From: Bacteroidaceae bacterium
GTDB lineage: Bacteria; Bacteroidota; Bacteroidia; Bacteroidales; Bacteroidaceae
Direction: 5' to 3'
DNA: 64,000 bases
Assembly: GCA_017525235.1 (NCBI GenBank)
Contig: JAFXTC010000040.1
Span: 1 to 64,000, forward strand
In this document: positions 1-64,000 of the stretch, piece after piece
Layout: the number at the start of each line of letters is the position of its first letter
How positions within the stretch are numbered: position 1 is the stretch's first letter
Translations under genes and position numbers: made by a program
The notes under the pieces: generated by a model
The model's database searches: none
What the model saw: only the letters and a program-made list of their open reading frames with translations
What the model was told of the DNA's origin: nothing

Positions 1-28
1 GCTTCTCAAAAAAGAACTCTTCTTCCAT
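1..28 (-). CDS. Possible 5' end of a gene running off the left edge
   Basis: An ATG on the minus strand at 28 opens a frame (MEEEFFFEK) that leaves the window. It lies about 100 bp downstream of the CapF-like gene, where a UDP-GlcNAc 2-epimerase often follows in such loci. Nine residues are too few to identify it. Confidence 0.3.
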
Positions 29-128
29 TGTTTAAATAAATTTGTGAGTTAGAAGTTGATAGGTGTTAGTTAGTGCCACCGCTTGGCGTTAGTTCTGCTC
101 AACATTCAACCAGCTAATAACAAATAAC

Positions 129-1469
129 TCACACCTTCTCAAAGAAGGTATCAGGACGCGAAGGGTCAAACACTTCGTTGCAATACATCACAGTCACCAA
201 ATCTTCTGTATCGCTCAGATTGATAATGTTGTGCGTATAGCCTGGGAGCATATGAACGGCCTGAATATGGTCGCCATCTACTTCCCATTCCAGCACCTTA
301 CCTTCTGGATCATTAAGGTTCCTTTGTTGGATAAGGCCATGTCCTTTCACTACGATGAACTGCTCGAACTTCGTGTTGTGCCAGTGCTGTCCCTTCGTGA
401 TGCCTGGCTTAGAGATGTTGATGCTTATCTGACCGGCATTGAGGGTATGAACCAGCTCTGTGAAGGAGCCACGTTCATCCACATTCATCTTCAGATCAAA
501 GGCTGTCTTCTCATACGGCAAATAACTCAGATAGGTGCTATAGAGCTTTTTGGCGAAACTGCCAGAAGGTATTTCAGGAATCATCAATGTTTTGGGCTGC
601 TCTGCAAAGCTCTTCAGGAGTTCTACTATCTCGCCCAGTTTCACCTTATGGGTAGTGGGAACATAGCAATAAGCCCCCAAGCCCCCTGAAGGGGAGTGTT
701 CAACTCCTTCCACAATCTCCCCTTTAGGGGGACAGGGGGCTGGTATTACCTCCAAACCATTGAAATCGCATCTGTGTTCCTCGCCTTTCAGACAAGCAAT
801 CATTTCATCTACAAGGTCGTCAATGTAAAGTAGTTCCAGCTCAACGTTTGGGTCATTCACTGTATATGGCAGGTCATTGGCAAATGCATTGCAGAATGTT
901 GCCACTGCACTGTTGTAGTTGGGGCGGCACCATTTGCCAAACAGGTTGGGGAATCGGTAGATTAGTACACGGGGTACTAATCCCGCAAATTTCGCTGATT
1001 CTTTTTGATTTCGCAGATCTGCGTTATCTGCACCATCTGCGTTATCTGCGTTACGGAGAAAGTCCCTTTCGTAGTCAAGGAACAAATCCTCTCCAGCTTT
1101 CTTCGAACGGCCATACTCTGAATTGCCAAAGCGGCCAGTTAATGAAGCCTGCTGGCTGCTTGATAACATAACTGGACATTTATTCCCGTACTTCTTCAGC
1201 GTATCAAGTAGGGTACTGGCAAAACCAAAGTTGCCCTGCATAAACTCCTCCTGATTCTGAGGGCGGTTCACACCTGCAAGGTTGAACACGAAGTCACATT
1301 CCTTGCACCAAGCATCCAACTCCTCAGGCGTAGAGTCCAAATCATATTCGAACACCGCCTCTACAGTCAGTCCAGGATGCGTCTTATCCTTGCCTGCCTG
1401 TATGTTCTTCAGTGCCCAACAGAGGTTTTTGCCTACAAACCCCTTGGCACCAGTAATTAGGATTTTCAT
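129..1469 (-). CDS. CapF/WbjC (FnlB)-like NAD-dependent reductase with C-terminal cupin, carrying two in-frame repeat insertions
   Basis: Predicted nucleotide-sugar reductase acting late in UDP-N-acetyl-L-fucosamine type precursor synthesis for surface polysaccharide (family knowledge). The start at 1469 is chosen because MKILITGAKGFVG begins the Rossmann fold; the frame is open 14 codons further upstream. Visible are the TGAKGFVG nucleotide-binding loop, YGRSK (SDR Tyr-Lys pair, about residues 119-123), and a C-terminal cupin domain from about residue 330 with several His residues. Two stretches do not look like family sequence: about residues 137-166, rich in NAD/NAD-like repeats, and about 243-266, Pro/Gly rich. 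Both coincide with repeat DNA (960-1062 and 673-740) and keep the frame, so the protein may still work. Confidence 0.85.
   Translation of the reverse strand: MKILITGAKGFVGKNLCWALKNIQAGKDKTHPGLTVEAVFEYDLDSTPEELDAWCKECDFVFNLAGVNRPQNQEEFMQGNFGFASTLLDTLKKYGNKCPVMLSSSQQASLTGRFGNSEYGRSKKAGEDLFLDYERDFLRNADNADGADNADLRNQKESAKFAGLVPRVLIYRFPNLFGKWCRPNYNSAVATFCNAFANDLPYTVNDPNVELELLYIDDLVDEMIACLKGEEHRCDFNGLEVIPAPCPPKGEIVEGVEHSPSGGLGAYCYVPTTHKVKLGEIVELLKSFAEQPKTLMIPEIPSGSFAKKLYSTYLSYLPYEKTAFDLKMNVDERGSFTELVHTLNAGQISINISKPGITKGQHWHNTKFEQFIVVKGHGLIQQRNLNDPEGKVLEWEVDGDHIQAVHMLPGYTHNIINLSDTEDLVTVMYCNEVFDPSRPDTFFEKV
673..740. repeat. 68-bp GC-rich inverted repeat inside the capF-like gene
   Basis: Two near-identical arms of about 25 bp (GCCCCC, CCCCCT.AAGGGGAG) face each other around a roughly 18 bp centre. 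The same pattern, cccccgaagggg, occurs outside genes at 39668. It is translated in frame as a Pro/Gly-rich linker in the capF-like protein. Confidence 0.75.
960..1062. repeat. Short-word repeat insertion (GCGTTATCTGC) with terminal hairpin inside capF-like gene
   Basis: GCGTTATCT/GCACCATCT words recur at 1020-1052. The left end (960-982) is a perfect 9-bp inverted repeat, GATTAGTAC around ACGGG. The block is in frame with the host gene. Confidence 0.65.
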
Positions 1470-1629
1470 TGAAAAATACGAAATCAGAGGAAGTTCTAAA
1501 AGAACCTCCAATTGTTATTATAAATATTGTATTGTTATTTCTTCTTGAATTAAGAGATGTAAGAGATAAAATAACAGAGAAGAAGGGGATTAATTTAATC
1601 CCGGGGGGATTATAAGAAGATGTCGGAGG

Positions 1630-1686
1630 GCTTAACGAAGGCTGAAGGCTGAAACGAGGGCTGAAGTATGAAGGCTTAAGGCTGAG
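1630..1686. repeat. Intergenic GGCTGA-word repeat
   Basis: Imperfect tandem words (aaggctgaaggctga, gagggctgaagt, aaggcttaaggctga) fill the gap between the four-helix gene and the capF-like gene. The same words occur at 4118-4170 and inside rluA at 25600-25690. Confidence 0.7.
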
Positions 1687-1689
1687 TTT

Positions 1690-2124
1690 TTACTTGCCCG
1701 CATTGAGTTCAGCATCTAGTTTTTTACAGCGTGCTACCAATATCTTTACCAACTCTTCACAGTCCTCGTAAATACTCTGGTACTGTCTCTCGTCTATATA
1801 ATTGTTTCGTTTTAGTAACTCTATCCAATAAAGGCTTTCTCTTGCCTCTTTCAGAGCAATATAACTCTTTGAACGGAAATCCTGTCTGCTTATGGCGTTA
1901 CATGCTTCTGCATTATTTGCTCCGATGCTCGTACCCGACCTCAATAGCTGGTTAGCTAAAGCCGCCACTGATTGAAGGTGAACGGGTACTCGTGATGTTC
2001 GATGTCTGAAGGAAGATGGCTGATGTTTATTAGCAGCCTGCTCCAACAGGAAATCATTGAGCTTGATGATTCTGTCGCCAAAGGCGAGGCATTTGTCCTG
2101 TATTGCGTCAGCTATTGAACTCAT
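1690..2124 (-). CDS. Four-helix bundle protein (S23/TIGR02436-like), with a repeat-derived internal segment
   Basis: Member of the small all-helical family often found in 23S rRNA intervening sequences and in accessory loci; function unknown, related in fold to Avd of diversity-generating retroelements (family knowledge). The core signature LLRSGTSIGAN is present, followed by a long amphipathic region ending in EELVKILVARCKKL. Residues about 30-52 (NKHQPSSFRHRTSR onward) interrupt the first helix; they are coded by DNA resembling the intergenic words, so this looks like an in-frame insertion. It lies 17 bp after the metallo-beta-lactamase gene, on the same strand. No reverse transcriptase is nearby, so an Avd role is unlikely. 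Confidence 0.8.
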   Translation of the reverse strand: MSSIADAIQDKCLAFGDRIIKLNDFLLEQAANKHQPSSFRHRTSRVPVHLQSVAALANQLLRSGTSIGANNAEACNAISRQDFRSKSYIALKEARESLYWIELLKRNNYIDERQYQSIYEDCEELVKILVARCKKLDAELNAGK

Positions 2125-2141
2125 TCAATCTTGAAGAATAA

Positions 2142-2996
2142 CTAAAAGGAACAGTGCATACTGGCAGATAAGTGTCCAGAATAGTTCGGATCGTCTGTTT
2201 CACCAAAAACCACCTTAATATTTCCATCGTTACGGGTTGTTAGGCACTTTCTATTCTCTCTCTTGCCTGTCGAACAATTATACACATCCCAACCTTTAGT
2301 TTTATTATCATATTTCTCAGTAACACTGGTTTCTCCTTCAGATGTGTCAGATATGATTGTCAAATAAGGCTTCACTAAATCCACAAATTCCTCATAATAA
2401 CCAGAGTCACGTCCATGATGTGGTGCAACAAGTACATAAGCGTTACTAACAGCTTTCTTGAAAGAATCCCTGTTCATTAAAATCTTGAAAGAATCTTCCT
2501 CGTTATCGCCACATACTACAATTTTTGCTTTTCCTAAAGTAAGAACAACAATCGCACTAAAATTGTTCTTGTTGTTTTTATTACATGCATTAGTTTGGAA
2601 CACTTCTGCTGTTAAACCATCAAATGGTGTAGTTGTTTTAGGATTATTCTGGGGTTCTACTTCACCATCGAATGACTCACAAAAATCACAGTAAGCTATG
2701 AAATCATCTTTTTCTCCAGCACGAGCGCTCTCAACAAGCTCTTCGCGGGAATAATCTTTCACGCGCCACAGCACTTTGGGGTATCCCCATTTGATATTCT
2801 GAATATCACTAAAGTGGTCATGGTGAGGATGGGTTATTACCATATAACCCACAGTCTTGAGTAATAATGAGCGTAATGGGCTAACATTAGCCTTTGAACC
2901 AAGGTCAATGACGATGTATTTGCCGTTAGGTGCTGCTATGTGGATTGCAAGGCCAAGCTCCACATCCCATACTTTCATTGTTGCTTGTCGTGCCAT
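2142..2996 (-). CDS. Metallo-beta-lactamase-fold protein (ComEC C-terminal-like)
   Basis: Predicted soluble zinc hydrolase. HPHHDHF at residues 56-62 is the metal-binding HxHxDH motif; VLVAPHHGRDSG near residue 190 supplies a further histidine pair, as in ComEC-type domains; VVCGDNEED is a probable metal-bridging Asp. The N-terminus, WDVELGLAIHI...YIVIDLG, resembles the DVGQGD...LIDTG start of that group. M7 is an alternative start. There is no signal peptide and no fused ComEC channel. It follows the membrane-protein gene with one base between them, so the two are probably translated together. The substrate (nucleic acid or nucleotide) is unknown. Confidence 0.8.
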   Translation of the reverse strand: MARQATMKVWDVELGLAIHIAAPNGKYIVIDLGSKANVSPLRSLLLKTVGYMVITHPHHDHFSDIQNIKWGYPKVLWRVKDYSREELVESARAGEKDDFIAYCDFCESFDGEVEPQNNPKTTTPFDGLTAEVFQTNACNKNNKNNFSAIVVLTLGKAKIVVCGDNEEDSFKILMNRDSFKKAVSNAYVLVAPHHGRDSGYYEEFVDLVKPYLTIISDTSEGETSVTEKYDNKTKGWDVYNCSTGKRENRKCLTTRNDGNIKVVFGETDDPNYSGHLSASMHCSF

Positions 2997-2997
2997 A

Positions 2998-3597
2998 TCA
3001 CTTATTGTTTTTCATTTTAAGATATTCATTCAACACTTCTCGGGCATAATAATAGCCACGCTCTCTAAAGCGATTCCATGCAAGTAAAAGTAGGCCAATA
3101 GATAATGGCCATGAATACCAAATGCAGCAATATTTGATTTCTGCAATAATAACTGCAATAATGATAGTGGTAAAAATGGCCCTTGACAAAGCATAGTGAC
3201 CATTGAAATCAGGCACACGGCAATCCTTATTTGCGTTAACCATTTGCATTGCATAGCCAAACATCTTACCGGTAGTAGCATCCTCATCACCTATATCTTT
3301 CTTTAACGCTTCAACAGCCTGCTTTGCAAAGAAAAACTTCACCTTATTTATGCCAGTCCATTTCTCCCCTGGGACTAATGTAAGGAGTTTGTCTGATGGT
3401 TTTCCACAGATGGTTCTATATAGCAGAGGTTCAATGAGGCTGCTAAATGCATCTAAGAAATATCCAACAATATAGCCCGCAGGTATAACAACCCACTCAC
3501 TAATTTCAAAATTAGGGAGAAAGAACTTCCAGATAGCAAAAAAAACAACAATGCCGACTGTCAGATGAGATAATAGATCGTAATATTTAAAACTCAT
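2998..3597 (-). CDS. Membrane protein paired with the metallo-beta-lactamase
   Basis: Unrecognised. It has hydrophobic stretches at about residues 10-28 and 35-52, and a long hydrophobic region near residues 140-170, so probably three to four membrane spans. A charged middle domain (about residues 60-125, containing LVPGEKWTG) should be cytoplasmic. It is the first gene of the pair with the hydrolase at 2142-2996, and a leader element lies about 270 bp upstream (3866-4046). A membrane partner plus a cytoplasmic hydrolase would suit a membrane-linked defence or stress role, but this is inference. Confidence 0.7.
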   Translation of the reverse strand: MSFKYYDLLSHLTVGIVVFFAIWKFFLPNFEISEWVVIPAGYIVGYFLDAFSSLIEPLLYRTICGKPSDKLLTLVPGEKWTGINKVKFFFAKQAVEALKKDIGDEDATTGKMFGYAMQMVNANKDCRVPDFNGHYALSRAIFTTIIIAVIIAEIKYCCIWYSWPLSIGLLLLAWNRFRERGYYYAREVLNEYLKMKNNK

Positions 3598-3865
3598 TTT
3601 ATTGTTTTTGCTTTTTGAGAGTTTTAATATTCGTTAGAATATGTTATGATATTGTCAGGAAGATGGTGGAAGCTCGCTTACAACCAGGTTCATGACGATA
3701 ACAGAGCAAAAGCACAAAGTGCTAAAACTTTCAAAAAGGGTTTTTGGTGTTTTTGTTTAATATCTGTGAGATCTGTGTGATCTGTGTGACTCAAATTAAA
3801 GTTGAGATCGCGGAGCGAGTCCGCGATGAGGAACGATTGAAGGAGTGGCTGAAGTGTTGGGAGGA
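3598..3865. other. Non-coding stretch before the leader element
   Basis: No supported gene. It includes the word repeat tctgtgagatctgtgtgatctgtgtgactc at about 3765-3794, of the same family as 24026-24093 and 35835-35900. Confidence 0.5.
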
Positions 3866-4046
3866 TATACCTCTGGGGCTTTGGGTTTGCGGTAAGATTC
3901 TAAGAATCAGACGTTTAAGCCCAATCAGTGGTTTTTTTCCGTAAGATGAATTATCGAATAAGGATAGTTCTGTTTGCAAAGATACGAAGTTTTTTTATAC
4001 TACAAGCAAAAAAAGTGTTTTTTTTCATCAGATTTAATTTTCCCGC
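3866..4046 (-). promoter_or_regulatory. Promoter/leader element, copy A
   Basis: Read on the minus strand: a -33-like TTTG (4007-4010), spacer of 22, then TATCTTTG (3977-3984), a Bacteroidetes-type promoter. Downstream a predicted hairpin spans 3876-3922, pairing GGGCTT with AAGCCC and enclosing GATTC-TTA-GAATC. A second copy with the same order lies at 24720-24900. It would drive the membrane/metallo-beta-lactamase pair. Confidence 0.65.
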
Positions 4047-4065
4047 CTTTTATTCTTACGTCTCT

Positions 4066-4226
4066 TATTCAACGATAACGATAACGTTAACGATAACCAA
4101 ACTACAGGTCCTTGCGGACTTAACGAAGGCTGAAGGCCGAGGGCTGAAGGCTGAGTAATGAAAGACGGCTGAAGTTTGAAGGCTGAGAATCTTGATGTCA
4201 GATGTAAGAGGTAAGAGGTAAGAGTC
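4066..4226. repeat. Intergenic short-word repeat cluster
   Basis: Contains AACGATA words (4069-4098), GGCTGAA/GGCTGAG words (4118-4185) and GTAAGAG words (4202-4225). No gene is visible in the stretch. Confidence 0.65.
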
Positions 4227-4258
4227 AAACAACGCAACCATTTCTCTCTACCCCATTA

Positions 4259-4621
4259 TTATTTCCTTTCTATTTCTTCATTAATTCTCTTACAACGAGT
4301 GACAAGGATCTTAACTAATTCCTCGCAGTCAGCATAGATGCTTTGGTATTGTTTGTCGTCAATATAGTTGTTGCGATGAAGAAGTTCTACTATCATATCC
4401 ATATTGCGCATTTCATCACAAGAGACTTTACTCATCACGAACTCCCGCAGGATAAAATTGATTGCAGCATCGTTGATAGCATCACTATATCCAAAAGGCT
4501 TCAGCCATGCCTTCATCTCCTCTATCGTATGAACATCACCCTTCAGGATCTCCTCCTTCAATGGCTCCGTCACGTCCTTGATATTCGTGATTGGCGACAT
4601 ATTAAGTAATATTACTAACAA
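4259..4621 (-). CDS. Chimeric four-helix bundle protein (C-terminal half only)
   Basis: The last 45 residues (NNYIDDKQYQSIYADCEE onward) closely match the end of the protein at 1690-2124. The first ~70 residues (starting MSPITNIKDVTEPLKEE at M8) are unrelated to the family and lack the SGTSIGAN core. It therefore looks like a recombinant between two genes or a 5'-replaced remnant. It is last in the tight minus-strand run from 8938, 20 bp after the 160-residue gene. Probably not a working four-helix protein. Confidence 0.55.
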   Translation of the reverse strand: MLVILLNMSPITNIKDVTEPLKEEILKGDVHTIEEMKAWLKPFGYSDAINDAAINFILREFVMSKVSCDEMRNMDMIVELLHRNNYIDDKQYQSIYADCEELVKILVTRCKRINEEIERK

Positions 4622-4641
4622 TAATAGTATCTCTTATATTT

Positions 4642-5124
4642 TTACAAACAGTAGTCTAGGGAACAAAAAATCTTATCATTATTGTCAAAAATAATTTCAT
4701 CATCAGCTTCTAGCAGTTGAACCCCAATCTGCTGTGGATTTTTGGGTCCACAGATTAAAACATAAACAGATGTACCACTAAGAGCACTATCATAAGAATA
4801 AAACCCCTTACGTGCCATAGCAACAAATGAGGCAAGATATGAATCTCGCATACTTTGAAAATCGATCTCTTCATTACCGTTACTTCTTAAATAACTAACT
4901 GCCGTAGCTATCCGTTGGTTAACATATGATTCATTAATTGCTATTTCAATATCTTCAATGTCATTAAGCATTGAAACCTTCGCTTGTTCCATTCTTAGTC
5001 GCTGAATGTCATTAACGAAGTAAGGTAAGAGACCTCTGTTGGAGGCTGCATGAATAAACCGGTTGCCTTTTCGGAAGAACCAATCTATATCTCTTGTTCG
5101 TTGATATGATTCTGGAAATCGCAT
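4642..5124 (-). CDS. Unknown 160-residue protein coupled to the deaminase-like gene
   Basis: Not recognised. It is mostly helical in the first 110 residues (charged, no signal peptide or membrane span) with a beta-rich end (GTSVYVLICGP...IGVQLLEADDEIIF). Its ATG overlaps the stop of the deaminase-like gene (TAATG), so it is translationally coupled. Such coupling would fit an immunity/antidote or a regulatory partner of the deaminase, but nothing in its own sequence proves it. Confidence 0.7.
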   Translation of the reverse strand: MRFPESYQRTRDIDWFFRKGNRFIHAASNRGLLPYFVNDIQRLRMEQAKVSMLNDIEDIEIAINESYVNQRIATAVSYLRSNGNEEIDFQSMRDSYLASFVAMARKGFYSYDSALSGTSVYVLICGPKNPQQIGVQLLEADDEIIFDNNDKIFCSLDYCL

Positions 5125-5621
5125 TACAAATTAGGAAAAGTATCTTTGCAATTCTGGCAAGTTGGTACTATTTCCATTGTCCTTGGTCGCAGCGCTAATG
5201 AAAAATACACATCTGCCAATGCCATATTCTTGTGCTTGTCCTTACGATAAGAGTTCATTGTCTGATTGGCAGCATGAGGCTCCGCACAATGACCTATTAT
5301 TGTCCCACATCTTGAATCTCCTATCTTTTTATAAGGATTGAGATTGTTCAAACGATTTGCAAGAATTGCATTATACGATTTTTCATATGCTGCGCGGGAA
5401 TAATTTGAACATGTGTACTTGCCGTTAGTGTCATAACTCGTTATAGCAACAGCAGGATAATCCCAAATTACATTTTTCCTATACGTAGTTTTGCTACTAT
5501 GTGTTTTTTTACACTCGGGAATATACTCTACCCGAGTAACAAGCACTTTGTCATTCACCAACCTACGGCAATAGTTCTCATTGTACCTATTCTTCTTATC
5601 AATAATTGTTCTGTTTGGCAT
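5124..5621 (-). CDS. Deaminase-fold protein with CAE...CxxC zinc motif (YwqJ-like)
   Basis: GHCAEPHAAN (residues 110-119) and CQNCKD (155-160) match the zinc ligands and proton-shuttle Glu of the cytidine-deaminase-like superfamily, in the spacing seen in YwqJ-type deaminases, which are usually toxin domains. Here the protein is short, with no signal peptide and no secretion or repeat domains in front, so it probably acts inside its own cell. It starts 33 bp after the restored end of the P-loop gene and overlaps the next gene by one base. The substrate (nucleic acid, free nucleotide or other) cannot be told from sequence. Confidence 0.7.
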   Translation of the reverse strand: MPNRTIIDKKNRYNENYCRRLVNDKVLVTRVEYIPECKKTHSSKTTYRKNVIWDYPAVAITSYDTNGKYTCSNYSRAAYEKSYNAILANRLNNLNPYKKIGDSRCGTIIGHCAEPHAANQTMNSYRKDKHKNMALADVYFSLALRPRTMEIVPTCQNCKDTFPNL

Positions 5622-5654
5622 CTCATCTAGCTAACTATCGTCTTGATTAAGAAA

Positions 5655-6079
5655 TCAGAAATCACCACTAATTCGTTCCTCTATCATATCTACAACGCGA
5701 GTAGCATATTTCTTGTTCAGTACCTCTTGCATTGCTTCATCATCAGATTTGCATTCTGGGCAAATATAACCTGGTAGCCATTATTTGCCAACCCATATAC
5801 AGCATCGGTCGTATCTCCGTAAGACCGACAGGCGCACACAATGACATCACAACCCAATTCCACGAACTTCTCCAAAGAGTCAAATATACGAGAACCAGGA
5901 TCGCCTTGACTCTCCAAACCTACCAGAACATCCCCAATCTTAATGGTTGCCATAATATCACCATAGTCAATATAGACATTTGCAGGATATTTGGCAGCAA
6001 GAATATTGAACACCTCTCGGATAGAAGATGTTTTCCCTTGCTCTTTAGAGCCTCTATTTGCTATTACAAGTTTCTGCAT
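5655..6079 (-). pseudogene. Small P-loop NTPase, frameshifted near its C-terminus
   Basis: GSKEQGKTSS (about residues 10-19) fits Walker A, and a hydrophobic strand ending CDVIVCACRS may be Walker B. The first frame stops at 5717 (120 residues). In another frame the sequence continues SDDEAMQEVLNKKYATRVV to a stop at 5655. Adding one A in the gcaaatctg stretch near 5750 joins the two into a 141-residue protein. This is either a real one-base loss or a sequencing error. It sits between the PIN-domain gene and the deaminase-like gene in the same run. Confidence 0.65.
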
Positions 6080-6162
6080 ATCGATACAGCTATATTATTG
6101 CAATCTTCATCAATGTTCCGAGCATCAAATATCGCCTCGTATTGTGGATTAAGTTGAATCAT
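6064..6162 (-). CDS. Possible 32-residue ORF between PIN and P-loop genes
   Basis: ATG at 6162, starting MIQLNPQYEAIFDARN, ends overlapping the start of the P-loop gene by 16 bases. The frame is open and fits the gap after the PIN gene (4 bp). It may be a real micro-protein or merely a coupling leader. Confidence 0.35.
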   Translation of the reverse strand: MIQLNPQYEAIFDARNIDEDCNNIAVSICRNL

Positions 6163-6166
6163 ATAG

Positions 6167-8161
6167 TTATTGCTTGTCTAAAAGAGCATCACTGAATCGA
6201 CGCTCTATTTCTTCCTCAACAATATGTTTTTTCTCCTTTTTCGCGCTCTGCCAATTAGGATATATATCGACAATACTCTGCAACAAGACACTTAAGAATG
6301 CCCCTATTACACCCCAATACCAGTTTTTATCGGAGAACAGTCCAAGAAAAAGACATAAACCACAAACCGCCAAAGATACCAGCAAAAACCACCAATGAGA
6401 CATGGCCTTGCTAAAAACATAATGTTTGTATTCTGACTCTACAGCATTAGCTATATTGTTTTTTAAGGCTCGTGAAGCATTGTCTGCCCGCTGTTTATGT
6501 CGATCACGTTCTATATTAGCAGTATCTCGCTCTTCTTTAGCTGTGATAAGGTCTAACTTTGTGTCATTTACATAACGATCTATCAATCTCACGGTTTCCA
6601 AGCGGACTTCTTCGTCTGGGACTCCGGCAAAGCGAAGCCGATGGTAAGTATTCAAAACATCTTCGGCATATTGTGGTGGTATGCGCGATACGTTAGAATC
6701 TAAATCATGCACATGAGACATATCTTCAGGCACGAAACAGTCCGTCCTTGGGCTAAGACCATTCCTGATCATATCAGCATAGAGTTCCGTGAAATCAACA
6801 GCATCCAAATCATATGCTTTCTCCTCAATAGACAGGACATTAATCAACGTTTCCAATTTAATGGAAAGAGGAAGGTTGTCCTCTGATGGCTTCTGATTGG
6901 AATATTCGTTAATGGCACTGTCGCGTGTCAGGATGAAAGCCTTTTCCTTTCTATCACGCTTCATGTATATAACACCACCAATGAGACCAACGTCATGAAT
7001 CAGAGGATTAGTTCGCTTCTCTCTATTGTGCAGAGAAAAGTAGATGTCCGCCAACTGCTGTTGCTCAGACTCGTTCTGCTGAGAAATCTCTATCGCATTA
7101 TCTATGTCTTTGTCATCGTCAACACACTGTATTTCGCATTCGCCAAATCCTGTCGGAACATTGGTCATCTGGGAGAAAAACCTATCGTAATCTTCCAACT
7201 CACGACAACCGACTTGGACAGCCGCAGCTATAAAATCGTCAGAAGCCTTCCTCATGAGTTCATAGTCGTACTTGTCTGCCAATCGCAGGACTTCATCTCG
7301 CTTCGTGGCGACTTTATGCTCATATTCCAAACGTGTGATATAGAATATGATGGGACTAATATTGAGACTAGTAAAGATATTCTCCAAAGCGTCAAGATTA
7401 TCAATCTTTGCCTCTGATTCCAATTGGAGATCTATCAATATATTAGTGTCAAGCACACAATAACTATCCCGGAATATATCCATTGTTATCGCATCCCTTC
7501 CAGCATCTTCTGCAATCAAGCGTGCTGAAAAACAACTGACACCAAATTCCCAGAGGAATGTATCTACAACAGGATCTCGGCTGAAAAGGAAATCAAGGAA
7601 TTTACCTGGTAACAGCTTATGATCGCCTCTGTCTACATCTGCTTGCTTCGAAGTCCACCTACTAATGGTAGCGATAATACTATCCTTGGACTGCTTGACA
7701 GAAGAGGACTTATATTGCGTCGTAAGGTCTGAAATCCATTGACCAGAATAATTACGGAAGAATATGACTGTTGCTGATTTCAACCAATTGGTTATCTGAG
7801 TCGTGGATGAATACAGGTTGGTGAAATAACGACTAACCAAATCGTTAAGCCGGTTTTCTGACTCCTGTAATGCTTTGTCTATTTTTGATCGCTTATTGGT
7901 AGAAAGATAGTATCTACCCTTCGTATGCTGAATTTCATGCTGCTCAATCAAATACGATAGGTCTGACTCTATCGTAGCGTCTGGGAAATCTTTCTTTTTC
8001 AAGAACCGCTTGAAGTCAGAAGCGATTTGGGCATAATTGACCTGCTCACCAAGACGGTATATTATCTTGATGAGCACCTGACAACGGGCTGTACGGGTCA
8101 GCCTTTTGGACTGATCGTCAAGTTGCAATCTTAATGAAAACAGATCGTCAATTATTTCCAT
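6167..8161 (-). CDS. Large PIN-domain ribonuclease-like protein with coiled coil and two C-terminal membrane spans
   Basis: Residues 1-85 look like a winged-helix region (with YAQIASDFKRFL). A PIN domain starts at YCVLDTNILIDL (Asp238), with further acidic positions in TRLEYEHK (about 277-284), the HDVG stretch and FILTRDSAINEY; these are the expected metal-binding acids of PIN RNases. A charged helical segment (TAKEERDTANIERDRHKQR) precedes two hydrophobic spans, about residues 590-612 and 618-640, and a basic tail. The protein should be anchored at the inner membrane with the nuclease in the cytoplasm. It is the largest gene of the 4.3-8.9 kb run; a defence or abortive-infection effector role is inference. 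Confidence 0.75.
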   Translation of the reverse strand: MEIIDDLFSLRLQLDDQSKRLTRTARCQVLIKIIYRLGEQVNYAQIASDFKRFLKKKDFPDATIESDLSYLIEQHEIQHTKGRYYLSTNKRSKIDKALQESENRLNDLVSRYFTNLYSSTTQITNWLKSATVIFFRNYSGQWISDLTTQYKSSSVKQSKDSIIATISRWTSKQADVDRGDHKLLPGKFLDFLFSRDPVVDTFLWEFGVSCFSARLIAEDAGRDAITMDIFRDSYCVLDTNILIDLQLESEAKIDNLDALENIFTSLNISPIIFYITRLEYEHKVATKRDEVLRLADKYDYELMRKASDDFIAAAVQVGCRELEDYDRFFSQMTNVPTGFGECEIQCVDDDKDIDNAIEISQQNESEQQQLADIYFSLHNREKRTNPLIHDVGLIGGVIYMKRDRKEKAFILTRDSAINEYSNQKPSEDNLPLSIKLETLINVLSIEEKAYDLDAVDFTELYADMIRNGLSPRTDCFVPEDMSHVHDLDSNVSRIPPQYAEDVLNTYHRLRFAGVPDEEVRLETVRLIDRYVNDTKLDLITAKEERDTANIERDRHKQRADNASRALKNNIANAVESEYKHYVFSKAMSHWWFLLVSLAVCGLCLFLGLFSDKNWYWGVIGAFLSVLLQSIVDIYPNWQSAKKEKKHIVEEEIERRFSDALLDKQ

Positions 8162-8175
8162 AAACAGAAAATTCC

Positions 8176-8511
8176 CTAAAATAATGTCACTTTATATGAT
8201 CCATAGGTTCCAGAACCCTTAATTATTAAACAACCCTGTTGACTGTCAAATTCAAAGGACTGGAATAATGGGCGAAAGTCCTCGTAATATTCATTGGGCG
8301 CATGTGCTAGTTCCCTTACGAAGACCCGATTAGAATCGTTATCGTTAAAGTCAAACAAGACTCTTGCATCTGGAAATGTAAGGGTCTGTATTCCTTTACC
8401 CTCGTATTTCACATTCAACAAGACCTCATGAGTATATTTATGCTCACCTCTGCTAAGCAGGAACTTTTCCAGTTCCAACTGATATTTCGAAAAAGAATTC
8501 ATATCATTCAT
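8176..8511 (-). CDS. Unknown 111-residue protein
   Basis: Not recognised. The start at 8511 (MNDMNSFSKYQLELE) is preferred because it begins 13 bp after the preceding gene; the frame is open further upstream into that gene. A short N-terminal helix is followed by beta-rich sequence ending GSGTYGSYKVTLF. It stops 14 bp before the PIN gene, so it probably belongs with it. Confidence 0.65.
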   Translation of the reverse strand: MNDMNSFSKYQLELEKFLLSRGEHKYTHEVLLNVKYEGKGIQTLTFPDARVLFDFNDNDSNRVFVRELAHAPNEYYEDFRPLFQSFEFDSQQGCLIIKGSGTYGSYKVTLF

Positions 8512-8524
8512 AACGAAATAAGCT

Positions 8525-8938
8525 TCAATTGACACTATAATTGTAATGGCACGAATCTGCATAGTCATAAGCGCTTACACTATTGCCATTAACATTAAAA
8601 TTAATATGATAACCACTTTCGAAATCATAACAATTAACTTGGTTGCCATTTACTATCATGGAAACATGCGAGGCCGATGGGAAATCGTACATTCCATTAA
8701 GACTGCCAGATATTGCTCCGCCTCTGTTGTAATCATAGAAAAAAGGTGTGCTCGTTTGAACATTCGATGCACTTATGCTTAAATGACCACCAATTTGAAA
8801 GTCGTAAACACTCAGATACTCCCTTTGGTTAACTATTGCTGCTGCGATTAAAGCAAAACATGCACGTTTACCCTGTTCCATAGAATAATATGAGACCTTT
8901 GTTAAACTTTGTTTAGAAGTGTATATTTTTGTTTTCAA
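8525..8938 (-). CDS. Five-repeat beta protein
   Basis: Starts with TTG at 8938 (MKTKIYTSKQSLTK); no ATG lies nearby. After residue 40 there are five tandem units of about 18-20 residues, each opening with YDF or YDY and continuing x(4)-H-x-[SN] to VNGNxV in the last ones (VYDFQIGGHLSI, FYDYNRGGAISG, MYDFPSASHVSM, CYDFESGYHINF, AYDYADSCHYNY). This predicts repeated beta hairpins or a small solenoid. There is no signal peptide and no known function. It is the first gene of the minus-strand run ending at 4259. Confidence 0.7.
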   Translation of the reverse strand: MKTKIYTSKQSLTKVSYYSMEQGKRACFALIAAAIVNQREYLSVYDFQIGGHLSISASNVQTSTPFFYDYNRGGAISGSLNGMYDFPSASHVSMIVNGNQVNCYDFESGYHINFNVNGNSVSAYDYADSCHYNYSVN

Positions 8939-9145
8939 CTTAAACGCTAGGCTTTTTGTTTTCTGTCGGATTTTTCCTTGACACCTCAGAACCCCAGTTC
9001 TCCATCTTAAGCCCTCATTGTCTCTTCCACCACTCTTAAACCCGCTTTAATTGCTGACATTCTATTAACATTCCTTCACTCTTTTAGGATAAGAAATCTT
9101 AACGCTCTTGCATATTCGGGTAAAAAGTAGTACTTTTGTATAGAA

Positions 9146-9301
9146 ATGAGCGAAAAAAGCTCAATTTCCCGGATGTCTGATGAATGTCTGATAACTCTGG
9201 AAACGGTGTTTTCGTTTTATATTGTGTATCAGGCTGTTATGCGGAAGTTCACATTAGCTGGGGAATCTGCTCCTCTGATATATCTATCACGTTTTGTTTG
9301 A
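9146..9301 (+). CDS. Orphan 51-residue ORF directly behind a promoter, plus strand
   Basis: TACTTTTG (9131-9138) is a good -7 element, and the ATG lies about 7 bp after it, so a transcript would be leaderless. The ORF starts MSEKSSISRMSDECLITLE and ends LIYLSRFV. It is the only plus-strand ORF worth noting in the island and may be the 5' remnant of a lost gene. The rest of 8939-9381 shows nothing I can support. Confidence 0.35.
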   Translation: MSEKSSISRMSDECLITLETVFSFYIVYQAVMRKFTLAGESAPLIYLSRFV

Positions 9302-9381
9302 CACGAACATCAATCTCTTTCTTAATCATCTAAGGAACGAACTACGCGTATAGATTCGTTGGCTCGGAGCCGTAATTACAA

Positions 9382-11007
9382 TTACACTTTTTCTATTTTT
9401 GGTCCTATTACTAATTTTCCATCCAGAGTCTTACTCTCTGCATAATCTTCTTCGAACTCTGGTTCCACATTAATTGTCAAACTTCCCTTAAATCTCTTGT
9501 GTTTGGTCGAGATTTCATAAGGCAAGATGATTTGTTTGGGATAGCAATCCTCATATATAGGATAGTTATCGTATTGTTTGTACAGGAAAGGTAACTCTAC
9601 ATAAAGCAGCGGCATTCCTTTGCTAGACTCTGCATTTACATCGCCAGCATTACACCAATAACGGGCATCATCTATGGAGTAGTACTCGCTATGTGCAATG
9701 ATATTAATAAGTTCAATCCCAGTATTTTTATAATTACTCTCACAGAAACGGATACCATTATCTGCTTTGATTGAGACCTTTACACTTTCCAATGCATCAC
9801 CACAATTGTTGAACCGTAACTGTACCTGACAGATAGCATGATTCGTCTCACGTGAAATAGGCTTTTGAACAGTTGCCTGGGCTTGCTGTTTTGGAGAATA
9901 CTGGGCAGCAACGGCATTCAACGCTGCTGATCCAAAAGACATCAAGTCACTGACACTATAAGCCTTCCTGTTTTGCGGTTGCACCTTAGGTGTTGGTGCA
10001 GAATAGTATGTAGCAACTAACTTAGGATGGATAGTGAATTCCTGAGATCCGTCTTGAAAACATAAACAACATGGTTGGTTCTGAATTGCAACAGTATCGG
10101 ATGCTAAAGCGATAGCCTCTAAGAACTGTTTTCTAGGCGTGTTCCAATGAACTGGTGTGATCATTGGCTTTCCTAAGCTATTACATATGACTTCTGCCAG
10201 ATGGTCTAAAGAGTCTCCATTATCAATCTTAGCTGCTTTATCAAGGTGTATCAACCACCCCAGCTTATCAAACTCAACTCCTGGCAGAACAATCTGTATT
10301 GGAGTCTTACCTAAAGCCCAAGCAGCCCCCACTTCGTTCATACACACCTCAGATTTCTTATAATTGTTTGATATCATAGCAAAGAACACTGGTGCCTGTT
10401 CTATGTTATCCTTGATATACTGAGGGATGTTTACACCCGGTGGCACGCCAGTACTTTCAAATGATGTGCATATGATGTTGTTATCTTGCAGTCCTAAAGC
10501 CTCTTTAAGGATGATATTCTTAAACGGCTCTATGAATGGAGCATCTTTCGAGGCATGACTGATAAACACCTTGGTGGACTTCGCTATTTTTTCTTTTTCC
10601 ATTTTCTCCACCACATTCCCATTGTCATGGAAATGAATATCTAAACGCTCCAAGAAAGAGTCTATAAGAGACAATCCTTTATTAACCTTTTTCTTAAGTT
10701 GTGGCAGTATCGGCTCTCTCTTAGAAACAGTAATTGCTACATAAGTATCCCAATCATAAACGTATTGGTCATCACGACCAAATTGTTTCTGCAAAAGTTC
10801 ATGGACATATGATTTCCACTGGGCAAACTTATTTTTAAACTCTTCAAGTTCTTCTTCTGGAACATAATACAAATCTTCTATACCAAACAAAGGCATGCCT
10901 TCACCCAAGTCATTTTGACTTTCATGCATATTTGAGATAAGAGAAAGGAGTGTATTCCCTCTTTCCTGCTGTTTAATCAATAGTTTTGAAAAATGTTCCT
11001 TATCCAT
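9382..11007 (-). CDS. TIR-domain protein with unknown N- and C-terminal domains
   Basis: TIR domain at about residues 145-285: KVFISHASKDAPF opens it, and KKSEVCMNEVGAAWALG carries the expected catalytic Glu (Glu225, in the CxxE position of NAD-cleaving TIRs). An acidic helical N-terminal region (1-140) precedes it. After the TIR a linker with Gln-rich sequence (QYSPKQQAQATVQ) leads to a beta-rich C-terminal half (about 380-541) with an Ig-like or sensor look. Bacterial TIR proteins usually degrade NAD+ or make cyclic-ADPR signals in phage defence; that role is inferred here. It stands alone, 10 bp downstream of a four-helix pseudogene. Confidence 0.8.
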   Translation of the reverse strand: MDKEHFSKLLIKQQERGNTLLSLISNMHESQNDLGEGMPLFGIEDLYYVPEEELEEFKNKFAQWKSYVHELLQKQFGRDDQYVYDWDTYVAITVSKREPILPQLKKKVNKGLSLIDSFLERLDIHFHDNGNVVEKMEKEKIAKSTKVFISHASKDAPFIEPFKNIILKEALGLQDNNIICTSFESTGVPPGVNIPQYIKDNIEQAPVFFAMISNNYKKSEVCMNEVGAAWALGKTPIQIVLPGVEFDKLGWLIHLDKAAKIDNGDSLDHLAEVICNSLGKPMITPVHWNTPRKQFLEAIALASDTVAIQNQPCCLCFQDGSQEFTIHPKLVATYYSAPTPKVQPQNRKAYSVSDLMSFGSAALNAVAAQYSPKQQAQATVQKPISRETNHAICQVQLRFNNCGDALESVKVSIKADNGIRFCESNYKNTGIELINIIAHSEYYSIDDARYWCNAGDVNAESSKGMPLLYVELPFLYKQYDNYPIYEDCYPKQIILPYEISTKHKRFKGSLTINVEPEFEEDYAESKTLDGKLVIGPKIEKV

Positions 11008-11017
11008 AAGATATTCT

Positions 11018-11524
11018 TCAATCTAGAGGTAACAGTGGGGAGTCGCCCCTCCTATTGGTCGCCTGACAACCAGCAGCCCCTTCATCTGGCCGTTTTTGTA
11101 TTGATGTATATTGCTTATCATCTAAATAACTGTTATCGTGGAGCAAGTTCAACCAATAGTCTGTCTCATCAGCCTACTTATAGGCGATTGACATCTTTGA
11201 CAAGAAGTCAGCTTCAGACTGAGCATGTTTGCTCTCCCTTACATTGGCGCCTATTGAGGTGCCACTCTAATATATCTGCTTAGATTGTACGTATTCTTTG
11301 TATTCTGCATCCTCAGTAAGGTACTGGAACAAACGGGTGATTCTACAAGCAAAATCATAACTCAATTCATGTATTCCCGCCTTTTCCTTCTCATCTTCCT
11401 TCATCAAAGGAGCTAAAGCTCCGCGTTTAGGCTTATATACCACAGGCTTCTGTTCACTCTTTTTTAATCGTGAGCCCTGAACCTTGAACCCAGAACCGTA
11501 TTTTGCTCTCTTTTCGTATGGCAT
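11018..11524 (-). pseudogene. Four-helix bundle gene broken by two stop codons
   Basis: One continuous minus-strand frame reads the family protein from MPYEKRAKYGSG through DFACRITRLFQYL to SKQ, then a stop (11267-11269). It goes on with SGTSIGANVRESKHAQSE, a second stop (11174-11176, where the family has Glu or Lys), and ADETDYWLNLLHDNSYLDD. Both stops are in the same frame, so this is point decay, not frameshift. The first residues include KVQGSRLK, coded by GGTTCA-type repeat words. It ends 10 bp before the TIR gene. Confidence 0.75.
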
Positions 11525-11701
11525 TTATGAAGTTAGAGGAATGAGGGATTAAAAAAGTTACGACTTGGCACCACATTCATGAAAAACCCCGCTGCGCTAG
11601 AAAACCATGAGGGAAGAGGGAAGAGGTCGTTTGTTTAAACTTTTATTTTCAGACAAATAATTTAGCTAAAAATCTGAACTTGGGCACTTAGCGGCACACA
11701 A

Positions 11702-11742
11702 ATGGTTCATGGTTCACGATTCAAGGTGAATGATTAAAGGTT
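11702..11742. repeat. GGTTCA-word repeat
   Basis: Reads atggttcatggttcacgattcaaggtgaatg. It is of the same kind as the words that enter the four-helix pseudogene at about 11470-11495. Confidence 0.5.
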
Positions 11743-11743
11743 A

Positions 11744-12325
11744 TTATGTCTCACTTAGTTCTACGAGACCATAGTTACTGAACCCGAATTCTTTTATCAT
11801 TTTCACTTCTCCATCCGAACGAATACCAAGAATCACACTATTTTCATGATTGACGAGAAAGGTTTGAATGTAAAAGTTGTGGGGCCTTTTAGCCAGTTCT
11901 GAAGTATTTCTAATCATACTGGACAAATCAGTTATATTTATCACGTGGCTATCGACAAGTTCAATAGCATCGCAGGGGTAATGATTAACAATATAGTCGA
12001 GAGCCAAAAGTTTTGCACCGTCCTCATCCACAGATACCAACTGTTTCTTAGAAATAAAACCTTTAAGCCTTTCTATTAGTTTTTTCCAAGAATCATATCC
12101 TTCCATCAATTTAGGAGCAAAAAGCAATGTGTCGGTAACAAGGAATATAGTGGTTAAGATCACAAACAAATCGGCTCCTGGGCCTATATTTACTCTTGAC
12201 AAAGACTCTACACCATCTATTTGAAGCACATTCTTAATATGCTTCTCTTCCGATTCCGTGAAAGCCTTATCCCAACTATTGTTTGTTATATCGGAAAGTT
12301 CGAAAATATTCAATAATAATTCCAT
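11744..12325 (-). CDS. Unknown 193-residue protein with one hydrophobic span
   Basis: Not recognised. ATG at 12325 (MELLLNIFELSD) is preferred; a GTG at 12358 would add 11 residues. A hydrophobic stretch at about residues 55-75 (LFVILTTIFLVTDTLLF) may cross the membrane and is followed by a basic amphipathic helix. The C-terminal half has alternating hydrophobic residues typical of a small alpha/beta domain. It lies between the TIR gene and the AAA ATPase pair and may be a separate one-gene unit. Confidence 0.55.
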   Translation of the reverse strand: MELLLNIFELSDITNNSWDKAFTESEEKHIKNVLQIDGVESLSRVNIGPGADLFVILTTIFLVTDTLLFAPKLMEGYDSWKKLIERLKGFISKKQLVSVDEDGAKLLALDYIVNHYPCDAIELVDSHVINITDLSSMIRNTSELAKRPHNFYIQTFLVNHENSVILGIRSDGEVKMIKEFGFSNYGLVELSET

Positions 12326-12427
12326 TTGACGTTTTTGTGCGCTTGCGGAATCCCGCACGTTGTATTCGTTTTACTTTTACCGTACTACAATAAGTATTTC
12401 TGCAAAAAATAACTGAGTGTGGTATAA

Positions 12428-12475
12428 ACCGGTTGCAGCTGCTGAGTCTATCGAAGTAGAGCTAGTCGAAGCACG
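12428..12475. repeat. TCGAAG-type repeat
   Basis: Contains tgagtctatcgaagtagagc and tagtcgaagc, resembling the widespread GAGCCTGTCGAAG-type intergenic repeat. A related copy is at 16858-16905. Confidence 0.4.
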
Positions 12476-12544
12476 CACGTATAGCCAAAAAGTAGTTAAA
12501 CTTATCGAAGATCATAGGAAGTCAAACGCAGAGTCATACAACTT

Positions 12545-13345
12545 TTACCTCAAATAAGAGTATTCATCTTCCAAGTAATCAATATACACCTGCTCACTGG
12601 AAGAAATCTTGTTGATTCCTGCCTTGGACTTCTGCCAGGTGTCATGAAGATGATTCTTGATGTGTTGCTCTTCCTTCAGCTGATACCGTAGCTTGTACTG
12701 CTCTGCCTGACAATGCCAGTAGTCTACAATTTCAAGTACCGCATCAAAGTCCTTTGCAGCTATCTTGCTACCAAGGTCTTTGTCAACAGACGCCATATTG
12801 GTAATGGCTTGATATGGCATACTGGCTTGAGATTGGAGCAGGTTTTCCAACTCTTCTGGTGAAAGAGCAACCCAACCTTTAGCATCTGGGTATTCCTGCG
12901 ACGTTGCGAACATCCATTTCTTAGCCTCTTCTGCTACATCTTTACGAAACACAAACACATTCTCCTCATCCACGCGCACTGCCGTTCCTATAGCTGCCCT
13001 AGAATGGTTTATCTTGCCAAGAAGTTTCTTGTGACGAAGGTGCTTGGTGCTGTCGTAGTCCATTCGCAGTTCCAACAACACCATGCGGTTGTTCACAGCT
13101 CGGTTGTTGCTGTAGTCGGCAACACCTACCATAGCATCCATCGTCATGTCGCGGTCGGCAATGCTACGATCAACCTCAAACTGGTCTATATCTATACCTT
13201 CAATTTCAGGGCGAGACTGGAAGTAAGTGTCGTGCTTATAGTCCTTCAAGGATATGACATAAAGAGCTCTATGATATTTAGCATACAGGGCGTGCCCCTG
13301 AAGCACGGCATTGTCACATACCAGATTCGTTGCTCGGCTCACCAT
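12545..13345 (-). CDS. Partner protein overlapping the AAA ATPase gene
   Basis: Not recognised by family. The N-terminal 100 residues are beta-rich with MVLLELRMDY after VADYSNNRAVN, which could be the D...ExR/K strand of a divergent PD-(D/E)XK or other nuclease, but this is weak. The C-terminal 80 residues are helical and charged. It overlaps the ATPase gene by 32 bases in another frame, showing a strict pair. In AAA15/21-type systems the second gene is normally the effector, so an effector role is inferred. Confidence 0.65.
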   Translation of the reverse strand: MVSRATNLVCDNAVLQGHALYAKYHRALYVISLKDYKHDTYFQSRPEIEGIDIDQFEVDRSIADRDMTMDAMVGVADYSNNRAVNNRMVLLELRMDYDSTKHLRHKKLLGKINHSRAAIGTAVRVDEENVFVFRKDVAEEAKKWMFATSQEYPDAKGWVALSPEELENLLQSQASMPYQAITNMASVDKDLGSKIAAKDFDAVLEIVDYWHCQAEQYKLRYQLKEEQHIKNHLHDTWQKSKAGINKISSSEQVYIDYLEDEYSYLR

Positions 13346-14651
13346 AATCCTGTATCCTGCTAGTTGCTATATTAAATGATCGGAAAATCTCACTGATGCT
13401 GCCACCAAGGTCGCGATATTCAAACTGATAACCACCTTCCTGTGGGTAAGCCTGATAGAAATGTGTATTATCTATCAGACCTTCTATTTCCGCAACCTTC
13501 TGTAGGGCAGCCACCATGTCAGGGTTGTGGCTGGCCACCATCACTTTCACTCCGAGGTCTTTGTTGAGTAATACAAGGAGATGTGCGAACTCAAATATCC
13601 ACTTCGGATGCAAATGTGCCTCCGGCTCATCAATAAGCAGCAAGGTACGCTCATTAAGGTATCCGTTCTCAACCAGTTTCTGTATATAGGCAAAGGTTTT
13701 CATACCTGTTGCCGTATCCTCAAGTCTAATGTTTAAATTGTCACCTTTGCGTATATAGTGCAACTCAGTACTATTGTAGAACGACTGCTGAAGTTTCACT
13801 TCACCACCTATAAGCTGACGTATACGGATAAGCAATTTAACGGCATTGGCTTCTAAAGCTACTGGTTGCCCTTTCATCATGGTACGTAGGTCCTGCCAAA
13901 AAATGCTGTCTGACATTACACTGCCAAAATTTAGTGCCATAGGTGTATCAACATATATAGCTCTGTCAAGGGCCAGAAGACTTCCCAATTCATTTTTGCG
14001 GAGTAGTTTTACCCCATCTTCCGAAAGCTGTACTCTTTGTGGCTCGCTGTCCGTAACACGGTAGGCTGCATGTATTAAATCGAACAAACGTTCTACAGAT
14101 CGTTCTTCAAGGTTATGATGGAACTCACCCAAAAATGCCTCTGCGTCTTTCAGCCTATCTGACACAAATGTATTTATTGCAGACTGCACATCGCCGTCGT
14201 TTTGGATGTTCAACTGAAGGTAGCGATTCATACGCTGTATGCGAAACTCCGATCTGTTATCGACAAGATACCTATTCAGAGCTTCATTTAGCATCATCAT
14301 AGCATCCTCGAAAAGTTGCATTAACTGTTGTACGGAGTTCTCTTCATAATACCCGACTGAATGTATACGTGTACTAATTTCAGTGAATTCAGTTGCAAAC
14401 CCATCGGAATAGCGGCTAAGCTCACGAGCGATGGAGCGCCCCTGACGGAGTATGCTCTCTAGTTGTTCCTTCAGTTCATGGAATAACAGTTCCTCAAAAC
14501 GAGAGGAAGTGTTGACAAGATAGTACAGCCAACGCGAAAGCGTACTCTTTCCACAGCCATTGTCACCTGCAAGTACAGTGATACCATCAATTGTTATCTC
14601 TGCTTGCTTGATGGCATGGTAGTCATAAAGAGTGTATTTATAAGTACTCAT
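13314..14651 (-). CDS. AAA (ABC/SMC-like) ATPase of a two-gene defence-type pair
   Basis: Walker A AGDNGCGKST at residues 28-37, Walker B LLLIDEPEAHLHP in the C-terminal third, followed by VMVASHNPDM (H-loop/switch). This is the OLD/AAA15-AAA21 type ATPase found in many phage-defence systems. The middle is long helical sequence (insert about residues 60-220). There is no fused TOPRIM or HNH. It is probably a sensor or assembly platform for the overlapping partner gene. No exact named system fits: PARIS and Septu have recognisable TOPRIM or HNH partners, and this one does not. Confidence 0.75.
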   Translation of the reverse strand: MSTYKYTLYDYHAIKQAEITIDGITVLAGDNGCGKSTLSRWLYYLVNTSSRFEELLFHELKEQLESILRQGRSIARELSRYSDGFATEFTEISTRIHSVGYYEENSVQQLMQLFEDAMMMLNEALNRYLVDNRSEFRIQRMNRYLQLNIQNDGDVQSAINTFVSDRLKDAEAFLGEFHHNLEERSVERLFDLIHAAYRVTDSEPQRVQLSEDGVKLLRKNELGSLLALDRAIYVDTPMALNFGSVMSDSIFWQDLRTMMKGQPVALEANAVKLLIRIRQLIGGEVKLQQSFYNSTELHYIRKGDNLNIRLEDTATGMKTFAYIQKLVENGYLNERTLLLIDEPEAHLHPKWIFEFAHLLVLLNKDLGVKVMVASHNPDMVAALQKVAEIEGLIDNTHFYQAYPQEGGYQFEYRDLGGSISEIFRSFNIATSRIQDYGEPSNESGM

Positions 14652-14786
14652 ATCAGAATTACTTTGTTCTTAACTACTATTTTAATAAGTTCACAGTTCC
14701 AAAATTTATCTTATCAGCAAAGCACTTGGAATTGAAATCAATAAGCTTCATGACAAATTCAATACTGTCCTACATAATTAAAGGGT

Positions 14787-16810
14787 CTATACCAGTCCCA
14801 ATTTATGGAAGAATATCTGGTTACGCATCTTTGCATCTGCAATAACTTTCTTATAGCTCTTTATCTCCACATATGCATTGAAGTCCTTAAGATCGCCAAA
14901 ATAACCTTCGCCATCAGGAGCTATTGATAAACTGCCCGTCATTTTTGCAAACTCCTCAATCTTCTTTGCAATATCACATACAATATACACGTAGACAGGT
15001 GTCCGTTTCGAGTCTACATCTATTTTCTCTAATCCGTCTGGCATTTCATACTTGCCATCCAATATCTTTTGAGCGTATCGTAGCGCCTGCATGATTGGAT
15101 TCTCATCATCGGGATAATTCGTTCTCTTCGGTCGTTTAAACTCAACTATCACGATAGGTGAAGTGATAACATTATCTCCGTTGCGGAAAAACTTACCCTC
15201 TTCATAAAACAAAGCCAAATCGGGTTCTTTATGATCAACTTTTGAAATGACCTTGTCTGATGCAATAAACTGAGTGAAGTTGAACCTCTCATCAAGTAAC
15301 CAAAGATTATTAGACTCATAGTCAACTTCGCGATCTGTTTTAACCATTGGGAAGAAAAGATTATGCATCTCACTTTCTTTATGAGCCTTCCCATTTTCCA
15401 TTCTTCTTCTTAACTCATCATATAGTTCAATGACCTTCATACGCTGGCACACATAGTGAGCAAGGTCATTCTTCTGACTCTCGGTGACCAATTCAAGGAT
15501 GTGGTTAACATCTTCCTCCATTTGAGCGACATCAATTTCTTCCTCTTCTTCCTCGCTCTTGGTCATATAATCGTTTATTGCAATTCTCGCCTTCTGCTCT
15601 TTCTCAAATTTCATCTTCTGGAAACGCATTTCCAAATCGAATTCTGAAATATCAACAGGAATAGAATCCATATCCATATCCTTGAGCAATGTCTTATTCC
15701 ACGGGGCTTGCGAAAAAACGTAATGCTCTACCTGCTCTTTTTTCCTATTGAATTTCTCTTGGATTACGCCTGAGAAGAGTTCTTTGGCAACAGACGATGC
15801 TTCCTTGTAAATCATCTTTTCAGATAACTCATAGAATGCATTTGGAGCCTCTTTATCAAAATTGAACCCATCACGTTCTGTTGTAACATTTTCATCTAAG
15901 TATTCACCCAGAACGTAGGCCTTGACCATAAAATTCTTCTGCACTCCTTTCTCGGTAATCTCACTCATTGTTTCCTTGAACTCTGGAACAAAAGTATGGA
16001 GAGAGGCTTCAGTTACTTCTCTTTTGTTTGCAGTGAGACAGATTTTATTTGTAATTGCAGAATAGTATATCTTATAAACCTTTACTGTAAACTGGTATGT
16101 TCTATCTTTCCCCGAAACTTCTATTTGCTGGTCTTGTCCTATTTGCTGAATATCGGATGTTGGTCCCACGTAATTGTTCAATATGACTGAATCGGTTCCG
16201 TCTTCTTCCTCGATAGAAATGACCGGGGTATGCGGCCCACCAGTTGCAAAGTACACAAGCAAGCGTTCAACAAGCTTTCTTGCTATAACATCAACACCTT
16301 TATCCAGATCCTTATTCTTAATAGAGGATAGATGTATGGTAGTTCCCGTTTGATGCTCTGCACCATCTAAAAGATCATTTGTTTCATTTTCAATAATTTC
16401 ATTGGCATGGCCAAATGTGAAACACCTCTTGAAAAATGATTCGCCATCAGCATAGACGCTCTCTACAAAAACATGATTAAAGTACTTCAAGAACATGAAA
16501 CGGCCAAAACCCTTACCGCCAATGTCCATCTTATGACCGCTTCGGTAGGTATCAAATGACTCTTTGTTGGCTTCAGTAAAGCCCTCACCGTTGTCTATGA
16601 TATCAATAGCTATAAATCCCCTTTAACTGGAGTATCCTCTAGCCCCATATCCTGGTTCCCATCCCTTTTTAGAACAATCCTAATGCGTCCGTCAGTTCGG
16701 GAGTTGCCTATGGCCTCAATAGAATTGCACACGGCTTCAATGACTGGAGTCAAACTTGTTGACCTAGTCTTGATATCACGGACAATTCTATCAATGTTAA
16801 TTTTACTCAT
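14787..16810 (-). pseudogene. GHKL (HSP90/MutL-type) ATPase with C-terminal PD-(D/E)XK-like domain, split by a frameshift
   Basis: The first frame (16810 to 16610) gives the ATPase start with PVIEAVCNSIEAIG (N-box Asn/Glu region) and stops after DTPVKGDL. In another frame the sequence continues IAIDIIDNGEGFTEANKES and then MDIGGKGFGRFMFLKYF, the DxGxG and glycine lid of GHKL ATPases. One extra G in the GGGG run at about 16620 would give a single 674-residue protein. Near the C-terminus, EPDLALFYEEG and IVIVEFKRPKR form a PD...ExK nuclease-like core. So it resembles an ATP-gated nuclease of a defence kind. Loss of one G would inactivate it unless it varies in phase or is a sequencing error. 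Confidence 0.7.
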
Positions 16811-16857
16811 ACAATATTACAGCTATGAAATCTTTTGTTTCGTTTATGGTTACTGAG

Positions 16858-16905
16858 GCTCTCGAAGTAGATTAAGCATTCCATGCTGGCAACTGAGCCG
16901 GTCGA
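16858..16905. repeat. TCGAAG-type repeat
   Basis: gaggctctcgaagtagatt and actgagccggtcgaagttt lie in the gap between the GHKL gene and the small membrane protein. Related to 12428-12475. Confidence 0.4.
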
Positions 16906-16943
16906 AGTTTAAGCAACCGTGCCCTGCAGTTTTCCACAGAACC

Positions 16944-17204
16944 CTATTCCTTGTTAATCATGCCTGCAATTCCAAAAGCCAACAATCCGAGAGCACCTAA
17001 TCCTGCAAGGCATGTGTATTTAATCATGTTGTCTCTATTCTGAGCCAATTCACATGCATTCACCTGAGCCGGGAAATCCTTTTGTAACTCCTTTCCATAA
17101 GTATACAGATACCTATACCGAGCCATCTGCCCGATATTAAGGAATGTTTTCAGACTCAACTTCGTCAACTCCTCAACCTCATTTGTTTTCCTCCTATCCA
17201 TCAT
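16944..17204 (-). CDS. Small tail-anchored membrane protein
   Basis: 86 residues, unrecognised. The first 60 residues are charged and helical (MMDRRKTNEVEELTKLS); a single hydrophobic span near the end (about 65-83, CLAGLGALGLLAFGIAGM) suggests a C-terminal anchor. It follows the next gene by 22 bp and is the last member of the methyltransferase-kinase-protease run. Confidence 0.6.
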   Translation of the reverse strand: MMDRRKTNEVEELTKLSLKTFLNIGQMARYRYLYTYGKELQKDFPAQVNACELAQNRDNMIKYTCLAGLGALGLLAFGIAGMINKE

Positions 17205-17226
17205 CTCTGTATTATTCTTATTTCAA

Positions 17227-17691
17227 CTAATCAAATAACTTCCTCGCCTCTTCCTCACTCTGCGTAAGGTTCAACAGTATATCATGCTTGGTAAGCTTAG
17301 TCTTGCCATTGCACAAATCTCGTCGCATTTCGAGCACGAAATCCAAGAAGTAGGAAAACTGTTCCTTATTATTGTCCTCTTTGGTTGCAAGCAACCATAT
17401 ATTAAACGCCTTGAAAACCTTGTCCGACCCGTACATAAAGATGTCTCTCTTGATGTCTATCATCCTATTCATCATCTCTTCGTTGTTGGTAGCACGATTG
17501 GCTTTAGCATCTTTCAATACAGAATAGAACATCTTCACAGCATCAGCATACGCATTATATTTCTTCTCAGACAGTTGCTCCCTCATCGTCCGCAACTTCT
17601 CAGTCTGCCACGCTATGATAATACCAGCCACCGCCACAATCGCCGGCACCAACCCCGTCAGTATTGCTATCAGAACTTCCTGAGACATCAT
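17227..17691 (-). CDS. Small membrane protein with N-terminal span and helical domain
   Basis: 154 residues, unrecognised. The hydrophobic segment at about residues 5-27 (VLIAILTGLVPAIVAVAGII) is followed by helical, charged sequence likely to lie in the cytoplasm (EKLRTMREQLSEKKYN). It starts 6 bp after the 52-residue gene. With the 86-residue protein it supplies two opposite membrane anchors to the operon. Confidence 0.65.
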   Translation of the reverse strand: MMSQEVLIAILTGLVPAIVAVAGIIIAWQTEKLRTMREQLSEKKYNAYADAVKMFYSVLKDAKANRATNNEEMMNRMIDIKRDIFMYGSDKVFKAFNIWLLATKEDNNKEQFSYFLDFVLEMRRDLCNGKTKLTKHDILLNLTQSEEEARKLFD

Positions 17692-17697
17692 TTATCA

Positions 17698-17856
17698 TTA
17701 AAACTCGTTCCTTATTTTAAAACTCTCAGAATAAGGTCTTGCTGAAGATTGAGAACTATACATAGTTACACAATATGTGCCTGTAGTAACTTGAATGTTG
17801 GGACTAAATCCAGTTTTGGATGTTTCCTGCTTTTGGTCTAAATAATTATTATTCAT
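17698..17856 (-). CDS. 52-residue protein overlapping the protease gene
   Basis: ATG at 17856 lies inside the last codons of the Clp-fold protease gene (8-bp overlap), and the stop is 6 bp before the next gene. It starts MNNNYLDQKQETSKTGFS and is polar with beta-prone sequence (IQVTTGTYCVTMYSS). Unrecognised, but the tight overlap on both sides makes it a credible small gene. Confidence 0.55.
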   Translation of the reverse strand: MNNNYLDQKQETSKTGFSPNIQVTTGTYCVTMYSSQSSARPYSESFKIRNEF

Positions 17857-18864
17857 GCTTCCAACCCTCAAAAATTCTATTGTCTTGTATTTGATTCTGA
17901 ACAGGTACCGGCCCCATTGGTCCTATGCCTCCTCCTACTTTTGTCATAGACAAATCACCTTCGCTTAGATATACATCTGTTCCATTATAAAGAGATTCTA
18001 TAATCCCCCTCCGGAATGAATAGTGATAGGGATTTTGCTGATTCAGCAATATATTAGGATTATAAGGACTCTCTAATTCCAATTCCTTACTTATATCATC
18101 GTAAACAGCCTTAATTACTTTATAGAAGTCCATGGATGGTTTTTCCACATGCAGACCCAGATGCTCAACAGCCTCGTCTCTATGAATCGAATAATCGTGG
18201 CTACCAGATTCAATACACAAGAACTTAATTATTTCGTCTTCCTGGTCAGGTGTCAGTTTATGCCATTTCATCAACTTTCTTGCAAGCATTTGAATTTGTG
18301 AGCGTGTGCGAAATACTTGACCAAGTGTCATTGGGTGAATCTTGTCTGAAAGGCTAAGCAATATGTCAGCCATACAGCGCTGGTCTGTAATAGCAAAATT
18401 AGTTTTAGCCATTTCAATATAAGCATTTACGTATTCGACGCTTACCGGCAATTTTGCATTTGGGTCATTAACACCTGGCAACATTGGATTAAATGGTCCA
18501 TTTACACTTGGGTCAATAGGTCCCAGCGTAGCCTGTTTTGTCATTACAATGTTATCTGAACCAAGGCAAATGAGAGTACCTGAACTAAAGCAGTTGGCGG
18601 GAATGATTACCTCAAAACTTTTACAGAAACTTCGGATTAAATTAACTAAGCTCCATGCAGCCAAAGTATTACCACCATTGGTATATAGATACAAAGTAAT
18701 CTTCTGGGGATCTCCTAACTTATCCAAATGTTCGATAAACTTAGGCAAAATATCATTCGCGATTTGAGTCTCTAAGCCACTTCTAGTACTGGTTACATAG
18801 CAATCAGCTTTGACTCCCTTTGACGCTCTATTTCTTTATATAATTCTATTCTTTCTGTTCGCAT
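17849..18864 (-). pseudogene. SDH-type Clp-fold serine protease, frameshifted near its N-terminus
   Basis: The reading frame from 18748 gives a Clp/crotonase-fold protease-like protein: YLYTNGGNTLAAWSLVN (like the ClpP and SppA substrate loop), ANCFSSGTLICLGSD (probable nucleophile Ser) and LGPIDP, as in the SDH_sah/SppA-like family. Its true start is upstream at 18864 (MRTERIELYKEIERQRES). That frame ends after KLIAM, while the other frame carries YVTSTRSGLETQIANDILPK straight into the main ORF. Adding one base near 18798 restores a 338-residue protein. It has no signal peptide, so it is probably cytoplasmic. It sits 87 bp downstream of the receiver gene. Confidence 0.7.
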
Positions 18865-18951
18865 AATAATACATCGAAAAAGCCGAGGGCTCCGTACTTG
18901 TTAAGGATGGTTATAATTAATTTGTACAGAAACTTATCAAGACGAAATCTA

Positions 18952-20364
18952 CTACTTATGTCTTTTAGGGCCCTTACACTTAACCTTTATATTAAATCTT
19001 TTCTTACAGTTTTCAACTATAGCCTTGTTCTCCTTAAGATTACAAATTGTAGCATTCAAACGCTCATTCTCTTCTTGTAACGTTCTTATTTGAATATTTT
19101 TTGTTTTTTCACCTGCAGCTTTCACACATACTGCATCTTCAGGCAAACTCGGTAGAGCATGTCTGTGCATATATAAGGAATACCTCTCCGTAACATGAGA
19201 AATGAATGGTTCAAGTATGCGACCTTTCCTAAGATGTTTATACTTATCAAAACCTGCCACCTCAACGTCTTTGAATTTGATGGAATAGTATGAATTATCC
19301 ACTATTGGTCCAATGATAGCCTCCACATCTAGCTCCTCAAATTTATGGTACGTGGAATTGTATTTCTCCTTTTGAGCCCCCTCCGTTAATTTCCTACCAT
19401 AGAGTAGATAAATATTCTTTTGTGGATCATCCCTAAATACACAATCACAAGTCGGTCTAATATTTATAGCAATCTCTCTATTTTCAGGATTGCTATGCAT
19501 CCCTTGTTCGTTTACAGTATCTGGTTCAAAAACATATACATCTCCGACAACTGCCATGGCATCATTGTCAACCTTCATGTATCTTTGAGCCTGCAAAACT
19601 TTTAATAGTTCCTTTTTGTCAAACTCTGCCTCTTCGTTTGTAATAATAGCAGTGTCAAATTCAACTGGCATCATCCTTGACGCTATATTCTGCATCAATA
19701 GGGCGGATACTTCATCTGCTTCATCTACACTATCATCACACGCACTATTCCAAATTATTTGGGGCCAATATTGTGAACCTTGTGAAAAATCCTTTAAAAG
19801 ACCTTCTTTTGCCTTATTAAAGGATAATGACCATTCTTTTAGTACATAAACAGCAGATTTACTTCTCACCCATTCATCTAAAGCTTCAAACAATTTGAAA
19901 TTGCCCGCATCATTGAACAACTCCTCTTTTTTCTTTATAAATACAGGCGATTGGTTCAATATATCTTCTGCGATTCCGTTTTCTATTAAACAGTCCTTTA
20001 CATCATCCTTGTTACTAAATATGAAAATAGGTACGGATGTTTCCATTATCAATCGACTTACAAAGGAAGAGTTTTTTCTATTGTTACTGATAATCACATC
20101 ATCTGCAACCTTAACTGTTACGATTTGTCCCTCTATCAAACTTAGCGTTTGATATAACTGCCAATCCAAAAGGATAAAACTCGCATTTCTGAAATGTTCG
20201 ATTGTTTCTCCATCAGGCAAAGATTTAAACTTGACCAACGGCATCTTGGCGTTTTCTAGTGAAGAAACGATGTCAATTATTTTGTCGTTAATCTCAGTAT
20301 TATCAAGCATGTCATCAATAACGACACCAATCCCTGAAAATAATCTCTTAATATCCATCTTCAT
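18952..20364 (-). CDS. Response-regulator-type receiver protein with large C-terminal domain
   Basis: The N-terminal ~145 residues keep the receiver residues: acidic pair Asp17-Asp18 (VVIDDML), phospho-acceptor Asp67 (FILLDWQLY), Ser117 (VPIFIFSN) and Lys144 (PVFIKKK). The remaining 320 residues are not a known DNA-binding domain; they contain CDCVFRDDPQKNIYLLYGR and end in a coiled segment and a Lys-rich tail. The gene overlaps the kinase gene by 17 bases, so it is almost certainly its partner. Output is unknown; without a DNA-binding domain it may act on proteins, for instance the protease encoded next. Confidence 0.75.
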   Translation of the reverse strand: MKMDIKRLFSGIGVVIDDMLDNTEINDKIIDIVSSLENAKMPLVKFKSLPDGETIEHFRNASFILLDWQLYQTLSLIEGQIVTVKVADDVIISNNRKNSSFVSRLIMETSVPIFIFSNKDDVKDCLIENGIAEDILNQSPVFIKKKEELFNDAGNFKLFEALDEWVRSKSAVYVLKEWSLSFNKAKEGLLKDFSQGSQYWPQIIWNSACDDSVDEADEVSALLMQNIASRMMPVEFDTAIITNEEAEFDKKELLKVLQAQRYMKVDNDAMAVVGDVYVFEPDTVNEQGMHSNPENREIAINIRPTCDCVFRDDPQKNIYLLYGRKLTEGAQKEKYNSTYHKFEELDVEAIIGPIVDNSYYSIKFKDVEVAGFDKYKHLRKGRILEPFISHVTERYSLYMHRHALPSLPEDAVCVKAAGEKTKNIQIRTLQEENERLNATICNLKENKAIVENCKKRFNIKVKCKGPKRHK

Positions 20365-22609
20365 CGTCCTTTACAAATGACACCACGAAGTTTGCTCCGC
20401 TCAGCTTCTTTTCTTGTCTAATATCTGCGAGATGTATGGAATAATCGTTATTGTTTAAGATACTCCTTATGATGTACAAACCAAGTCCTCTGCCTTCTGA
20501 GCCTTTTCCTGAGAAGAAAGGTTCAAATATATAACCTTTGTCATCGTCCCGAACTCCCGGACCATTATCAGAGAAAATCATCTGATTAGAATTGCCATCA
20601 AGCGTAACCAGTATTGTCTTATCACTTCTGTCTATCGTGTTTAGCCAGTAGATAGAATTATCTATCAAATTAATCAACACTTGTAAGACCTCAGCCATCG
20701 TGCATTTGGCAATGACAGGAGAACCTATTTCTGTTACTTCAACATTAATTGGACCATCCTTTAAACTGTTTTGGTAAATACTTATCACCTTATCAAGCAT
20801 ATCTTTTACACGGATATTCTTTCTTGATTGTTTGGAAGAAACAAAAAGTTTCTGCATATCGGACAACTGGTTTTTCACATAAGTGAACATACCATATAGT
20901 TTCGTAAGCTCCTCTAATGCAGAATGGCAGTCGAAATCAGGGTCTTGGCTTGCTTTCAATAATCTAGACAGTGTGTCAATACCCTTTCCATACATCAACA
21001 TTATGTCATGACTCGCAGTTTCAACCGAAAGGCCAACAGCAGCTAATGCCTCTGTACGTTGAGCTCTTTCCAATAGGTATTTACGCTCTGCTTTATAAGT
21101 CTTTTCAAGTTGACTTACCAATTCTTTTGCCCTACCATTATCTTTAAAGTAATCCTTAAGGTCATTTATTTCTTTTTCTACCCTTTGGGCCTTTACTATT
21201 TCTATATCCTTCTGTTTCTTCTCATTATCTAAATAGGTCTTATAGCTCTCTGTCCGAAGATAAGATAGGAATGCCTTAATAATACAAATAAAGTCTGCCG
21301 TGAAATCTTCATCATCAATCAAGCCTTCACGATTAGTCTTATCTTTCAAATGAGGATTTCCTATCTTGGTAATCTTAATACGCCCTACGACCTGATCATT
21401 ACTAAAAAAACCACCTGCACTTATTATACCTCGACTAACATCTATCTGCAACCAATCATCAGTTGCGTCACCATATGGTAAAACTCTGATTCCATCTCGC
21501 AGTAAATAAATTCTATGCTCTTTGATTAGCTTTTTGGCTTCTAATGATAGTTCGTATTTGTTGCCTTTGGCATTGAAATCAAATATATAAAAATCGAATT
21601 CAAAGTCACCAAATTTTGAAACGGGTCTAACATTATTTCCCTCGCCAAAGTGTTTTTTATAAATACGCTGCCCTCGCATTTCAGGTCCATTTGCACTAAG
21701 GACTTTGGGTATATCGTTTTCAATGAAATACAAATTTTGCGAGTCGGAATCGTATCTGCCACTCGTTATCCTAATAACTGTCTTGTTATCAAATAGATTT
21801 CTGAGGAAAGTTTGGTCTGTCTTATCGTCACCAGTAAGGTTTTCAACATCACGATATAGCCCTACTGTCATTTTTTCCTCTTCAGAGCGAGTCTTCATAT
21901 TTGAATCATCAAGTATGATTTCATCAAATAGACTTCCAAATCTTATGATACTCTCTTTAACGTCATCAACCTTTCTTTGATTCCATTTTCCCCTTAAATT
22001 ACTAATCTCTATTCGTGTTCCATGAACATTTTTCCATCCCTCGAACAATATATTGTTCACTACAACATCCTGCCCTGTAAAAACGACTGGATCGTTGGTC
22101 TCAAGATTAAATTGCAATGAGTCAAGGAAAATACCCTCTTTCTTATCGTCGTCATTAGTAAAAAAATTGTCGTCAAAATCCTCAAAATTCAAATGTACCG
22201 TATACTCGACGTTTTGTTCTGATTCATTTTCAGGTCGGGTGGTCAATTTTACAGTCCTGCCCAATTTTAACATGGCATAACGTCCTATTCCTTTCTCACC
22301 TTGTATTATCCTGTGTTTTTTGGAGGTTCTATCTTTATCCACCTTATTGGGAGTAGCAGGATTCATCCAGGAACCAGATATAATGTCTTTTGTCATTCCT
22401 ATTCCATTATCCTCAATGACAATTGTAGAAGATGGTAATACCTTCCAATTATCACCAAACCCTTCAAACGACACCTTTACCCAGTCAGCATCAGCATCGT
22501 AGGAGTTCTTCATCAATTCAGTAACGGCAATCTGTTCATTCTTGATGAGTTGGTCACCAAGCATTGTCAGTAGTCGTGCGTATGGTCTAATCTTTAATGT
22601 TTCTCCCAT
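20348..22609 (-). CDS. Histidine kinase with an extra N-terminal HSP90/MORC-like ATPase
   Basis: Two GHKL ATPase domains in one protein. N-terminal: ELMKNSYDAD (Asn35), IEDNGIGM (67-72) and QGEKGIGRYAM (103-113), as in HSP90/MORC/MutL ATPases. C-terminal: a helical region with ASHDIMLMY (candidate phospho-His534), then LINLIDNSIYWL (Asn651), FSDNGPGV and EGRGLGLYI, the N, G1 and G2 boxes of a sensor kinase. There is no membrane span and no PAS/GAF domain, so it is a soluble kinase whose N-terminal ATPase clamp probably serves as sensor. It overlaps both neighbours, methyltransferase and receiver. Confidence 0.8.
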   Translation of the reverse strand: MGETLKIRPYARLLTMLGDQLIKNEQIAVTELMKNSYDADADWVKVSFEGFGDNWKVLPSSTIVIEDNGIGMTKDIISGSWMNPATPNKVDKDRTSKKHRIIQGEKGIGRYAMLKLGRTVKLTTRPENESEQNVEYTVHLNFEDFDDNFFTNDDDKKEGIFLDSLQFNLETNDPVVFTGQDVVVNNILFEGWKNVHGTRIEISNLRGKWNQRKVDDVKESIIRFGSLFDEIILDDSNMKTRSEEEKMTVGLYRDVENLTGDDKTDQTFLRNLFDNKTVIRITSGRYDSDSQNLYFIENDIPKVLSANGPEMRGQRIYKKHFGEGNNVRPVSKFGDFEFDFYIFDFNAKGNKYELSLEAKKLIKEHRIYLLRDGIRVLPYGDATDDWLQIDVSRGIISAGGFFSNDQVVGRIKITKIGNPHLKDKTNREGLIDDEDFTADFICIIKAFLSYLRTESYKTYLDNEKKQKDIEIVKAQRVEKEINDLKDYFKDNGRAKELVSQLEKTYKAERKYLLERAQRTEALAAVGLSVETASHDIMLMYGKGIDTLSRLLKASQDPDFDCHSALEELTKLYGMFTYVKNQLSDMQKLFVSSKQSRKNIRVKDMLDKVISIYQNSLKDGPINVEVTEIGSPVIAKCTMAEVLQVLINLIDNSIYWLNTIDRSDKTILVTLDGNSNQMIFSDNGPGVRDDDKGYIFEPFFSGKGSEGRGLGLYIIRSILNNNDYSIHLADIRQEKKLSGANFVVSFVKDDEDGY

Positions 22610-23874
22610 AATGGTTTCCTCCCAAAAATGATAAACTCCTCAGAATAAATCTTACGACTATTCTTATCCGTCGTGAACTTTCCTATAGCGTCACGATAAG
22701 GTGTCAGTATCTTATTTGATATCTTTCGTCTCTCAGCCTCTACTTCGGTAAAGCCTTCATTTAGCAATGATTCAAGCAAATGGCGAGCATTGTCTATCTT
22801 TACATTCTTGTATTCTGTATTTCCTATTACAAATAGAACTGCTCCTCCAGGTTTTATCATCTGATATACCTTCTTGACTGCATTCTGCATGTCAATGTAG
22901 TACTGAGATACGGAACGACACTTCGACTTGTCAACAGCATACAGCTTGAAGACTATATCCTGACCGGTATTGTTCAGTTCTTTTAGATGCTCTGATAACT
23001 TGTTCTCACCATGAAGGCTACCTATTGTACCTTCACGGAATGTTCGATAATCGTCTGTATAGCCTAACCACAGCGTTGAAAGCTGATGTAAGTCGGCATA
23101 TTCGTATGAAGTTACATAAGGCGGACTAGTCACCAACAGATCTACAAAAGGATGTTCCACAGAATTTGTAAGACAATTAGCAGTATGTATATCTGCAAAA
23201 CTCCTTTTTATCTCATTCTGATCATTTGCTTTCCGCATCATCTTTACCTGAGTGCTAAATGCATTTAGAACATTATGAGGTTTCTTTATCGGGTCAACCT
23301 GCGGTTTGATGGACTTGGTAAGCCAACGAGAACAGGATTTCAAAATGTTGGAGAATGCACATAAGAAGAATTCACGGTATGTCTCTTCTGTTACCACTCG
23401 TTCAATGGCATGCTTCAACCTGCTTAAATCCTCTATCTGCTCTTGTAAGAACCAATACTTTATGCGCTCATTATTTGCAACAGCATCTGATTCATCAAAA
23501 GAAAGCAGAACGAACGTGTTAATAATGTCTGCATAATAATGAGCTATCTTTTTATCATCATAATGGCGACTCTTTGTTCTTGCTATCAAGGTAGCCACTG
23601 GGTTTATATCACAACCCCAAAAGTGGCGGTTTGCCTTAACTGTCTCATATGCTACGGTTCCACAACCACAAAAAATATCAGCTACGGTATCAACCTTTAT
23701 GTCCTTTGATTCTGCATACTGAATAGCCTTGGTGGTAATAAAGGCTGGAAATTTTGCAGGGTACGCATGGATACGGTGCATGAGGTTTTCATGCACATCA
23801 CGGCCATCCCAACTATCGTTGATGGGCAGTGTATCCAATTCTACTGTAGAATAATTATCTATTGTTACTTCCAT
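22594..23874 (-). CDS. DNA methyltransferase, SPPY (amino-methyltransferase) type
   Basis: DIFCGCGTVAYE (residues 66-77) is the AdoMet-binding motif I, WGCDINP follows as motif II, and TSPPYVTSYEY (249-259) is catalytic motif IV; SPPY suggests N4-cytosine, less often N6-adenine, methylation. MHRIHAYPAKFPAFI near the N-terminus is typical of this family. A target-recognition region may lie between about 110 and 240. No classical restriction endonuclease gene is beside it; instead it overlaps the kinase gene by 16 bases, suggesting it provides self-marking for this operon or is regulated with it. Confidence 0.85.
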   Translation of the reverse strand: MEVTIDNYSTVELDTLPINDSWDGRDVHENLMHRIHAYPAKFPAFITTKAIQYAESKDIKVDTVADIFCGCGTVAYETVKANRHFWGCDINPVATLIARTKSRHYDDKKIAHYYADIINTFVLLSFDESDAVANNERIKYWFLQEQIEDLSRLKHAIERVVTEETYREFFLCAFSNILKSCSRWLTKSIKPQVDPIKKPHNVLNAFSTQVKMMRKANDQNEIKRSFADIHTANCLTNSVEHPFVDLLVTSPPYVTSYEYADLHQLSTLWLGYTDDYRTFREGTIGSLHGENKLSEHLKELNNTGQDIVFKLYAVDKSKCRSVSQYYIDMQNAVKKVYQMIKPGGAVLFVIGNTEYKNVKIDNARHLLESLLNEGFTEVEAERRKISNKILTPYRDAIGKFTTDKNSRKIYSEEFIIFGRKPLWEKH

Positions 23875-23877
23875 TTA

Positions 23878-24003
23878 TTACCACCTAATATATTTAATTG
23901 CATATTTGGTTGCTGCCTTGCTCAGCAAGAAGTCATTGAGTTTAATGACTCTGTCGCCAAAGGCTAAACACTTCGCTTGGATTGAGTCACCTATTTCTGA
24001 CAT
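23878..24003 (-). pseudogene. N-terminal fragment of a four-helix bundle gene
   Basis: A 41-residue ORF starts MSEIGDSIQAKCLAFGD and matches the first ~32 residues of the protein at 1690-2124 (MSSIADAIQDKCLAFGD), then diverges after AATK to a stop 3 bp before the methyltransferase ATG. Too short to fold as a bundle; it may now act only as a leader ORF. Confidence 0.65.
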
Positions 24004-24025
24004 CTTACTTTTTTACATCTAACGA

Positions 24026-24093
24026 CCACGGATCTCACGGATTTACACGGATCTTTTTTATCTCACACGGAAATCACAGAAATCACGGAAAGG
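24026..24093. repeat. CACGGAT/ATCACGGAA word repeat
   Basis: accacggatctcacggatttacacggatc, then cacggaaatcacagaaatcacgg. Relatives are at 3765-3794, 24998-25020 and 35835-35900. Confidence 0.6.
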
Positions 24094-24133
24094 AAGTCTT
24101 GTGATGCCATGAGCCTTTCGGCTCTTTCAAGCA

Positions 24134-24184
24134 TTATTGACAGTATACTCTTGCAAGCTAGCTTTCACCGTATACTCTCAATAA
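24134..24184. repeat. 51-bp imperfect palindrome
   Basis: Arms TTATTGACAGTATAC and GTATACTCTCAATAA match at 14 of 15 positions when inverted, around a central palindrome, AAGCTAGCTT. It lies between the four-helix fragment and the broken toxin gene. Could be a scar, a recombination or protein-binding site, or a terminator. Confidence 0.6.
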
Positions 24185-24231
24185 CACTTGACTCCTAACG
24201 GAGTTATGGCATAACAAGCCTTTGATTATCT

Positions 24232-24390
24232 TTAATTGAGGTTGGTACAAATATCTGAGTGGTTCACACTGGTCTTGATTCGCTGATAGACTTTGCGAGC
24301 AGCAAAAAACCCGAATTCGCTAAAGACATAGGCAATCTCCGCATCCAACTCGTTCTGCGCACCCCGGAGCCACTCAATCTCAAAAACCAT
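24232..24390 (-). pseudogene. ParE/RelE-type toxin, C-terminally truncated
   Basis: 52 residues starting MVFEIEWLRGAQNELDAE, then IAYVFSEFGFFAARKVYQRI, the N-terminal helices of ParE-type toxins. The usual ~95-100 residues are cut short and end HSDICTNLN, so the catalytic/gyrase-binding end is missing. The ATG overlaps the stop of the upstream small gene by 11 bases, the normal antitoxin-toxin layout. Confidence 0.65.
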
Positions 24391-24640
24391 ACTTGGTGCG
24401 GATTGAATCGAACACTACCTGATTGGGGACAAAATCCTCTTCTCCGGTTTCAGCTCGACGAATGCGCTCGGTAAGGATGGCGTGCATCTCTTCGAGCGTG
24501 TGAGCGTTGGGTGAGACAGACTTCAAATGAGGAGTCATTGTCTCGACTCGTGTGCGACGGGATGCCCGTACGTTGTAAGCAACGGCGGGCTCGGCAGCCA
24601 TAATGGGGTGCTCTTCCTCTATATTGTATTTTTTACTCAT
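24380..24640 (-). CDS. Probable antitoxin of the broken ParE-type pair
   Basis: 86 residues, starting MSKKYNIEEEHPIMAAEPAVAY. Polar, with a basic middle (RASRRTRVE) and a helix (TLEEMHAILTERIRRAE). Not a clear member of a named antitoxin family; the assignment rests on its overlap with the ParE-like ORF and its size. It still reads as an intact gene although the toxin is truncated. A leader element lies upstream (24720-24900). Confidence 0.6.
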   Translation of the reverse strand: MSKKYNIEEEHPIMAAEPAVAYNVRASRRTRVETMTPHLKSVSPNAHTLEEMHAILTERIRRAETGEEDFVPNQVVFDSIRTKYGF

Positions 24641-24719
24641 GAAATTTAACGATAACGAGAACGTTAACGAAAACCTATTAAGCTATTAACCTATTTAAAC
24701 TATTAAACTGAGACAGCGC

Positions 24720-24900
24720 ATACCTTTGGGGCTTTGGATTTGCGATAAGAGTCTATGAATCAGACAATTAAACCCAAACAATAGATTTTTGCCCCTAAGA
24801 AGAACCATCGGATTAGGATAGTTCTGTTTGCAAAGATACAAAGATTTTTTATACTGCAAGAAAAAAAAGAGATTTTTTTCATCAGATTTCATTTTCACGC
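24720..24900 (-). promoter_or_regulatory. Promoter/leader element, copy B
   Basis: Read on the minus strand: TATCTTTG (24831-24838) with a poor -33 (CTTG at 24857-24860), then a conserved leader and a hairpin at 24728-24775 whose outer pairs (GGGTTT with AAGCCC) are kept by a G-U in place of the G-C of copy A. It closely resembles 3866-4046. An ORF in it (24695-24898) is not thought to be real. Confidence 0.65.
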
Positions 24901-25229
24901 AATTTTATTTTTAGCCTCACACGGAACCGATGAAGCAGCGAGCGGAGAGTCCAAGCTTGCTTGAGCTATCCCGAGTCGTGACAGAGGAAGACAATAGTCA
25001 AATCACAGAAATTCACGGAAACTTTTTGTTCGGAGGAAAAGATTCTTTTTAAGGGTGAGGTCATTACTTAGTAGTTTAATAGGTTAATAGTTTAGTAGGT
25101 TAATAGGTCTGCCCTGAAGGGGTTATATAAGAAGGCTGATGTAAGAGTAGACACCTGTCACCTGTCAACTATTTAACCTATTAACTAACCTACTAAACCG
25201 TTAAACTATTAAACTATTAACCTATTAAA
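24901..25229. repeat. Non-coding stretch with facing TAGGTTAATAG / CTATTAACCTA repeats
   Basis: No gene supported. 25068-25109 carries tagtttaataggttaatag words, and 25168-25228 carries the inverse (cctattaactaacctac, taaactattaaac), about 60 bp apart, so the two arms could pair. 24946-24990 (gcgagcggagagtcc, gagctatcccgag) may be another dispersed repeat. Confidence 0.6.
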
Positions 25230-25988
25230 CTAAAAACCTGGGGCAAGTGCTTGCCAAAGGGGGTCTTTGGGAACAGGGGCGGTGATGGTAAGGAGTTCAT
25301 GGGTTACGGGGTGTTCCAACTCCAGCTTTCTGGCATGCAGACAGATACTACCATCGGGATTGCTGCGTGGAGCACCATATTTCAAATCTCCTTTGATGGG
25401 ACAACCAATCTTGGAAAGCTGGCACCTTATCTGATGATGCCTTCCTGTATGAAGTTGAATCTCTAGCAAAGCGTATCTGTCGCCGGTCGATATTAAACGG
25501 AAATCCAGAATTGCCTTCTTAGAGTTAGGCACCTCATGGTCGTATGCTTTGGCCGTATTTGTCTTCTCATTTCTTGTCAACCAATGCGTTAACCTCACCG
25601 ATGGCTGATGGCTGATGGCTGAGGGCTGAGAGCTGAAGGCTGAGGGCTGAGGGCTGAGGGCTGATGGCTGATGTTCATTCTCGCTAACCGATGGCTGATT
25701 AGGGACAATGGCCCAGTAAGTTTTTTTGACCTTCTCATGTTCGGCAAAGAGTTTGTTCAGGCGGGGAAGGGCCTTGCTCGTTTTGGCAAAGAGCACAGCC
25801 CCTGTTACAGGTCTGTCCAAACGATGAACCACGCCCAGATAAACATTTCCGGGCTTGTTGTATTTCTCCTTCAGGTAAGCCTTCAGAATATCAGAGAGGG
25901 GAACATCGCCAGTCTTGTCGCCCTGTACGATTTCCCCACTCTGTTTATTTACAACAATGATGTGATTATCTTCGTATAATACGTTCAA
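25230..25988 (-). CDS. RluA-family pseudouridine synthase with an in-frame QPSA repeat linker
   Basis: Predicted to convert uridine to pseudouridine in rRNA or tRNA. GVVHRLDRPVTG (52-63) contains the catalytic Asp58; TGRHHQIRCQLSKIGCPI is the conserved second motif; the protein ends in the normal place. Residues about 97-132 read ENEHQPSA, QPSAFSSQPSA, ISHQPS and are coded by GGCTGA-type words (25597-25703) identical in style to the intergenic ones. The insertion lies in a surface loop region and keeps frame, so the enzyme may be active. The rRNA target cannot be told. Confidence 0.85.
   Translation of the reverse strand: MNVLYEDNHIIVVNKQSGEIVQGDKTGDVPLSDILKAYLKEKYNKPGNVYLGVVHRLDRPVTGAVLFAKTSKALPRLNKLFAEHEKVKKTYWAIVPNQPSVSENEHQPSALSPQPSAFSSQPSAISHQPSVRLTHWLTRNEKTNTAKAYDHEVPNSKKAILDFRLISTGDRYALLEIQLHTGRHHQIRCQLSKIGCPIKGDLKYGAPRSNPDGSICLHARKLELEHPVTHELLTITAPVPKDPLWQALAPGF
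25597..25703. repeat. GGCTGA/GGCTGAT word repeat inside the rluA-family gene
   Basis: About twelve imperfect copies of gatggct/gagggct-type words in tandem, ending in gctaaccgatggctgatta. The same words lie outside genes at 1630-1686 and 4118-4185. Confidence 0.75.
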
Positions 25989-26006
25989 TTCTTTATAGAA
26001 TTATCT

Positions 26007-26765
26007 TTACATATTCATGCCGCCATCAACCTGGATTACCTGTCCGTTGACATAGCTTGACAGGTCACTGGCCAGATACAAGGCCGTGTTGGCAATATCC
26101 TCAACCTGACCGGCACGGCGCAGAGGAATCTTCTTTGCCCACTCCTGGCGAATCTCCTCTGGCAGGGCAGCTGTCATGGCGGTCTCTATGAAACCGGGAG
26201 CAATGGCATTAGCACGGATACCCTTGGGACCCATCTCCTGACCAATACTCTTAGCCAAGGCAATCAGACCAGCCTTGCTAGCAGCATAGTTTGCCTGTGC
26301 AGCATTTCCGTGCACACCCACCACACTGGCCATATTGATGATACTTCCACTACGCTGGCGCATCATAACGGGGATGCAAGCATGAATAAAGTTGAATGCC
26401 GACTTTAGGTTTACATTGATAACGGCATCCCACTGCTGCTCTGTCATGCGCAACATCAGTCCATCTTTTGTGATACCAGCATTGTTTACCAGAATATCTA
26501 TGGTACCGAAGTCCTCCTTAATCTTCTTCACCACCTCTTCTGTCTCGGCAAAATCAGCAGCATTGCCTGCATAAGCCAGACATTTAACGCCTACAGCCTC
26601 TATCTCTTTACGTGTGGCTTCCATGCCGGCAGCCATCTCATCGTTCAATACCAAATCAGTAAATGCTATGTTAGCACCTTCCTGTGCAAATTTCAATGCA
26701 ATAGCTTTACCAATACCACGAGCCGCACCAGTAACAATTGCGGTCTTTCCATTTAATAATCCCAT
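26007..26765 (-). CDS. fabG: 3-oxoacyl-ACP reductase
   Basis: NADPH-dependent ketoreductase of fatty acid elongation. TGAARGIGKA (residues 12-21) is the cofactor loop, NNAG is present, and the Ser-Tyr-Lys set is in SGSIINMASVVG and YAASKAGLIAL. The C-terminal NGQVIQVDGGMNM is typical of FabG. Normal length (252). It follows the TetR gene by 12 bp and is probably co-transcribed with it, which suggests regulation of a lipid step by the regulator. Confidence 0.9.
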   Translation of the reverse strand: MGLLNGKTAIVTGAARGIGKAIALKFAQEGANIAFTDLVLNDEMAAGMEATRKEIEAVGVKCLAYAGNAADFAETEEVVKKIKEDFGTIDILVNNAGITKDGLMLRMTEQQWDAVINVNLKSAFNFIHACIPVMMRQRSGSIINMASVVGVHGNAAQANYAASKAGLIALAKSIGQEMGPKGIRANAIAPGFIETAMTAALPEEIRQEWAKKIPLRRAGQVEDIANTALYLASDLSSYVNGQVIQVDGGMNM

Positions 26766-26777
26766 TTTATTTATTTT

Positions 26778-27386
26778 TCAAAGATAATAATTCACATGCC
26801 TCTCGTTTCTTGCCAAAGCTTTATGCAGAATCTTCTGCACGATACCTCGACTCACACCGCTAGGCAGGCCTTTCGACAGGCGGTCATAGATATACGGAAT
26901 TTCCAGTCCCTTAATACAATAATGTAATATATCCACAACCAGTGGAATGCTCTCCACTACAAAGCGACCGCTCTGCACACCTTCCATCATGATGCTTGAG
27001 AAGAGATTTCTCTCGTTACGGTCAAAATTCTTTCTAACCTTTGATACCATAACGATGTTGCGGAAGAATTCTGCACGCAGGTTGCCATTGCGTTGTACAG
27101 CCTCTTTAATGCAGTCAAGGTGGGTGTAGATAAGTTCTACCAACTTGTCTTCCGGCTCCATCTTCTGACTGGCAACGGCATTCATGCGCTCCGACATAAT
27201 GTCCAACTCCTCCTCGATGACAGCCCAGTAGATGTCCTCCTTACTTTTAAAATAGGTATACAATGTACGCCTTCCCTTGCCGGATGCTTGGGCAATGTCG
27301 TTCATTGTAGTATTCTCCAGACCGTTCTTTGCAAACAACTGTCTGGCAACATCAACCAGTTTCTTTCTAGTCTTAATAACTGCCAT
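26778..27386 (-). CDS. TetR-family transcriptional regulator
   Basis: Start chosen at 27386 (MAVIKTRKKLVDVARQL); the frame is open 24 codons further, but those would include the promoter. The helix-turn-helix lies at about residues 25-50 (TTMNDIAQASGKGRRTLY and FKSKEDIYWAVIEEEL). The remaining ~140 residues form the helical ligand domain. The gene overlaps its own predicted promoter, which holds a perfect inverted repeat (27420-27448), so autoregulation is likely. Ligand unknown; adjacency to fabG suggests a fatty-acyl signal (inference). Confidence 0.85.
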   Translation of the reverse strand: MAVIKTRKKLVDVARQLFAKNGLENTTMNDIAQASGKGRRTLYTYFKSKEDIYWAVIEEELDIMSERMNAVASQKMEPEDKLVELIYTHLDCIKEAVQRNGNLRAEFFRNIVMVSKVRKNFDRNERNLFSSIMMEGVQSGRFVVESIPLVVDILHYCIKGLEIPYIYDRLSKGLPSGVSRGIVQKILHKALARNERHVNYYL

Positions 27387-27394
27387 AACAGTTG

Positions 27395-27448
27395 CAAAGA
27401 TAGCACATTTTTCTGTAAGTGTGCAAAAACGGATCAACTTTTTGCACA
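27395..27448 (-). promoter_or_regulatory. tetR promoter with overlapping operator
   Basis: On the minus strand TTTG (27424-27427), 21-bp spacer, TATCTTTG (27395-27402), ATG 8 bp later, so the mRNA is nearly leaderless. A perfect inverted repeat TGTGCAAAAA / TTTTTGCACA with a 9-bp centre covers 27420-27448 and overlaps the -33 box: a good repressor operator. Confidence 0.75.
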
Positions 27449-27514
27449 TATTTAACACTCTGTGCCATTTTTGGCTTTATTTTATATGTTGAAGAACATT
27501 TTTCTCGACAAACA

Positions 27515-27546
27515 TTTGGTTATTCCGATTAATCGGCGTACCTTTG
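27515..27546 (+). promoter_or_regulatory. Promoter of tRNA-fMet
   Basis: TTTG (27515-27518), 20-bp spacer, TACCTTTG (27539-27546), 21 bp before the tRNA. Confidence 0.75.
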
Positions 27547-27567
27547 CACTCGCAAAACAGAAAACAT

Positions 27568-27643
27568 CGCGGGGTGGAGCAGTTGGTAGCTCGCCAGGCT
27601 CATAACCTGGAGGTCGCTCGTTCGAGTCGGGCCCCCGCAACCA
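27568..27643 (+). tRNA. tRNA-fMet (CAT), initiator
   Basis: 76-nt cloverleaf: acceptor cGCGGGG with CCCCGCa, so position 1 (C) faces A72, the unpaired initiator signature. Anticodon loop CTCATAA, TpsiC arm GTTCGAGTC, and CCA encoded. Own promoter and terminator. Confidence 0.93.
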
Positions 27644-27648
27644 ACGAG

Positions 27649-27673
27649 AAGAAGCCCCAAGGCTTCTTTTTTG
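27649..27673 (+). terminator. Terminator of tRNA-fMet
   Basis: 8-bp stem AAGAAGCC / GGCTTCTT with loop CCAA, followed by a T run. Confidence 0.8.
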
Positions 27674-27727
27674 TTTCATAGGGAGTAATACTTATAGCAA
27701 GAAACTCGCCGCAGGCGGATAACCTCC

Positions 27728-27802
27728 CACCCTATTAAACTAATAACCTATTAAACTAATAAACTAACAAACTAACAAACTAACAAACAAATAAACTAAA
27801 TA
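27728..27802. repeat. CTATTAAACTAA / AAACTAAC word repeat
   Basis: cctattaaactaataacc followed by four near-copies of aaactaac, ending just before the UpxY-like gene. Confidence 0.65.
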
Positions 27803-27805
27803 AAG

Positions 27806-28333
27806 ATGGAAAATTGTTGGTATGCTATGCGGGTTACCTATCGTAGAGAGCTACTTGCCAAGGAAGAATTGGAAGGAGCTGGCTTTCGCGTTTTCATCCC
27901 TATGGTTGTTGAGGCACGCGAGGATCCTCGTACACATAAGATGAAGCGTGTTGAGGTGCCTGCCATCCACAACCTTCTTTTTGTGTATGCCGATCCTACA
28001 GAACTTCAGCTTTTCAAGAAAGATAGGGAATACCTGCAGTACATTTGTACCAAGGCCCATACCGAAGTCAGTCGTAAGATTATCATTCCCGATTATCAGA
28101 TGGATGCTTTCATGCAGCTTTACAATAATACCGACAGTAAGATTCTTGCCCCCGAAAATCTCCTCCCGGGTACACCTGTCCGTATCATCGCAGGTCCTTT
28201 TGCTGGTCTTACAGGTACATACCAGCGTGTGGTGGGGCATCGCAACCGTTTCTTTGTCATTTCCCTGAATGGTCTTATCAGCATTGGCAACACCCTTATC
28301 CGTCCACATATGGTTCAGGAAATTAGCGGTTAG
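27806..28333 (+). CDS. UpxY/NusG-family transcription antiterminator
   Basis: 175 residues. NusG N-terminal domain, about 5-105 (WYAMRVTYRRELLAKEEL; IHNLLFVYAD), and a KOW domain, about 120-155 (GTPVRIIAGPFAGLTG). In Bacteroides such proteins head capsule operons and prevent premature termination; here none follows, only repeats and tamB. It may act in trans on a distant polysaccharide operon. Its last codons run into a GCGGTTAGCG repeat word. The gene starts directly after a word repeat with no clear promoter of its own. Confidence 0.8.
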   Translation: MENCWYAMRVTYRRELLAKEELEGAGFRVFIPMVVEAREDPRTHKMKRVEVPAIHNLLFVYADPTELQLFKKDREYLQYICTKAHTEVSRKIIIPDYQMDAFMQLYNNTDSKILAPENLLPGTPVRIIAGPFAGLTGTYQRVVGHRNRFFVISLNGLISIGNTLIRPHMVQEISG

Positions 28334-28515
28334 CGAATAATTAATGGTTATTGGTTATGGGTTATTGGTTATGGGTTATTGGTTATGGGTTATGGGTTAT
28401 GGGTTATGGGTTATGGGTTATGGGTTATGGGTTATTGAATAATTAATGGTTATTGGTTATGGGTTATTGGTTATTGGTTATTGAATAACGGTTAGCGGTA
28501 AACAATAACCAATAA
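28334..28515. repeat. GGTTATG / GGTTATT heptamer tandem array
   Basis: Starts at the stop codon of the UpxY-like gene with gcggttagcgaataattaatgg, then about 20 heptamers of ggttatg or ggttatt, ending gaataacggttagcgg. It is the longest array in the window. Confidence 0.9.
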
Positions 28516-28578
28516 ACGATGCTATGGTTAAGGGTTAAAAAGATAAAAAATGGAAAAAATATGGGGTTGAGGGATGTT

Positions 28579-28604
28579 GGTATGTCACTTTTTTATTACC
28601 TTTG
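28579..28604 (+). promoter_or_regulatory. Probable promoter of the tamB-tamL operon
   Basis: TACCTTTG at 28597-28604, 24 bp before the tamB ATG, with only a poor -33 (TTGG just upstream). Confidence 0.55.
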
Positions 28605-28627
28605 TGTAAAATATAAAGGCAACCCCT

Positions 28628-31600
28628 ATGAAACGTGCACTAAAATGGGCCAGCGCCCTTATCCTGACACCAGTATTGCTAGTGGTAATACTGATGGCTG
28701 CCTTCTACATTCCACCTGTGCAACGTTGGGTTGTAAAAGAAATCTCTGCATTTGCAAGTGAACAGAGCGGCCTGGACATAACAATGGAGAGGGCCACCAT
28801 AACTTTCCTGCTGGATTTGGATTTACAAAACCTGAACATCAGCGATAACGGGAAAGAGATTTTGAATGTTGAAAAGGCAACCGTGGACCTGAACCTGTGG
28901 CGTATTCTGTTGTTAGAAGTGGGCGTTGAGGCAGTGGAACTGCAAAACGGAAACGTTGACACGAGGGAACTGATAGCTACGCTCCGGCTGAAAGGCCAGC
29001 TGCAAAAATTTAACCTGAGGGCTGACAATGTCGATCTCAAGCACAATGCCGTGATACTGAACGGCGCCACAATAGCAGGATGCGACCTGGACATCGCCCT
29101 AAAAGACACTACCGTGGTTGACACCACAGAAAGTGCACCTGTTACATGGGGCTTTGATATAGAAAAGATAGCCATCAAGGACAGTAGAATCATGCTGCAC
29201 ATGCCTTACGACAGCATGACACTGCAGACAGGACTCAAAGAGGCGCTCTTGGAAGGCGGCGACATAGATTTGGAGAAAGGCACCTATCGGGTAAAAAAGC
29301 TAATGATTCAGGCAGACTCGCTGCATTACGACCTACCCTACCAGCCCGCCATGACAGAAGGACTGGATCCCTCGCACATTGCCCTGTATAACCTAAACAT
29401 CAATCTTGAGAACGCTATCTTCAAGCAACAGGAAAACTACTTGGCTGTTAACCTGAAGCAGTTACAGCTGAGAGAACAATGCGGCTTGAAGATTGATACG
29501 CTGCAAGCCCACCTATTTATGGATAACACGAGAATGGAGGTGAAGGGGTTGAAGCTGGTCACGATGCATAGCAGGGTAATCGGGGAGCGGTTAGAGGTTA
29601 TTGGTTATGGGTTATTGAGCGAAAACGATAACGATAACGAAAAATCGGTAAGCGGGAAGCGGTTAGCGGTTAGCGGGGAATTTAGTATTGGCAGTGAGGA
29701 TATACTTATGCTGGCGGGGAACTATTTGCCGGCGGATTTGAAGAGGGTTTATCCTGCACAACCATTAGAAATAGATATTGCCGCATACGGTAATATGGAC
29801 AGTCTGAACATTGCAGAGAGTCGGATAAGCATACCGACAGTCATAGATATCCGCACCAACGGTTATGTTACCAACCTGACAGATAGCCTTCACCTATCGG
29901 CAGACATGAAATGGGATGTGAAGACCATGAATCTGAACTTCGTGAGACAATATCTGGGACTGCACGATGTAAACCTTCCCCCCATGACACTGCATGCCGA
30001 TACCAGGTTGACAGATGCAAAGAAAATCATGGCAGATGCCCTTCTGCAAGAGGGAAGAGGCAATGTACACGTAAAGGGGAACATAGACCTGGGCCGCATG
30101 GCCTATGAAGCAAAGATGCGCATAAACAACCTGCAGATTCACGACTTCCTGCCCCATGACAGCCTATACAACCTGACAGCCAATGCCAGCATCCAAGGTC
30201 TGGGAACCGACCCCTTGTCACCCGCCACCCGTCTGGAAGCAAAAGCCGACATAGAACATCTGAGCTATGCCAGTTGGAACATAGACAGTGTGCTGCTTCA
30301 GGGTAAGCTAAAGCAAGGAGAAGGTCGAGTGGAACTCAACAGCAACAACAATCTGCTTCGTATGCAGGCCTGTGCCGATGCAAGCATACAGCAGCGAAAG
30401 CTAAAAGCATCGAACTTCTACCTCGACCTGAACCACATTAACCTGTACGCCTTAGGTCTTGACAAGAAGAGAGTGAGCGCCAGCATGGTAATGCACATGG
30501 AAGGTGACTCGGATTTTGAACAGACACACAACCTGACAGGAAGTATCAGGGCACTGGAGATGAGTGTCAACGATACTGTTTTCCACCCAGAAGACTTAAC
30601 ACTAGCGGCACATCTTACACCAACAAGCATAAATGCAGAAGCATCAGCGGGTGATTTAGCGTTTAAACTGCAATCTGTGCAAGGGTTGGATTCACTCATA
30701 GCCAGAAGCAACAACTTCATGAGCGAACTAAGCAGGGAAATGGACAGCCTGCGTCTGGACCAAGATACGCTGAAGATGCTCCTACCCTATGTGGACCTTC
30801 ATCTGCACAGCGGACAGAAGAATCCCCTGTGGAACATCATGAACCATGTGATTGGATATAAATTCAAGGAAATGCATCTTGACCTTTCCAGCAATCCTGA
30901 GAACGGACTGTCGGGCAATGGCCACATGTACCATCTGAACACAGGAGCCATCCTGCTGGACACCATCAGTTGCAACATAAAGCAGAAAGAGGAAGGCATC
31001 AGCATGAGGGGAAGGGTTAAAAACGGTCCGAAGAACAAAGTGGTAAGTTTTGAGAGTACCATAGATGCCAGCCTTACCTCCAACGGAGCAGCCGCTCATC
31101 TGATATTCCTGGATGGAAATGGAAACAGGGGCATCGACACTGGGTTAAAGGCAGAGATCAGTCCAGAAGCATTGAATGTTCACATCACACCTTTGAATCC
31201 CATCATTGCCTACAGATCCTTCAAGCTGAACAAGGACAATTACATACGACTCATAAAAGGAAACAGAATAGAGGCCCTGATAGATTTGCTTGCTGATGAC
31301 GGTACAGGTCTGAAACTCTATTCCATAGAAAACAAAGAGGCACAGCAAGACCTCTCGCTAAGCGTAAACAGGCTGAACCTGGGCGAACTGTCATCCGTCG
31401 TTCCCTTCATGCCCATGATAGAAGGCTTCCTGCAAGGCGACCTTCACTATATGCAGGCAGACAGTACCATAACCATCTCAACGGACATGACCGTTAAAGG
31501 CATGAAATACGAGGGAACGGGCATGGGTGATATAGGCATGAACCTGATCTACCTGCCAAATGCCGATGGGAGTCATTACGTGGATGGTTTTGTTACACAG

Positions 31601-33238
31601 GATGGGCGTGAGTTTGCATTCCTGAGCGGAAAATACTGGGAGGAAAACAAAGAAGGACAGATTGATGCAACAGCAGAGTTGAGCAGGCTTCCCTTCAGTC
31701 TGGCCAATGCCTTTATGCCACCCGGTACCATCAAGATGGCAGGCTATGCACTGGGAAATCTGGAAGTAAGCGGCCCTGTAAGCAACCCCATCCTAACGGG
31801 AAGCATTGCCACCGACTCGCTTTACATAACAGCCGAGGATTACAACATAAACTTGCGCATTCCCAACGATACGCTGTACATCAAGCAAAGTCATATAGAC
31901 CTACCGCAAATAAAGGCATACGCAGCAGGGAACAACCCATTGACACTTGATGGCAGCATAGACTTCAGCAATCTGGAGAGAATACAACTGAACCTGAACA
32001 TGGCCGCCAAGAACTACCAGCTGATCAATGCACCCAAGACTCGCGATGCACTGGCCTACGGAAAGGTCTTTGTGGATGCAAACAGCAGAATCTGGGGTAC
32101 ACTTGATGACCTGAAGGTAAGAGGTGCACTGACCGTATTAGGCAACACCGATGTAAGCTACGTGCTGAAAGACTCACCTATTACGGTGGACGATCAGCTA
32201 TCGGATCTGGTAACCTTCTGCGACTTTTCAGATACAATCAGTGTAGAAGTCGAGGAAACAAACAGCCAGCACCTGGATGTTCAGATGAATATAACCATAG
32301 ACCCCACCGTGAAGGTACATTGTCTGCTGAGTGATGATGGAAGGGACCGTATAGAACTGCAAGGTGGCGGCAACATAGCAATGACCTACGACTTGCAAAA
32401 CGATTTGCAAATGTTCGGAAGATACACCATAGATGAAGGCACCATGCGCTACTCCCTCATGGCCATCCCGCTTAACGACTTTAGAATAGCCAGCGGCAGT
32501 TACGTAGAGTTTATGGGTAACGTCATGAACCCCAGGCTGAACATTGCTGCCAGTGAACGTGTTAAAGCAAGCGTAACGGAAAACAACGTGCCAAAGAACG
32601 TAGCCTTCGATGTGGGACTGAAGATTACCCAAACACTTAACGACATGGGGCTGCAGTTCACGCTAGAAGCTCCGGAAGATTTGACGGTACAGAACGAACT
32701 CTCTGCCATGTCGGAAGAAGATCGAGGACGTATTGCCATTACCATGCTTGTAACAGGCATGTACCTGAACGATAGCAGCGATATGCAAGGCGGGTTCAAT
32801 GCCTCAAACACCATGAATGCCTATCTACAGGGCGCCATCAACAATCTGGCAGGCCAGGCACTGGGCAGCAACTCGGTTGACCTGAACTTTGGCATAGAAA
32901 ACAGCACCCACCAAGGCGGAGAACAGACAACAGACTATAGCTTCAGCTTCAGAAAACGCTTCTGGGGTAACAGAGTCAGCATCATCATTGGCGGAAAGAT
33001 AAGCACCGGAAAGAATGCTGTTAACACAGGTCAGACAATTATTGATAATGTGGCTATGGAATACAGGCTCGATAAGAATTCATCGCGCTACGTAAAGCTA
33101 TTCTACGACCGCAACTATGAGTCGTTATTGGAGGGCGAGCTCACTGAGATGGGGGCAGGTCTTGTGTTAAGAAAACGGGCAGAGCACCTGCGTGACCTGT
33201 TCATTTTCCGCAACAAAAAGAAAGAGAAGAAGAAATGA
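28628..33238 (+). CDS. tamB: TamB-like translocation and assembly protein
   Basis: 1536 residues. An N-terminal membrane anchor (about 8-28) is followed by a very long beta-rich periplasmic region and the conserved TamB C-terminal (DUF490) domain, ending near YFLYxRNYE-like RYVKLFYDRNYESL. It bridges the inner membrane to the TamL barrel, moving substrates or lipids to the outer membrane. Residues about 320-350 (IGYGLLSENDNDNEKSVSGK) are made of repeat words and keep frame. It overlaps tamL by 4 bases (ATGA). Full length and otherwise normal. Confidence 0.88.
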   Translation: MKRALKWASALILTPVLLVVILMAAFYIPPVQRWVVKEISAFASEQSGLDITMERATITFLLDLDLQNLNISDNGKEILNVEKATVDLNLWRILLLEVGVEAVELQNGNVDTRELIATLRLKGQLQKFNLRADNVDLKHNAVILNGATIAGCDLDIALKDTTVVDTTESAPVTWGFDIEKIAIKDSRIMLHMPYDSMTLQTGLKEALLEGGDIDLEKGTYRVKKLMIQADSLHYDLPYQPAMTEGLDPSHIALYNLNINLENAIFKQQENYLAVNLKQLQLREQCGLKIDTLQAHLFMDNTRMEVKGLKLVTMHSRVIGERLEVIGYGLLSENDNDNEKSVSGKRLAVSGEFSIGSEDILMLAGNYLPADLKRVYPAQPLEIDIAAYGNMDSLNIAESRISIPTVIDIRTNGYVTNLTDSLHLSADMKWDVKTMNLNFVRQYLGLHDVNLPPMTLHADTRLTDAKKIMADALLQEGRGNVHVKGNIDLGRMAYEAKMRINNLQIHDFLPHDSLYNLTANASIQGLGTDPLSPATRLEAKADIEHLSYASWNIDSVLLQGKLKQGEGRVELNSNNNLLRMQACADASIQQRKLKASNFYLDLNHINLYALGLDKKRVSASMVMHMEGDSDFEQTHNLTGSIRALEMSVNDTVFHPEDLTLAAHLTPTSINAEASAGDLAFKLQSVQGLDSLIARSNNFMSELSREMDSLRLDQDTLKMLLPYVDLHLHSGQKNPLWNIMNHVIGYKFKEMHLDLSSNPENGLSGNGHMYHLNTGAILLDTISCNIKQKEEGISMRGRVKNGPKNKVVSFESTIDASLTSNGAAAHLIFLDGNGNRGIDTGLKAEISPEALNVHITPLNPIIAYRSFKLNKDNYIRLIKGNRIEALIDLLADDGTGLKLYSIENKEAQQDLSLSVNRLNLGELSSVVPFMPMIEGFLQGDLHYMQADSTITISTDMTVKGMKYEGTGMGDIGMNLIYLPNADGSHYVDGFVTQDGREFAFLSGKYWEENKEGQIDATAELSRLPFSLANAFMPPGTIKMAGYALGNLEVSGPVSNPILTGSIATDSLYITAEDYNINLRIPNDTLYIKQSHIDLPQIKAYAAGNNPLTLDGSIDFSNLERIQLNLNMAAKNYQLINAPKTRDALAYGKVFVDANSRIWGTLDDLKVRGALTVLGNTDVSYVLKDSPITVDDQLSDLVTFCDFSDTISVEVEETNSQHLDVQMNITIDPTVKVHCLLSDDGRDRIELQGGGNIAMTYDLQNDLQMFGRYTIDEGTMRYSLMAIPLNDFRIASGSYVEFMGNVMNPRLNIAASERVKASVTENNVPKNVAFDVGLKITQTLNDMGLQFTLEAPEDLTVQNELSAMSEEDRGRIAITMLVTGMYLNDSSDMQGGFNASNTMNAYLQGAINNLAGQALGSNSVDLNFGIENSTHQGGEQTTDYSFSFRKRFWGNRVSIIIGGKISTGKNAVNTGQTIIDNVAMEYRLDKNSSRYVKLFYDRNYESLLEGELTEMGAGLVLRKRAEHLRDLFIFRNKKKEKKK
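29585..29680. repeat. Three repeat-word types embedded in tamB
   Basis: ggttattggttatgggttattg, then aacgataacgataacga, then gcggttagcggttagcgg: three intergenic word families in one in-frame block in a core gene. Confidence 0.85.
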
Positions 33239-35691
33239 AAAAACTCTTTATATTCACATCTGTATTATTCTTACTGACAGCATGTTATACAACAAAGAAC
33301 CTGCCAGAAGATGAGCTGTTGTACAGAGGTATCAAGAAGCTTGACTACGATGCACAGCTGAAGCGCAAGCCCGCTCAGGAACAAGGTGTAATCACCGCCT
33401 TGGCCGATGCCTATACTACGGTAGAAGGACTGCTTACCGGAGATGCCAGCGTGCTGGAAACAGAAGAATCGGTAAAAGAAGATGTAAAAGACAGTCTGAA
33501 GAAAGCAGACAAGCAGGATACCGAAAATTACGAGACAGCCAAGGAAGAGATAAAGGCAGCCCTTGCCTACTCACCCAACGGAGCCATCATGGGAAGCAGC
33601 TACTATACGCACCCCTTCCCCATCAGACTTTGGATATACAATAAATATGTGAACAGCAAGAGCAAGTTCGGTCGGTGGATGATGAACCACTTTGCCTCGA
33701 CACCCGTCTATGTGAGCAGCGTCAACCCAAAAGTAAGAACTGCCGTTGCCCATAATGCACTCAGGAACTACGGTTACTTCCGCAACAAGGTAACGTATGA
33801 CACCATACCACTCCCCAACCCCAAAAAGGCCAAGATCTCCTATCATGTTACTCCCGGACCTGTATTCCATCTGGATACCATAAAATATATGCCCTTCTAT
33901 CCCCAGGCCGACAGTATCATTCAGGCCAGCATGAATGAGAGCCTGTTGAAACAGGGAGACCCCTTCAGCGTGCAGCATCTGGATGCTGAGCGCAACAGAT
34001 TATATAAGGAGTTCCGCAATAACGGCTACTACTACTACCGACCCAACTACATATCGTTAAGGGCTGATACCATCATGATACCCCAGAAGGTACAGATACA
34101 GGTCTGTCCGCTACCCGAGACACCGGCACAGGCCAAACACCCCTACCATATAGGGAACACACGCATCAACATCTACAAGTACAACCTGTACCAGCTTACC
34201 GACAGTGTTACATTCAGGGGACAGACCTACGCCTATAGCAACAACGAGAAGAAGCCTCCGTTAAGACTCCGAGCCATTCTGCCCAACCTCTTTGTAAAGA
34301 AAGGAGAACTGTACCAACAGACAAACCATGATGTAACGCTGCAAAAGCTTTCCGACATGGACATCTTTTCATCAATCAGAATGAACTACGTCCCCAGAGA
34401 CACCACAGCCAACAACGACACACTGGATGTGGTTGTTTCTGCCATGCTTGATAAGCCCTACGATGCAGAGTTTGAGGGAAAGGTCACCAACAAAAGCAAC
34501 AGTTATGTCGGTCCGGGTCTGAGCTTTGGCATGAAGAAACGCAATGCCTTCCGAGGGGCAGAGACATTGGGGCTGAACGTATGGGGCTCATACGAATGGC
34601 AAACAGGAGCCCATCTGGATGATAACGGCTACCGCATCAACTCGTATGAATACGGAGCTACAGCATCGCTATCCTACCCCAGGATACTCTTCTTCGGACT
34701 GGGCAAAAAGCTATGGAGAAGATCCATCTCGAGCACCAACTTCGAGTTGAACGCCAGATGGGTGAACAGAGCCAAATATTTTGGCAGGGTTTCATTCGGA
34801 GCATCCGTCTCCTATACATTACAGAATAGAAAGAACATAAAGCACGAGTTTACGCCATTCAGTCTGAACTACGATCTGCTACTGAACAGCACAGAAAAGT
34901 TCGACTCTATCATCCGCGCCAACCCCGCTTTGTATGTATCTATGCGCGACCAGTTCATTCCCAGCATGGAGTACACCTTTACATGGACCAAGGAAAAAGA
35001 CAGAAAGCAACAGGCGTTGAAAGTGAACATAAAAGAAGCCGGTAACGTAACATCCGGCATCTATGCCATCTTCGGGAAGGGATTCAACCAAGAGGGGAAA
35101 GAGCTCTTTGGTGTTCCGTTTGCACAATTCATCAAGGCCTCGGTACAATATACCCGTCAGTTCCCCCTTTCCACCAGAACATGCCTGGCAACACGACTTT
35201 TTGCCGGCGTTGTATATAGCTACGGCAATGCTACCACAGCGCCCTACAACGACCTTTTCTCTATCGGTGGAGCCAACAGCATCAGGGCCTTCTCGATCAG
35301 AAGCATCGGACCCGGCTCGTACCACCCGGCAAAGAGCACCTATTCATACATCGATGAAACGGGAGATATCAAGTTGGAAGCCAACATCGAATACCGGTTC
35401 CCCATTATTGCTAATCTTTATGGTGCCGCCTTTATCGATGCGGGAAACGTATGGCTGATGCGCGAGAATGCCAACCAGCCTGGTGGCAAAATCAACATGT
35501 CGGAGTTTGGAAAGACCATTGCATTGGGTACTGGAGTAGGTATACGTTATGACTTGGACTTCCTGGTTCTTAGGTTCGACTTGGGAATTGGTATTCATGC
35601 ACCTTACGATACAGGGAGATCGGGTTATTACAATATGCCTAGTTTTGGGAAATCGCTTGGTTACCATTTTGCCATAGGGTATCCGTTCTGA
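33235..35691 (+). CDS. tamL: TamL: BamA-type outer membrane lipoprotein
   Basis: 818 residues. The lipoprotein signal ends LFLLTAC (lipobox, Cys17), as expected for the Bacteroidetes TamA variant. About residues 130-400 hold POTRA-like segments, and 400-818 the Omp85 barrel, ending with a terminal Phe (HFAIGYPF). It works with TamB, encoded just upstream with an ATGA overlap. The stop codon is followed at once by repeat words. Confidence 0.87.
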   Translation: MKKLFIFTSVLFLLTACYTTKNLPEDELLYRGIKKLDYDAQLKRKPAQEQGVITALADAYTTVEGLLTGDASVLETEESVKEDVKDSLKKADKQDTENYETAKEEIKAALAYSPNGAIMGSSYYTHPFPIRLWIYNKYVNSKSKFGRWMMNHFASTPVYVSSVNPKVRTAVAHNALRNYGYFRNKVTYDTIPLPNPKKAKISYHVTPGPVFHLDTIKYMPFYPQADSIIQASMNESLLKQGDPFSVQHLDAERNRLYKEFRNNGYYYYRPNYISLRADTIMIPQKVQIQVCPLPETPAQAKHPYHIGNTRINIYKYNLYQLTDSVTFRGQTYAYSNNEKKPPLRLRAILPNLFVKKGELYQQTNHDVTLQKLSDMDIFSSIRMNYVPRDTTANNDTLDVVVSAMLDKPYDAEFEGKVTNKSNSYVGPGLSFGMKKRNAFRGAETLGLNVWGSYEWQTGAHLDDNGYRINSYEYGATASLSYPRILFFGLGKKLWRRSISSTNFELNARWVNRAKYFGRVSFGASVSYTLQNRKNIKHEFTPFSLNYDLLLNSTEKFDSIIRANPALYVSMRDQFIPSMEYTFTWTKEKDRKQQALKVNIKEAGNVTSGIYAIFGKGFNQEGKELFGVPFAQFIKASVQYTRQFPLSTRTCLATRLFAGVVYSYGNATTAPYNDLFSIGGANSIRAFSIRSIGPGSYHPAKSTYSYIDETGDIKLEANIEYRFPIIANLYGAAFIDAGNVWLMRENANQPGGKINMSEFGKTIALGTGVGIRYDLDFLVLRFDLGIGIHAPYDTGRSGYYNMPSFGKSLGYHFAIGYPF

Positions 35692-35790
35692 GGGGTTAGC
35701 GGTTAGCGAATAATTAATGGTTATTGGTTATAGGTTATTGAAATGTGTAATGGTTATAGGTTATTGATTATTGGTTATTGAACCTTGGCT
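35692..35790. repeat. GGTTAGC/GGTTATT word repeat after tamL
   Basis: Begins at the tamL stop with ggttagcggttagcgaataattaatggttatt, the same composite as at 28334 and 39481. After it 35790-35900 has other words (cccttacgggagag; tttctgtgaatttctgtg), and no gene. Confidence 0.8.
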
Positions 35791-35911
35791 CTCGCCCTTA
35801 CGGGAGAGCGGGGAGAGGGTCTTAAACCCTTAAATTTCTGTGAATTTCTGTGCTTTCCGTGAGAGATTAAAATTATTATTCGTGAAATTCGTGAGATTCA
35901 TAAAAAATGTG

Positions 35912-35919
35912 TAAATTTG
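35912..35919 (+). promoter_or_regulatory. Possible -7 element for the nucleotidyltransferase gene
   Basis: TAAATTTG, 50 bp before the ATG, no clear -33. Confidence 0.4.
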
Positions 35920-35969
35920 CGCAGCAAAACGGAATTGATGATTATTAACTATAAAACATTATAATTTTT

Positions 35970-36884
35970 ATGAAACCTACATTGTTTCTTTTGGCTGCCG
36001 GTATGGGTAGCCGCTATGGCGGTCTAAAGCAGTTAGACACATTAGGTCCTCAGGGACAGAGTATTATGGATTACAGCATCTACGATGCTATTCAGGCAGG
36101 ATTCGGCAAGATTGTATGGGTTATCCGCAAGGATTTCGAGGAGCAGTTCCGTACACAGATTCTCGCCAAGTATGAGGGTCATGTTCCCTGCGAGCTCTGC
36201 TTCCAGAGCCTTGATGCGCTGCCCGAGGGATTCACCGTTCCCGAAGGTCGCCAGAAGCCTTGGGGCACCAACCACGCCGTTTTGATGGGTAAGGATGTCA
36301 TCAAGGAGCCATTTGCTGTACTGAACTGCGATGATTTCTATGATCGCGATGCCTTCATGGTAATGGGCAAGTTCCTTTCTGAACTCCCTGAGGGCAGCAA
36401 GGGCAAATATGCTATGGTAGGCTTCAGCGTAAGCAACACCTTGAGCGAGAGCGGTACTGTTAGTCGTGGCATCTGCGAGAACGATGAGAAGACCCACTTC
36501 CTTACCAGCGTTGTTGAGCGTACCAAGATAGAGCGCCGCAATGGAGTTGTTCAGTATCTCGATGAGAACGACCAGTGGGTATCTATCCCCGATAACACCC
36601 CCTGTAGCATGAACTTCTGGGGCTTTACACCCGACTACTTCACTTATAGCGAGGAATACTTCAAGCAGTTCCTTTCCGACCCCAAGAATCAGGAGAACCT
36701 GAAGGCCGAGTTCTTCATCCCCTTGATGGTAGACAACCTGATTAAGAGAGGCGAGGCAACCTGCGAGGTATTACCCACCACCAGCAAGTGGTTTGGCGTT
36801 ACATATCCCGAGGATCGTCCGGAGGTTGTTGCCAAGCTTGCCAAACTGCATGCTGATGGTCAGTACCCCAACCAGATGTTCTAG
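35970..36884 (+). CDS. Sugar-phosphate nucleotidyltransferase-like protein
   Basis: 304 residues. LLAAGMGSRYGGLKQLD (about 7-23) is the NTP-binding signature loop of the family, with GKIVWVIRKDF and AVLNCDDFYDRDA (metal-binding Asp pair) behind it. It is predicted to attach NMP to a sugar or polyol phosphate; the exact sugar is not clear, since it lacks the typical features of RmlA or GalU. Stand-alone gene; the mRNA probably ends at the hairpin 36970-36994. Confidence 0.78.
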   Translation: MKPTLFLLAAGMGSRYGGLKQLDTLGPQGQSIMDYSIYDAIQAGFGKIVWVIRKDFEEQFRTQILAKYEGHVPCELCFQSLDALPEGFTVPEGRQKPWGTNHAVLMGKDVIKEPFAVLNCDDFYDRDAFMVMGKFLSELPEGSKGKYAMVGFSVSNTLSESGTVSRGICENDEKTHFLTSVVERTKIERRNGVVQYLDENDQWVSIPDNTPCSMNFWGFTPDYFTYSEEYFKQFLSDPKNQENLKAEFFIPLMVDNLIKRGEATCEVLPTTSKWFGVTYPEDRPEVVAKLAKLHADGQYPNQMF

Positions 36885-36889
36885 TACTG

Positions 36890-36928
36890 TAGGTTAGTAG
36901 GTTAGTAGGTTAGTAGGTTAGTAGGTAA
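36890..36928. repeat. GTAGGTTA tandem repeat
   Basis: Four to five copies of gtaggtta directly after the nucleotidyltransferase stop. Confidence 0.75.
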
Positions 36929-36969
36929 TGAGAGGAATAATTCTGCTTCTTTTACTTACAGTAGCAGGG

Positions 36970-36994
36970 ACCACCGTAGCAAAACTACGGTGGT
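36970..36994. terminator. Bidirectional hairpin between convergent genes
   Basis: Perfect 10-bp stem ACCACCGTAG / CTACGGTGGT, 5-nt loop. Confidence 0.6.
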
Positions 36995-37005
36995 TCATTA
37001 TTACC

Positions 37006-38049
37006 TTATCCGTGATTACGCAAACGGCGTAACATCTCTTTATTGATAGAACGGATTCGCTCCTGTCGCCTGCTGATGTCTTCACGAATGACATTCAGCT
37101 CCGCATTCATATTGTTGTAAAAGTCGGTAAACGCACGAATCAGGGGCGGCAAATACAGCTGCTCGTTGGTATTCACCACCATGTGAATACCCTTTGGAAC
37201 CAGGCTTACCTGAATATCCGTACCCTCGTCCTTGGGATCGCCATCAAAATGTATCACGCCCGGCTGGCTGCGATGAATGCGCATGCTTTTGCATTTAAAG
37301 GTTCGGATGCGGCTGTTCTTGTCGATGGTCTTATTAAAAAGCTGAATGGCAATCTGTGGAGCCTCCAGCATGGTAAAAGGTTCCATGATGGTAACATCCA
37401 TCAAGCCGTCCGACATACTTGCCCGAGGAGCAATATACACATTATTGCCATACTGGCTGGCATTGGCACACGCAATAAGGAAAGCCTTGTAATGCTGCTT
37501 CTCGCCGTCAATTTCAATCTCGTAAGTATCGGGCTTATAGCGCAAGCCTTCACGCAGGGTATTCTCGATATAGGTAAGCAATCCTCTGCGTTCGCTCTTG
37601 GCAAACATACTGCTCACAAAGGCATCAAACCCTATTCCGCAGGTGCAGAAGAAGGGCGTGTCGTTTATCATACCATAATCCAGCGCCTCAATGGCGCATG
37701 TAGAAAGGACCTGTAGGGCACCCTCCGGGTTCATCGGTATAAAAAGATGGCGCGCCAGTCCGTTACCGCTTCCGCAAGGAATAATGCCCAAGGCCGTCTG
37801 GGTATGAACAAGGCAACGGGCCACCTCGTTAACAGTACCATCGCCACCTACGGCCACACATACATCTATCCCCTCCTCTACCGCCTGGCGGGCATACTGG
37901 GCAGCATGGCCACGAAACTCTGTATACAAAACCTTCACAGCGAAGCGCTTTGCATCCATATATTCGGGTATCAGGTCGACAATACGACTTTTATCGGTAG
38001 TACCCGAAATGGGGTTTATAATGAACCAAACAGAGAGTCTTTTTTGCAT
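37006..38049 (-). CDS. Diacylglycerol-kinase-family lipid kinase (YegS/sphingosine-kinase type)
   Basis: Start placed at 38049 (MQKRLSVWFIINPISG); the upstream part of the longer frame would overlap the next gene's promoter. INPISGT and VAVGGDGTVNEVA (GGDGT catalytic loop) are the signature. It lies back to back with the serine palmitoyltransferase gene, so a role in sphingoid or ceramide phosphorylation is attractive but unproven. Soluble, about 347 residues, close to family length plus a C-terminal extension. Confidence 0.82.
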   Translation of the reverse strand: MQKRLSVWFIINPISGTTDKSRIVDLIPEYMDAKRFAVKVLYTEFRGHAAQYARQAVEEGIDVCVAVGGDGTVNEVARCLVHTQTALGIIPCGSGNGLARHLFIPMNPEGALQVLSTCAIEALDYGMINDTPFFCTCGIGFDAFVSSMFAKSERRGLLTYIENTLREGLRYKPDTYEIEIDGEKQHYKAFLIACANASQYGNNVYIAPRASMSDGLMDVTIMEPFTMLEAPQIAIQLFNKTIDKNSRIRTFKCKSMRIHRSQPGVIHFDGDPKDEGTDIQVSLVPKGIHMVVNTNEQLYLPPLIRAFTDFYNNMNAELNVIREDISRRQERIRSINKEMLRRLRNHG

Positions 38050-38141
38050 AAATTTCTGCACAAAGGTAATAAAAAGTGTATAAAACTCAGCCGTTCCGAG
38101 GATGAATAATCTTATAATGTGTTTTTTTTCAACTCTCATTA

Positions 38142-38171
38142 TTTGATATTTGATAAAAAATCGTACCTTTG
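38142..38171 (+). promoter_or_regulatory. Promoter of the serine palmitoyltransferase gene
   Basis: TTTG (38142-38145) and TACCTTTG (38164-38171), spacer 18, 48 bp before the ATG. Confidence 0.65.
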
Positions 38172-38219
38172 CAAAAATTTTCATGAGGGGGACTACCCCC
38201 GAAACATTAAAATTCAAAC

Positions 38220-39416
38220 ATGGGATTATTACAAGAAAAACTTTCTAAACACCCTTTTTATTCTTTGTCGAGAGAGTTAAAGGATAAAGGTATATACCCT
38301 TATTTTCGTGAAATAGAAGGAAAACAAGGTACTGAAGTTGAAATGGGCGGCAAGCATGTTCTGATGTTTGGCTCTAACGCATATACCGGTTTGACGGGTG
38401 ATGAGCGCATTATAGAAGCTGGCTGCAAAGCCATGCACAAATACGGCAGCGGTTGCGCTGGCAGCCGTTTCCTGAATGGAACCCTCGACATTCACGTACA
38501 GCTCGAAAGGGAACTGGCGGAGTTTGTCGGCAAAGATGATGCCCTGTGTTTATCTACAGGTTTCACAGTAAACAGCGGTGTTATCCCACAACTGGTGAGC
38601 AAGGATGACTACATCATCTGTGATGACCGCGACCATGCAAGTATCGTTGACGGTCGTCGTCTCTCCTTTGCCACCCAATTGCACTACAAGCACAACGATA
38701 TGGCCGACCTGGAGCGCGTGCTGCAGCGTTGTGAGCCCGATAAGGTGAAGCTGATAATTGTTGACGGTGTATTCTCAATGGAAGGCGACTTGGCCAAGCT
38801 GCCCGAGATAGTTGAGCTGAAGCACAAATACAATGCCAGCATCATGGTGGATGAGGCTCACGGTCTGGGTGTATTTGGCAAGCAGGGTCGTGGCGTATGC
38901 GACTACTTTGGTGTTACCGATGAGATTGACCTTATCATGGGAACCTTCTCAAAGAGTCTGGCTTCTATTGGCGGTTTCATTGCTGCCGACCAGGTTACCA
39001 TCGACTCTCTGCGCCACACGGCAAGAACCTACATCTTCAGCGCCAGCAATACGCCTGCAGCTACTGCAGCAGCATTAGAGGCACTGCACATCATACAGGC
39101 TGAGCCAGAAAGACTGGAAGCTTTGTGGGATGTAACCAACTATGCTTTGAAGCGTTTCCGCGAAGAAGGCTTTGAGATTGGCGAAACAGAGAGCCCCATC
39201 ATTCCCCTGTATGTAAGAGATACCCGCAAGACCTTCATGGCTGTTGCCATGGCATTTGAGGAAGGTGTATTCATCAACCCTGTAATACCACCAGCATGTG
39301 GTCCTCAGGACACTTTGGTACGTTACGCCTTGATGGCAACCCATACACATGAGCAGGTTGACCTTTCTGTAGAAAGACTTAAGCGCGTATTCCAGAAGTT
39401 AGGAGTGCTGAAGTAA
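38220..39416 (+). CDS. spt: Serine palmitoyltransferase
   Basis: 398 residues. PLP-dependent enzyme joining serine and palmitoyl-CoA, first step of sphingolipid synthesis, typical of Bacteroidetes. GTFSKSLASIGGF carries the PLP-binding Lys; DEAHGLGVFG the PLP-ring Asp; YGSGCAGSRFLNG and HASIVDG are alpha-oxoamine synthase motifs. The MGLLQEKLSKHPFYSL N-terminus and lack of a biotin or haem (KBL/ALAS) context favour Spt over BioF or Kbl. Soluble bacterial type. Divergent from the lipid kinase. Confidence 0.85.
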   Translation: MGLLQEKLSKHPFYSLSRELKDKGIYPYFREIEGKQGTEVEMGGKHVLMFGSNAYTGLTGDERIIEAGCKAMHKYGSGCAGSRFLNGTLDIHVQLERELAEFVGKDDALCLSTGFTVNSGVIPQLVSKDDYIICDDRDHASIVDGRRLSFATQLHYKHNDMADLERVLQRCEPDKVKLIIVDGVFSMEGDLAKLPEIVELKHKYNASIMVDEAHGLGVFGKQGRGVCDYFGVTDEIDLIMGTFSKSLASIGGFIAADQVTIDSLRHTARTYIFSASNTPAATAAALEALHIIQAEPERLEALWDVTNYALKRFREEGFEIGETESPIIPLYVRDTRKTFMAVAMAFEEGVFINPVIPPACGPQDTLVRYALMATHTHEQVDLSVERLKRVFQKLGVLK

Positions 39417-39434
39417 AGAAAGCTTCCTGTTTAT

Positions 39435-39475
39435 CAAACGCGACGTGTTGCCACACGTCGCGTTTGGTTTGTTTT
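39435..39475 (+). terminator. Strong terminator after spt
   Basis: 13-bp perfect stem CAAACGCGACGTG / CACGTCGCGTTTG, 6-nt loop, T-rich tail. Confidence 0.85.
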
Positions 39476-39680
39476 TGGTTAGTGGTTAGCGAATAATTAA
39501 TGGTTATTGGTTATGGGTTATTGGTTATTGAATAACGGTTAGTGGTTAGCGAATAATTAATGGTTATTGGTTATGGGTTATTGGTTATTGAATAACGGTT
39601 AGTGGTTAGCGGTTAGCGGTTAGCGAACGATAACGAAAACGATAACGATAACGAACATCGGTTAGGGGCCCCCGAAGGGG
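39476..39680. repeat. Word-repeat array with exact 60-bp tandem duplication
   Basis: 39481-39540 and 39541-39600 are identical copies of agtggttagcgaataattaa... ending aataacggtt; then GGTTAGC words, AACGATA words and a fragment of the CCCC.GAAGGGG element (39665-39682). Confidence 0.92.
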
Positions 39681-39713
39681 AGGAGTTTAAGAGGTTTAAG
39701 AAGGAAGGTGTTA

Positions 39714-39744
39714 CAAAAAAAGCCTTGGCGATTGCCAAGGCTTT
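39714..39744 (-). terminator. Terminator of tRNA-His
   Basis: On the minus strand an 11-bp stem AAAGCCTTGGC / GCCAAGGCTTT, 4-nt loop, then a T run. Confidence 0.85.
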
Positions 39745-39821
39745 GGGGTGACTAGTGGGACTCGAACCCACGACATTCAGAACCACAATCTGACGCTCTA
39801 ACCAACTGAACTATAGTCACC
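39744..39821 (-). tRNA. tRNA-His (GTG)
   Basis: Anticodon loop TTGTGGT; extra 5' G (39821) facing C73 as is special to tRNA-His, acceptor GTGACTA/TAGTCAC, CCA encoded. Confidence 0.93.
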
Positions 39822-39913
39822 ATCTACTAGAGCGCTTGAGAGGTCTCTCTCAATTGCGAGTGCAAAATTAGTACAATATTTTGATTCTGCCAAACGATTG
39901 GCTACTTTTTTTG

Positions 39914-40786
39914 TCAATAATATAACTTTTGGCCGGCTGCAAGGGTGTTTTGCATGAGCATACAAATAGTCATGGGACCTACCCCGCCCGGCACGGGTGT
40001 GATATAGGAGCAGAGAGGGGCTACATTCTCGAAGTCGACATCACCGCTCAGGCGGAAGCCGCTCTTGCGTGAGGCATCCGGAACACGGGTCGTACCGACA
40101 TCTATAATAGCTGCTCCGGGCTTTACCATATCGGCTGTCACAAAGCCCGGCTTGCCTATGGCGGCAATGATGATATCGGCCTGTCGACACTCTTCCTTGA
40201 GTGTCTTGGAACGACTATGGCAAACGGTTACTGTGGCATCCACACCTTTCTGCATCATCAGCTGCGACATGGGCTTGCCCACAATATTGCTGCGACCCAG
40301 GATAACACACTTCTTGCCGCTGGTTTCTACGTTGTAGCGGCGCAGCAACTCCAGAATACCCTTGGGCGTAGCAGAGATGAAGGCAGGCAGGCCGATAGCC
40401 ACACGCCCCACATTGATGGGATGGAACCCATCCACATCCTTGCGATAGTCGATAGCCTCGATAACCTTCTGCTCGTCGATATGCTTAGGCAAGGGCAACT
40501 GCACGATGAAGCCATCGATGTCGTTGTCGAGATTCAACCTCGATACACAAGAAAGGAGTTCTTCTTCTGTGATGTCTTCCTCGTAGCGCAACAGGGTGCT
40601 CTTAAAGCCGCAAGCCTCGCACGCGAGTACCTTATTCTTTACGTAGGTCTCGCTTCCCCCATCGTGGCCCACCAACACAGCAGCCAGATGAGGGCGCTTG
40701 CCGCCCTGAGCAACAATCTTTTCTACTTCTTCCTTTATCTCGGCTTTTATTGTGGCAGCCGTAGCCTTTCCGTCGATAAGTATCAT
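39914..40786 (-). CDS. folD: Bifunctional methylenetetrahydrofolate dehydrogenase/cyclohydrolase
   Basis: 290 residues. Interconverts 5,10-methylene-THF and 10-formyl-THF with [18 protein letters not shown] (YxxxK catalytic Lys), [23 protein letters not shown] (nucleotide binding) and [15 protein letters not shown] are all FolD signatures. Normal length and start. Followed by word repeats before ffh. Confidence 0.95.
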
Positions 40787-40799
40787 TGAATTTTATAAT

Positions 40800-40873
40800 C
40801 GTTTACCGTTTACTGATTTTCAATAACCAATAACCTATAACCAATAACCATTAAATATTCGCTAACCATTAAC
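40800..40873. repeat. Inverted-orientation word repeat between ffh and folD
   Basis: Contains ataaccaataacctataacc, attaaatattcgctaacc and attaacc: the complement of the composite at 39481, and it supplies the ffh stop codon context. Confidence 0.8.
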
Positions 40874-42212
40874 CGGTAAAGCCGGTTTTGCCTTTCATCA
40901 TCTTGGCCATTTGGGCCATCTTGCTATTGTTGGTGACAAGCTTCATCATCTTGCGGGTCTGGTCGAACTGCTTAATGAGTTTGTTCACCTCCTGGATGTT
41001 GGTACCCGAACCCTTGGCCAGACGCATACGTCGACTGGTATTCAGACACTCGGGGTTGGTACGCTCCTTGGGAGTCATGGACAGGATGATAGCCTCGATG
41101 TTCTTAAAGGCATTATCATCGATATCCACATCCTTGAGCGCCTTGCCCACACCGGGAATCATACTGGCAAGGTCCTTCAGGTTACCCATCTTCTTGATTT
41201 GCTGAATCTGGGAATAGAAATCGTTGAAATCGAACTGATTCCGCTGAATCTTCTTCTGCAAGCGTCGGGCCTCCTCCTCATCGTACTGCTCCTGGGCACG
41301 CTCCACAAGAGAAACGATATCGCCCATACCCAAGATACGGTCGGCCATACGACTGGGATGGAAGGCATCGATGGCCTCCATCTTCTCGCCTGTACCCACG
41401 AACTTGATGGGCTTATCCACTACGGTGCGAATACTTAGGGCGGCACCACCGCGGGTATCGCCATCCAGCTTGGTAAGGATAACACCTGTATAGTCGAGGC
41501 GGTCGTTGAACTCCTTGGCTGTGTTCACCGCATCCTGACCCGTCATGGCATCTACCACAAAGAGTATCTCATCGGGCTGAACGGCATCGCGGATATCCTG
41601 AATCTGCTGCATAAGCTCCTCGTCGATAGCCTGTCGACCTGCGGTATCCACGATGAGCACATCGTGTGCCTTGGCTTTAGCCTCCTGAATGGCATGGCGT
41701 GCCACCTCAACAGGATTTGTCGCTCCCAGCTCCATATAAACGGGCACTCCTACCTGCTCACCCAGAACGCGCAACTGCTCCATAGCAGCAGGACGGAATG
41801 TATCGCAGGCTGCCAGGAGAGGGTTCATGTGACGCTTCTCCTTGAGCATCTTAGCCAGCTTACCGCTCATGGTGGTCTTACCGGCACCGTTCAGACCTGC
41901 CATAAGGATGATGGCGGGATGACCCTTGAGCTGCATATCGGTGGTCTCGCCACCCATGAGAGCAGCCAGTTCATCATGCACAATCTTAACCATCAGCTGC
42001 TGCGGCTTAACAGCCGTGAGCACATTCTGACCAAGGGCCTTCTGCTTAACGGTATCGGTAAAGTTCTTGGCCACCTTGTAGTTGACATCGGCATCCAAGA
42101 GTGCACGACGCACATCCTTGAGGGTCTCGGCAACGTTGATCTCGGTAATCTTGCCTTCACCCTTCAGTATCTTAAACGACCTTTCGAGTCTCTCGCTTAA
42201 ATTTTCAAACAT
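40869..42212 (-). CDS. ffh: Signal recognition particle protein Ffh
   Basis: 447 residues. GTPase that, with 4.5S RNA, targets nascent membrane proteins to FtsY. The N domain is followed by the G domain with GLNGAGKTTMSGKL, DTAGRQAIDEELM and TKLDGDTRGGAALS; a Met-rich M domain (about 330-447) has SGTNIQEVNKLIKQF. Normal length. The end reads KTGFTG and then the repeat words. Confidence 0.95.
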   Translation of the reverse strand: MFENLSERLERSFKILKGEGKITEINVAETLKDVRRALLDADVNYKVAKNFTDTVKQKALGQNVLTAVKPQQLMVKIVHDELAALMGGETTDMQLKGHPAIILMAGLNGAGKTTMSGKLAKMLKEKRHMNPLLAACDTFRPAAMEQLRVLGEQVGVPVYMELGATNPVEVARHAIQEAKAKAHDVLIVDTAGRQAIDEELMQQIQDIRDAVQPDEILFVVDAMTGQDAVNTAKEFNDRLDYTGVILTKLDGDTRGGAALSIRTVVDKPIKFVGTGEKMEAIDAFHPSRMADRILGMGDIVSLVERAQEQYDEEEARRLQKKIQRNQFDFNDFYSQIQQIKKMGNLKDLASMIPGVGKALKDVDIDDNAFKNIEAIILSMTPKERTNPECLNTSRRMRLAKGSGTNIQEVNKLIKQFDQTRKMMKLVTNNSKMAQMAKMMKGKTGFTG

Positions 42213-42246
42213 ATTTTTTATGTACCTTATATTATATAAAAATTTT

Positions 42247-43210
42247 CTATTTCAGATTATTAATGCAACGCCGTAAGCTTTCCATCCAATAAGGAATGGT
42301 GATGGAAAACGTCTGTTTAATCTTCGTCTTGTCTAAAACACTATATGATGGGCGTTTTACCGGACTGGGAAACTCGCTCGAATGACAAGGCAACACCTCG
42401 CAGGCTCCGTGAGTTCCAAAGGTTTCTGCTGTTTCGGGAGTTTCAAGTTCTACTGCTATCTGCTGAATCACCTTGGTAAAATCGTACCACGAACAAACAC
42501 CCTCGTTGGAAAAATTGAAAATTGAAAATTTCTTTCTTGTAATCTTCAATTATCCTCATGATTGCATTAGCCAAATCAAGCGCATAAGTGGGAGTTCCAA
42601 CCTGGTCGAAGACAACCTTGAGCTGGGGCTTCGTGGCAGTGAGGTTGAGCATGGTCTTGCAGAAATTCTTGCCAAACTCGCTATAGAGCCACGCAGTACG
42701 TATGATAATGTACTGGCACCCTACTGCCTGAATCTTCTGTTCGCCACAAAGTTTTGTATAGCCATAAACGCCTGTGGGCGTTCCCTGCTGATTCTCGCAA
42801 CAAGGCACATTATATGGTTCCTTACCGAAGACATAATCTGTGGAGATATGTATCAACAAGCCATTCACCTCCTTCATGGCAACAGCCAGATTCTCCGGAG
42901 CCTTGGCGTTAAGTAACATTGCCAACTCCTGATTTGTCTCTGCTGCATCAACATTGGTGTAGGCAGCACAATTTATGATAACCTGGATATTATTCTGTGC
43001 CACCATAGCACGAATGGCAGAGAGGTCGGTAATGTCGAGTCGCTCTGTTACCGTGCATACCTCATCACCTGCCAGCTTTCGGAGCATAGCGATGGATTCA
43101 TCGCTGGCATCGCATACGTCGGTAAAATAAAAATGATGGGCAGAGCCTTGGGCAACGATACGCATCTCGTTACCCAACTGCCCATTTGCACCTGTTACAA
43201 GAATATTCAT
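42247..43210 (-). pseudogene. rmlD: dTDP-4-dehydrorhamnose reductase, frame broken at a heptamer repeat
   Basis: The N-terminal ~230 residues are normal RmlD: TGANGQLGNEM, ISTDYVFG, YGYTKLCGEQ. After IIEDYKKEIFNF the frame runs to a false end (stop at 42443), while the C-terminal part (SNEGVCSWYDFT, then SVLDKTKIKQTF) is in another frame (stop 42247). The junction is ATTTTCA-ATTTTCA-ATTTTT. Removing one 7-bp unit joins both parts as EIFNFSNEGV. So the gene is off as sequenced and may switch on by repeat slippage. It is last in the operon with rmlB, rmlC and rmlA. Confidence 0.82.
42509..42530 (-). repeat. ATTTTCA heptamer repeat in rmlD
   Basis: Two full units plus a partial third on the minus strand; copy number decides the rmlD frame. 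Confidence 0.8.
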
Positions 43211-43216
43211 ACGCGC

Positions 43217-44350
43217 TTAACGTCCTTTGTACATATTTTCGTAATATGACTGATAGTCGCCACTTGTGACATTATCCAGCCACTCTTCGTTATCGAGATA
43301 CCACTTAACAGTCTTCTCTATACCCTCCTCGAACTGCAGGCTGGGTTCCCAACCCAATTCTTTCTGCAGCTTGGTGCTATCGATAGCATAGCGGGCATCA
43401 TGACCCAAACGGTCGGTTACGTAAGTGATAAGGTCGAGGTCGGCACCCTCAGGACGACCCAGCAAACGATCTACGGTTGCGATGACAGTCTTGATGATAT
43501 CGATGTTCTTCCACTCGTTGAAGCCACCGATGTTATAGGTCTCGGCAATCGTTCCATTATGGAAAATGGTATCGATAGCACGGGCATGGTCGACAACATA
43601 CAGCCAGTCGCGCACATTCTCGCCCTTGCCATAAACAGGCAGAGGTTTACGATGGCGAATATTGTTGATGAAGAGAGGTATCAACTTCTCGGGGAACTGG
43701 TAAGGACCATAGTTGTTGCTGCAGTTCGTCACGATGGTGGGCATTCCGTAGGTATCGTGGAAAGCGCGCACGAAATGGTCGGAGCTAGCCTTGGAAGCAG
43801 AATACGGAGAGTGAGGATTGTACTTCGTGGTTTCGTAGAAGAAATCCTTTCCGTATGCCAAGTGATGCTCGCCCGAAGAAGCCTTTGTTGTGAAAGGAGG
43901 CTCTATACCCTCGGGGTTGGTCATCTCGAGAGCTCCATATACCTCGTCGGTAGAGATGTGGTAGAATCGCTTGCCCTCATATTTATCAGGCAGCGACTCC
44001 CAGTAGAGCTTGGCAGCCTGCAGGAGGCTGAGTGTACCCATCACATTGGTACGGGCAAAGGTGAAGGGATCCTTGATGCTACGATCTACGTGCGACTCAG
44101 CTGCAAGATGGATGATACCATCTACCTTTTCATCCTGCATGAGCTGATAGAAAGCATCGAAGTCGCAGATGTCCATCTTGACAAACTTATAATTAGGCTT
44201 ATCCTCAATATCCTTGAGGTTAGCCAGGTTACCTGCATAGGTCAACTTATCAAGATTGATAATGTTGTACTCAGGATACTTGTTGACAAAAAGTCTCACA
44301 ACATGGGAGCCTATGAATCCGGCACCACCGGTAATAACAATATTTCTCAT
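43217..44350 (-). CDS. rmlB: dTDP-glucose 4,6-dehydratase
   Basis: 377 residues, second step of dTDP-L-rhamnose synthesis. GGAGFIGSHVVRLF (NAD loop), HLAAESHVDRSI, ISTDEVYGAL and YSASKASSDHFVRAF (Tyr-Lys) are classical RmlB motifs. It is 6 bp upstream of rmlD and 28 bp after rmlC. Confidence 0.95.
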   Translation of the reverse strand: MRNIVITGGAGFIGSHVVRLFVNKYPEYNIINLDKLTYAGNLANLKDIEDKPNYKFVKMDICDFDAFYQLMQDEKVDGIIHLAAESHVDRSIKDPFTFARTNVMGTLSLLQAAKLYWESLPDKYEGKRFYHISTDEVYGALEMTNPEGIEPPFTTKASSGEHHLAYGKDFFYETTKYNPHSPYSASKASSDHFVRAFHDTYGMPTIVTNCSNNYGPYQFPEKLIPLFINNIRHRKPLPVYGKGENVRDWLYVVDHARAIDTIFHNGTIAETYNIGGFNEWKNIDIIKTVIATVDRLLGRPEGADLDLITYVTDRLGHDARYAIDSTKLQKELGWEPSLQFEEGIEKTVKWYLDNEEWLDNVTSGDYQSYYENMYKGR

Positions 44351-44365
44351 AACTGTAAATTTTAA

Positions 44366-44400
44366 TTTCGGTTAGGGGTTAGCGGTTAGGGGTTAGCGAG
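44366..44400. repeat. GGTTAGG/GGTTAGC words at the rmlC end
   Basis: ggttaggggttagcggttaggggttagcg covers the rmlC stop and the gap to rmlB. Confidence 0.75.
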
Positions 44401-44951
44401 TAGTGAAACGGAGTTTCGAAGTCTTTGAACAACACATGTTTGGTATCTTTCTCGCTCAGGATAGCCTTATCGACTGGTATACGCCAATCAATACCAAGAG
44501 AATCATCCAGAATAGAGATTCCGTCGTCAGCCTGTGGTGCATAGAAGTTATCGCACTTATATTGGAACACAGCCTTTTCTGTAAGCACAGAGAAACCATG
44601 GGCAAAACCATGTGGAATAAAGAACTGAAGATGATTCTCCTCGGAGAGTTCCACAGCAACGTGCTGCCCGTATGTGGGTGAGCCCTTACGAATATCCACA
44701 GCTACATCCAAAACAGTTCCTTTTACGCAGCGCACCAATTTACTTTGCGTATAGGGAGGACGCTGAAAATGAAGTCCGCGCATTACACCGTAGGAAGACA
44801 TGGACTCATTGTCCTGTACAAAATCTATCTTTCCGACCTTCTGCTCGAATTCGCGCAAAGAGTATGACTCAAAGAAATATCCACGCGCATCCTCGAACAC
44901 TCGTGGTTTAATTATCAGAAGACCCTCTATTTCCGTCTTTATTACTTCCAT
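44379..44951 (-). CDS. rmlC: dTDP-4-dehydrorhamnose 3,5-epimerase with repeat-coded tail
   Basis: About 190 residues from M at 44951 (MEVIKTEIEGLLIIKP). Cupin epimerase: RGYFFESY, GVMRGLHFQRPP (His-Arg site) and GFAHGFSVL (second His). The last residues, LTPNR, are coded by CTAACCCCTAACCGC words and are not family sequence. Start at 44972 is possible but less likely. Starts 10 bp after rmlA ends. Confidence 0.93.
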   Translation of the reverse strand: MEVIKTEIEGLLIIKPRVFEDARGYFFESYSLREFEQKVGKIDFVQDNESMSSYGVMRGLHFQRPPYTQSKLVRCVKGTVLDVAVDIRKGSPTYGQHVAVELSEENHLQFFIPHGFAHGFSVLTEKAVFQYKCDNFYAPQADDGISILDDSLGIDWRIPVDKAILSEKDTKHVLFKDFETPFHYSLTPNR

Positions 44952-44961
44952 AAACAATATA

Positions 44962-45870
44962 CTAAAAATCAATGTTAGGTAAACCTGTTTCCTTTACCTC
45001 GTCAATAACCCTTAACAAATACTGCCCATACTGATTCTTGATCATCGGCTGAGCCAACTGGCGCATACGCTCCTCAGAAATCCATCCATAACGATAGGCA
45101 ATACCTTCAAGACAAGCAACCTTAAGGCCTTGTCGTTTTTCGAGTACCTCAATATATGTAGATGCCTCGCTTAAAGAATCATGTGTTCCTGTATCTAACC
45201 ATGCGAATCCTCTTCCCAACGTAAGTACTTTGAGGTCGCCAGAAGCCAGGAACTCTTGATTAACAGTGGTTATCTCGTACTCACCCCGTGCTGAGGGCTG
45301 AATGTGTGATGCAACATCAACCACACGATTAGGATAGAAGTACAGACCCACAACGGCATAATTACTCTTAGGCTTTGCAGGTTTTTCCTCAATGGACAAA
45401 CAGTTGCCTTGCATATCGAACTCTGCCACACCATAGCGCTCTGGGTCGCTTACCCAATAACCAAAGACCGTTGCTTTTTGTTCTTCCTCGGCAGTACGAA
45501 CAGCTTCTTTGAGCATTCCCGTAAACCCGGAACCATGGAAGATATTATCACCTAAAACCAAGCACACAGAATCGTCACCAATGAAATCCTTGCCAATGAC
45601 AAAAGCCTGAGCAAGACCATCGGGCGAAGGTTGCTCTGCATACGAGAAACGTACTCCATAGTCGGAACCGTCTCCCAGAAGGCGCTTGAAGCCAGGAAGA
45701 TCCATGGGGGTAGATATAATAAGAATATCCCTAATGCCTGCCAACATAAGCACAGATATGGGATAATAAACCATGGGCTTATCATATATTGGCATCAACT
45801 GCTTACTGACTCCCTTTGTAATGGGATAAAGACGTGTTCCGGAACCTCCGGCTAAAACAATTCCTTTCAT
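44962..45870 (-). CDS. rmlA: Glucose-1-phosphate thymidylyltransferase
   Basis: 302 residues; first step of dTDP-rhamnose synthesis. [20 protein letters not shown] (NTP loop), [10 protein letters not shown] (catalytic Asp) and [10 protein letters not shown]. Normal length. It heads the four-gene rml operon, 33 bp after lptD on the same strand. Confidence 0.95.
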
Positions 45871-45903
45871 GATACGTAGTATTTTATATTTTCATTTATA
45901 TAT

Positions 45904-48807
45904 TTATCTATACCATTCAACATTACCACTGTATGAACTTTGTTTCTTCCATCTCAGCGCATCGGCTAATGTTCCTGCCTTACATGCAAATGTAAAGTTG
46001 TAACTTACATAAGGAAATACAACCATGCTGGCCGACATAGTGAAACAATGAAGATCTCGACTTAAACTGGCTGTCGTCATACTTAGCTTCTTGTAATTGA
46101 AATCATAACCCGATGAAAAGTTAATATTCCACCCTTCAGAGATACTCACATTACCAGAGAAGTTTAACGTCTGTGTAAACTTATACGGATATCGCATCCT
46201 GACAGGATTGATGGGAGCGGATGTGTCCTCTCGCATGGTTATTCCATAACTTACAGCAAGATTCCACGGCATGGAGAACTTAAGGTAACCGTCCTCATCG
46301 ATTTCACCAGAGTTCTTATCTCCCCTTCCGCCCATTCTACCCCTTTTTCGATCGGGGTCAACATTCGGCATCTCTATTTCGTCCTCATCCTCTTCATCAT
46401 ATTCTTCATCATCCTCGTCTTCTTTTTCTTTAATCTCCGACTTTTTATTTCTATACGATTTACTCAGCAACCCAAGCAGTTTCTTTATGGATTGATTATT
46501 AAATGTGTACGAGAGGTTATGAGACATACCTTGGAAACGTCCGAATCGTCCTTGGCTGTATTCCGTCTTCTCACCAACCCGTACGTTCCCATTCTTGTCA
46601 AACTCGTAGGCATATGTTGCAAACACTGCATTCATTGAATAAGTATAGGTCTTCGATAGTTTTAAACGGATGCGCATATTCAAATCGCTGAGAGGACGCA
46701 CCTTTGCTGCCATGTTATAAGACATATTGAGACCGAATTCGTCAATAAGACTTATCTTCTTCATCTCGCCTGTAGAATCATTCTTAGAATGAAGCTTCAT
46801 TTCCACATTATTAGAAATATCAACCGTGACATTACCCGTCATACCTGTACCCACTGTTCCATATACGGTTCCACTGAAAGGCGAATAAGTAACGGTGGAA
46901 ACATTACCATTGGCATCTGTTTTGACATACGAGTCGTAGAAGCCGAATGAAGGCTTGCTGAAATCAGGTGCATATGAGAAACTAACTGTTGGTGTGAAGA
47001 CATGTCGAATGGCATAAATCTTTTTTCCGCCAGCCCACGGCATAGGATAAAAGAAACCATATATTTTGGTATTGGCACTTACACTCATATTAAAGTTGTA
47101 TACGTTGTAAAAGCCATAAATGGTATCTCTTTTAACACGCTGATATTCTTGGTCCCAAGACTGCATGACCTTGTGAGAATACATGCGATCTGTAAAGTTG
47201 AATGAGGGCGTGACATTAATATACTTGAAGATACTGAACGAGGCACTGATAGGAATCTGGTGGCGCATACCATTACGCCAGTCTTTAATAAGGCTACTTT
47301 TGAAAAGAAGATTTTCCTTTGTGTTAATACTGTTTGTAAGGTTACCTGTATAACTCATGGCAATCTTTTCATACCAACGTTCCTTTCCTGCCATCTTCTT
47401 ACGCTTAAAAGGATAGAAACGATTTAAGGAAATGGTAAGATTCGGAAGTGTTACGGAGATAGAACTGTCACGAACATTCTGACTCAAGTTAAAAGAACCG
47501 CTGAGGGTTAGACCTATGTTGGGGAAAGTTTTGCTATAAGAAAGGCTACTGGTTCTTGTACTCTGGGTATAACTCTCAGGATTGTACATACTGGTAAGGT
47601 TGTTACGCTCATAGCTACTTGTTGCAAAGTTCACACTGGCCGAGAAACTCTGAGTGGGATTCGCCTTAGGATCTTGGCGATGGCTCCATGTAACCTTAAA
47701 GCTCTTACTTATAGACTCATCAGGGAAATTCTTTTCGCCCTCATGTGTATATTGATAGCTAATATACAAATTGCCATTAAATTTATAACGGCGCTTATAC
47801 GTACTCTGTGCAGATAGTGCCCATGAACCCTTGGTGTATAGGTCACCCAACATCTTTACATCAATGTAATCATTAATGGCAAAATAATAACCTCCATCAC
47901 GAAGATAAAAACCGCGACTGGTTTCATCTCCATACGTGGGCATAATAAAACCGCTGCTGTACTTCTTCTTAAACGGGAAAAAACCGTAAGGCAAAGCCAA
48001 CGGGAGGGGCACATCCTCGACCACGACATGAGCAGGACCAAAAATCACACTCTTTCCAGGATGCATCTTTGCTCGAGACAAAGCCAGATAGAAATGAGGA
48101 TGCTCTGCATCGCACGTAGTATATTTTCCGTGACGAATGTACATAACACCAGAACTGTCACGCTTTCCGTCGGTAGTCTGCATAAAACCCTCACCCTCTT
48201 GCGTATAGACATTGGTGATAAAGGCCTTACGCGTCTTGAAGTTATAAGCAATCTTATCGGGTTCGTACTCATCGGCTCCCTGTTTGAATAAAGGTTTACC
48301 TTGAACAACGCCCGTAGAATCCTTACGTCCTGCAGCATAAACCAAACTGCTGTCGATACTGATATCTATTTCTTCGGCATCCAACTCGAGATTCTGATAA
48401 TTAACCTTACTGTCGCCATAGAGATGAGCACGAGAATTACGGTAATCAAAAACAATTGAATCCTTTGCCTCGTAAGTTACTGGAGAATCGAGAACGTTCT
48501 TGTTTGATGATGTGTCAGAAGCCACCGTATCTTTTTTGGTAGTGTCTGGCAAAATCGTAAACGAATGTTCCGGCATAGTGTCTTTAAGCAAAGAATCCAA
48601 TTCCTCACGGCTGATATAACGTCCACCTTCTAAAGAATGAACGGGGCGTTTTGTAGTATCAGAAAGAGCAGGAATGATGGAATCGTGAACAGGAAGGGAA
48701 TCTGAATCATTATCGTCCATAATTGCAACGGAATAGCAATAAGGACGAGATGCAAGAGCCATTACGGCTATGCATACAATTAATAATGTCAGTATCTTGG
48801 TCTTCAA
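45904..48807 (-). CDS. lptD: LptD (OstA): LPS-assembly outer membrane protein
   Basis: 967 residues. Signal peptide about 1-25, then a Ser/Asp/Thr-rich linker, an OstA-type domain (about 110-260) and a large beta-barrel (about 270-967). Delivers LPS to the outer leaflet. A strongly acidic, low-complexity loop (about 800-830, EDEDDEEYDEEDEDE) is unusual, but its DNA is not one of the word repeats. Essential core gene; an apparent promoter lies at 48834-48841. Confidence 0.85.
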   Translation of the reverse strand: MKTKILTLLIVCIAVMALASRPYCYSVAIMDDNDSDSLPVHDSIIPALSDTTKRPVHSLEGGRYISREELDSLLKDTMPEHSFTILPDTTKKDTVASDTSSNKNVLDSPVTYEAKDSIVFDYRNSRAHLYGDSKVNYQNLELDAEEIDISIDSSLVYAAGRKDSTGVVQGKPLFKQGADEYEPDKIAYNFKTRKAFITNVYTQEGEGFMQTTDGKRDSSGVMYIRHGKYTTCDAEHPHFYLALSRAKMHPGKSVIFGPAHVVVEDVPLPLALPYGFFPFKKKYSSGFIMPTYGDETSRGFYLRDGGYYFAINDYIDVKMLGDLYTKGSWALSAQSTYKRRYKFNGNLYISYQYTHEGEKNFPDESISKSFKVTWSHRQDPKANPTQSFSASVNFATSSYERNNLTSMYNPESYTQSTRTSSLSYSKTFPNIGLTLSGSFNLSQNVRDSSISVTLPNLTISLNRFYPFKRKKMAGKERWYEKIAMSYTGNLTNSINTKENLLFKSSLIKDWRNGMRHQIPISASFSIFKYINVTPSFNFTDRMYSHKVMQSWDQEYQRVKRDTIYGFYNVYNFNMSVSANTKIYGFFYPMPWAGGKKIYAIRHVFTPTVSFSYAPDFSKPSFGFYDSYVKTDANGNVSTVTYSPFSGTVYGTVGTGMTGNVTVDISNNVEMKLHSKNDSTGEMKKISLIDEFGLNMSYNMAAKVRPLSDLNMRIRLKLSKTYTYSMNAVFATYAYEFDKNGNVRVGEKTEYSQGRFGRFQGMSHNLSYTFNNQSIKKLLGLLSKSYRNKKSEIKEKEDEDDEEYDEEDEDEIEMPNVDPDRKRGRMGGRGDKNSGEIDEDGYLKFSMPWNLAVSYGITMREDTSAPINPVRMRYPYKFTQTLNFSGNVSISEGWNINFSSGYDFNYKKLSMTTASLSRDLHCFTMSASMVVFPYVSYNFTFACKAGTLADALRWKKQSSYSGNVEWYR

Positions 48808-48833
48808 ATTCCCAAACAGTTTGATTCAATTTG

Positions 48834-48841
48834 CAAAGATA
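48834..48841 (-). promoter_or_regulatory. Probable -7 element of lptD
   Basis: TATCTTTG on the minus strand, 27 bp before the ATG; no good -33. Confidence 0.5.
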
Positions 48842-48890
48842 CGAAATAATACTGACACTTCATGAGAGAACAAAGAATATTAAAGTTTTT

Positions 48891-49427
48891 TCACTCGAAA
48901 CGTAGTTTCCACTTCCTAAAAACTATCAGTCCGGCCTCACCAAACTTAAGCAAACTGGCAAGTGCGCTCTCATAAGATTTCTCCTCTCCGAGTCTGGTCT
49001 TAGAGTAGAATTTGTCAGCGTAACAGATAATTTGTTCCTCTAATGTCTCTGGGATATAATCAGCAGGTGGAAGAGGCAAAGACTGGCGCAAGATTTCCTG
49101 TCGTGTAAGCCCCGTTCCTGTATGTCGTTCCGCTACACGAGCATGAGCGGGAAGTCCCTCCTTGCGCAGAATTTCTCCACCCAACAGACCATGTTTTATG
49201 TAGGGTTCGGTACCGAAACAGGAAATCGTTGGCGCATCAACCTTAACGATGCCAATATCATGAAGCATGGCAGCCTCGTACAAGAACTTCTTATCTATCT
49301 TAAATTCAGGATGTTCCTCAGCTATTCTTAAAGCACGACTTGCGACGTCTGTGCTATGCTTGAGCAGAATGTTCTCAAGCGTCTGATTACCCTCGCAATA
49401 ACGGTGTATTAACTCTTCTGGTTTCAT
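48891..49427 (-). CDS. HD-domain phosphohydrolase
   Basis: 178 residues from M at 49427 (MKPEELIHRYCEGN), chosen because the promoter TACCTTTG ends 5 bp before it. LKHSTDVASRALRI and AAMLHDIGIVKVD (HD pair) followed by HGLLGGEIL and AERHTGTGLT are HD/HDIG metal ligands. The metal-dependent hydrolase substrate is unknown (nucleotide or phosphate ester). Stand-alone. Confidence 0.85.
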   Translation of the reverse strand: MKPEELIHRYCEGNQTLENILLKHSTDVASRALRIAEEHPEFKIDKKFLYEAAMLHDIGIVKVDAPTISCFGTEPYIKHGLLGGEILRKEGLPAHARVAERHTGTGLTRQEILRQSLPLPPADYIPETLEEQIICYADKFYSKTRLGEEKSYESALASLLKFGEAGLIVFRKWKLRFE

Positions 49428-49432
49428 GGGAA

Positions 49433-49463
49433 CAAAGGTACATAAAAAAAGGCACACCCCAAA
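49433..49463 (-). promoter_or_regulatory. Promoter of the HD gene
   Basis: TTTG (49460-49463), 19-bp spacer, TACCTTTG (49433-49440). It overlaps the nqr terminator; the mRNA would have almost no leader. Confidence 0.7.
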
Positions 49464-49474
49464 AGGAATGTGCC
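49444..49474 (-). terminator. Terminator of the nqr operon
   Basis: GGCACA ... TGTGCC stem followed by seven T on the minus strand, 25 bp after the nqrF stop. Confidence 0.75.
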
Positions 49475-49498
49475 ATTATTTAGTGTATGTCGGGGGGA

Positions 49499-50788
49499 TT
49501 AACCACCGAAGTTATCGAAGCGAATCATATCGTCCTCAACACCTAAGCTATGCAACAAGTCGAGAACAGTCTTTGCCATCATTGGAGGACCGCAGAGATA
49601 GTACTCACAGTCTTCGGGGGCTTCATGCTGCTTCAAGTATGTATCGCCCATTACAGGAGCAACGAAACCCGGAGTATACTTGATACCTGCTGCGTCTGCC
49701 TTGGGATCTGGACGGTCCAAAGCCAGATGGAAGTGGAAGTTGGGGAAGTCCTTCTCCAGCTGCAGGAAGTCGTCCAAGAAAGGAATCTCTTCCAACGCAC
49801 GTGCACCATAGAAATAGTGCATTGGGCGCTGACGATCTTCGTCGCTAACTCCATGACCTTTGAGCATGTGCATAATCTGAGCACGCAGAGGAGCCATACC
49901 GGCACCACCACCGACCCAAATCATCTCACGACCAGAACCATATACAGGACGGAACTCTCCGTAAGGACCGCTCATAATAACCTTATCGCCGGGCTTCAGA
50001 CTGAAGATGTATGAAGAAGCGATACCAGGATTAACATCCATGAAACCTGGGCCCTGATCCTTTGGTTTGAAGGGAGGAGTGGCAATACGTACATTCAGCG
50101 TAATAATATCGCCCTCATCGGGATAGTTGGCCATAGAGTATGCACGGATGGTCTCTGACGGGTTGGTACACTTGAGTGGGAACAAACCGAACTTCTCCCA
50201 TGCAGGAAGATAGGTATCGCCAATCAGACTCTTATCGAAGTCCTTATCGTAATCGATACAGTCAAATGCAGGAATCTTAATCTGTGCATAAGAACCAGGC
50301 TCGAAGTCCATGTGCTCGCCAGCAGGCAGAGCCACCTTGTACTCCTTGATGAAGGTTGCCACATTCTTGTTTCCAATAACGGTGCATTCCCATTCCTTAA
50401 CGCCCATTACAGAGTCGTCAATCTTAACCTGAAGATCGCCCTTCACCTTGCACTGACAACCTAAACGCCAGTTTTCCTTAATCTGCTTACGGGTAAAATG
50501 ACCTTTCTCGCTATCGAGAATCTCACCACCGCCTGCAGGAACCTGAAGCTTGCACTGACCACAAGAGCCCTTACCACCACAGGCACTGGGCAGGAAGATG
50601 CCTTCCTGTGAAAGCGTGCTCAAAAGAGAGCTGCCCTGACCAACAGAGAGTGTGTCTTTTCCGTTAATTGTAATATTCACATTGCCACTGGGTGACAAGT
50701 AAGCCTTAGCTACGAGCAGGATGATGACCAATGCAATGATGACCACCAGGAATACGCCAATGCTCGCTAAAATCAAATTCATATCCAT
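49499..50788 (-). CDS. nqrF: Na+-translocating NADH:quinone oxidoreductase subunit F
   Basis: 429 residues. N-terminal membrane span, [2Fe-2S] site (SACGGKGSCGQC ... GCQC), FAD domain (RAYSMANYP) and NAD domain (WVGGGAGMAPLR; YLCGPPMM). It oxidises NADH and feeds electrons into the pump. Last gene of nqrABCDEF. Confidence 0.96.
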   Translation of the reverse strand: MDMNLILASIGVFLVVIIALVIILLVAKAYLSPSGNVNITINGKDTLSVGQGSSLLSTLSQEGIFLPSACGGKGSCGQCKLQVPAGGGEILDSEKGHFTRKQIKENWRLGCQCKVKGDLQVKIDDSVMGVKEWECTVIGNKNVATFIKEYKVALPAGEHMDFEPGSYAQIKIPAFDCIDYDKDFDKSLIGDTYLPAWEKFGLFPLKCTNPSETIRAYSMANYPDEGDIITLNVRIATPPFKPKDQGPGFMDVNPGIASSYIFSLKPGDKVIMSGPYGEFRPVYGSGREMIWVGGGAGMAPLRAQIMHMLKGHGVSDEDRQRPMHYFYGARALEEIPFLDDFLQLEKDFPNFHFHLALDRPDPKADAAGIKYTPGFVAPVMGDTYLKQHEAPEDCEYYLCGPPMMAKTVLDLLHSLGVEDDMIRFDNFGG

Positions 50789-50805
50789 TGTTATTCCTCC
50801 TACTT

Positions 50806-51432
50806 TTAGATGTTAAGACCAGAGAAGCACATAAAGGCAAGAGCCATCAGACCTACAGTAATAAAGGTGATACCCAGACCCTGTAAAGGCTTGGGAACAT
50901 CTGTGTAAGCCATCTTCTCGCGAATAGCAGCAAGGCCGACAATAGCCAACAGCCAACCGATACCAGAGCCGAGAGCGTATGCAAAAGCATCACCGAAGCC
51001 ACCAATGAACTGAGCATTGGTTGGTTCCATAGTAACACGCTGCTGCATGAACAGGCTGGCACCCATGATGGCGCAGTTCACTGCGATAAGGGGCAGGAAG
51101 ATACCCAGAGACGCATAGAGCGAAGGACTGAAGCGTTCCACTATCATCTCCACCAACTGTACCATACCGGCAATAACGGCAATGAACAGGATGAAGGCGA
51201 GGAAGGTCAGGTCGACACCTGCCACAATTGCATCAGGACCCAGTACGTAGGTCTGCAGGGCATAATCCACAGGTACTGTGACAAGCAGCACGAAAGTAAC
51301 TGCAATACCCAAACCAAGGGCTGTCTTCACATTCTTGGATACGGCCAGATAAGAGCACATACCCAGGAAGAAGGCGAATATCATGTTGTCCACAAAGATG
51401 GAGCGGACAAAGAGACTAATCATGTGTTCCAT
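50806..51432 (-). CDS. nqrE: Na+-NQR subunit E
   Basis: 208 residues, six membrane spans, with [14 protein letters not shown] (Cys ligand of the shared iron site). Start at 51432 ([11 protein letters not shown]) is 1 bp after nqrD; the longer frame would overlap it. Confidence 0.94.
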
Positions 51433-51433
51433 A

Positions 51434-52060
51434 CTACTTCTCCTCCTTATTATAAGCACGATGTGCCCAGATTACACAACCTACGATAATCAAACTCATA
51501 GCCGGCATCACCATCATACCGTTGTTTGTATAACCTGCGTCATACATAAACTGAGGAATGACATTGTAACCAAACAGGGTTCCGAAGCCAAAGAGCTCAC
51601 GCACGAAGCCCACGATGACCAGGATGGCTGCATAGCCTAAGCCGTTGCCAATACCATCCAGGAATGAAGGCCAGGGGCTGTTCTGCATAGCAAAAGCCTC
51701 AAGACGACCCATTAGGATACAGTTGGTGATAATCAAGCCTACATAAACGCTCAGCTGTACGCTTACATCATAGACGTAGGCCTTGAGCAACTGGCTCACG
51801 ATAGTTACCAGCGCAGCCACAACCACTAACTGTACAATGATACGGATGCGGTTGGGAATGGTCTTGCGCAAGAGCGATATAATCACATTCGAGAATGCCG
51901 TGATGACCGTCACAGAAAGACCCATCACGATGGCGGGCTTCAGCTGACTGGTCACAGCCAATGCCGAACAGATACCGAGCACCTGAACGGCGACGGGGTT
52001 GTTCACGTTAAGGGGGTTGGTGAATGCGGCTTTATTCTCTTCAGAAAACAATTTACTCAT
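51434..52060 (-). CDS. nqrD: Na+-NQR subunit D
   Basis: 208 residues, six spans, with [15 protein letters not shown] (Cys) homologous to NqrE. Together they form the membrane iron centre of the sodium pump. Starts 20 bp after nqrC. Confidence 0.94.
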
Positions 52061-52080
52061 ATTCTTTTCCTCCTTCTTTC

Positions 52081-52962
52081 TTATTGTTCAACATCGGTTT
52101 GTTCACTCTCTTCTTTACAGCCCTGACAGCCACCCTCGTGTGGGCATTTGCCTTCGTTCGGACATGCAACGGCACCGCCAAGGAAGTCTGTGTAAGCAGT
52201 CAGGCCGTCTTTAACCATTGCTGCCACACCATTACTGGTAAGGGTTGCACCGGTTACGCCATCCACTTCGTTCTCCTGTTGGGCAGCACCAGCCTTTACT
52301 ACTGTAAGAGCAACCTTGCCGTCCTCACCGAAAATGGGCTTGCCGATGAACTGGTCTTGGAACCACTTCTCGCTGATACGGGCGCCCAAGCCAGCTGTCT
52401 CGCTTTCGTGGTAGAAGTAAGTGCCAAGCACTTTATCCTTCGACTCGTTTACTGCGATATAGCCCCAAAGACCACCCCAGAGACCACGTCCCACAACGGG
52501 AATCACATAAGCCTGCTCGCCTTCAGCCGTTGTGCCGGTGAAGACATGCAGCTCGCCATTCTTGATGAGTGCGCCATAGCTGGTATTGAACTTACCCTCG
52601 TAAGGTGTCAGTTCACCGTTTTCAAGCACATTGTCCTTTACCTTTTCAGCATAGATGGCACCTACATCAACAGTAGCCTTGTCGTAGCCAAGAGCAGAAA
52701 GAATCTGTCCCTTGGTATCGTTTGCCACGTTGGCATCTTGTGTCTCCTTCAAGGCAGAAGCCACGAAAGCCAGCAGGAAGGCAACGATGATAACCATTAC
52801 TGCTGCATAGCAGATAGTATATACATTGCTGTTTGTGTTAATACCCTTCGACTTTACTTCCTTTATTTTGGAAGAGTCGGCGCCGCAGATAGGGCACTTA
52901 TCGGGCATTGATGCAGCCTCGAATGTCTGGCCGCATTGTTCGCATATAAATTTCTTTGCCAT
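52081..52962 (-). CDS. nqrC: Na+-NQR subunit C with N-terminal rubredoxin-like domain and Cys-rich tail
   Basis: 293 residues. VTGATLTSNGVAAM is the Thr site of covalent FMN, and the hydrophobic anchor YAAVMVIIVAFLLAFV is normal. Unusual are residues 1-35, a zinc-ribbon/rubredoxin-like CEQCGQTF ... CPICGAD (two CxxC) placed before the normal NTNSNVYT start, and the tail ACPNEGKCPHEGGCQGCKEE with four more Cys. Both may bind metal and could add an electron-transfer or regulatory site on the cytoplasmic side (N-terminus) and periplasmic side (C-terminus); this is inference. Confidence 0.93.
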   Translation of the reverse strand: MAKKFICEQCGQTFEAASMPDKCPICGADSSKIKEVKSKGINTNSNVYTICYAAVMVIIVAFLLAFVASALKETQDANVANDTKGQILSALGYDKATVDVGAIYAEKVKDNVLENGELTPYEGKFNTSYGALIKNGELHVFTGTTAEGEQAYVIPVVGRGLWGGLWGYIAVNESKDKVLGTYFYHESETAGLGARISEKWFQDQFIGKPIFGEDGKVALTVVKAGAAQQENEVDGVTGATLTSNGVAAMVKDGLTAYTDFLGGAVACPNEGKCPHEGGCQGCKEESEQTDVEQ

Positions 52963-52968
52963 ATCTGT

Positions 52969-54144
52969 TTACTTTTTAGATACGCGCTTTGCACGCATGT
53001 TAATGTTGCTCTGCACGAAGCAGTAGTCGATGAGGGCAGCAAAGAGGTTCATCAGCAGGATGGCAAGCATCATACCCTCGGGATAACCCGGATTGAGGAC
53101 ACGAACCAAAACTGCGATAAAGCCGATAAGCAGACCATAAACGTATTTGCCGCATTCTGTACGACAGCTTGTTACGGGATCGGTTGCCATAAAAACAGCA
53201 CCGAAAGCAAAGCCGCCCAATACCAAGTGCTCATACCACTGAATAGCTGTCAAGCCCGTAGCCTGCATCAGATAACCTGTGGCAGCACCGCCAACGAATA
53301 CACTCAGCATAATCTTCCAGCTGGCAATACCTGTACAAAGCAGGAGCAAACCGCCAAGAGCGATGGCAATCACGCTGGTTTCACCAATACAACCAGGAAT
53401 GAGACCTGTGATGGCATCCTGAATCTGTTCGGGAGCAAAGCCTTGGAAGCCTGCCTGAGCAGCCTCGCCAAGAGGTGTAGCTGCGGTATAGGCATCAGTA
53501 GCCTTATAGCCAAGACCGAAGATCGTATCCTGAGCCACCCATACGGTAGCATCGCCTGTCATTGCACTGGGATAGCTGAAGAACAGGAAAGCACGGGTAA
53601 TAAGAGCCGGGTTGAAGATGTTCATACCTGTACCGCCGAAGATTTCCTTTGCCAGAATAACGCTGAAAGCAACGGCAATGGCAAGCATCCAAAGCGGACA
53701 AGTTACAGGAACTATCATAGGAATAAGGATACCTGATACCAGGAAGCCCTCCTGAATTTCCTCATTCTTCCACTGTGCTACTACGAACTCGATACCGAGG
53801 CCGACAATATAACTTACAAGAATCTTAGGAAGAACGGCCAAGAAGCCGTACCAGAACATGCCCCAGAACGTTGCATCGGCCAAGTGGCCTGTTGCAAGAG
53901 CATTCTGGTAACCCACGTTGTACATACCGAAGAGCAAAGCCGGAATCAGAGCAATCACAACGAAGCTCATGATGCGCTTGCTGTCGATAGCATCGTGGAT
54001 ATTCACGCTTCCTACGCGACCGGTGGTGTTGGGGACGAAAGCAAACGTCTCGAAACCGTCCACCAACGAACGGAAGGCGTGGAACTTGCCACCTTCCTCA
54101 ACGTAGGGATGTATGTTATCGAATAGTTTCTTTATTGGATTCAT
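52969..54144 (-). CDS. nqrB: Na+-NQR subunit B
   Basis: 391 residues, about nine to ten spans; GTGMNIFNPALITRAFLFF and the TAATPLGEA stretch (candidate FMN-Thr) are typical. Carries covalent FMN and riboflavin; ion channel subunit. 6 bp before nqrC. Confidence 0.95.
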   Translation of the reverse strand: MNPIKKLFDNIHPYVEEGGKFHAFRSLVDGFETFAFVPNTTGRVGSVNIHDAIDSKRIMSFVVIALIPALLFGMYNVGYQNALATGHLADATFWGMFWYGFLAVLPKILVSYIVGLGIEFVVAQWKNEEIQEGFLVSGILIPMIVPVTCPLWMLAIAVAFSVILAKEIFGGTGMNIFNPALITRAFLFFSYPSAMTGDATVWVAQDTIFGLGYKATDAYTAATPLGEAAQAGFQGFAPEQIQDAITGLIPGCIGETSVIAIALGGLLLLCTGIASWKIMLSVFVGGAATGYLMQATGLTAIQWYEHLVLGGFAFGAVFMATDPVTSCRTECGKYVYGLLIGFIAVLVRVLNPGYPEGMMLAILLMNLFAALIDYCFVQSNINMRAKRVSKK

Positions 54145-54162
54145 AATTATATAAATAATGTA

Positions 54163-55491
54163 TTAAGCATTTTCCTTACGAAGGATATCCAGACCCTCAC
54201 GGACAATACGCTGCAACTCAAGTTTGCTGCTGTCAACAAACTCAGCAATGGCAAAGTCCTCGGGAGCCACCTCATAAATACCAAGGGCTTCCTGTCGGTC
54301 AATGTCACCCGCGATAATAGCTTTTACCAAATAACCGGCATAAATATCCATGGGGAATACCTTGTCATACTCACCACTCATAATCATGTGGCGCTCACCA
54401 CCTTTGATACGAGCATCCAAGACATACTCTTTCTTCTTGCCGAAAAGCCAAGAGAAGTAGCTGCGATGAGTACTGAAGGTGTTAAAGCGAGGCATAATCC
54501 AACCCAACATCTCGTCGGCGTGATCACCTTCGGGAATAACATTCACTTCTGTTGTATGAGCTCCAAGGAAACCATCGACTGTGGTCTTAAGGCCCGTCAT
54601 CACATTACCATTGATAATACGACTACCCTCAACCTTCACATTACCTTCAATCAATGTTGTAAGCTTCTGACCTACCAGCATCTTATAATACTTAGGAGCA
54701 TTCACTTCACTACCTGCAAGAGCTATGGTACGTGTAAAGTCTAATACACCCTTGTTCATCAGCCTGCCTACAAAGATAACCTCCTCGGCACCCAGTGTCC
54801 ATACCACCTCACCCTTGTTGATGGGAGAAACATGGTTGATCTGAACACCCACATTACCAGCAGGAGCCGGACCATCGAACACATTCACCTCGCAGTCCTT
54901 AGCAGCAGTAAGGGCAGGATTGCTTTGCTTGGCGCTAATGCCCAGATAAACCTTAGCCAACTTGCTCAGAGCTGTTATACCAGCTTGAAAATCATCTTCC
55001 TGACCAGCCAGCACATACTCAAAGTCCTGACTCAGAGGCATGCTATTGAATGCACTCACGAAGATTGCCTTGGGAGCATCTTCTGGATTAGCCACCACGT
55101 CATAAGGACGCTGGCGGAAAAATCCAAATAATCCACTCTCCAAAAGCACAGACTTCACATCGCCCTTAACATCAAACTGACGAGCTTCCTGCTTACCATC
55201 AGCTTGAACGCGGATGCTCATAAGCTTACGCCTATCCCCACGTTCAACCAAAGAAACAGTACCGCTGACAGGGCTTACAAACTTAACCTCGGGATGCAGT
55301 TTGTCAACAAACAGCGCATCCCCGACCTTAACGGCATCACCTTCTTTGACAACCACTTTTGGTTTCAATCCACAAAAGTCGTCCGGTACAAGTGCGTACT
55401 CACCAGGGCAACTAGAACTGACTGTCTCCTTAGCGGCTTTGCCTTTCAAGTTGATGTCCAGGCCTTTACGTAATTTGATTACTTTTGCCAT
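54163..55491 (-). CDS. nqrA: Na+-NQR subunit A
   Basis: 442 residues, soluble. KLRKGLDINLKGKA start, AHTTEVNVIPEGDHADEMLGW and SLVERGDRRKLMSI are typical of NqrA, the ubiquinone-site subunit. First gene of the operon, 19 bp before nqrB, divergent from the second tamB-like gene. Confidence 0.95.
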   Translation of the reverse strand: MAKVIKLRKGLDINLKGKAAKETVSSSCPGEYALVPDDFCGLKPKVVVKEGDAVKVGDALFVDKLHPEVKFVSPVSGTVSLVERGDRRKLMSIRVQADGKQEARQFDVKGDVKSVLLESGLFGFFRQRPYDVVANPEDAPKAIFVSAFNSMPLSQDFEYVLAGQEDDFQAGITALSKLAKVYLGISAKQSNPALTAAKDCEVNVFDGPAPAGNVGVQINHVSPINKGEVVWTLGAEEVIFVGRLMNKGVLDFTRTIALAGSEVNAPKYYKMLVGQKLTTLIEGNVKVEGSRIINGNVMTGLKTTVDGFLGAHTTEVNVIPEGDHADEMLGWIMPRFNTFSTHRSYFSWLFGKKKEYVLDARIKGGERHMIMSGEYDKVFPMDIYAGYLVKAIIAGDIDRQEALGIYEVAPEDFAIAEFVDSSKLELQRIVREGLDILRKENA

Positions 55492-55581
55492 ATCTTTGGA
55501 TTAATAATACATAGTTACTTTTTAGCCGTGCAAAATTATAAAAAATTAACCGAATAGGACGCTTTTCCAAAATATTTTTTG

Positions 55582-55589
55582 TACTTTTG
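55582..55589 (+). promoter_or_regulatory. Probable -7 element of the second tamB-like gene
   Basis: TACTTTTG; -33 not clear. Confidence 0.5.
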
Positions 55590-55636
55590 TTCTCGATTAT
55601 AACAAACAGGTACAATAAACAAGACAACAAGGAAGC

Positions 55637-58600
55637 ATAAAAGCTTTAAAAATCATAATAAGATGCATTGTAGGACTTGTTCTGACCATCTACCTGACAG
55701 GACTTTCCCTCTCCAAAATTCCAGCTGTTCAAAGCTGGATGGCGGAGGTGCTTTCCCAATCACTAACCGATTATTTAGGAACGACTGTCTGTATTGGCGA
55801 TGTTCGCCCAGGGCTTTTCAACCGGTATATTATTGACAACGTAAAAATATACGACCAGAAAGATTCAATCATGCTGAGTGCCACACGCATAGCTGCGAAA
55901 ATAAGGATGCTGCCTCTGTTTGAAAAGAATATTTACATAGACAATGCTCAAATTATTGGAGCAAACATAACTTTATACAAGACAGACATTAAAACCCCGT
56001 TGAACTGTCAGTTCTTAATAGACAAATTCAAGAAGAAAGACAACAACACCCAAAAGGCAACTATTCAAATAGGTACATTGCTGGTTAGAAGGAGCGCCAT
56101 GCGATACGACGAATGGAATATGCCAGAAACGCCTCAAAGATTTAATTTCAGACATTTATCTGTCAATAACATAGATTTAAACACAAAAGTACAATGTAAC
56201 TTTACAGATACCCTCAGCATTGACCTGAAAAAGCTTAGTTTTACTGAAAAAAGCGGATTGACTGTTAAACAATTGTCCTTCCTGTTTGAGGCGAACAAGA
56301 ATAATGCCCAACTGTCCCACTTCACATTCCAAACGAATAACTCAGATATAAGGATTAATCCATTAACTGCTGTGTACCCAAGCCTTCCCCAAAAGGGTGG
56401 CATCAAGCAGTGGCTACAAGAGACATATATAAAAGGTATTATAGAGTCAAAAGTTGTTCCTGCTGATTTTACATGTTTTACAAACAGACTCCAGTTCTTT
56501 ACAGATCCCATTCATCTTCAGTGTGAATGCATAGCAAAAGAGGGAAATATGCGCGTACCAGTTATTGCTATTTCTGACATTAACCAAAACTTACAGCTTG
56601 ATGCTATTGCACAAGTACGCAACATAACAGGCAACCCAGACATAGACATCAGTATCAGGAGATTAAAATCAAGTAAAAACATACAACAATTCATCACCAA
56701 AAACATACGAGGCGAAGAGCAAGAACTAAGTTCCTTCCTTTCTAACGTAGGTAACACGAGTACAGAGGGCGACATCAGTTACCACAACAAAACAATAGAG
56801 GTTGACCTGATTACAACAACCCAACTTGGCACAATGAATCTACAAGGAACTCTTGCCGATAAGAATAAAGTGCGGACAAGGGTTTCAACAGACAAATTCA
56901 ATCTTGGTCAATTGTTATCTGGCAGCAAACATAACAATCTAGGTAATATAGCATTCTCTGCTGAAGCAAACGGGCTTTTACATGGAAAAAACAATAAACC
57001 CGAACTCTCTTTTGAAAGTCTTATCAAAAGTTTTAGTTTCCGCAATCACGATTACAGGAACATCGTTTTTAACGGAAGCACAAAAGAGGGACTATATAAC
57101 GCGAACATTGATATTGCAGACCCTAACGGGGCCGTACAATTATGTGCTATGGCAGATTTGCAGCATAACAAAAAAACAATCCAATGTTCGGGTAGCCTAT
57201 CAAATCTATCGCCTTATCAACTGAATCTCACAAAATCACAAGAAGAGATAAGATATAGCGGCAAATTAGATGCTGACATAGATTTTATTGACGCTGAACA
57301 CATTGCCGGAAGTATTGATATTACAGATGCAATGATAACTTCTGAACAGAACACCCCCACCCTTATAGATAGTATATGTATAAGAAGTCAATATAACGAG
57401 GATGGACAAAGCTTTTCCATTTCCAGTCCTTTTATTAATGCCACCATTGGCGGACACTACAAATGGAAAGAGTTAGTGCCCTCGTTCTTGAGCATAACCC
57501 ATCAGGCATTGCCAAGTATCTTCCCAGAACCGCAGAAGAAGACATCTTTTGAAAACGACATCACTTTTGCAGTCTCTGCCAAAGACACAATATTACTTAG
57601 CTCATTAACTGGGACAGCAATCAAAATACCAGAAACCGCTATCATTCAAGGAGAAATGAATAACACAACCCAAAGAATAACAATCAATGCCAACATACCG
57701 CAATTATACTACGCAAGAAATGACCTTAGACACACAGAGTTGCATCTTGAAAGTTACAAAAACATTATTCAGACCAGTTTAAGAACAGATCGAATAATGA
57801 AAGGAAAGGCTACAGAACTAAATCTTAACGCATACGCAAACCAAAATAAGTTAATTACCCGTTTGGATTGGGACAACCATAAAAGACCCGCCATGAAAGG
57901 CAACATAAACATAATCGGGCATCTTCGTCGTGACCTTTCGAACAAACAATCTATTGAAGGACTCATCAACACATCCGACATTATCATCAATGATACCACC
58001 TGGGTTCTATTACCTGCGCATATAAACTACCACGATAACGTTGTTGATGTGGAGAATGTTAAACTAACATGTGAAAACAGGCATATCGCAGTTAACGGAA
58101 GAATGTCGAAAGAAAGTACGGATACTATTACGGCCGACCTTAACCAGATTGATCTTGCCTATATCTTCGACATGGTAAATTTCCACTCCGTTCAGTTCGA
58201 CGGAAAAGCAACAGGGCTTGTATATGCCACATCCGTTTTTAAGAAACCTAATATCGACAGCTACATACACATTCAAGACTTTAAGCTGAACGGTGCTCCC
58301 ATGGGCGATAGCGATGCATACTGTAACTGGGGGAGCAAAGGCAAAACTATTACCCTTGATGCTCATATAAAAGATATTGCTACTAAGCAGCAAACGAGCG
58401 TAAGCGGAACCATAACACCAGGAAGAGAGGCAGGAAGCGGACTTGATTTGTACATTCGTGCCAATAACACGAACATTGCTTTCCTGGACAAATGGACAAA
58501 AGACATTTTCGGCAATCTAAAAGGAAATGTAACTGGCTGGACACGCCTACACGGTCCCTTCAAAATTTTTGCCATGGAAGGTGACCTTATACTAAACGAG

Positions 58601-60106
58601 GCATCCATGCACATTATTCCTCTTGGTGTTGATTACCATATGGCAGGTGACAGCATCGTTATGCGACCTGGGAATATCTGGCTAAAAGATATTACCATTC
58701 ACGACCCATTGAGCAACGGCTCCGATATTGAGCATACAGCCATTGTTGACGGGCATTTACTATACGATCGTTTTAGCAATATGCGATATGAATTTAATGC
58801 TACAGCAAACAACATTCTAGGATATGACTTCCACAATTTCGGTGACGCCAACTTCTATGGAACCATTTATGCAGACGGGCAACTGAAACTCACAGGTCAA
58901 CCTGGCATTCTAAATGTCGATGTAAATGTTACACCGCAGAAAAATTCAATCCTTGTCTATAAGGTAGCATCACCGGGAACCCTTACAGAAGCCAGTTTCA
59001 TTACCTACGTCTCACATAAAGATACTATAGCCACATTAGTACCGGAAGCCAACAAAACAGAAAAAACGAAAACAGATATTCACATCAATTTTAACCTTGA
59101 CATTAACCCTAACGCTACGCTTAGGCTTATTATGGATCAACGCTCTGGCGATTTCATTAGTATTGCAGGTAGCGGGCACATATTAGCAAACTTTTACAAC
59201 AAGGGGAAATTCCAAATGTATGGTACCTATAGAGTAGATAATGGTACCTACAAAATGTCTCTGCAGGATGTCATTAGAAAAGACTTCTTGTTTCAACGCA
59301 ACGGAAGCATCATTTTCGGAGGAGATCCCATGCAAGCATCTCTTAACCTGGAAGCACATTATACTGTGCCCAATGTTTCCCTTGACGACCTTTCATCCTC
59401 CAGCCTTGGACTTTCAAATACAAGGGTCGACTGCATAATGAATATCGGTGGCATTGCAGGGCAGCCTGTGGTGTCCTTTGACTTTGACCTGCCCAATGCC
59501 AATGAAGATGAAAAGCAAATGGTTCGTTCAATGATTAACACAGAAGAAGAGCGCAATATGCAAGTAATCTATTTATTAGGAATTGGCCGTTTTTACAGCT
59601 ATGGAGCTCAATATCAAGGGGAAAACAGTAGCGGGCAAAGCAGTATGGCCATTAACTCATTCCTAAGCAGTACATTAAGCAGTCAGTTTAACCAAATTCT
59701 TTCCAATGCTGTTGGTTCTAACAACTGGACATTTGGCACCAACTTACGTACAGGAGAGACTGGTTGGAACAAACTGGATGTCGAAGGCATATTAAGCGGA
59801 AAAATGCTGAACAACAGGCTCCTGATTAACGGGAACTTCGGTTATCGCGAAAGTTACTACAGTACAAACAATTTCATTGGCGATTTCGATTTACAATATA
59901 TACTGACTCATAACGGAGACTTCTCGCTAAAAGCCTACAACCAAACAAACGACAGGTATTTTGTTCAGTCATCTCTCACCACCCAGGGTCTAGGTATACA
60001 GTTTAAGAGAGATTTTAACAACTGGAGAGAAGCGTTTAGAAGACAAAAAACGAAAACGAAAACCATAACGAAAACGAAAGACATGCCGCAAAAAACATCG
60101 GAATAA
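55637..60106 (+). CDS. Second TamB-like protein, apparent ATA start
   Basis: Translation from the first ATG (55739) would lose the membrane anchor. The frame is open upstream to 55637, where ATA-AAA-GCT-TTA opens (M/I)KALKIIIRCIVGLVLTIYLTGLS, a good inner-membrane anchor like that of tamB. No ATG, GTG or TTG lies between. 1489 codons in all; the C-terminal ~150 residues have the DUF490 pattern (QVIYLLGIGRFYS, WTFGTNLRT, NRLLINGNFGYR). The last residues, KTKTKTITKTK, are coded by AACGAAA words. Possible partner: an Omp85 elsewhere; none adjacent. Confidence 0.8.
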   Translation: MKALKIIIRCIVGLVLTIYLTGLSLSKIPAVQSWMAEVLSQSLTDYLGTTVCIGDVRPGLFNRYIIDNVKIYDQKDSIMLSATRIAAKIRMLPLFEKNIYIDNAQIIGANITLYKTDIKTPLNCQFLIDKFKKKDNNTQKATIQIGTLLVRRSAMRYDEWNMPETPQRFNFRHLSVNNIDLNTKVQCNFTDTLSIDLKKLSFTEKSGLTVKQLSFLFEANKNNAQLSHFTFQTNNSDIRINPLTAVYPSLPQKGGIKQWLQETYIKGIIESKVVPADFTCFTNRLQFFTDPIHLQCECIAKEGNMRVPVIAISDINQNLQLDAIAQVRNITGNPDIDISIRRLKSSKNIQQFITKNIRGEEQELSSFLSNVGNTSTEGDISYHNKTIEVDLITTTQLGTMNLQGTLADKNKVRTRVSTDKFNLGQLLSGSKHNNLGNIAFSAEANGLLHGKNNKPELSFESLIKSFSFRNHDYRNIVFNGSTKEGLYNANIDIADPNGAVQLCAMADLQHNKKTIQCSGSLSNLSPYQLNLTKSQEEIRYSGKLDADIDFIDAEHIAGSIDITDAMITSEQNTPTLIDSICIRSQYNEDGQSFSISSPFINATIGGHYKWKELVPSFLSITHQALPSIFPEPQKKTSFENDITFAVSAKDTILLSSLTGTAIKIPETAIIQGEMNNTTQRITINANIPQLYYARNDLRHTELHLESYKNIIQTSLRTDRIMKGKATELNLNAYANQNKLITRLDWDNHKRPAMKGNINIIGHLRRDLSNKQSIEGLINTSDIIINDTTWVLLPAHINYHDNVVDVENVKLTCENRHIAVNGRMSKESTDTITADLNQIDLAYIFDMVNFHSVQFDGKATGLVYATSVFKKPNIDSYIHIQDFKLNGAPMGDSDAYCNWGSKGKTITLDAHIKDIATKQQTSVSGTITPGREAGSGLDLYIRANNTNIAFLDKWTKDIFGNLKGNVTGWTRLHGPFKIFAMEGDLILNEASMHIIPLGVDYHMAGDSIVMRPGNIWLKDITIHDPLSNGSDIEHTAIVDGHLLYDRFSNMRYEFNATANNILGYDFHNFGDANFYGTIYADGQLKLTGQPGILNVDVNVTPQKNSILVYKVASPGTLTEASFITYVSHKDTIATLVPEANKTEKTKTDIHINFNLDINPNATLRLIMDQRSGDFISIAGSGHILANFYNKGKFQMYGTYRVDNGTYKMSLQDVIRKDFLFQRNGSIIFGGDPMQASLNLEAHYTVPNVSLDDLSSSSLGLSNTRVDCIMNIGGIAGQPVVSFDFDLPNANEDEKQMVRSMINTEEERNMQVIYLLGIGRFYSYGAQYQGENSSGQSSMAINSFLSSTLSSQFNQILSNAVGSNNWTFGTNLRTGETGWNKLDVEGILSGKMLNNRLLINGNFGYRESYYSTNNFIGDFDLQYILTHNGDFSLKAYNQTNDRYFVQSSLTTQGLGIQFKRDFNNWREAFRRQKTKTKTITKTKDMPQKTSE
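60047..60082. repeat. AACGAAAACGAAA words at the C-terminus of the second tamB-like gene
   Basis: aaacgaaaacgaaaacc, then ataacgaaaacgaaag, in frame. Confidence 0.65.
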
Positions 60107-60182
60107 CGTTTTAACGTAGTATCGAAAAAATGCGGCACCAAAGATAAAACAATAAACCGTAAACTAATTAAACTTTACAAAA

Positions 60183-60797
60183 ATGTACATTATTGGAATT
60201 GCAGGAGGAACAGGATCTGGAAAGACCACCGTTGTAAAAAAGATTATTGAGGCTTTGCCCACAGATAAAGTAGCTGTAATACCATTGGATTCATATTACA
60301 ATGATACCTCGCACCTCAGCATGGAAGAACGTAAGAAAATCAATTTCGACCACCCCAACGCTTTCGATTGGAAGCTGCTTACCCAACAGATTCAGGCGTT
60401 GCGCGAACATAAAAGCATAGAGCAACCAACTTACAGTTACCTCATCAGTAACCGATTGCCTGAAACTATTCATATTGAACCCTGTGAGGTAATTATCATC
60501 GAGGGTATTATGGCCCTATGGAAAAAAGAACTGCGCGAACTCATGGACCTTAAAATATTTGTCGATGCTGACCCTGATGAGCGTCTGATACGTGTCATCC
60601 AGCGTGATATTATAGAGCGTGGTCGCACTACACAAATGGTAATAGACCGATACAGAGAAGTGTTAAAGCCTATGCATCAAGAGTTTATTGAACCTACCAA
60701 ACGGTATGCCGACCTTATCATTCCATTAGGTGGCACCAACAAACAGGCCATCCACATTATGCGGTCTTATATTATTCATCATGTATCCCGGCAATAA
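60183..60797 (+). CDS. udk: Uridine kinase-family protein
   Basis: 204 residues. GIAGGTGSGKTTVVKK is Walker A; PLDSYYNDTSHLS and FDHPNAFDWKLL are uridine-kinase motifs; IIIEGIMALW is the Walker B-like region; RVIQRDIIERGRT is the lid. Phosphorylates uridine/cytidine for pyrimidine salvage. Stand-alone, 76 bp after the tamB-like gene. Confidence 0.92.
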   Translation: MYIIGIAGGTGSGKTTVVKKIIEALPTDKVAVIPLDSYYNDTSHLSMEERKKINFDHPNAFDWKLLTQQIQALREHKSIEQPTYSYLISNRLPETIHIEPCEVIIIEGIMALWKKELRELMDLKIFVDADPDERLIRVIQRDIIERGRTTQMVIDRYREVLKPMHQEFIEPTKRYADLIIPLGGTNKQAIHIMRSYIIHHVSRQ

Positions 60798-60848
60798 GGG
60801 ATGGTAGAATAAAAAGATGTTAATTACAGAAAAAAGAATGAATAACAT

Positions 60849-60879
60849 TTTGTTATTCAAGAGAGATTTCGTAATATTG
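60849..60879 (+). promoter_or_regulatory. Promoter of the 269-residue secreted protein gene
   Basis: TTTG (60849-60852), 19-bp spacer, TAATATTG (60872-60879; one mismatch to TAnnTTTG). GAATAAC ATTTT GTTATTC hairpin overlaps the -33. Confidence 0.55.
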
Positions 60880-60908
60880 CAGTCGTAAACCAAAAAATAT
60901 ATAGAGAT

Positions 60909-61718
60909 ATGAAACATTTTACACTTGCATTGGTAGCTGTTGCTGCCTTCTGTTCACAATCTTTTTCTCAGAATAGAGTTAAGAATTTATACACATCAGG
61001 AACGACTTTAAATGTAAGCTTATTGAACGATAAGGTACAACCCATACAGATTAATCGCACATTATTTGCCGGCTACAACAGCATTTGCCTTCCTATGAGC
61101 CTTTCTGCCGAGCAATTGCAGGCTGCAGCAAAGAATGTTCAGGTTGAGCGCCTTATCTCCATCGGTCAGGAAGGAAGCACACTTAATCTGTACTTCTTAG
61201 ATTGCACCAATGAAGGTATTGAGGCTGGTGTTCCTTACCTCATCTACTCCCCCACTTTCCAGACATTACGTGCCAACAGCACAGATGCAGAGGGTGTCAG
61301 CACTGCTCTTAAGTGCGTAACAAAGACTGATGCCGAAGGTAACCAGATAACTTTTGGCAGCAGTTGGGAAAGCATTCAGGTGGAAGGTCGTTATGGCATC
61401 CCCGCTATGCAGGAGACAGACGAACTGCAAAGCATCCTTATCTGCACAAGTGGCGACAAGACTTTTTTGCCAACTCGTTGTGGATTTACATGGGATGCTA
61501 AGAGTGTAACAGCACAAACTCTGGAGATAAAGCATATTACAGACCTTGCTGGAGAAGAAACTTGCATAAAGGAATTGCAGGCACAAAATGCTGTGGTAGA
61601 TATTTACAATACTCAGGGTGCTAAGGTGCAGTCTAATGCAAATATCAACAAAGCCATGCAGACCCTTCCCAATGGAATCTACGTCATCAAGGGTCTGAAA
61701 GTTGCTGTAAACAAATAA
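60909..61718 (+). CDS. Secreted protein with C-terminal sorting-like tail
   Basis: 269 residues. Signal peptide about 1-20 (MKHFTLALVAVAAFCSQSFS). Beta-rich body without known catalytic motifs. The last ~40 residues (VVDIYNTQGAKVQSN ... NGIYVIKGLKVAVNK) look like the type IX secretion C-terminal domain. Cargo is presumably exported or surface-fixed. Function unknown. The Maf gene begins right after its stop. Confidence 0.72.
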   Translation: MKHFTLALVAVAAFCSQSFSQNRVKNLYTSGTTLNVSLLNDKVQPIQINRTLFAGYNSICLPMSLSAEQLQAAAKNVQVERLISIGQEGSTLNLYFLDCTNEGIEAGVPYLIYSPTFQTLRANSTDAEGVSTALKCVTKTDAEGNQITFGSSWESIQVEGRYGIPAMQETDELQSILICTSGDKTFLPTRCGFTWDAKSVTAQTLEIKHITDLAGEETCIKELQAQNAVVDIYNTQGAKVQSNANINKAMQTLPNGIYVIKGLKVAVNK

Positions 61719-61730
61719 AACAGTTTTTTT

Positions 61731-62306
61731 ACGAAAGACTATAAAATCATATTGGCAAGCAACTCGCCCAGAAGGCGCGAGTTGCTTGCTGGTTTAGGAC
61801 TGTCATACGAGATTCGTGTTATAGCTGGTATAGACGAATCATACCCCCTTAACCTTCCTGTTGCAGAAATTCCGCTGTTCATCAGCCAAAAGAAAGCAGA
61901 GGCATATACACTTACGGACGCAGAACTTCTCATCACAGCAGACACCATTGTCTGCCTTGACAACCAGGTGCTAGGCAAACCTAAAGATAATGCAGAGGCC
62001 TGCCAAATGCTCACCATGCTTTCTGGACGCACCCATCAGGTTATAACTGGTGTTACATTAAAGACTACAGGATGGATGCACTCTTTCTCCAGCACCAGTA
62101 ACGTCACCTTTACCCAACTTACAGCCGAGGAAATTGAATATTACGTAAAGACCTATCATCCGCTCGACAAAGCAGGTGCCTACGGCATTCAGGAGTGGAT
62201 AGGACACATCGGCGTTACGCGCCTTGAGGGTTCCTACTTCAATGTTATGGGCTTGCCTGTACAACGCTTGTATTCAGAACTAAAAAAATTAAATATAAAG
62301 ATATGA
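61731..62306 (+). CDS. maf: Maf-like nucleoside triphosphate pyrophosphatase
   Basis: ILASNSPRRRELLAGLGL (start region), ADTIVCLDNQVLGKPKD (catalytic Asp) and KAGAYGIQEWIG are Maf motifs; hydrolyses non-canonical or excess NTPs (housecleaning). No ATG is in front. A TTG at 61752 would cut off the first beta strand (KIIL); an ACG at 61731 (reading ACG-AAA-GAC-TAT) gives a normal N-terminus. I mark the longer form. It overlaps the next gene by 4 bases. Confidence 0.8.
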   Translation, partial: TKDYKIILASNSPRRRELLAGLGLSYEIRVIAGIDESYPLNLPVAEIPLFISQKKAEAYTLTDAELLITADTIVCLDNQVLGKPKDNAEACQMLTMLSGRTHQVITGVTLKTTGWMHSFSSTSNVTFTQLTAEEIEYYVKTYHPLDKAGAYGIQEWIGHIGVTRLEGSYFNVMGLPVQRLYSELKKLNIKI

Positions 62307-62842
62307 GACATTATTCACTATTCGTTGCCATTACATGCATACTGATATCTCTTGCTTCCTGTGAAAAAAAAGACTATTCTTCTTATCCTCCCACTTGGAA
62401 AGGTTTCCGGTTTACACGTAATGGCCAAGAAATTAGCAAAAACAATATTTATGCAGGTGATGTTATCACCGTTACCGCCTTGCAAAACCAAAAAGGACAG
62501 AACATTAATGCCACCACTTATAATTGGGACATCACTATTACCGTATTGCAAGACGACAACACCAACAAAGACTCTATCATCTCCAAATCCATCCACACCA
62601 ATTATGATGGGATTGACAGCGGAGACCCCTCTTATACATTTCAAGTTCCAGAAAAAGCAGTAGAAGGCAACTATTTGTTAGAATTCAGTGCTACCTATGC
62701 TTATAGTGGTCATGGCATCCAGATAGAAGACGGAGGAACCTATGAAGGTTCTAGCAACATATCTGGAAGCATACACTCCACTTCAGGTGATATGTACGGC
62801 AGTGCTAAAGGCACTGTTCGCTTTACGGTTAACAACCAATAA
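62303..62842 (+). CDS. Lipoprotein of unknown function
   Basis: 179 residues. Signal ending ISLASC (lipobox), then KKDYSSYPPTW and a beta-rich domain (TYNWDITITVLQDD ... YTFQVPEKAVEGNYLLEFSATY) of immunoglobulin-like type. ATGA overlap with maf. Probably on the outer membrane. Confidence 0.75.
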   Translation: MRHYSLFVAITCILISLASCEKKDYSSYPPTWKGFRFTRNGQEISKNNIYAGDVITVTALQNQKGQNINATTYNWDITITVLQDDNTNKDSIISKSIHTNYDGIDSGDPSYTFQVPEKAVEGNYLLEFSATYAYSGHGIQIEDGGTYEGSSNISGSIHSTSGDMYGSAKGTVRFTVNNQ

Positions 62843-62846
62843 AGTG

Positions 62847-64000
62847 TTATCTTACCACCACCTTCTTTCCATTTACAATGTAAATGCCCTTCTTTAATAA
62901 TTGTGAATTAGTAATCCGCTGACCACCAAGAGTATATATCTCCATTCTATTACGTAAGGAGTTTGAACGCGATTCGTCTAATGTGAGGTTGGCAATGTCT
63001 GTCAATATGTTATGACTACGCACACGGCATTCTGCCAATAGGAATTCATGCATGCCACCAGCTGAGGTTTTATCTAAGAACTGGATGATGTAATTTCCCG
63101 CTTTCTTCACTTCAAAATTTAAAGTATTCCGCACAGCCCCGGAAATGTCACCAGCACTATTACCATCAACATTAGGTTGAGCTCGCAACTGTGTTGATGA
63201 TTTGACAACTGAGCCACTGGCATTAAGAATTCTTGCTTGGTAAACAGGCGTTCCTTTCCATGCTGCCATCGCAAAAATGAGTGAATATTTGCCAGGCTCC
63301 AATGTCAGTAAATATTCAGACAAGCGACCATATTCGGCACTGGTATTACGCCAATAGAGAGCCTTTCCCTGATAGCCCGTAAGACCAACAAAGGTACGAG
63401 GACCACTTCCATTCTGCGAAGGATAGTTGCGGACATCACTGCCGTCAGTTGTACGCCAGCCTACAGGCAGAGCTCCACTAACCACATCCATATAATCGAG
63501 CTCGTAATTAGCAGCCAAGTCATAGAATACAGGCTGGATTGTAACATTATCGTCTGGCATGATAAAAGAAACCTCTGTAGCGTTTTCATCAAAAAGGATG
63601 GTCTTCTCTTGCGTAAAGAAGACTGAGTTAACAACGCGCAATGCTTTGAGGGCATAGCCCTCTTCTGGCATAATGGTCAAATTTACCGTCTCACCAGCAG
63701 CAACAGAATCAACATCTGCCATAACTTGGCCAAATTCGGAATCTCGCACTGTTACCTTATACTTTTCCTTCGGACAACCCTCTGGTTCATATATGATTTG
63801 GTCAATTGTCATTTTGATGGAGCTGGAATTCTGCAACACAAAAACGTTTTTTCCCTCTTTCAACGTAACATTGATGACAGCTTCGTGCCAATCATTCTTA
63901 GCAACCTTTTCGAAAGTCACGGCTTGACTCTTACCATTGATAGTTGCCTTCATTCTCCCTGCCTTGCTGCTATTGCAATAGCGTATAATAATCTGGTAGT
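62847..64000 (-). CDS. Secreted protein with CBM6/35-like and bacterial repeat domains (5' end outside window)
   Basis: The frame runs on past 63953 to the edge (YQIIIRYCNSSKAGR before the first ATG), so the true start is beyond 64000. Visible: a CBM6/35-type jelly-roll segment (RYCN..., NDWHEAVINVTLKEGKN, IDQIIYEP), then an InlB/Flg_new-like repeat (YKVTVRDSEFGQV ... SFIMPDDNVTIQPVF), another beta-sandwich, and a short sorting tail (MEIYTLGGQRI ... KKGIYIVNGKKVVVR). This is the build of a secreted, carbohydrate-binding enzyme or adhesin; the catalytic part, if any, is not in the window. Confidence 0.75.
   Translation of the reverse strand, partial: YQIIIRYCNSSKAGRMKATINGKSQAVTFEKVAKNDWHEAVINVTLKEGKNVFVLQNSSSIKMTIDQIIYEPEGCPKEKYKVTVRDSEFGQVMADVDSVAAGETVNLTIMPEEGYALKALRVVNSVFFTQEKTILFDENATEVSFIMPDDNVTIQPVFYDLAANYELDYMDVVSGALPVGWRTTDGSDVRNYPSQNGSGPRTFVGLTGYQGKALYWRNTSAEYGRLSEYLLTLEPGKYSLIFAMAAWKGTPVYQARILNASGSVVKSSTQLRAQPNVDGNSAGDISGAVRNTLNFEVKKAGNYIIQFLDKTSAGGMHEFLLAECRVRSHNILTDIANLTLDESRSNSLRNRMEIYTLGGQRITNSQLLKKGIYIVNGKKVVVR

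What the first reader, a model, noticed from the sequence alone, without database searches (positions are those of the whole stretch)
16944..23874. Methyltransferase - two-ATPase histidine kinase - receiver - Clp-fold protease - small-protein operon as a candidate undescribed defence or stress system
Seven genes in one minus-strand run, three junctions overlapping (16, 17 and 8 bp) and others only 6 to 87 bp apart. Parts: an SPPY DNA methyltransferase, a soluble kinase with an HSP90/MORC-like ATPase fused in front of a normal histidine-kinase core, a receiver protein with all phospho-transfer residues but no DNA-binding domain, an SDH/Clp-fold protease, a 52-residue protein, and two small membrane proteins with spans at opposite ends. 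The layout suggests DNA modification or phage-DNA sensing by the ATPase clamp, a phospho-relay to the receiver, and a protease or membrane effector. Detocs also uses a kinase-receiver relay, but I see no methyltransferase or protease in what I know of it.
Basis: partly seen in the sequence, partly recalled or inferred. Interest (0 to 1): 0.9.

Follow-up and report, generated by a model that had tools for sequence, protein, structure and literature searches.

The report
DNA-methylase-linked MORC-type kinase relay
Three neighbouring bacterial genes, a DNA-marking enzyme, a DNA-clamp-like sensor kinase and its relay partner, recur together in distant bacteria and on phage-like DNA and may act as a self/non-self DNA alarm, while the protease beside them looks like a separate passenger.

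Summary
The seven-gene run is real (junction lengths confirmed), but it is not one system. Genes 1-3 (N4/N6-type DNA methyltransferase, double-ATPase histidine kinase, receiver protein) form a conserved, mostly overlapping core, found complete at 14 loci including the window: the window's phylum, an Allorhizobium plasmid and viral-collection contigs. Both ATP sites, the phospho-His, receiver D17/D67/K146 and the methylase motifs are invariant in 14 of 14. The SDH/Clp-fold protease was found in none of the other 13 fetched loci. Its relatives occur without the core: in E. coli in 47 of 5,426 genomes, among phage genes in all five contexts viewed. The window's protease is frame-broken at its 5' end.

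The core is a divergent sister of the published HEF_HK/Response_reg_2 "two-component-like" elements tied to restriction-modification: full-length kinase homology (hhalign E 9e-116) and a shared receiver output domain (E 7e-8). It is missed by the two defining Pfam models and has an N4/N6-type rather than the usual C5 methyltransferase. Best mechanism: methylation marks self, a MORC-like clamp reads DNA, His534-to-Asp67 transfer switches an uncharacterised output domain. Defence is inferred, not shown. New variant of a known kind.

The parts
22594..23874 (-). DNA methyltransferase, 426 aa; motif FCGCG at residue 68, SPPY at residue 250 (motif I before IV; class reading recalled); N4-cytosine or N6-adenine type
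   Evidence: Pfam N6_N4_Mtase 8e-15; PADLOC MTase_II 1e-40; profile hits M.PvuII N4-cytosine methylase 1boo, E 8e-8; motifs invariant in 14 of 14
20348..22609 (-). Soluble histidine kinase, 753 aa: MORC/HSP90-like GHKL (about 1-150), variable region (151-330), S5-like (331-450, by homology and recall), coiled coil, DHp with His534, HATPase_c (601-753)
   Evidence: Pfam; PDB profile hits to HtpG (N-terminal part) and histidine kinases; full-length hhalign to HEF_HK proteins P 100, E 9e-116; catalytic residues 14 of 14
18952..20364 (-). Receiver protein, 470 aa: divergent receiver (D17/D18, D67, S117, K146) plus C-terminal output domain (about 266-412, motif GD..NIRPxCDC..RY..Y.QR..LP.IP) and a C-terminal tail absent or different in most relatives
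   Evidence: output domain shared with Response_reg_2 proteins, hhalign P 94.6, E 6.8e-8
17849..18748 (-). SDH/Clp-fold serine protease, main ORF (299 aa); 5' part (about 18793-18864) is in another frame. Read here as a separate passenger, not part of the core
   Evidence: Pfam SDH_protease 2e-13; 52% identical to an E. coli phage-borne protease over the shared part; frame break seen
17698..17856 (-). 52-aa S/T/N/Q-rich protein overlapping the protease stop by 8 bp; possible partner of the protease
   Evidence: the E. coli relative has an unannotated 59-aa S/T/N/Q-rich ORF with the same 8-bp overlap; sequence similarity between the two is slight
17227..17691 (-). 154-aa protein with an N-terminal transmembrane-like span; no relatives found; not part of the core
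   Evidence: KD maximum 2.70 at residue 8; no match in the other 140 of 141 family genomes searched
16944..17204 (-). 86-aa protein with a C-terminal transmembrane-like span; no family; not part of the core (relatives not searched by genome)
   Evidence: KD maximum 2.13 at residue 65; no Pfam hit over its cut-off, no PADLOC or NCBIfam hit

Best explanation
The unit is the three genes at 18952-23874. Shown: they form a conserved, closely coupled module of DNA methyltransferase, MORC-like-ATPase histidine kinase and receiver protein with a shared output domain; the catalytic residues are kept; the module is found on chromosomal contigs, a plasmid and viral-collection contigs; it is homologous to the HEF_HK/Response_reg_2 elements. 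Inferred: the methyltransferase marks a sequence in host DNA. The N-terminal GHKL-S5 part of the kinase dimerises around DNA in an ATP-dependent way, as MORC and MutL clamps do, and distinguishes DNA carrying the mark from foreign unmarked DNA, possibly through its fast-evolving residues 151-330. Clamp closure is passed through the coiled coil to His534, the phosphate goes to Asp67 of the receiver, and the phosphorylated receiver releases or activates its C-terminal output domain. That domain either acts itself or engages an exchangeable effector next door (an HNH nuclease in one relative). The result would be a restriction-like response to unmodified DNA in which the trigger is a phosphorelay rather than direct site recognition by a nuclease.
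For: Receiver-first searches recover the trio. Complete trios at 14 loci including the window: kinase/receiver junctions -17 to +4 bp in 14 of 14, methyltransferase/kinase -17 to +6 in 13 of 14. Both ATP sites, His534, receiver D17/D67/K146 and methylase SPPY invariant in 14 of 14. Kinase and receiver distances correlate at r 0.93, methyltransferase and kinase at 0.68, as expected if kinase and receiver co-evolve while the methylase can be exchanged. A C5 methyltransferase, homologous kinase and receiver stand together at 6 of 6 loci over the PF19192 cut-off and at L047, which is like them; an HNH-type gene lies within three genes at 4 of these 7 (L047, L050, L051, L053). An HNH_2 nuclease directly follows one trio (L016); L044 has a next gene with a weak HSDR_N_2 hit (E 0.06). 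Five complete trios are on IMG/VR viral contigs, one near a weak holin-family match. The window copy lies in a low-GC stretch with TIR and AAA defence-type genes.
Against: No experiment that I saw shows defence by this family or by the published HEF_HK elements. In 12 of the 14 loci listed no recognised nuclease or toxin directly follows the receiver, though several of those neighbours were not scanned. The output domain matched no solved structure by sequence, so the final step is unknown. The N-terminal part of the kinase does not track the methyltransferase more closely than the rest of the kinase does, which gives no help to the idea that it reads the methylase's mark. A linked regulator of restriction genes would give much the same genomic picture. 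Structure prediction could not be run.
Confidence: 0.5

Rival explanations
1. The kinase-receiver pair is a regulator: it senses DNA or nucleotide state and adjusts expression or activity of its methyltransferase and of neighbouring restriction enzymes, without being the defence itself.
For: This is the speculation of the paper describing the related domains (PMC8011034; parts 1-5 of 7 read). The receiver is a normal phospho-switch by its residues, and 12 of 14 loci have no recognised effector gene directly after it.
Against: No DNA-binding domain is recognised in the receiver. At most trios read no cognate nuclease was recognised that could be regulated (not every neighbour scanned). The same trio occurs on chromosomes, a plasmid and viral contigs.
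Confidence: 0.22
2. Phage or mobile-element function: the methyltransferase protects the element's DNA from host restriction and the relay controls lysogeny, superinfection or host response on the element's behalf.
For: Complete trios on five IMG/VR contigs, a conjugative Allorhizobium plasmid and a fecal scaffold filed as a phage; one trio lies near DUF5675 and a weak holin-family match.
Against: Also in bacterial contigs where no phage genes were evident by eye around the trio. Defence genes are often carried by phages, so location does not decide.
Confidence: 0.13
3. One reading: all seven genes, with the protease or membrane proteins as effector of the relay.
For: Same strand, short spacing, no clear terminator between receiver and protease.
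Against: No protease relative in the fetched DNA of the 13 other complete trios; protease relatives without the trio in E. coli and in five same-phylum genomes; protease frame-broken here; no relatives of the 154-aa protein in the family genomes searched.
Confidence: 0.04
4. Decaying island cargo: the genes are remnants without present function in this strain.
For: Two neighbouring genes are frame-broken: the protease and the GHKL gene at 14787-16810. The genome is a 69-contig assembly, 72.7% complete.
Against: The three core genes are full length with their catalytic residues; the L013 relative is 74-83% identical with the same -16/-17 junctions. The breaks may be assembly errors.
Confidence: 0.1

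Closest known systems
HEF_HK (PF19191) / Response_reg_2 (PF19192) two-component-like elements linked to restriction-modification (Bellieny-Rabelo et al. 2021, PMC8011034; abstract and parts 1-5 of 7 read)
   Same: Methyltransferase gene upstream of a soluble HATPase_c_3 + DHp + HATPase_c kinase next to a receiver protein; kinase homologous over 722 columns; receiver output domain homologous; one contig carries both versions (L023)
   Different: N4/N6-type rather than the usual C5 methyltransferase (but a figure legend of the paper names N6_N4_Mtase among neighbouring domains, so this is a weaker difference than it looks); no HEF_HK match in 8 of 8 kinases scanned and no receiver over the Response_reg_2 cut-off (2 of 14 weakly); HNH_2 directly after the receiver in only 1 of 14 loci
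paraMORC/MORC ATPases in restriction-modification systems (Iyer et al. 2008, PMC2292703, abstract and passages read)
   Same: GHKL ATPase of that superfamily in methyltransferase neighbourhoods
   Different: Here fused to a complete histidine-kinase core and paired with a receiver; no helicase among the seven genes
Detocs (recalled; paper not read)
   Same: Kinase-receiver phosphorelay proposed as an immune trigger
   Different: No methyltransferase in Detocs as I recall it; the kinase here has a MORC-like ATPase sensor; no Detocs-named PADLOC hit (whether the library holds Detocs was not checked)
Type II restriction-modification
   Same: DNA methyltransferase matching MTase_II profiles
   Different: No restriction endonuclease recognised among the seven genes
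Shedu with GHKL N-terminus / paraMORC3 (PMC12137116, passages read)
   Same: GHKL ATPase used in anti-phage defence, with mutation of the ATPase abolishing activity
   Different: That protein ends in a nuclease; here the output is a phosphorelay

Membership tests
HEF_HK/Response_reg_2 elements | Kinase with N-terminal HATPase_c_3 and C-terminal HATPase_c | tested here: met
   both in 8 of 8 kinases scanned
HEF_HK/Response_reg_2 elements | HEF_HK domain (PF19191) | tested here: not met
   No match at E<=1 in 8 of 8, although full-length profile-profile homology is strong
HEF_HK/Response_reg_2 elements | Response_reg_2 domain (PF19192) in the partner | tested here: not met
   Window protein no match; 2 of 14 receiver parts weakly, best E 0.012; hhalign of receiver parts P 67.7, E 4.9e-5
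HEF_HK/Response_reg_2 elements | Kinase and receiver genes adjacent | tested here: met
   14 of 14 complete loci
HEF_HK/Response_reg_2 elements | C-5 cytosine methyltransferase upstream (typical, not universal; N6_N4_Mtase also named in a figure legend) | tested here: not met
   N6_N4_Mtase instead; legend
HEF_HK/Response_reg_2 elements | HNH_2 or Vsr nuclease nearby (typical) | tested here: not met
   No HNH_2 in the window genome; Vsr not searched; HNH_2 directly after the receiver in 1 (L016) of the 14 loci listed
paraMORC ATPases | GHKL ATPase motifs with S5-type domain in a restriction-modification context | tested here: inconclusive
   GHKL residues 14 of 14 and a methyltransferase next door: met. 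The S5 domain is inferred only from alignment with HEF_HK proteins and recall
Type II restriction-modification | DNA methyltransferase | tested here: met
Type II restriction-modification | Cognate restriction endonuclease | tested here: not met
   None recognised among the seven genes
Detocs | Kinase, receiver and receiver-fused effector of the Detocs families (recalled) | tested here: inconclusive
   No Detocs-named hit in PADLOC 2.0.0; library content for Detocs not checked
Any anti-phage defence system | Shown to protect against phage | not testable with these tools

The most novel reading that the evidence does not exclude
A restriction system without a dedicated nuclease: methylation defines self, a MORC-type clamp kinase detects unmarked DNA, and a His-Asp phosphorelay fires an effector that is the receiver's own uncharacterised C-terminal domain. 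The family (N4/N6, C5 and further variants) would span at least two phyla and phages, with a branch overlooked by current domain models.
Probability: 0.27. Interest if true: 0.82.

Novelty: new variant of a known kind. Interest (0 to 1): 0.53.

Why it matters
If right, two-component signalling is used inside the cell to read the epigenetic state of DNA, and it gives bacterial MORC-like ATPases, whose role has been unclear, a defined output. The intact three-gene cassette is small, recurs in at least two phyla and on viral contigs, and can be tested in laboratory strains. It also shows that the published Pfam models miss a branch.

Tried and rejected
Seven-gene single system: rejected, because protease and 154-aa gene were not found with the core elsewhere. 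Transcription terminator between receiver and protease as proof of two operons: not found; a weak GAGCC/GGCTT hairpin is no better than shuffles. Named defence system by profile: the kinase gave one weak hit, PDC-M43B, on its generic part; gene 1 gave generic methyltransferase profiles; no NCBIfam hit shown reached its cut-off for the seven genes (for the kinase the best 25 of 57 were shown). Identity of the receiver output domain by PDB sequence profile: nothing significant. A standalone 184-aa protein beside another protease (L086) has a similar GDV..SHSCD pattern, but hhalign gives only P 4.8: a lead, not a result. Viral-contig scans with the five-sequence receiver alignment, the window kinase alone and the protease found no relatives; scans with the methyltransferase, kinase and receiver-domain alignments did. 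Specific coupling of methyltransferase and kinase-sensor evolution: not seen. Papers: ten searches. None of the listings or texts seen describes this trio branch, but the 2021 paper names N6_N4_Mtase among neighbours of its receiver genes in a figure legend, and most subscription papers are not held. On re-checking I lowered interest from 0.55 to 0.53 for that reason.
Full report
What is there. The window is contig C60 of a 2.6-Mb, 69-contig assembly (72.7% complete). Its nearest named relative for this locus is a rumen Prevotella assembly, so I infer a Prevotella-like Bacteroidota bacterium. The seven minus-strand ORFs at 16944-23874 and the stated junction lengths are confirmed. Pfam gives N6_N4_Mtase for gene 1, HATPase_c_3 plus HATPase_c for gene 2, nothing over a cut-off for gene 3 and SDH_protease for gene 4. 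The small genes have no family over a cut-off. The protease's start lies in another frame from its main ORF.

The conserved unit is three genes. Searching with the receiver protein or its alignment alone gave 14 non-window loci: 3 from 250 same-family genomes, 1 from the GTDB contig scan, 3 from 394 same-phylum genomes, 1 plasmid, 1 phage-collection scaffold and 5 from 373 same-order genomes. Eight carry the complete methyltransferase-kinase-receiver trio in that order (L013, L014, L015, L016, L021, L022, L024, L044). L023 has the kinase and the cut end of the methyltransferase at a contig start. L045 has a kinase piece without methyltransferase, with a Mutator transposase downstream. The L025 contig begins inside the receiver. 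L046 and L047 hold C5-methyltransferase versions. L048 is a short hit with a stop inside, probably spurious.

Viral contigs. Methyltransferase and kinase alignment queries gave 11 IMG/VR contigs: 5 have the complete trio (L063, L064, L065, L066, L068). The other 6 are a methyltransferase with a different HATPase_c_3 protein (L055), methyltransferase without the kinase or at a contig end (L060, L061, L062), a kinase at a contig end without receiver (L067), and a C5-like version with a protein that looks like Vsr by eye (L069). A receiver-domain query returned three of the same contigs again. With the window this makes 14 complete trios.

Coupling and integrity. In the 14 trios, kinase and receiver genes are -17 to +4 bp apart. 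Methyltransferase and kinase are -17 to +6 apart in 13; the fourteenth (-134, L015) probably reflects the start codon taken. Distances correlate between kinase and receiver (r 0.93) more than between methyltransferase and kinase (0.68) or receiver (0.62); 0 of 5000 permutations reached any of these. L014, for example, has a 77% identical methyltransferase but only 55% kinase and 35% receiver identity, which fits exchange of the methyltransferase. Both ATP sites, His534, receiver D17, D67 and K146, and the methylase FxGxG and SPPY motifs are invariant in 14 of 14; position 18 of the receiver is D in 11, N in 2 and E in 1. I tested whether the MORC part of the kinase follows the methyltransferase while the kinase core follows the receiver. 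It does not stand out, so that idea has no support here.

Relation to known systems. One contig, L023, carries our trio (methyltransferase cut) and, about 5 kb away, a C5 methyltransferase, a HEF_HK kinase and a Response_reg_2 protein, the elements described by Bellieny-Rabelo et al. (PMC8011034; abstract and parts 1-5 of 7 read). That paper reports 91.6% linkage of the two genes over 644 regions, C5 methylases upstream, and Vsr and HNH_2 nucleases nearby; a figure legend also names N6_N4_Mtase among neighbouring domains. Of 247 same-phylum genomes, 6 have a match over the PF19192 cut-off. All 6 loci, and L047, which is like them but was not scanned with that model, have C5 methyltransferase, kinase and receiver in order. 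The window kinase family aligns with their kinases over 722 columns (hhalign P 100, E 9e-116). The receivers share the C-terminal output domain (P 94.6, E 6.8e-8) and more weakly the receiver part (P 67.7, E 4.9e-5). Yet HEF_HK matches 0 of 8 of our kinases and Response_reg_2 only 2 of 14 receivers, at best E 0.012. The trio is therefore a sister branch, not a member by the published models.

The protease is a separate passenger. No protease relative was found in the fetched DNA (6-22 kb each) of the 13 other complete trios; 10 of the 13 have more than 1 kb after the receiver, the other three 338-572 bases. What follows the receiver varies: an FRG-domain protein one small gene away (L013), an HNH_2 nuclease (L016), a gene with a weak HSDR_N_2 hit (L044), unknown genes, or opposite-strand genes. 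Protease relatives lie elsewhere: an E. coli copy 52% identical over the shared part is in 47 of 5,426 E. coli genomes. In the five contexts viewed (L072 on a plasmid record, L092-L095 on chromosomes) it sits reversed between phage holin and antiterminator Q genes, followed by an unannotated 59-aa S/T/N/Q-rich ORF overlapping by 8 bp, as in the window. Five same-phylum genomes have the protease (L082-L086); four of these (L082, L083, L085, L086) also have a 68-91-aa ORF directly after it, L084 has none that is clear. These small ORFs are hardly alike in sequence, apart from the near-identical pair in L082 and L083, so a common partner is a guess. In the 13 protease loci tested, no methyltransferase or receiver of this kind was found, and one generic kinase hit (L082).

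Mechanism. Shown: module integrity, homology and occurrence on chromosomal, plasmid and viral-collection DNA. Inferred from the families: DNA marking by the methyltransferase, ATP-dependent clamping by the GHKL-S5 part, His534 to Asp67 transfer. Guess: that unmarked DNA is the trigger and that the response is defensive. The island setting (GC 36-41%, one kb at 45%, between 2 and 24 kb, against 43-50% from 25 to 40 kb; TIR and AAA genes) is consistent with defence but does not prove it.

Verdict. Observation confirmed; interpretation partly supported; new variant of a known kind for which I saw no experimental test; interest 0.53.

Noticed in passing
window 14787-16529 and 16610-16810 (-): A second GHKL-type ATPase gene (by eye) in two frames, broken between about 16530 and 16610, with a C-terminal D...IVIVEFKRP pattern that looks like a PD-(D/E)XK nuclease; no Pfam hit over a cut-off and no PADLOC hit for the larger piece. 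Possibly paraMORC3/Shedu-like.
   Followed up: partly
window 9382-11007 (-): TIR-domain protein matching the PADLOC spbK profile (E 1e-33).
   Followed up: no
window 12545-14651 (-): AAA_15/AAA_21 ATPase overlapping a 266-aa partner gene, similar to HEC-02A/AriA-type ATPases.
   Followed up: no
window 2000-24000: Low-GC stretch (36-41%, one kb at 45%) against 43-50% from 25 to 40 kb, with a tRNA-Met at 27568: probably an acquired defence island.
   Followed up: partly
L072 6875-8042; L092-L095: SDH Clp-fold protease plus unannotated 59-aa ORF in E. coli, reversed between phage holin and antiterminator Q genes in the five contexts viewed; protease in 47 of 5,426 genomes: a candidate two-gene prophage cargo of unknown function.
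   Followed up: partly
L055 10000-17200: Viral contig with a related methyltransferase followed by an 844-aa HATPase_c_3 protein, a C5-methyltransferase-like protein, a FokI-cleavage-domain protein and a protein that looks like Vsr by eye.
   Followed up: no
L086 8321-8872: Standalone 184-aa protein downstream of an SDH protease with a GDV...SHSCD...R pattern resembling the receiver output domain; similarity not significant (hhalign P 4.8).
   Followed up: partly
window 24232-24640 (-): Remnant of what looks like a toxin-antitoxin pair (52-aa RelE/ParE-like fragment after an 86-aa protein) just upstream of the trio, by eye.
   Followed up: no
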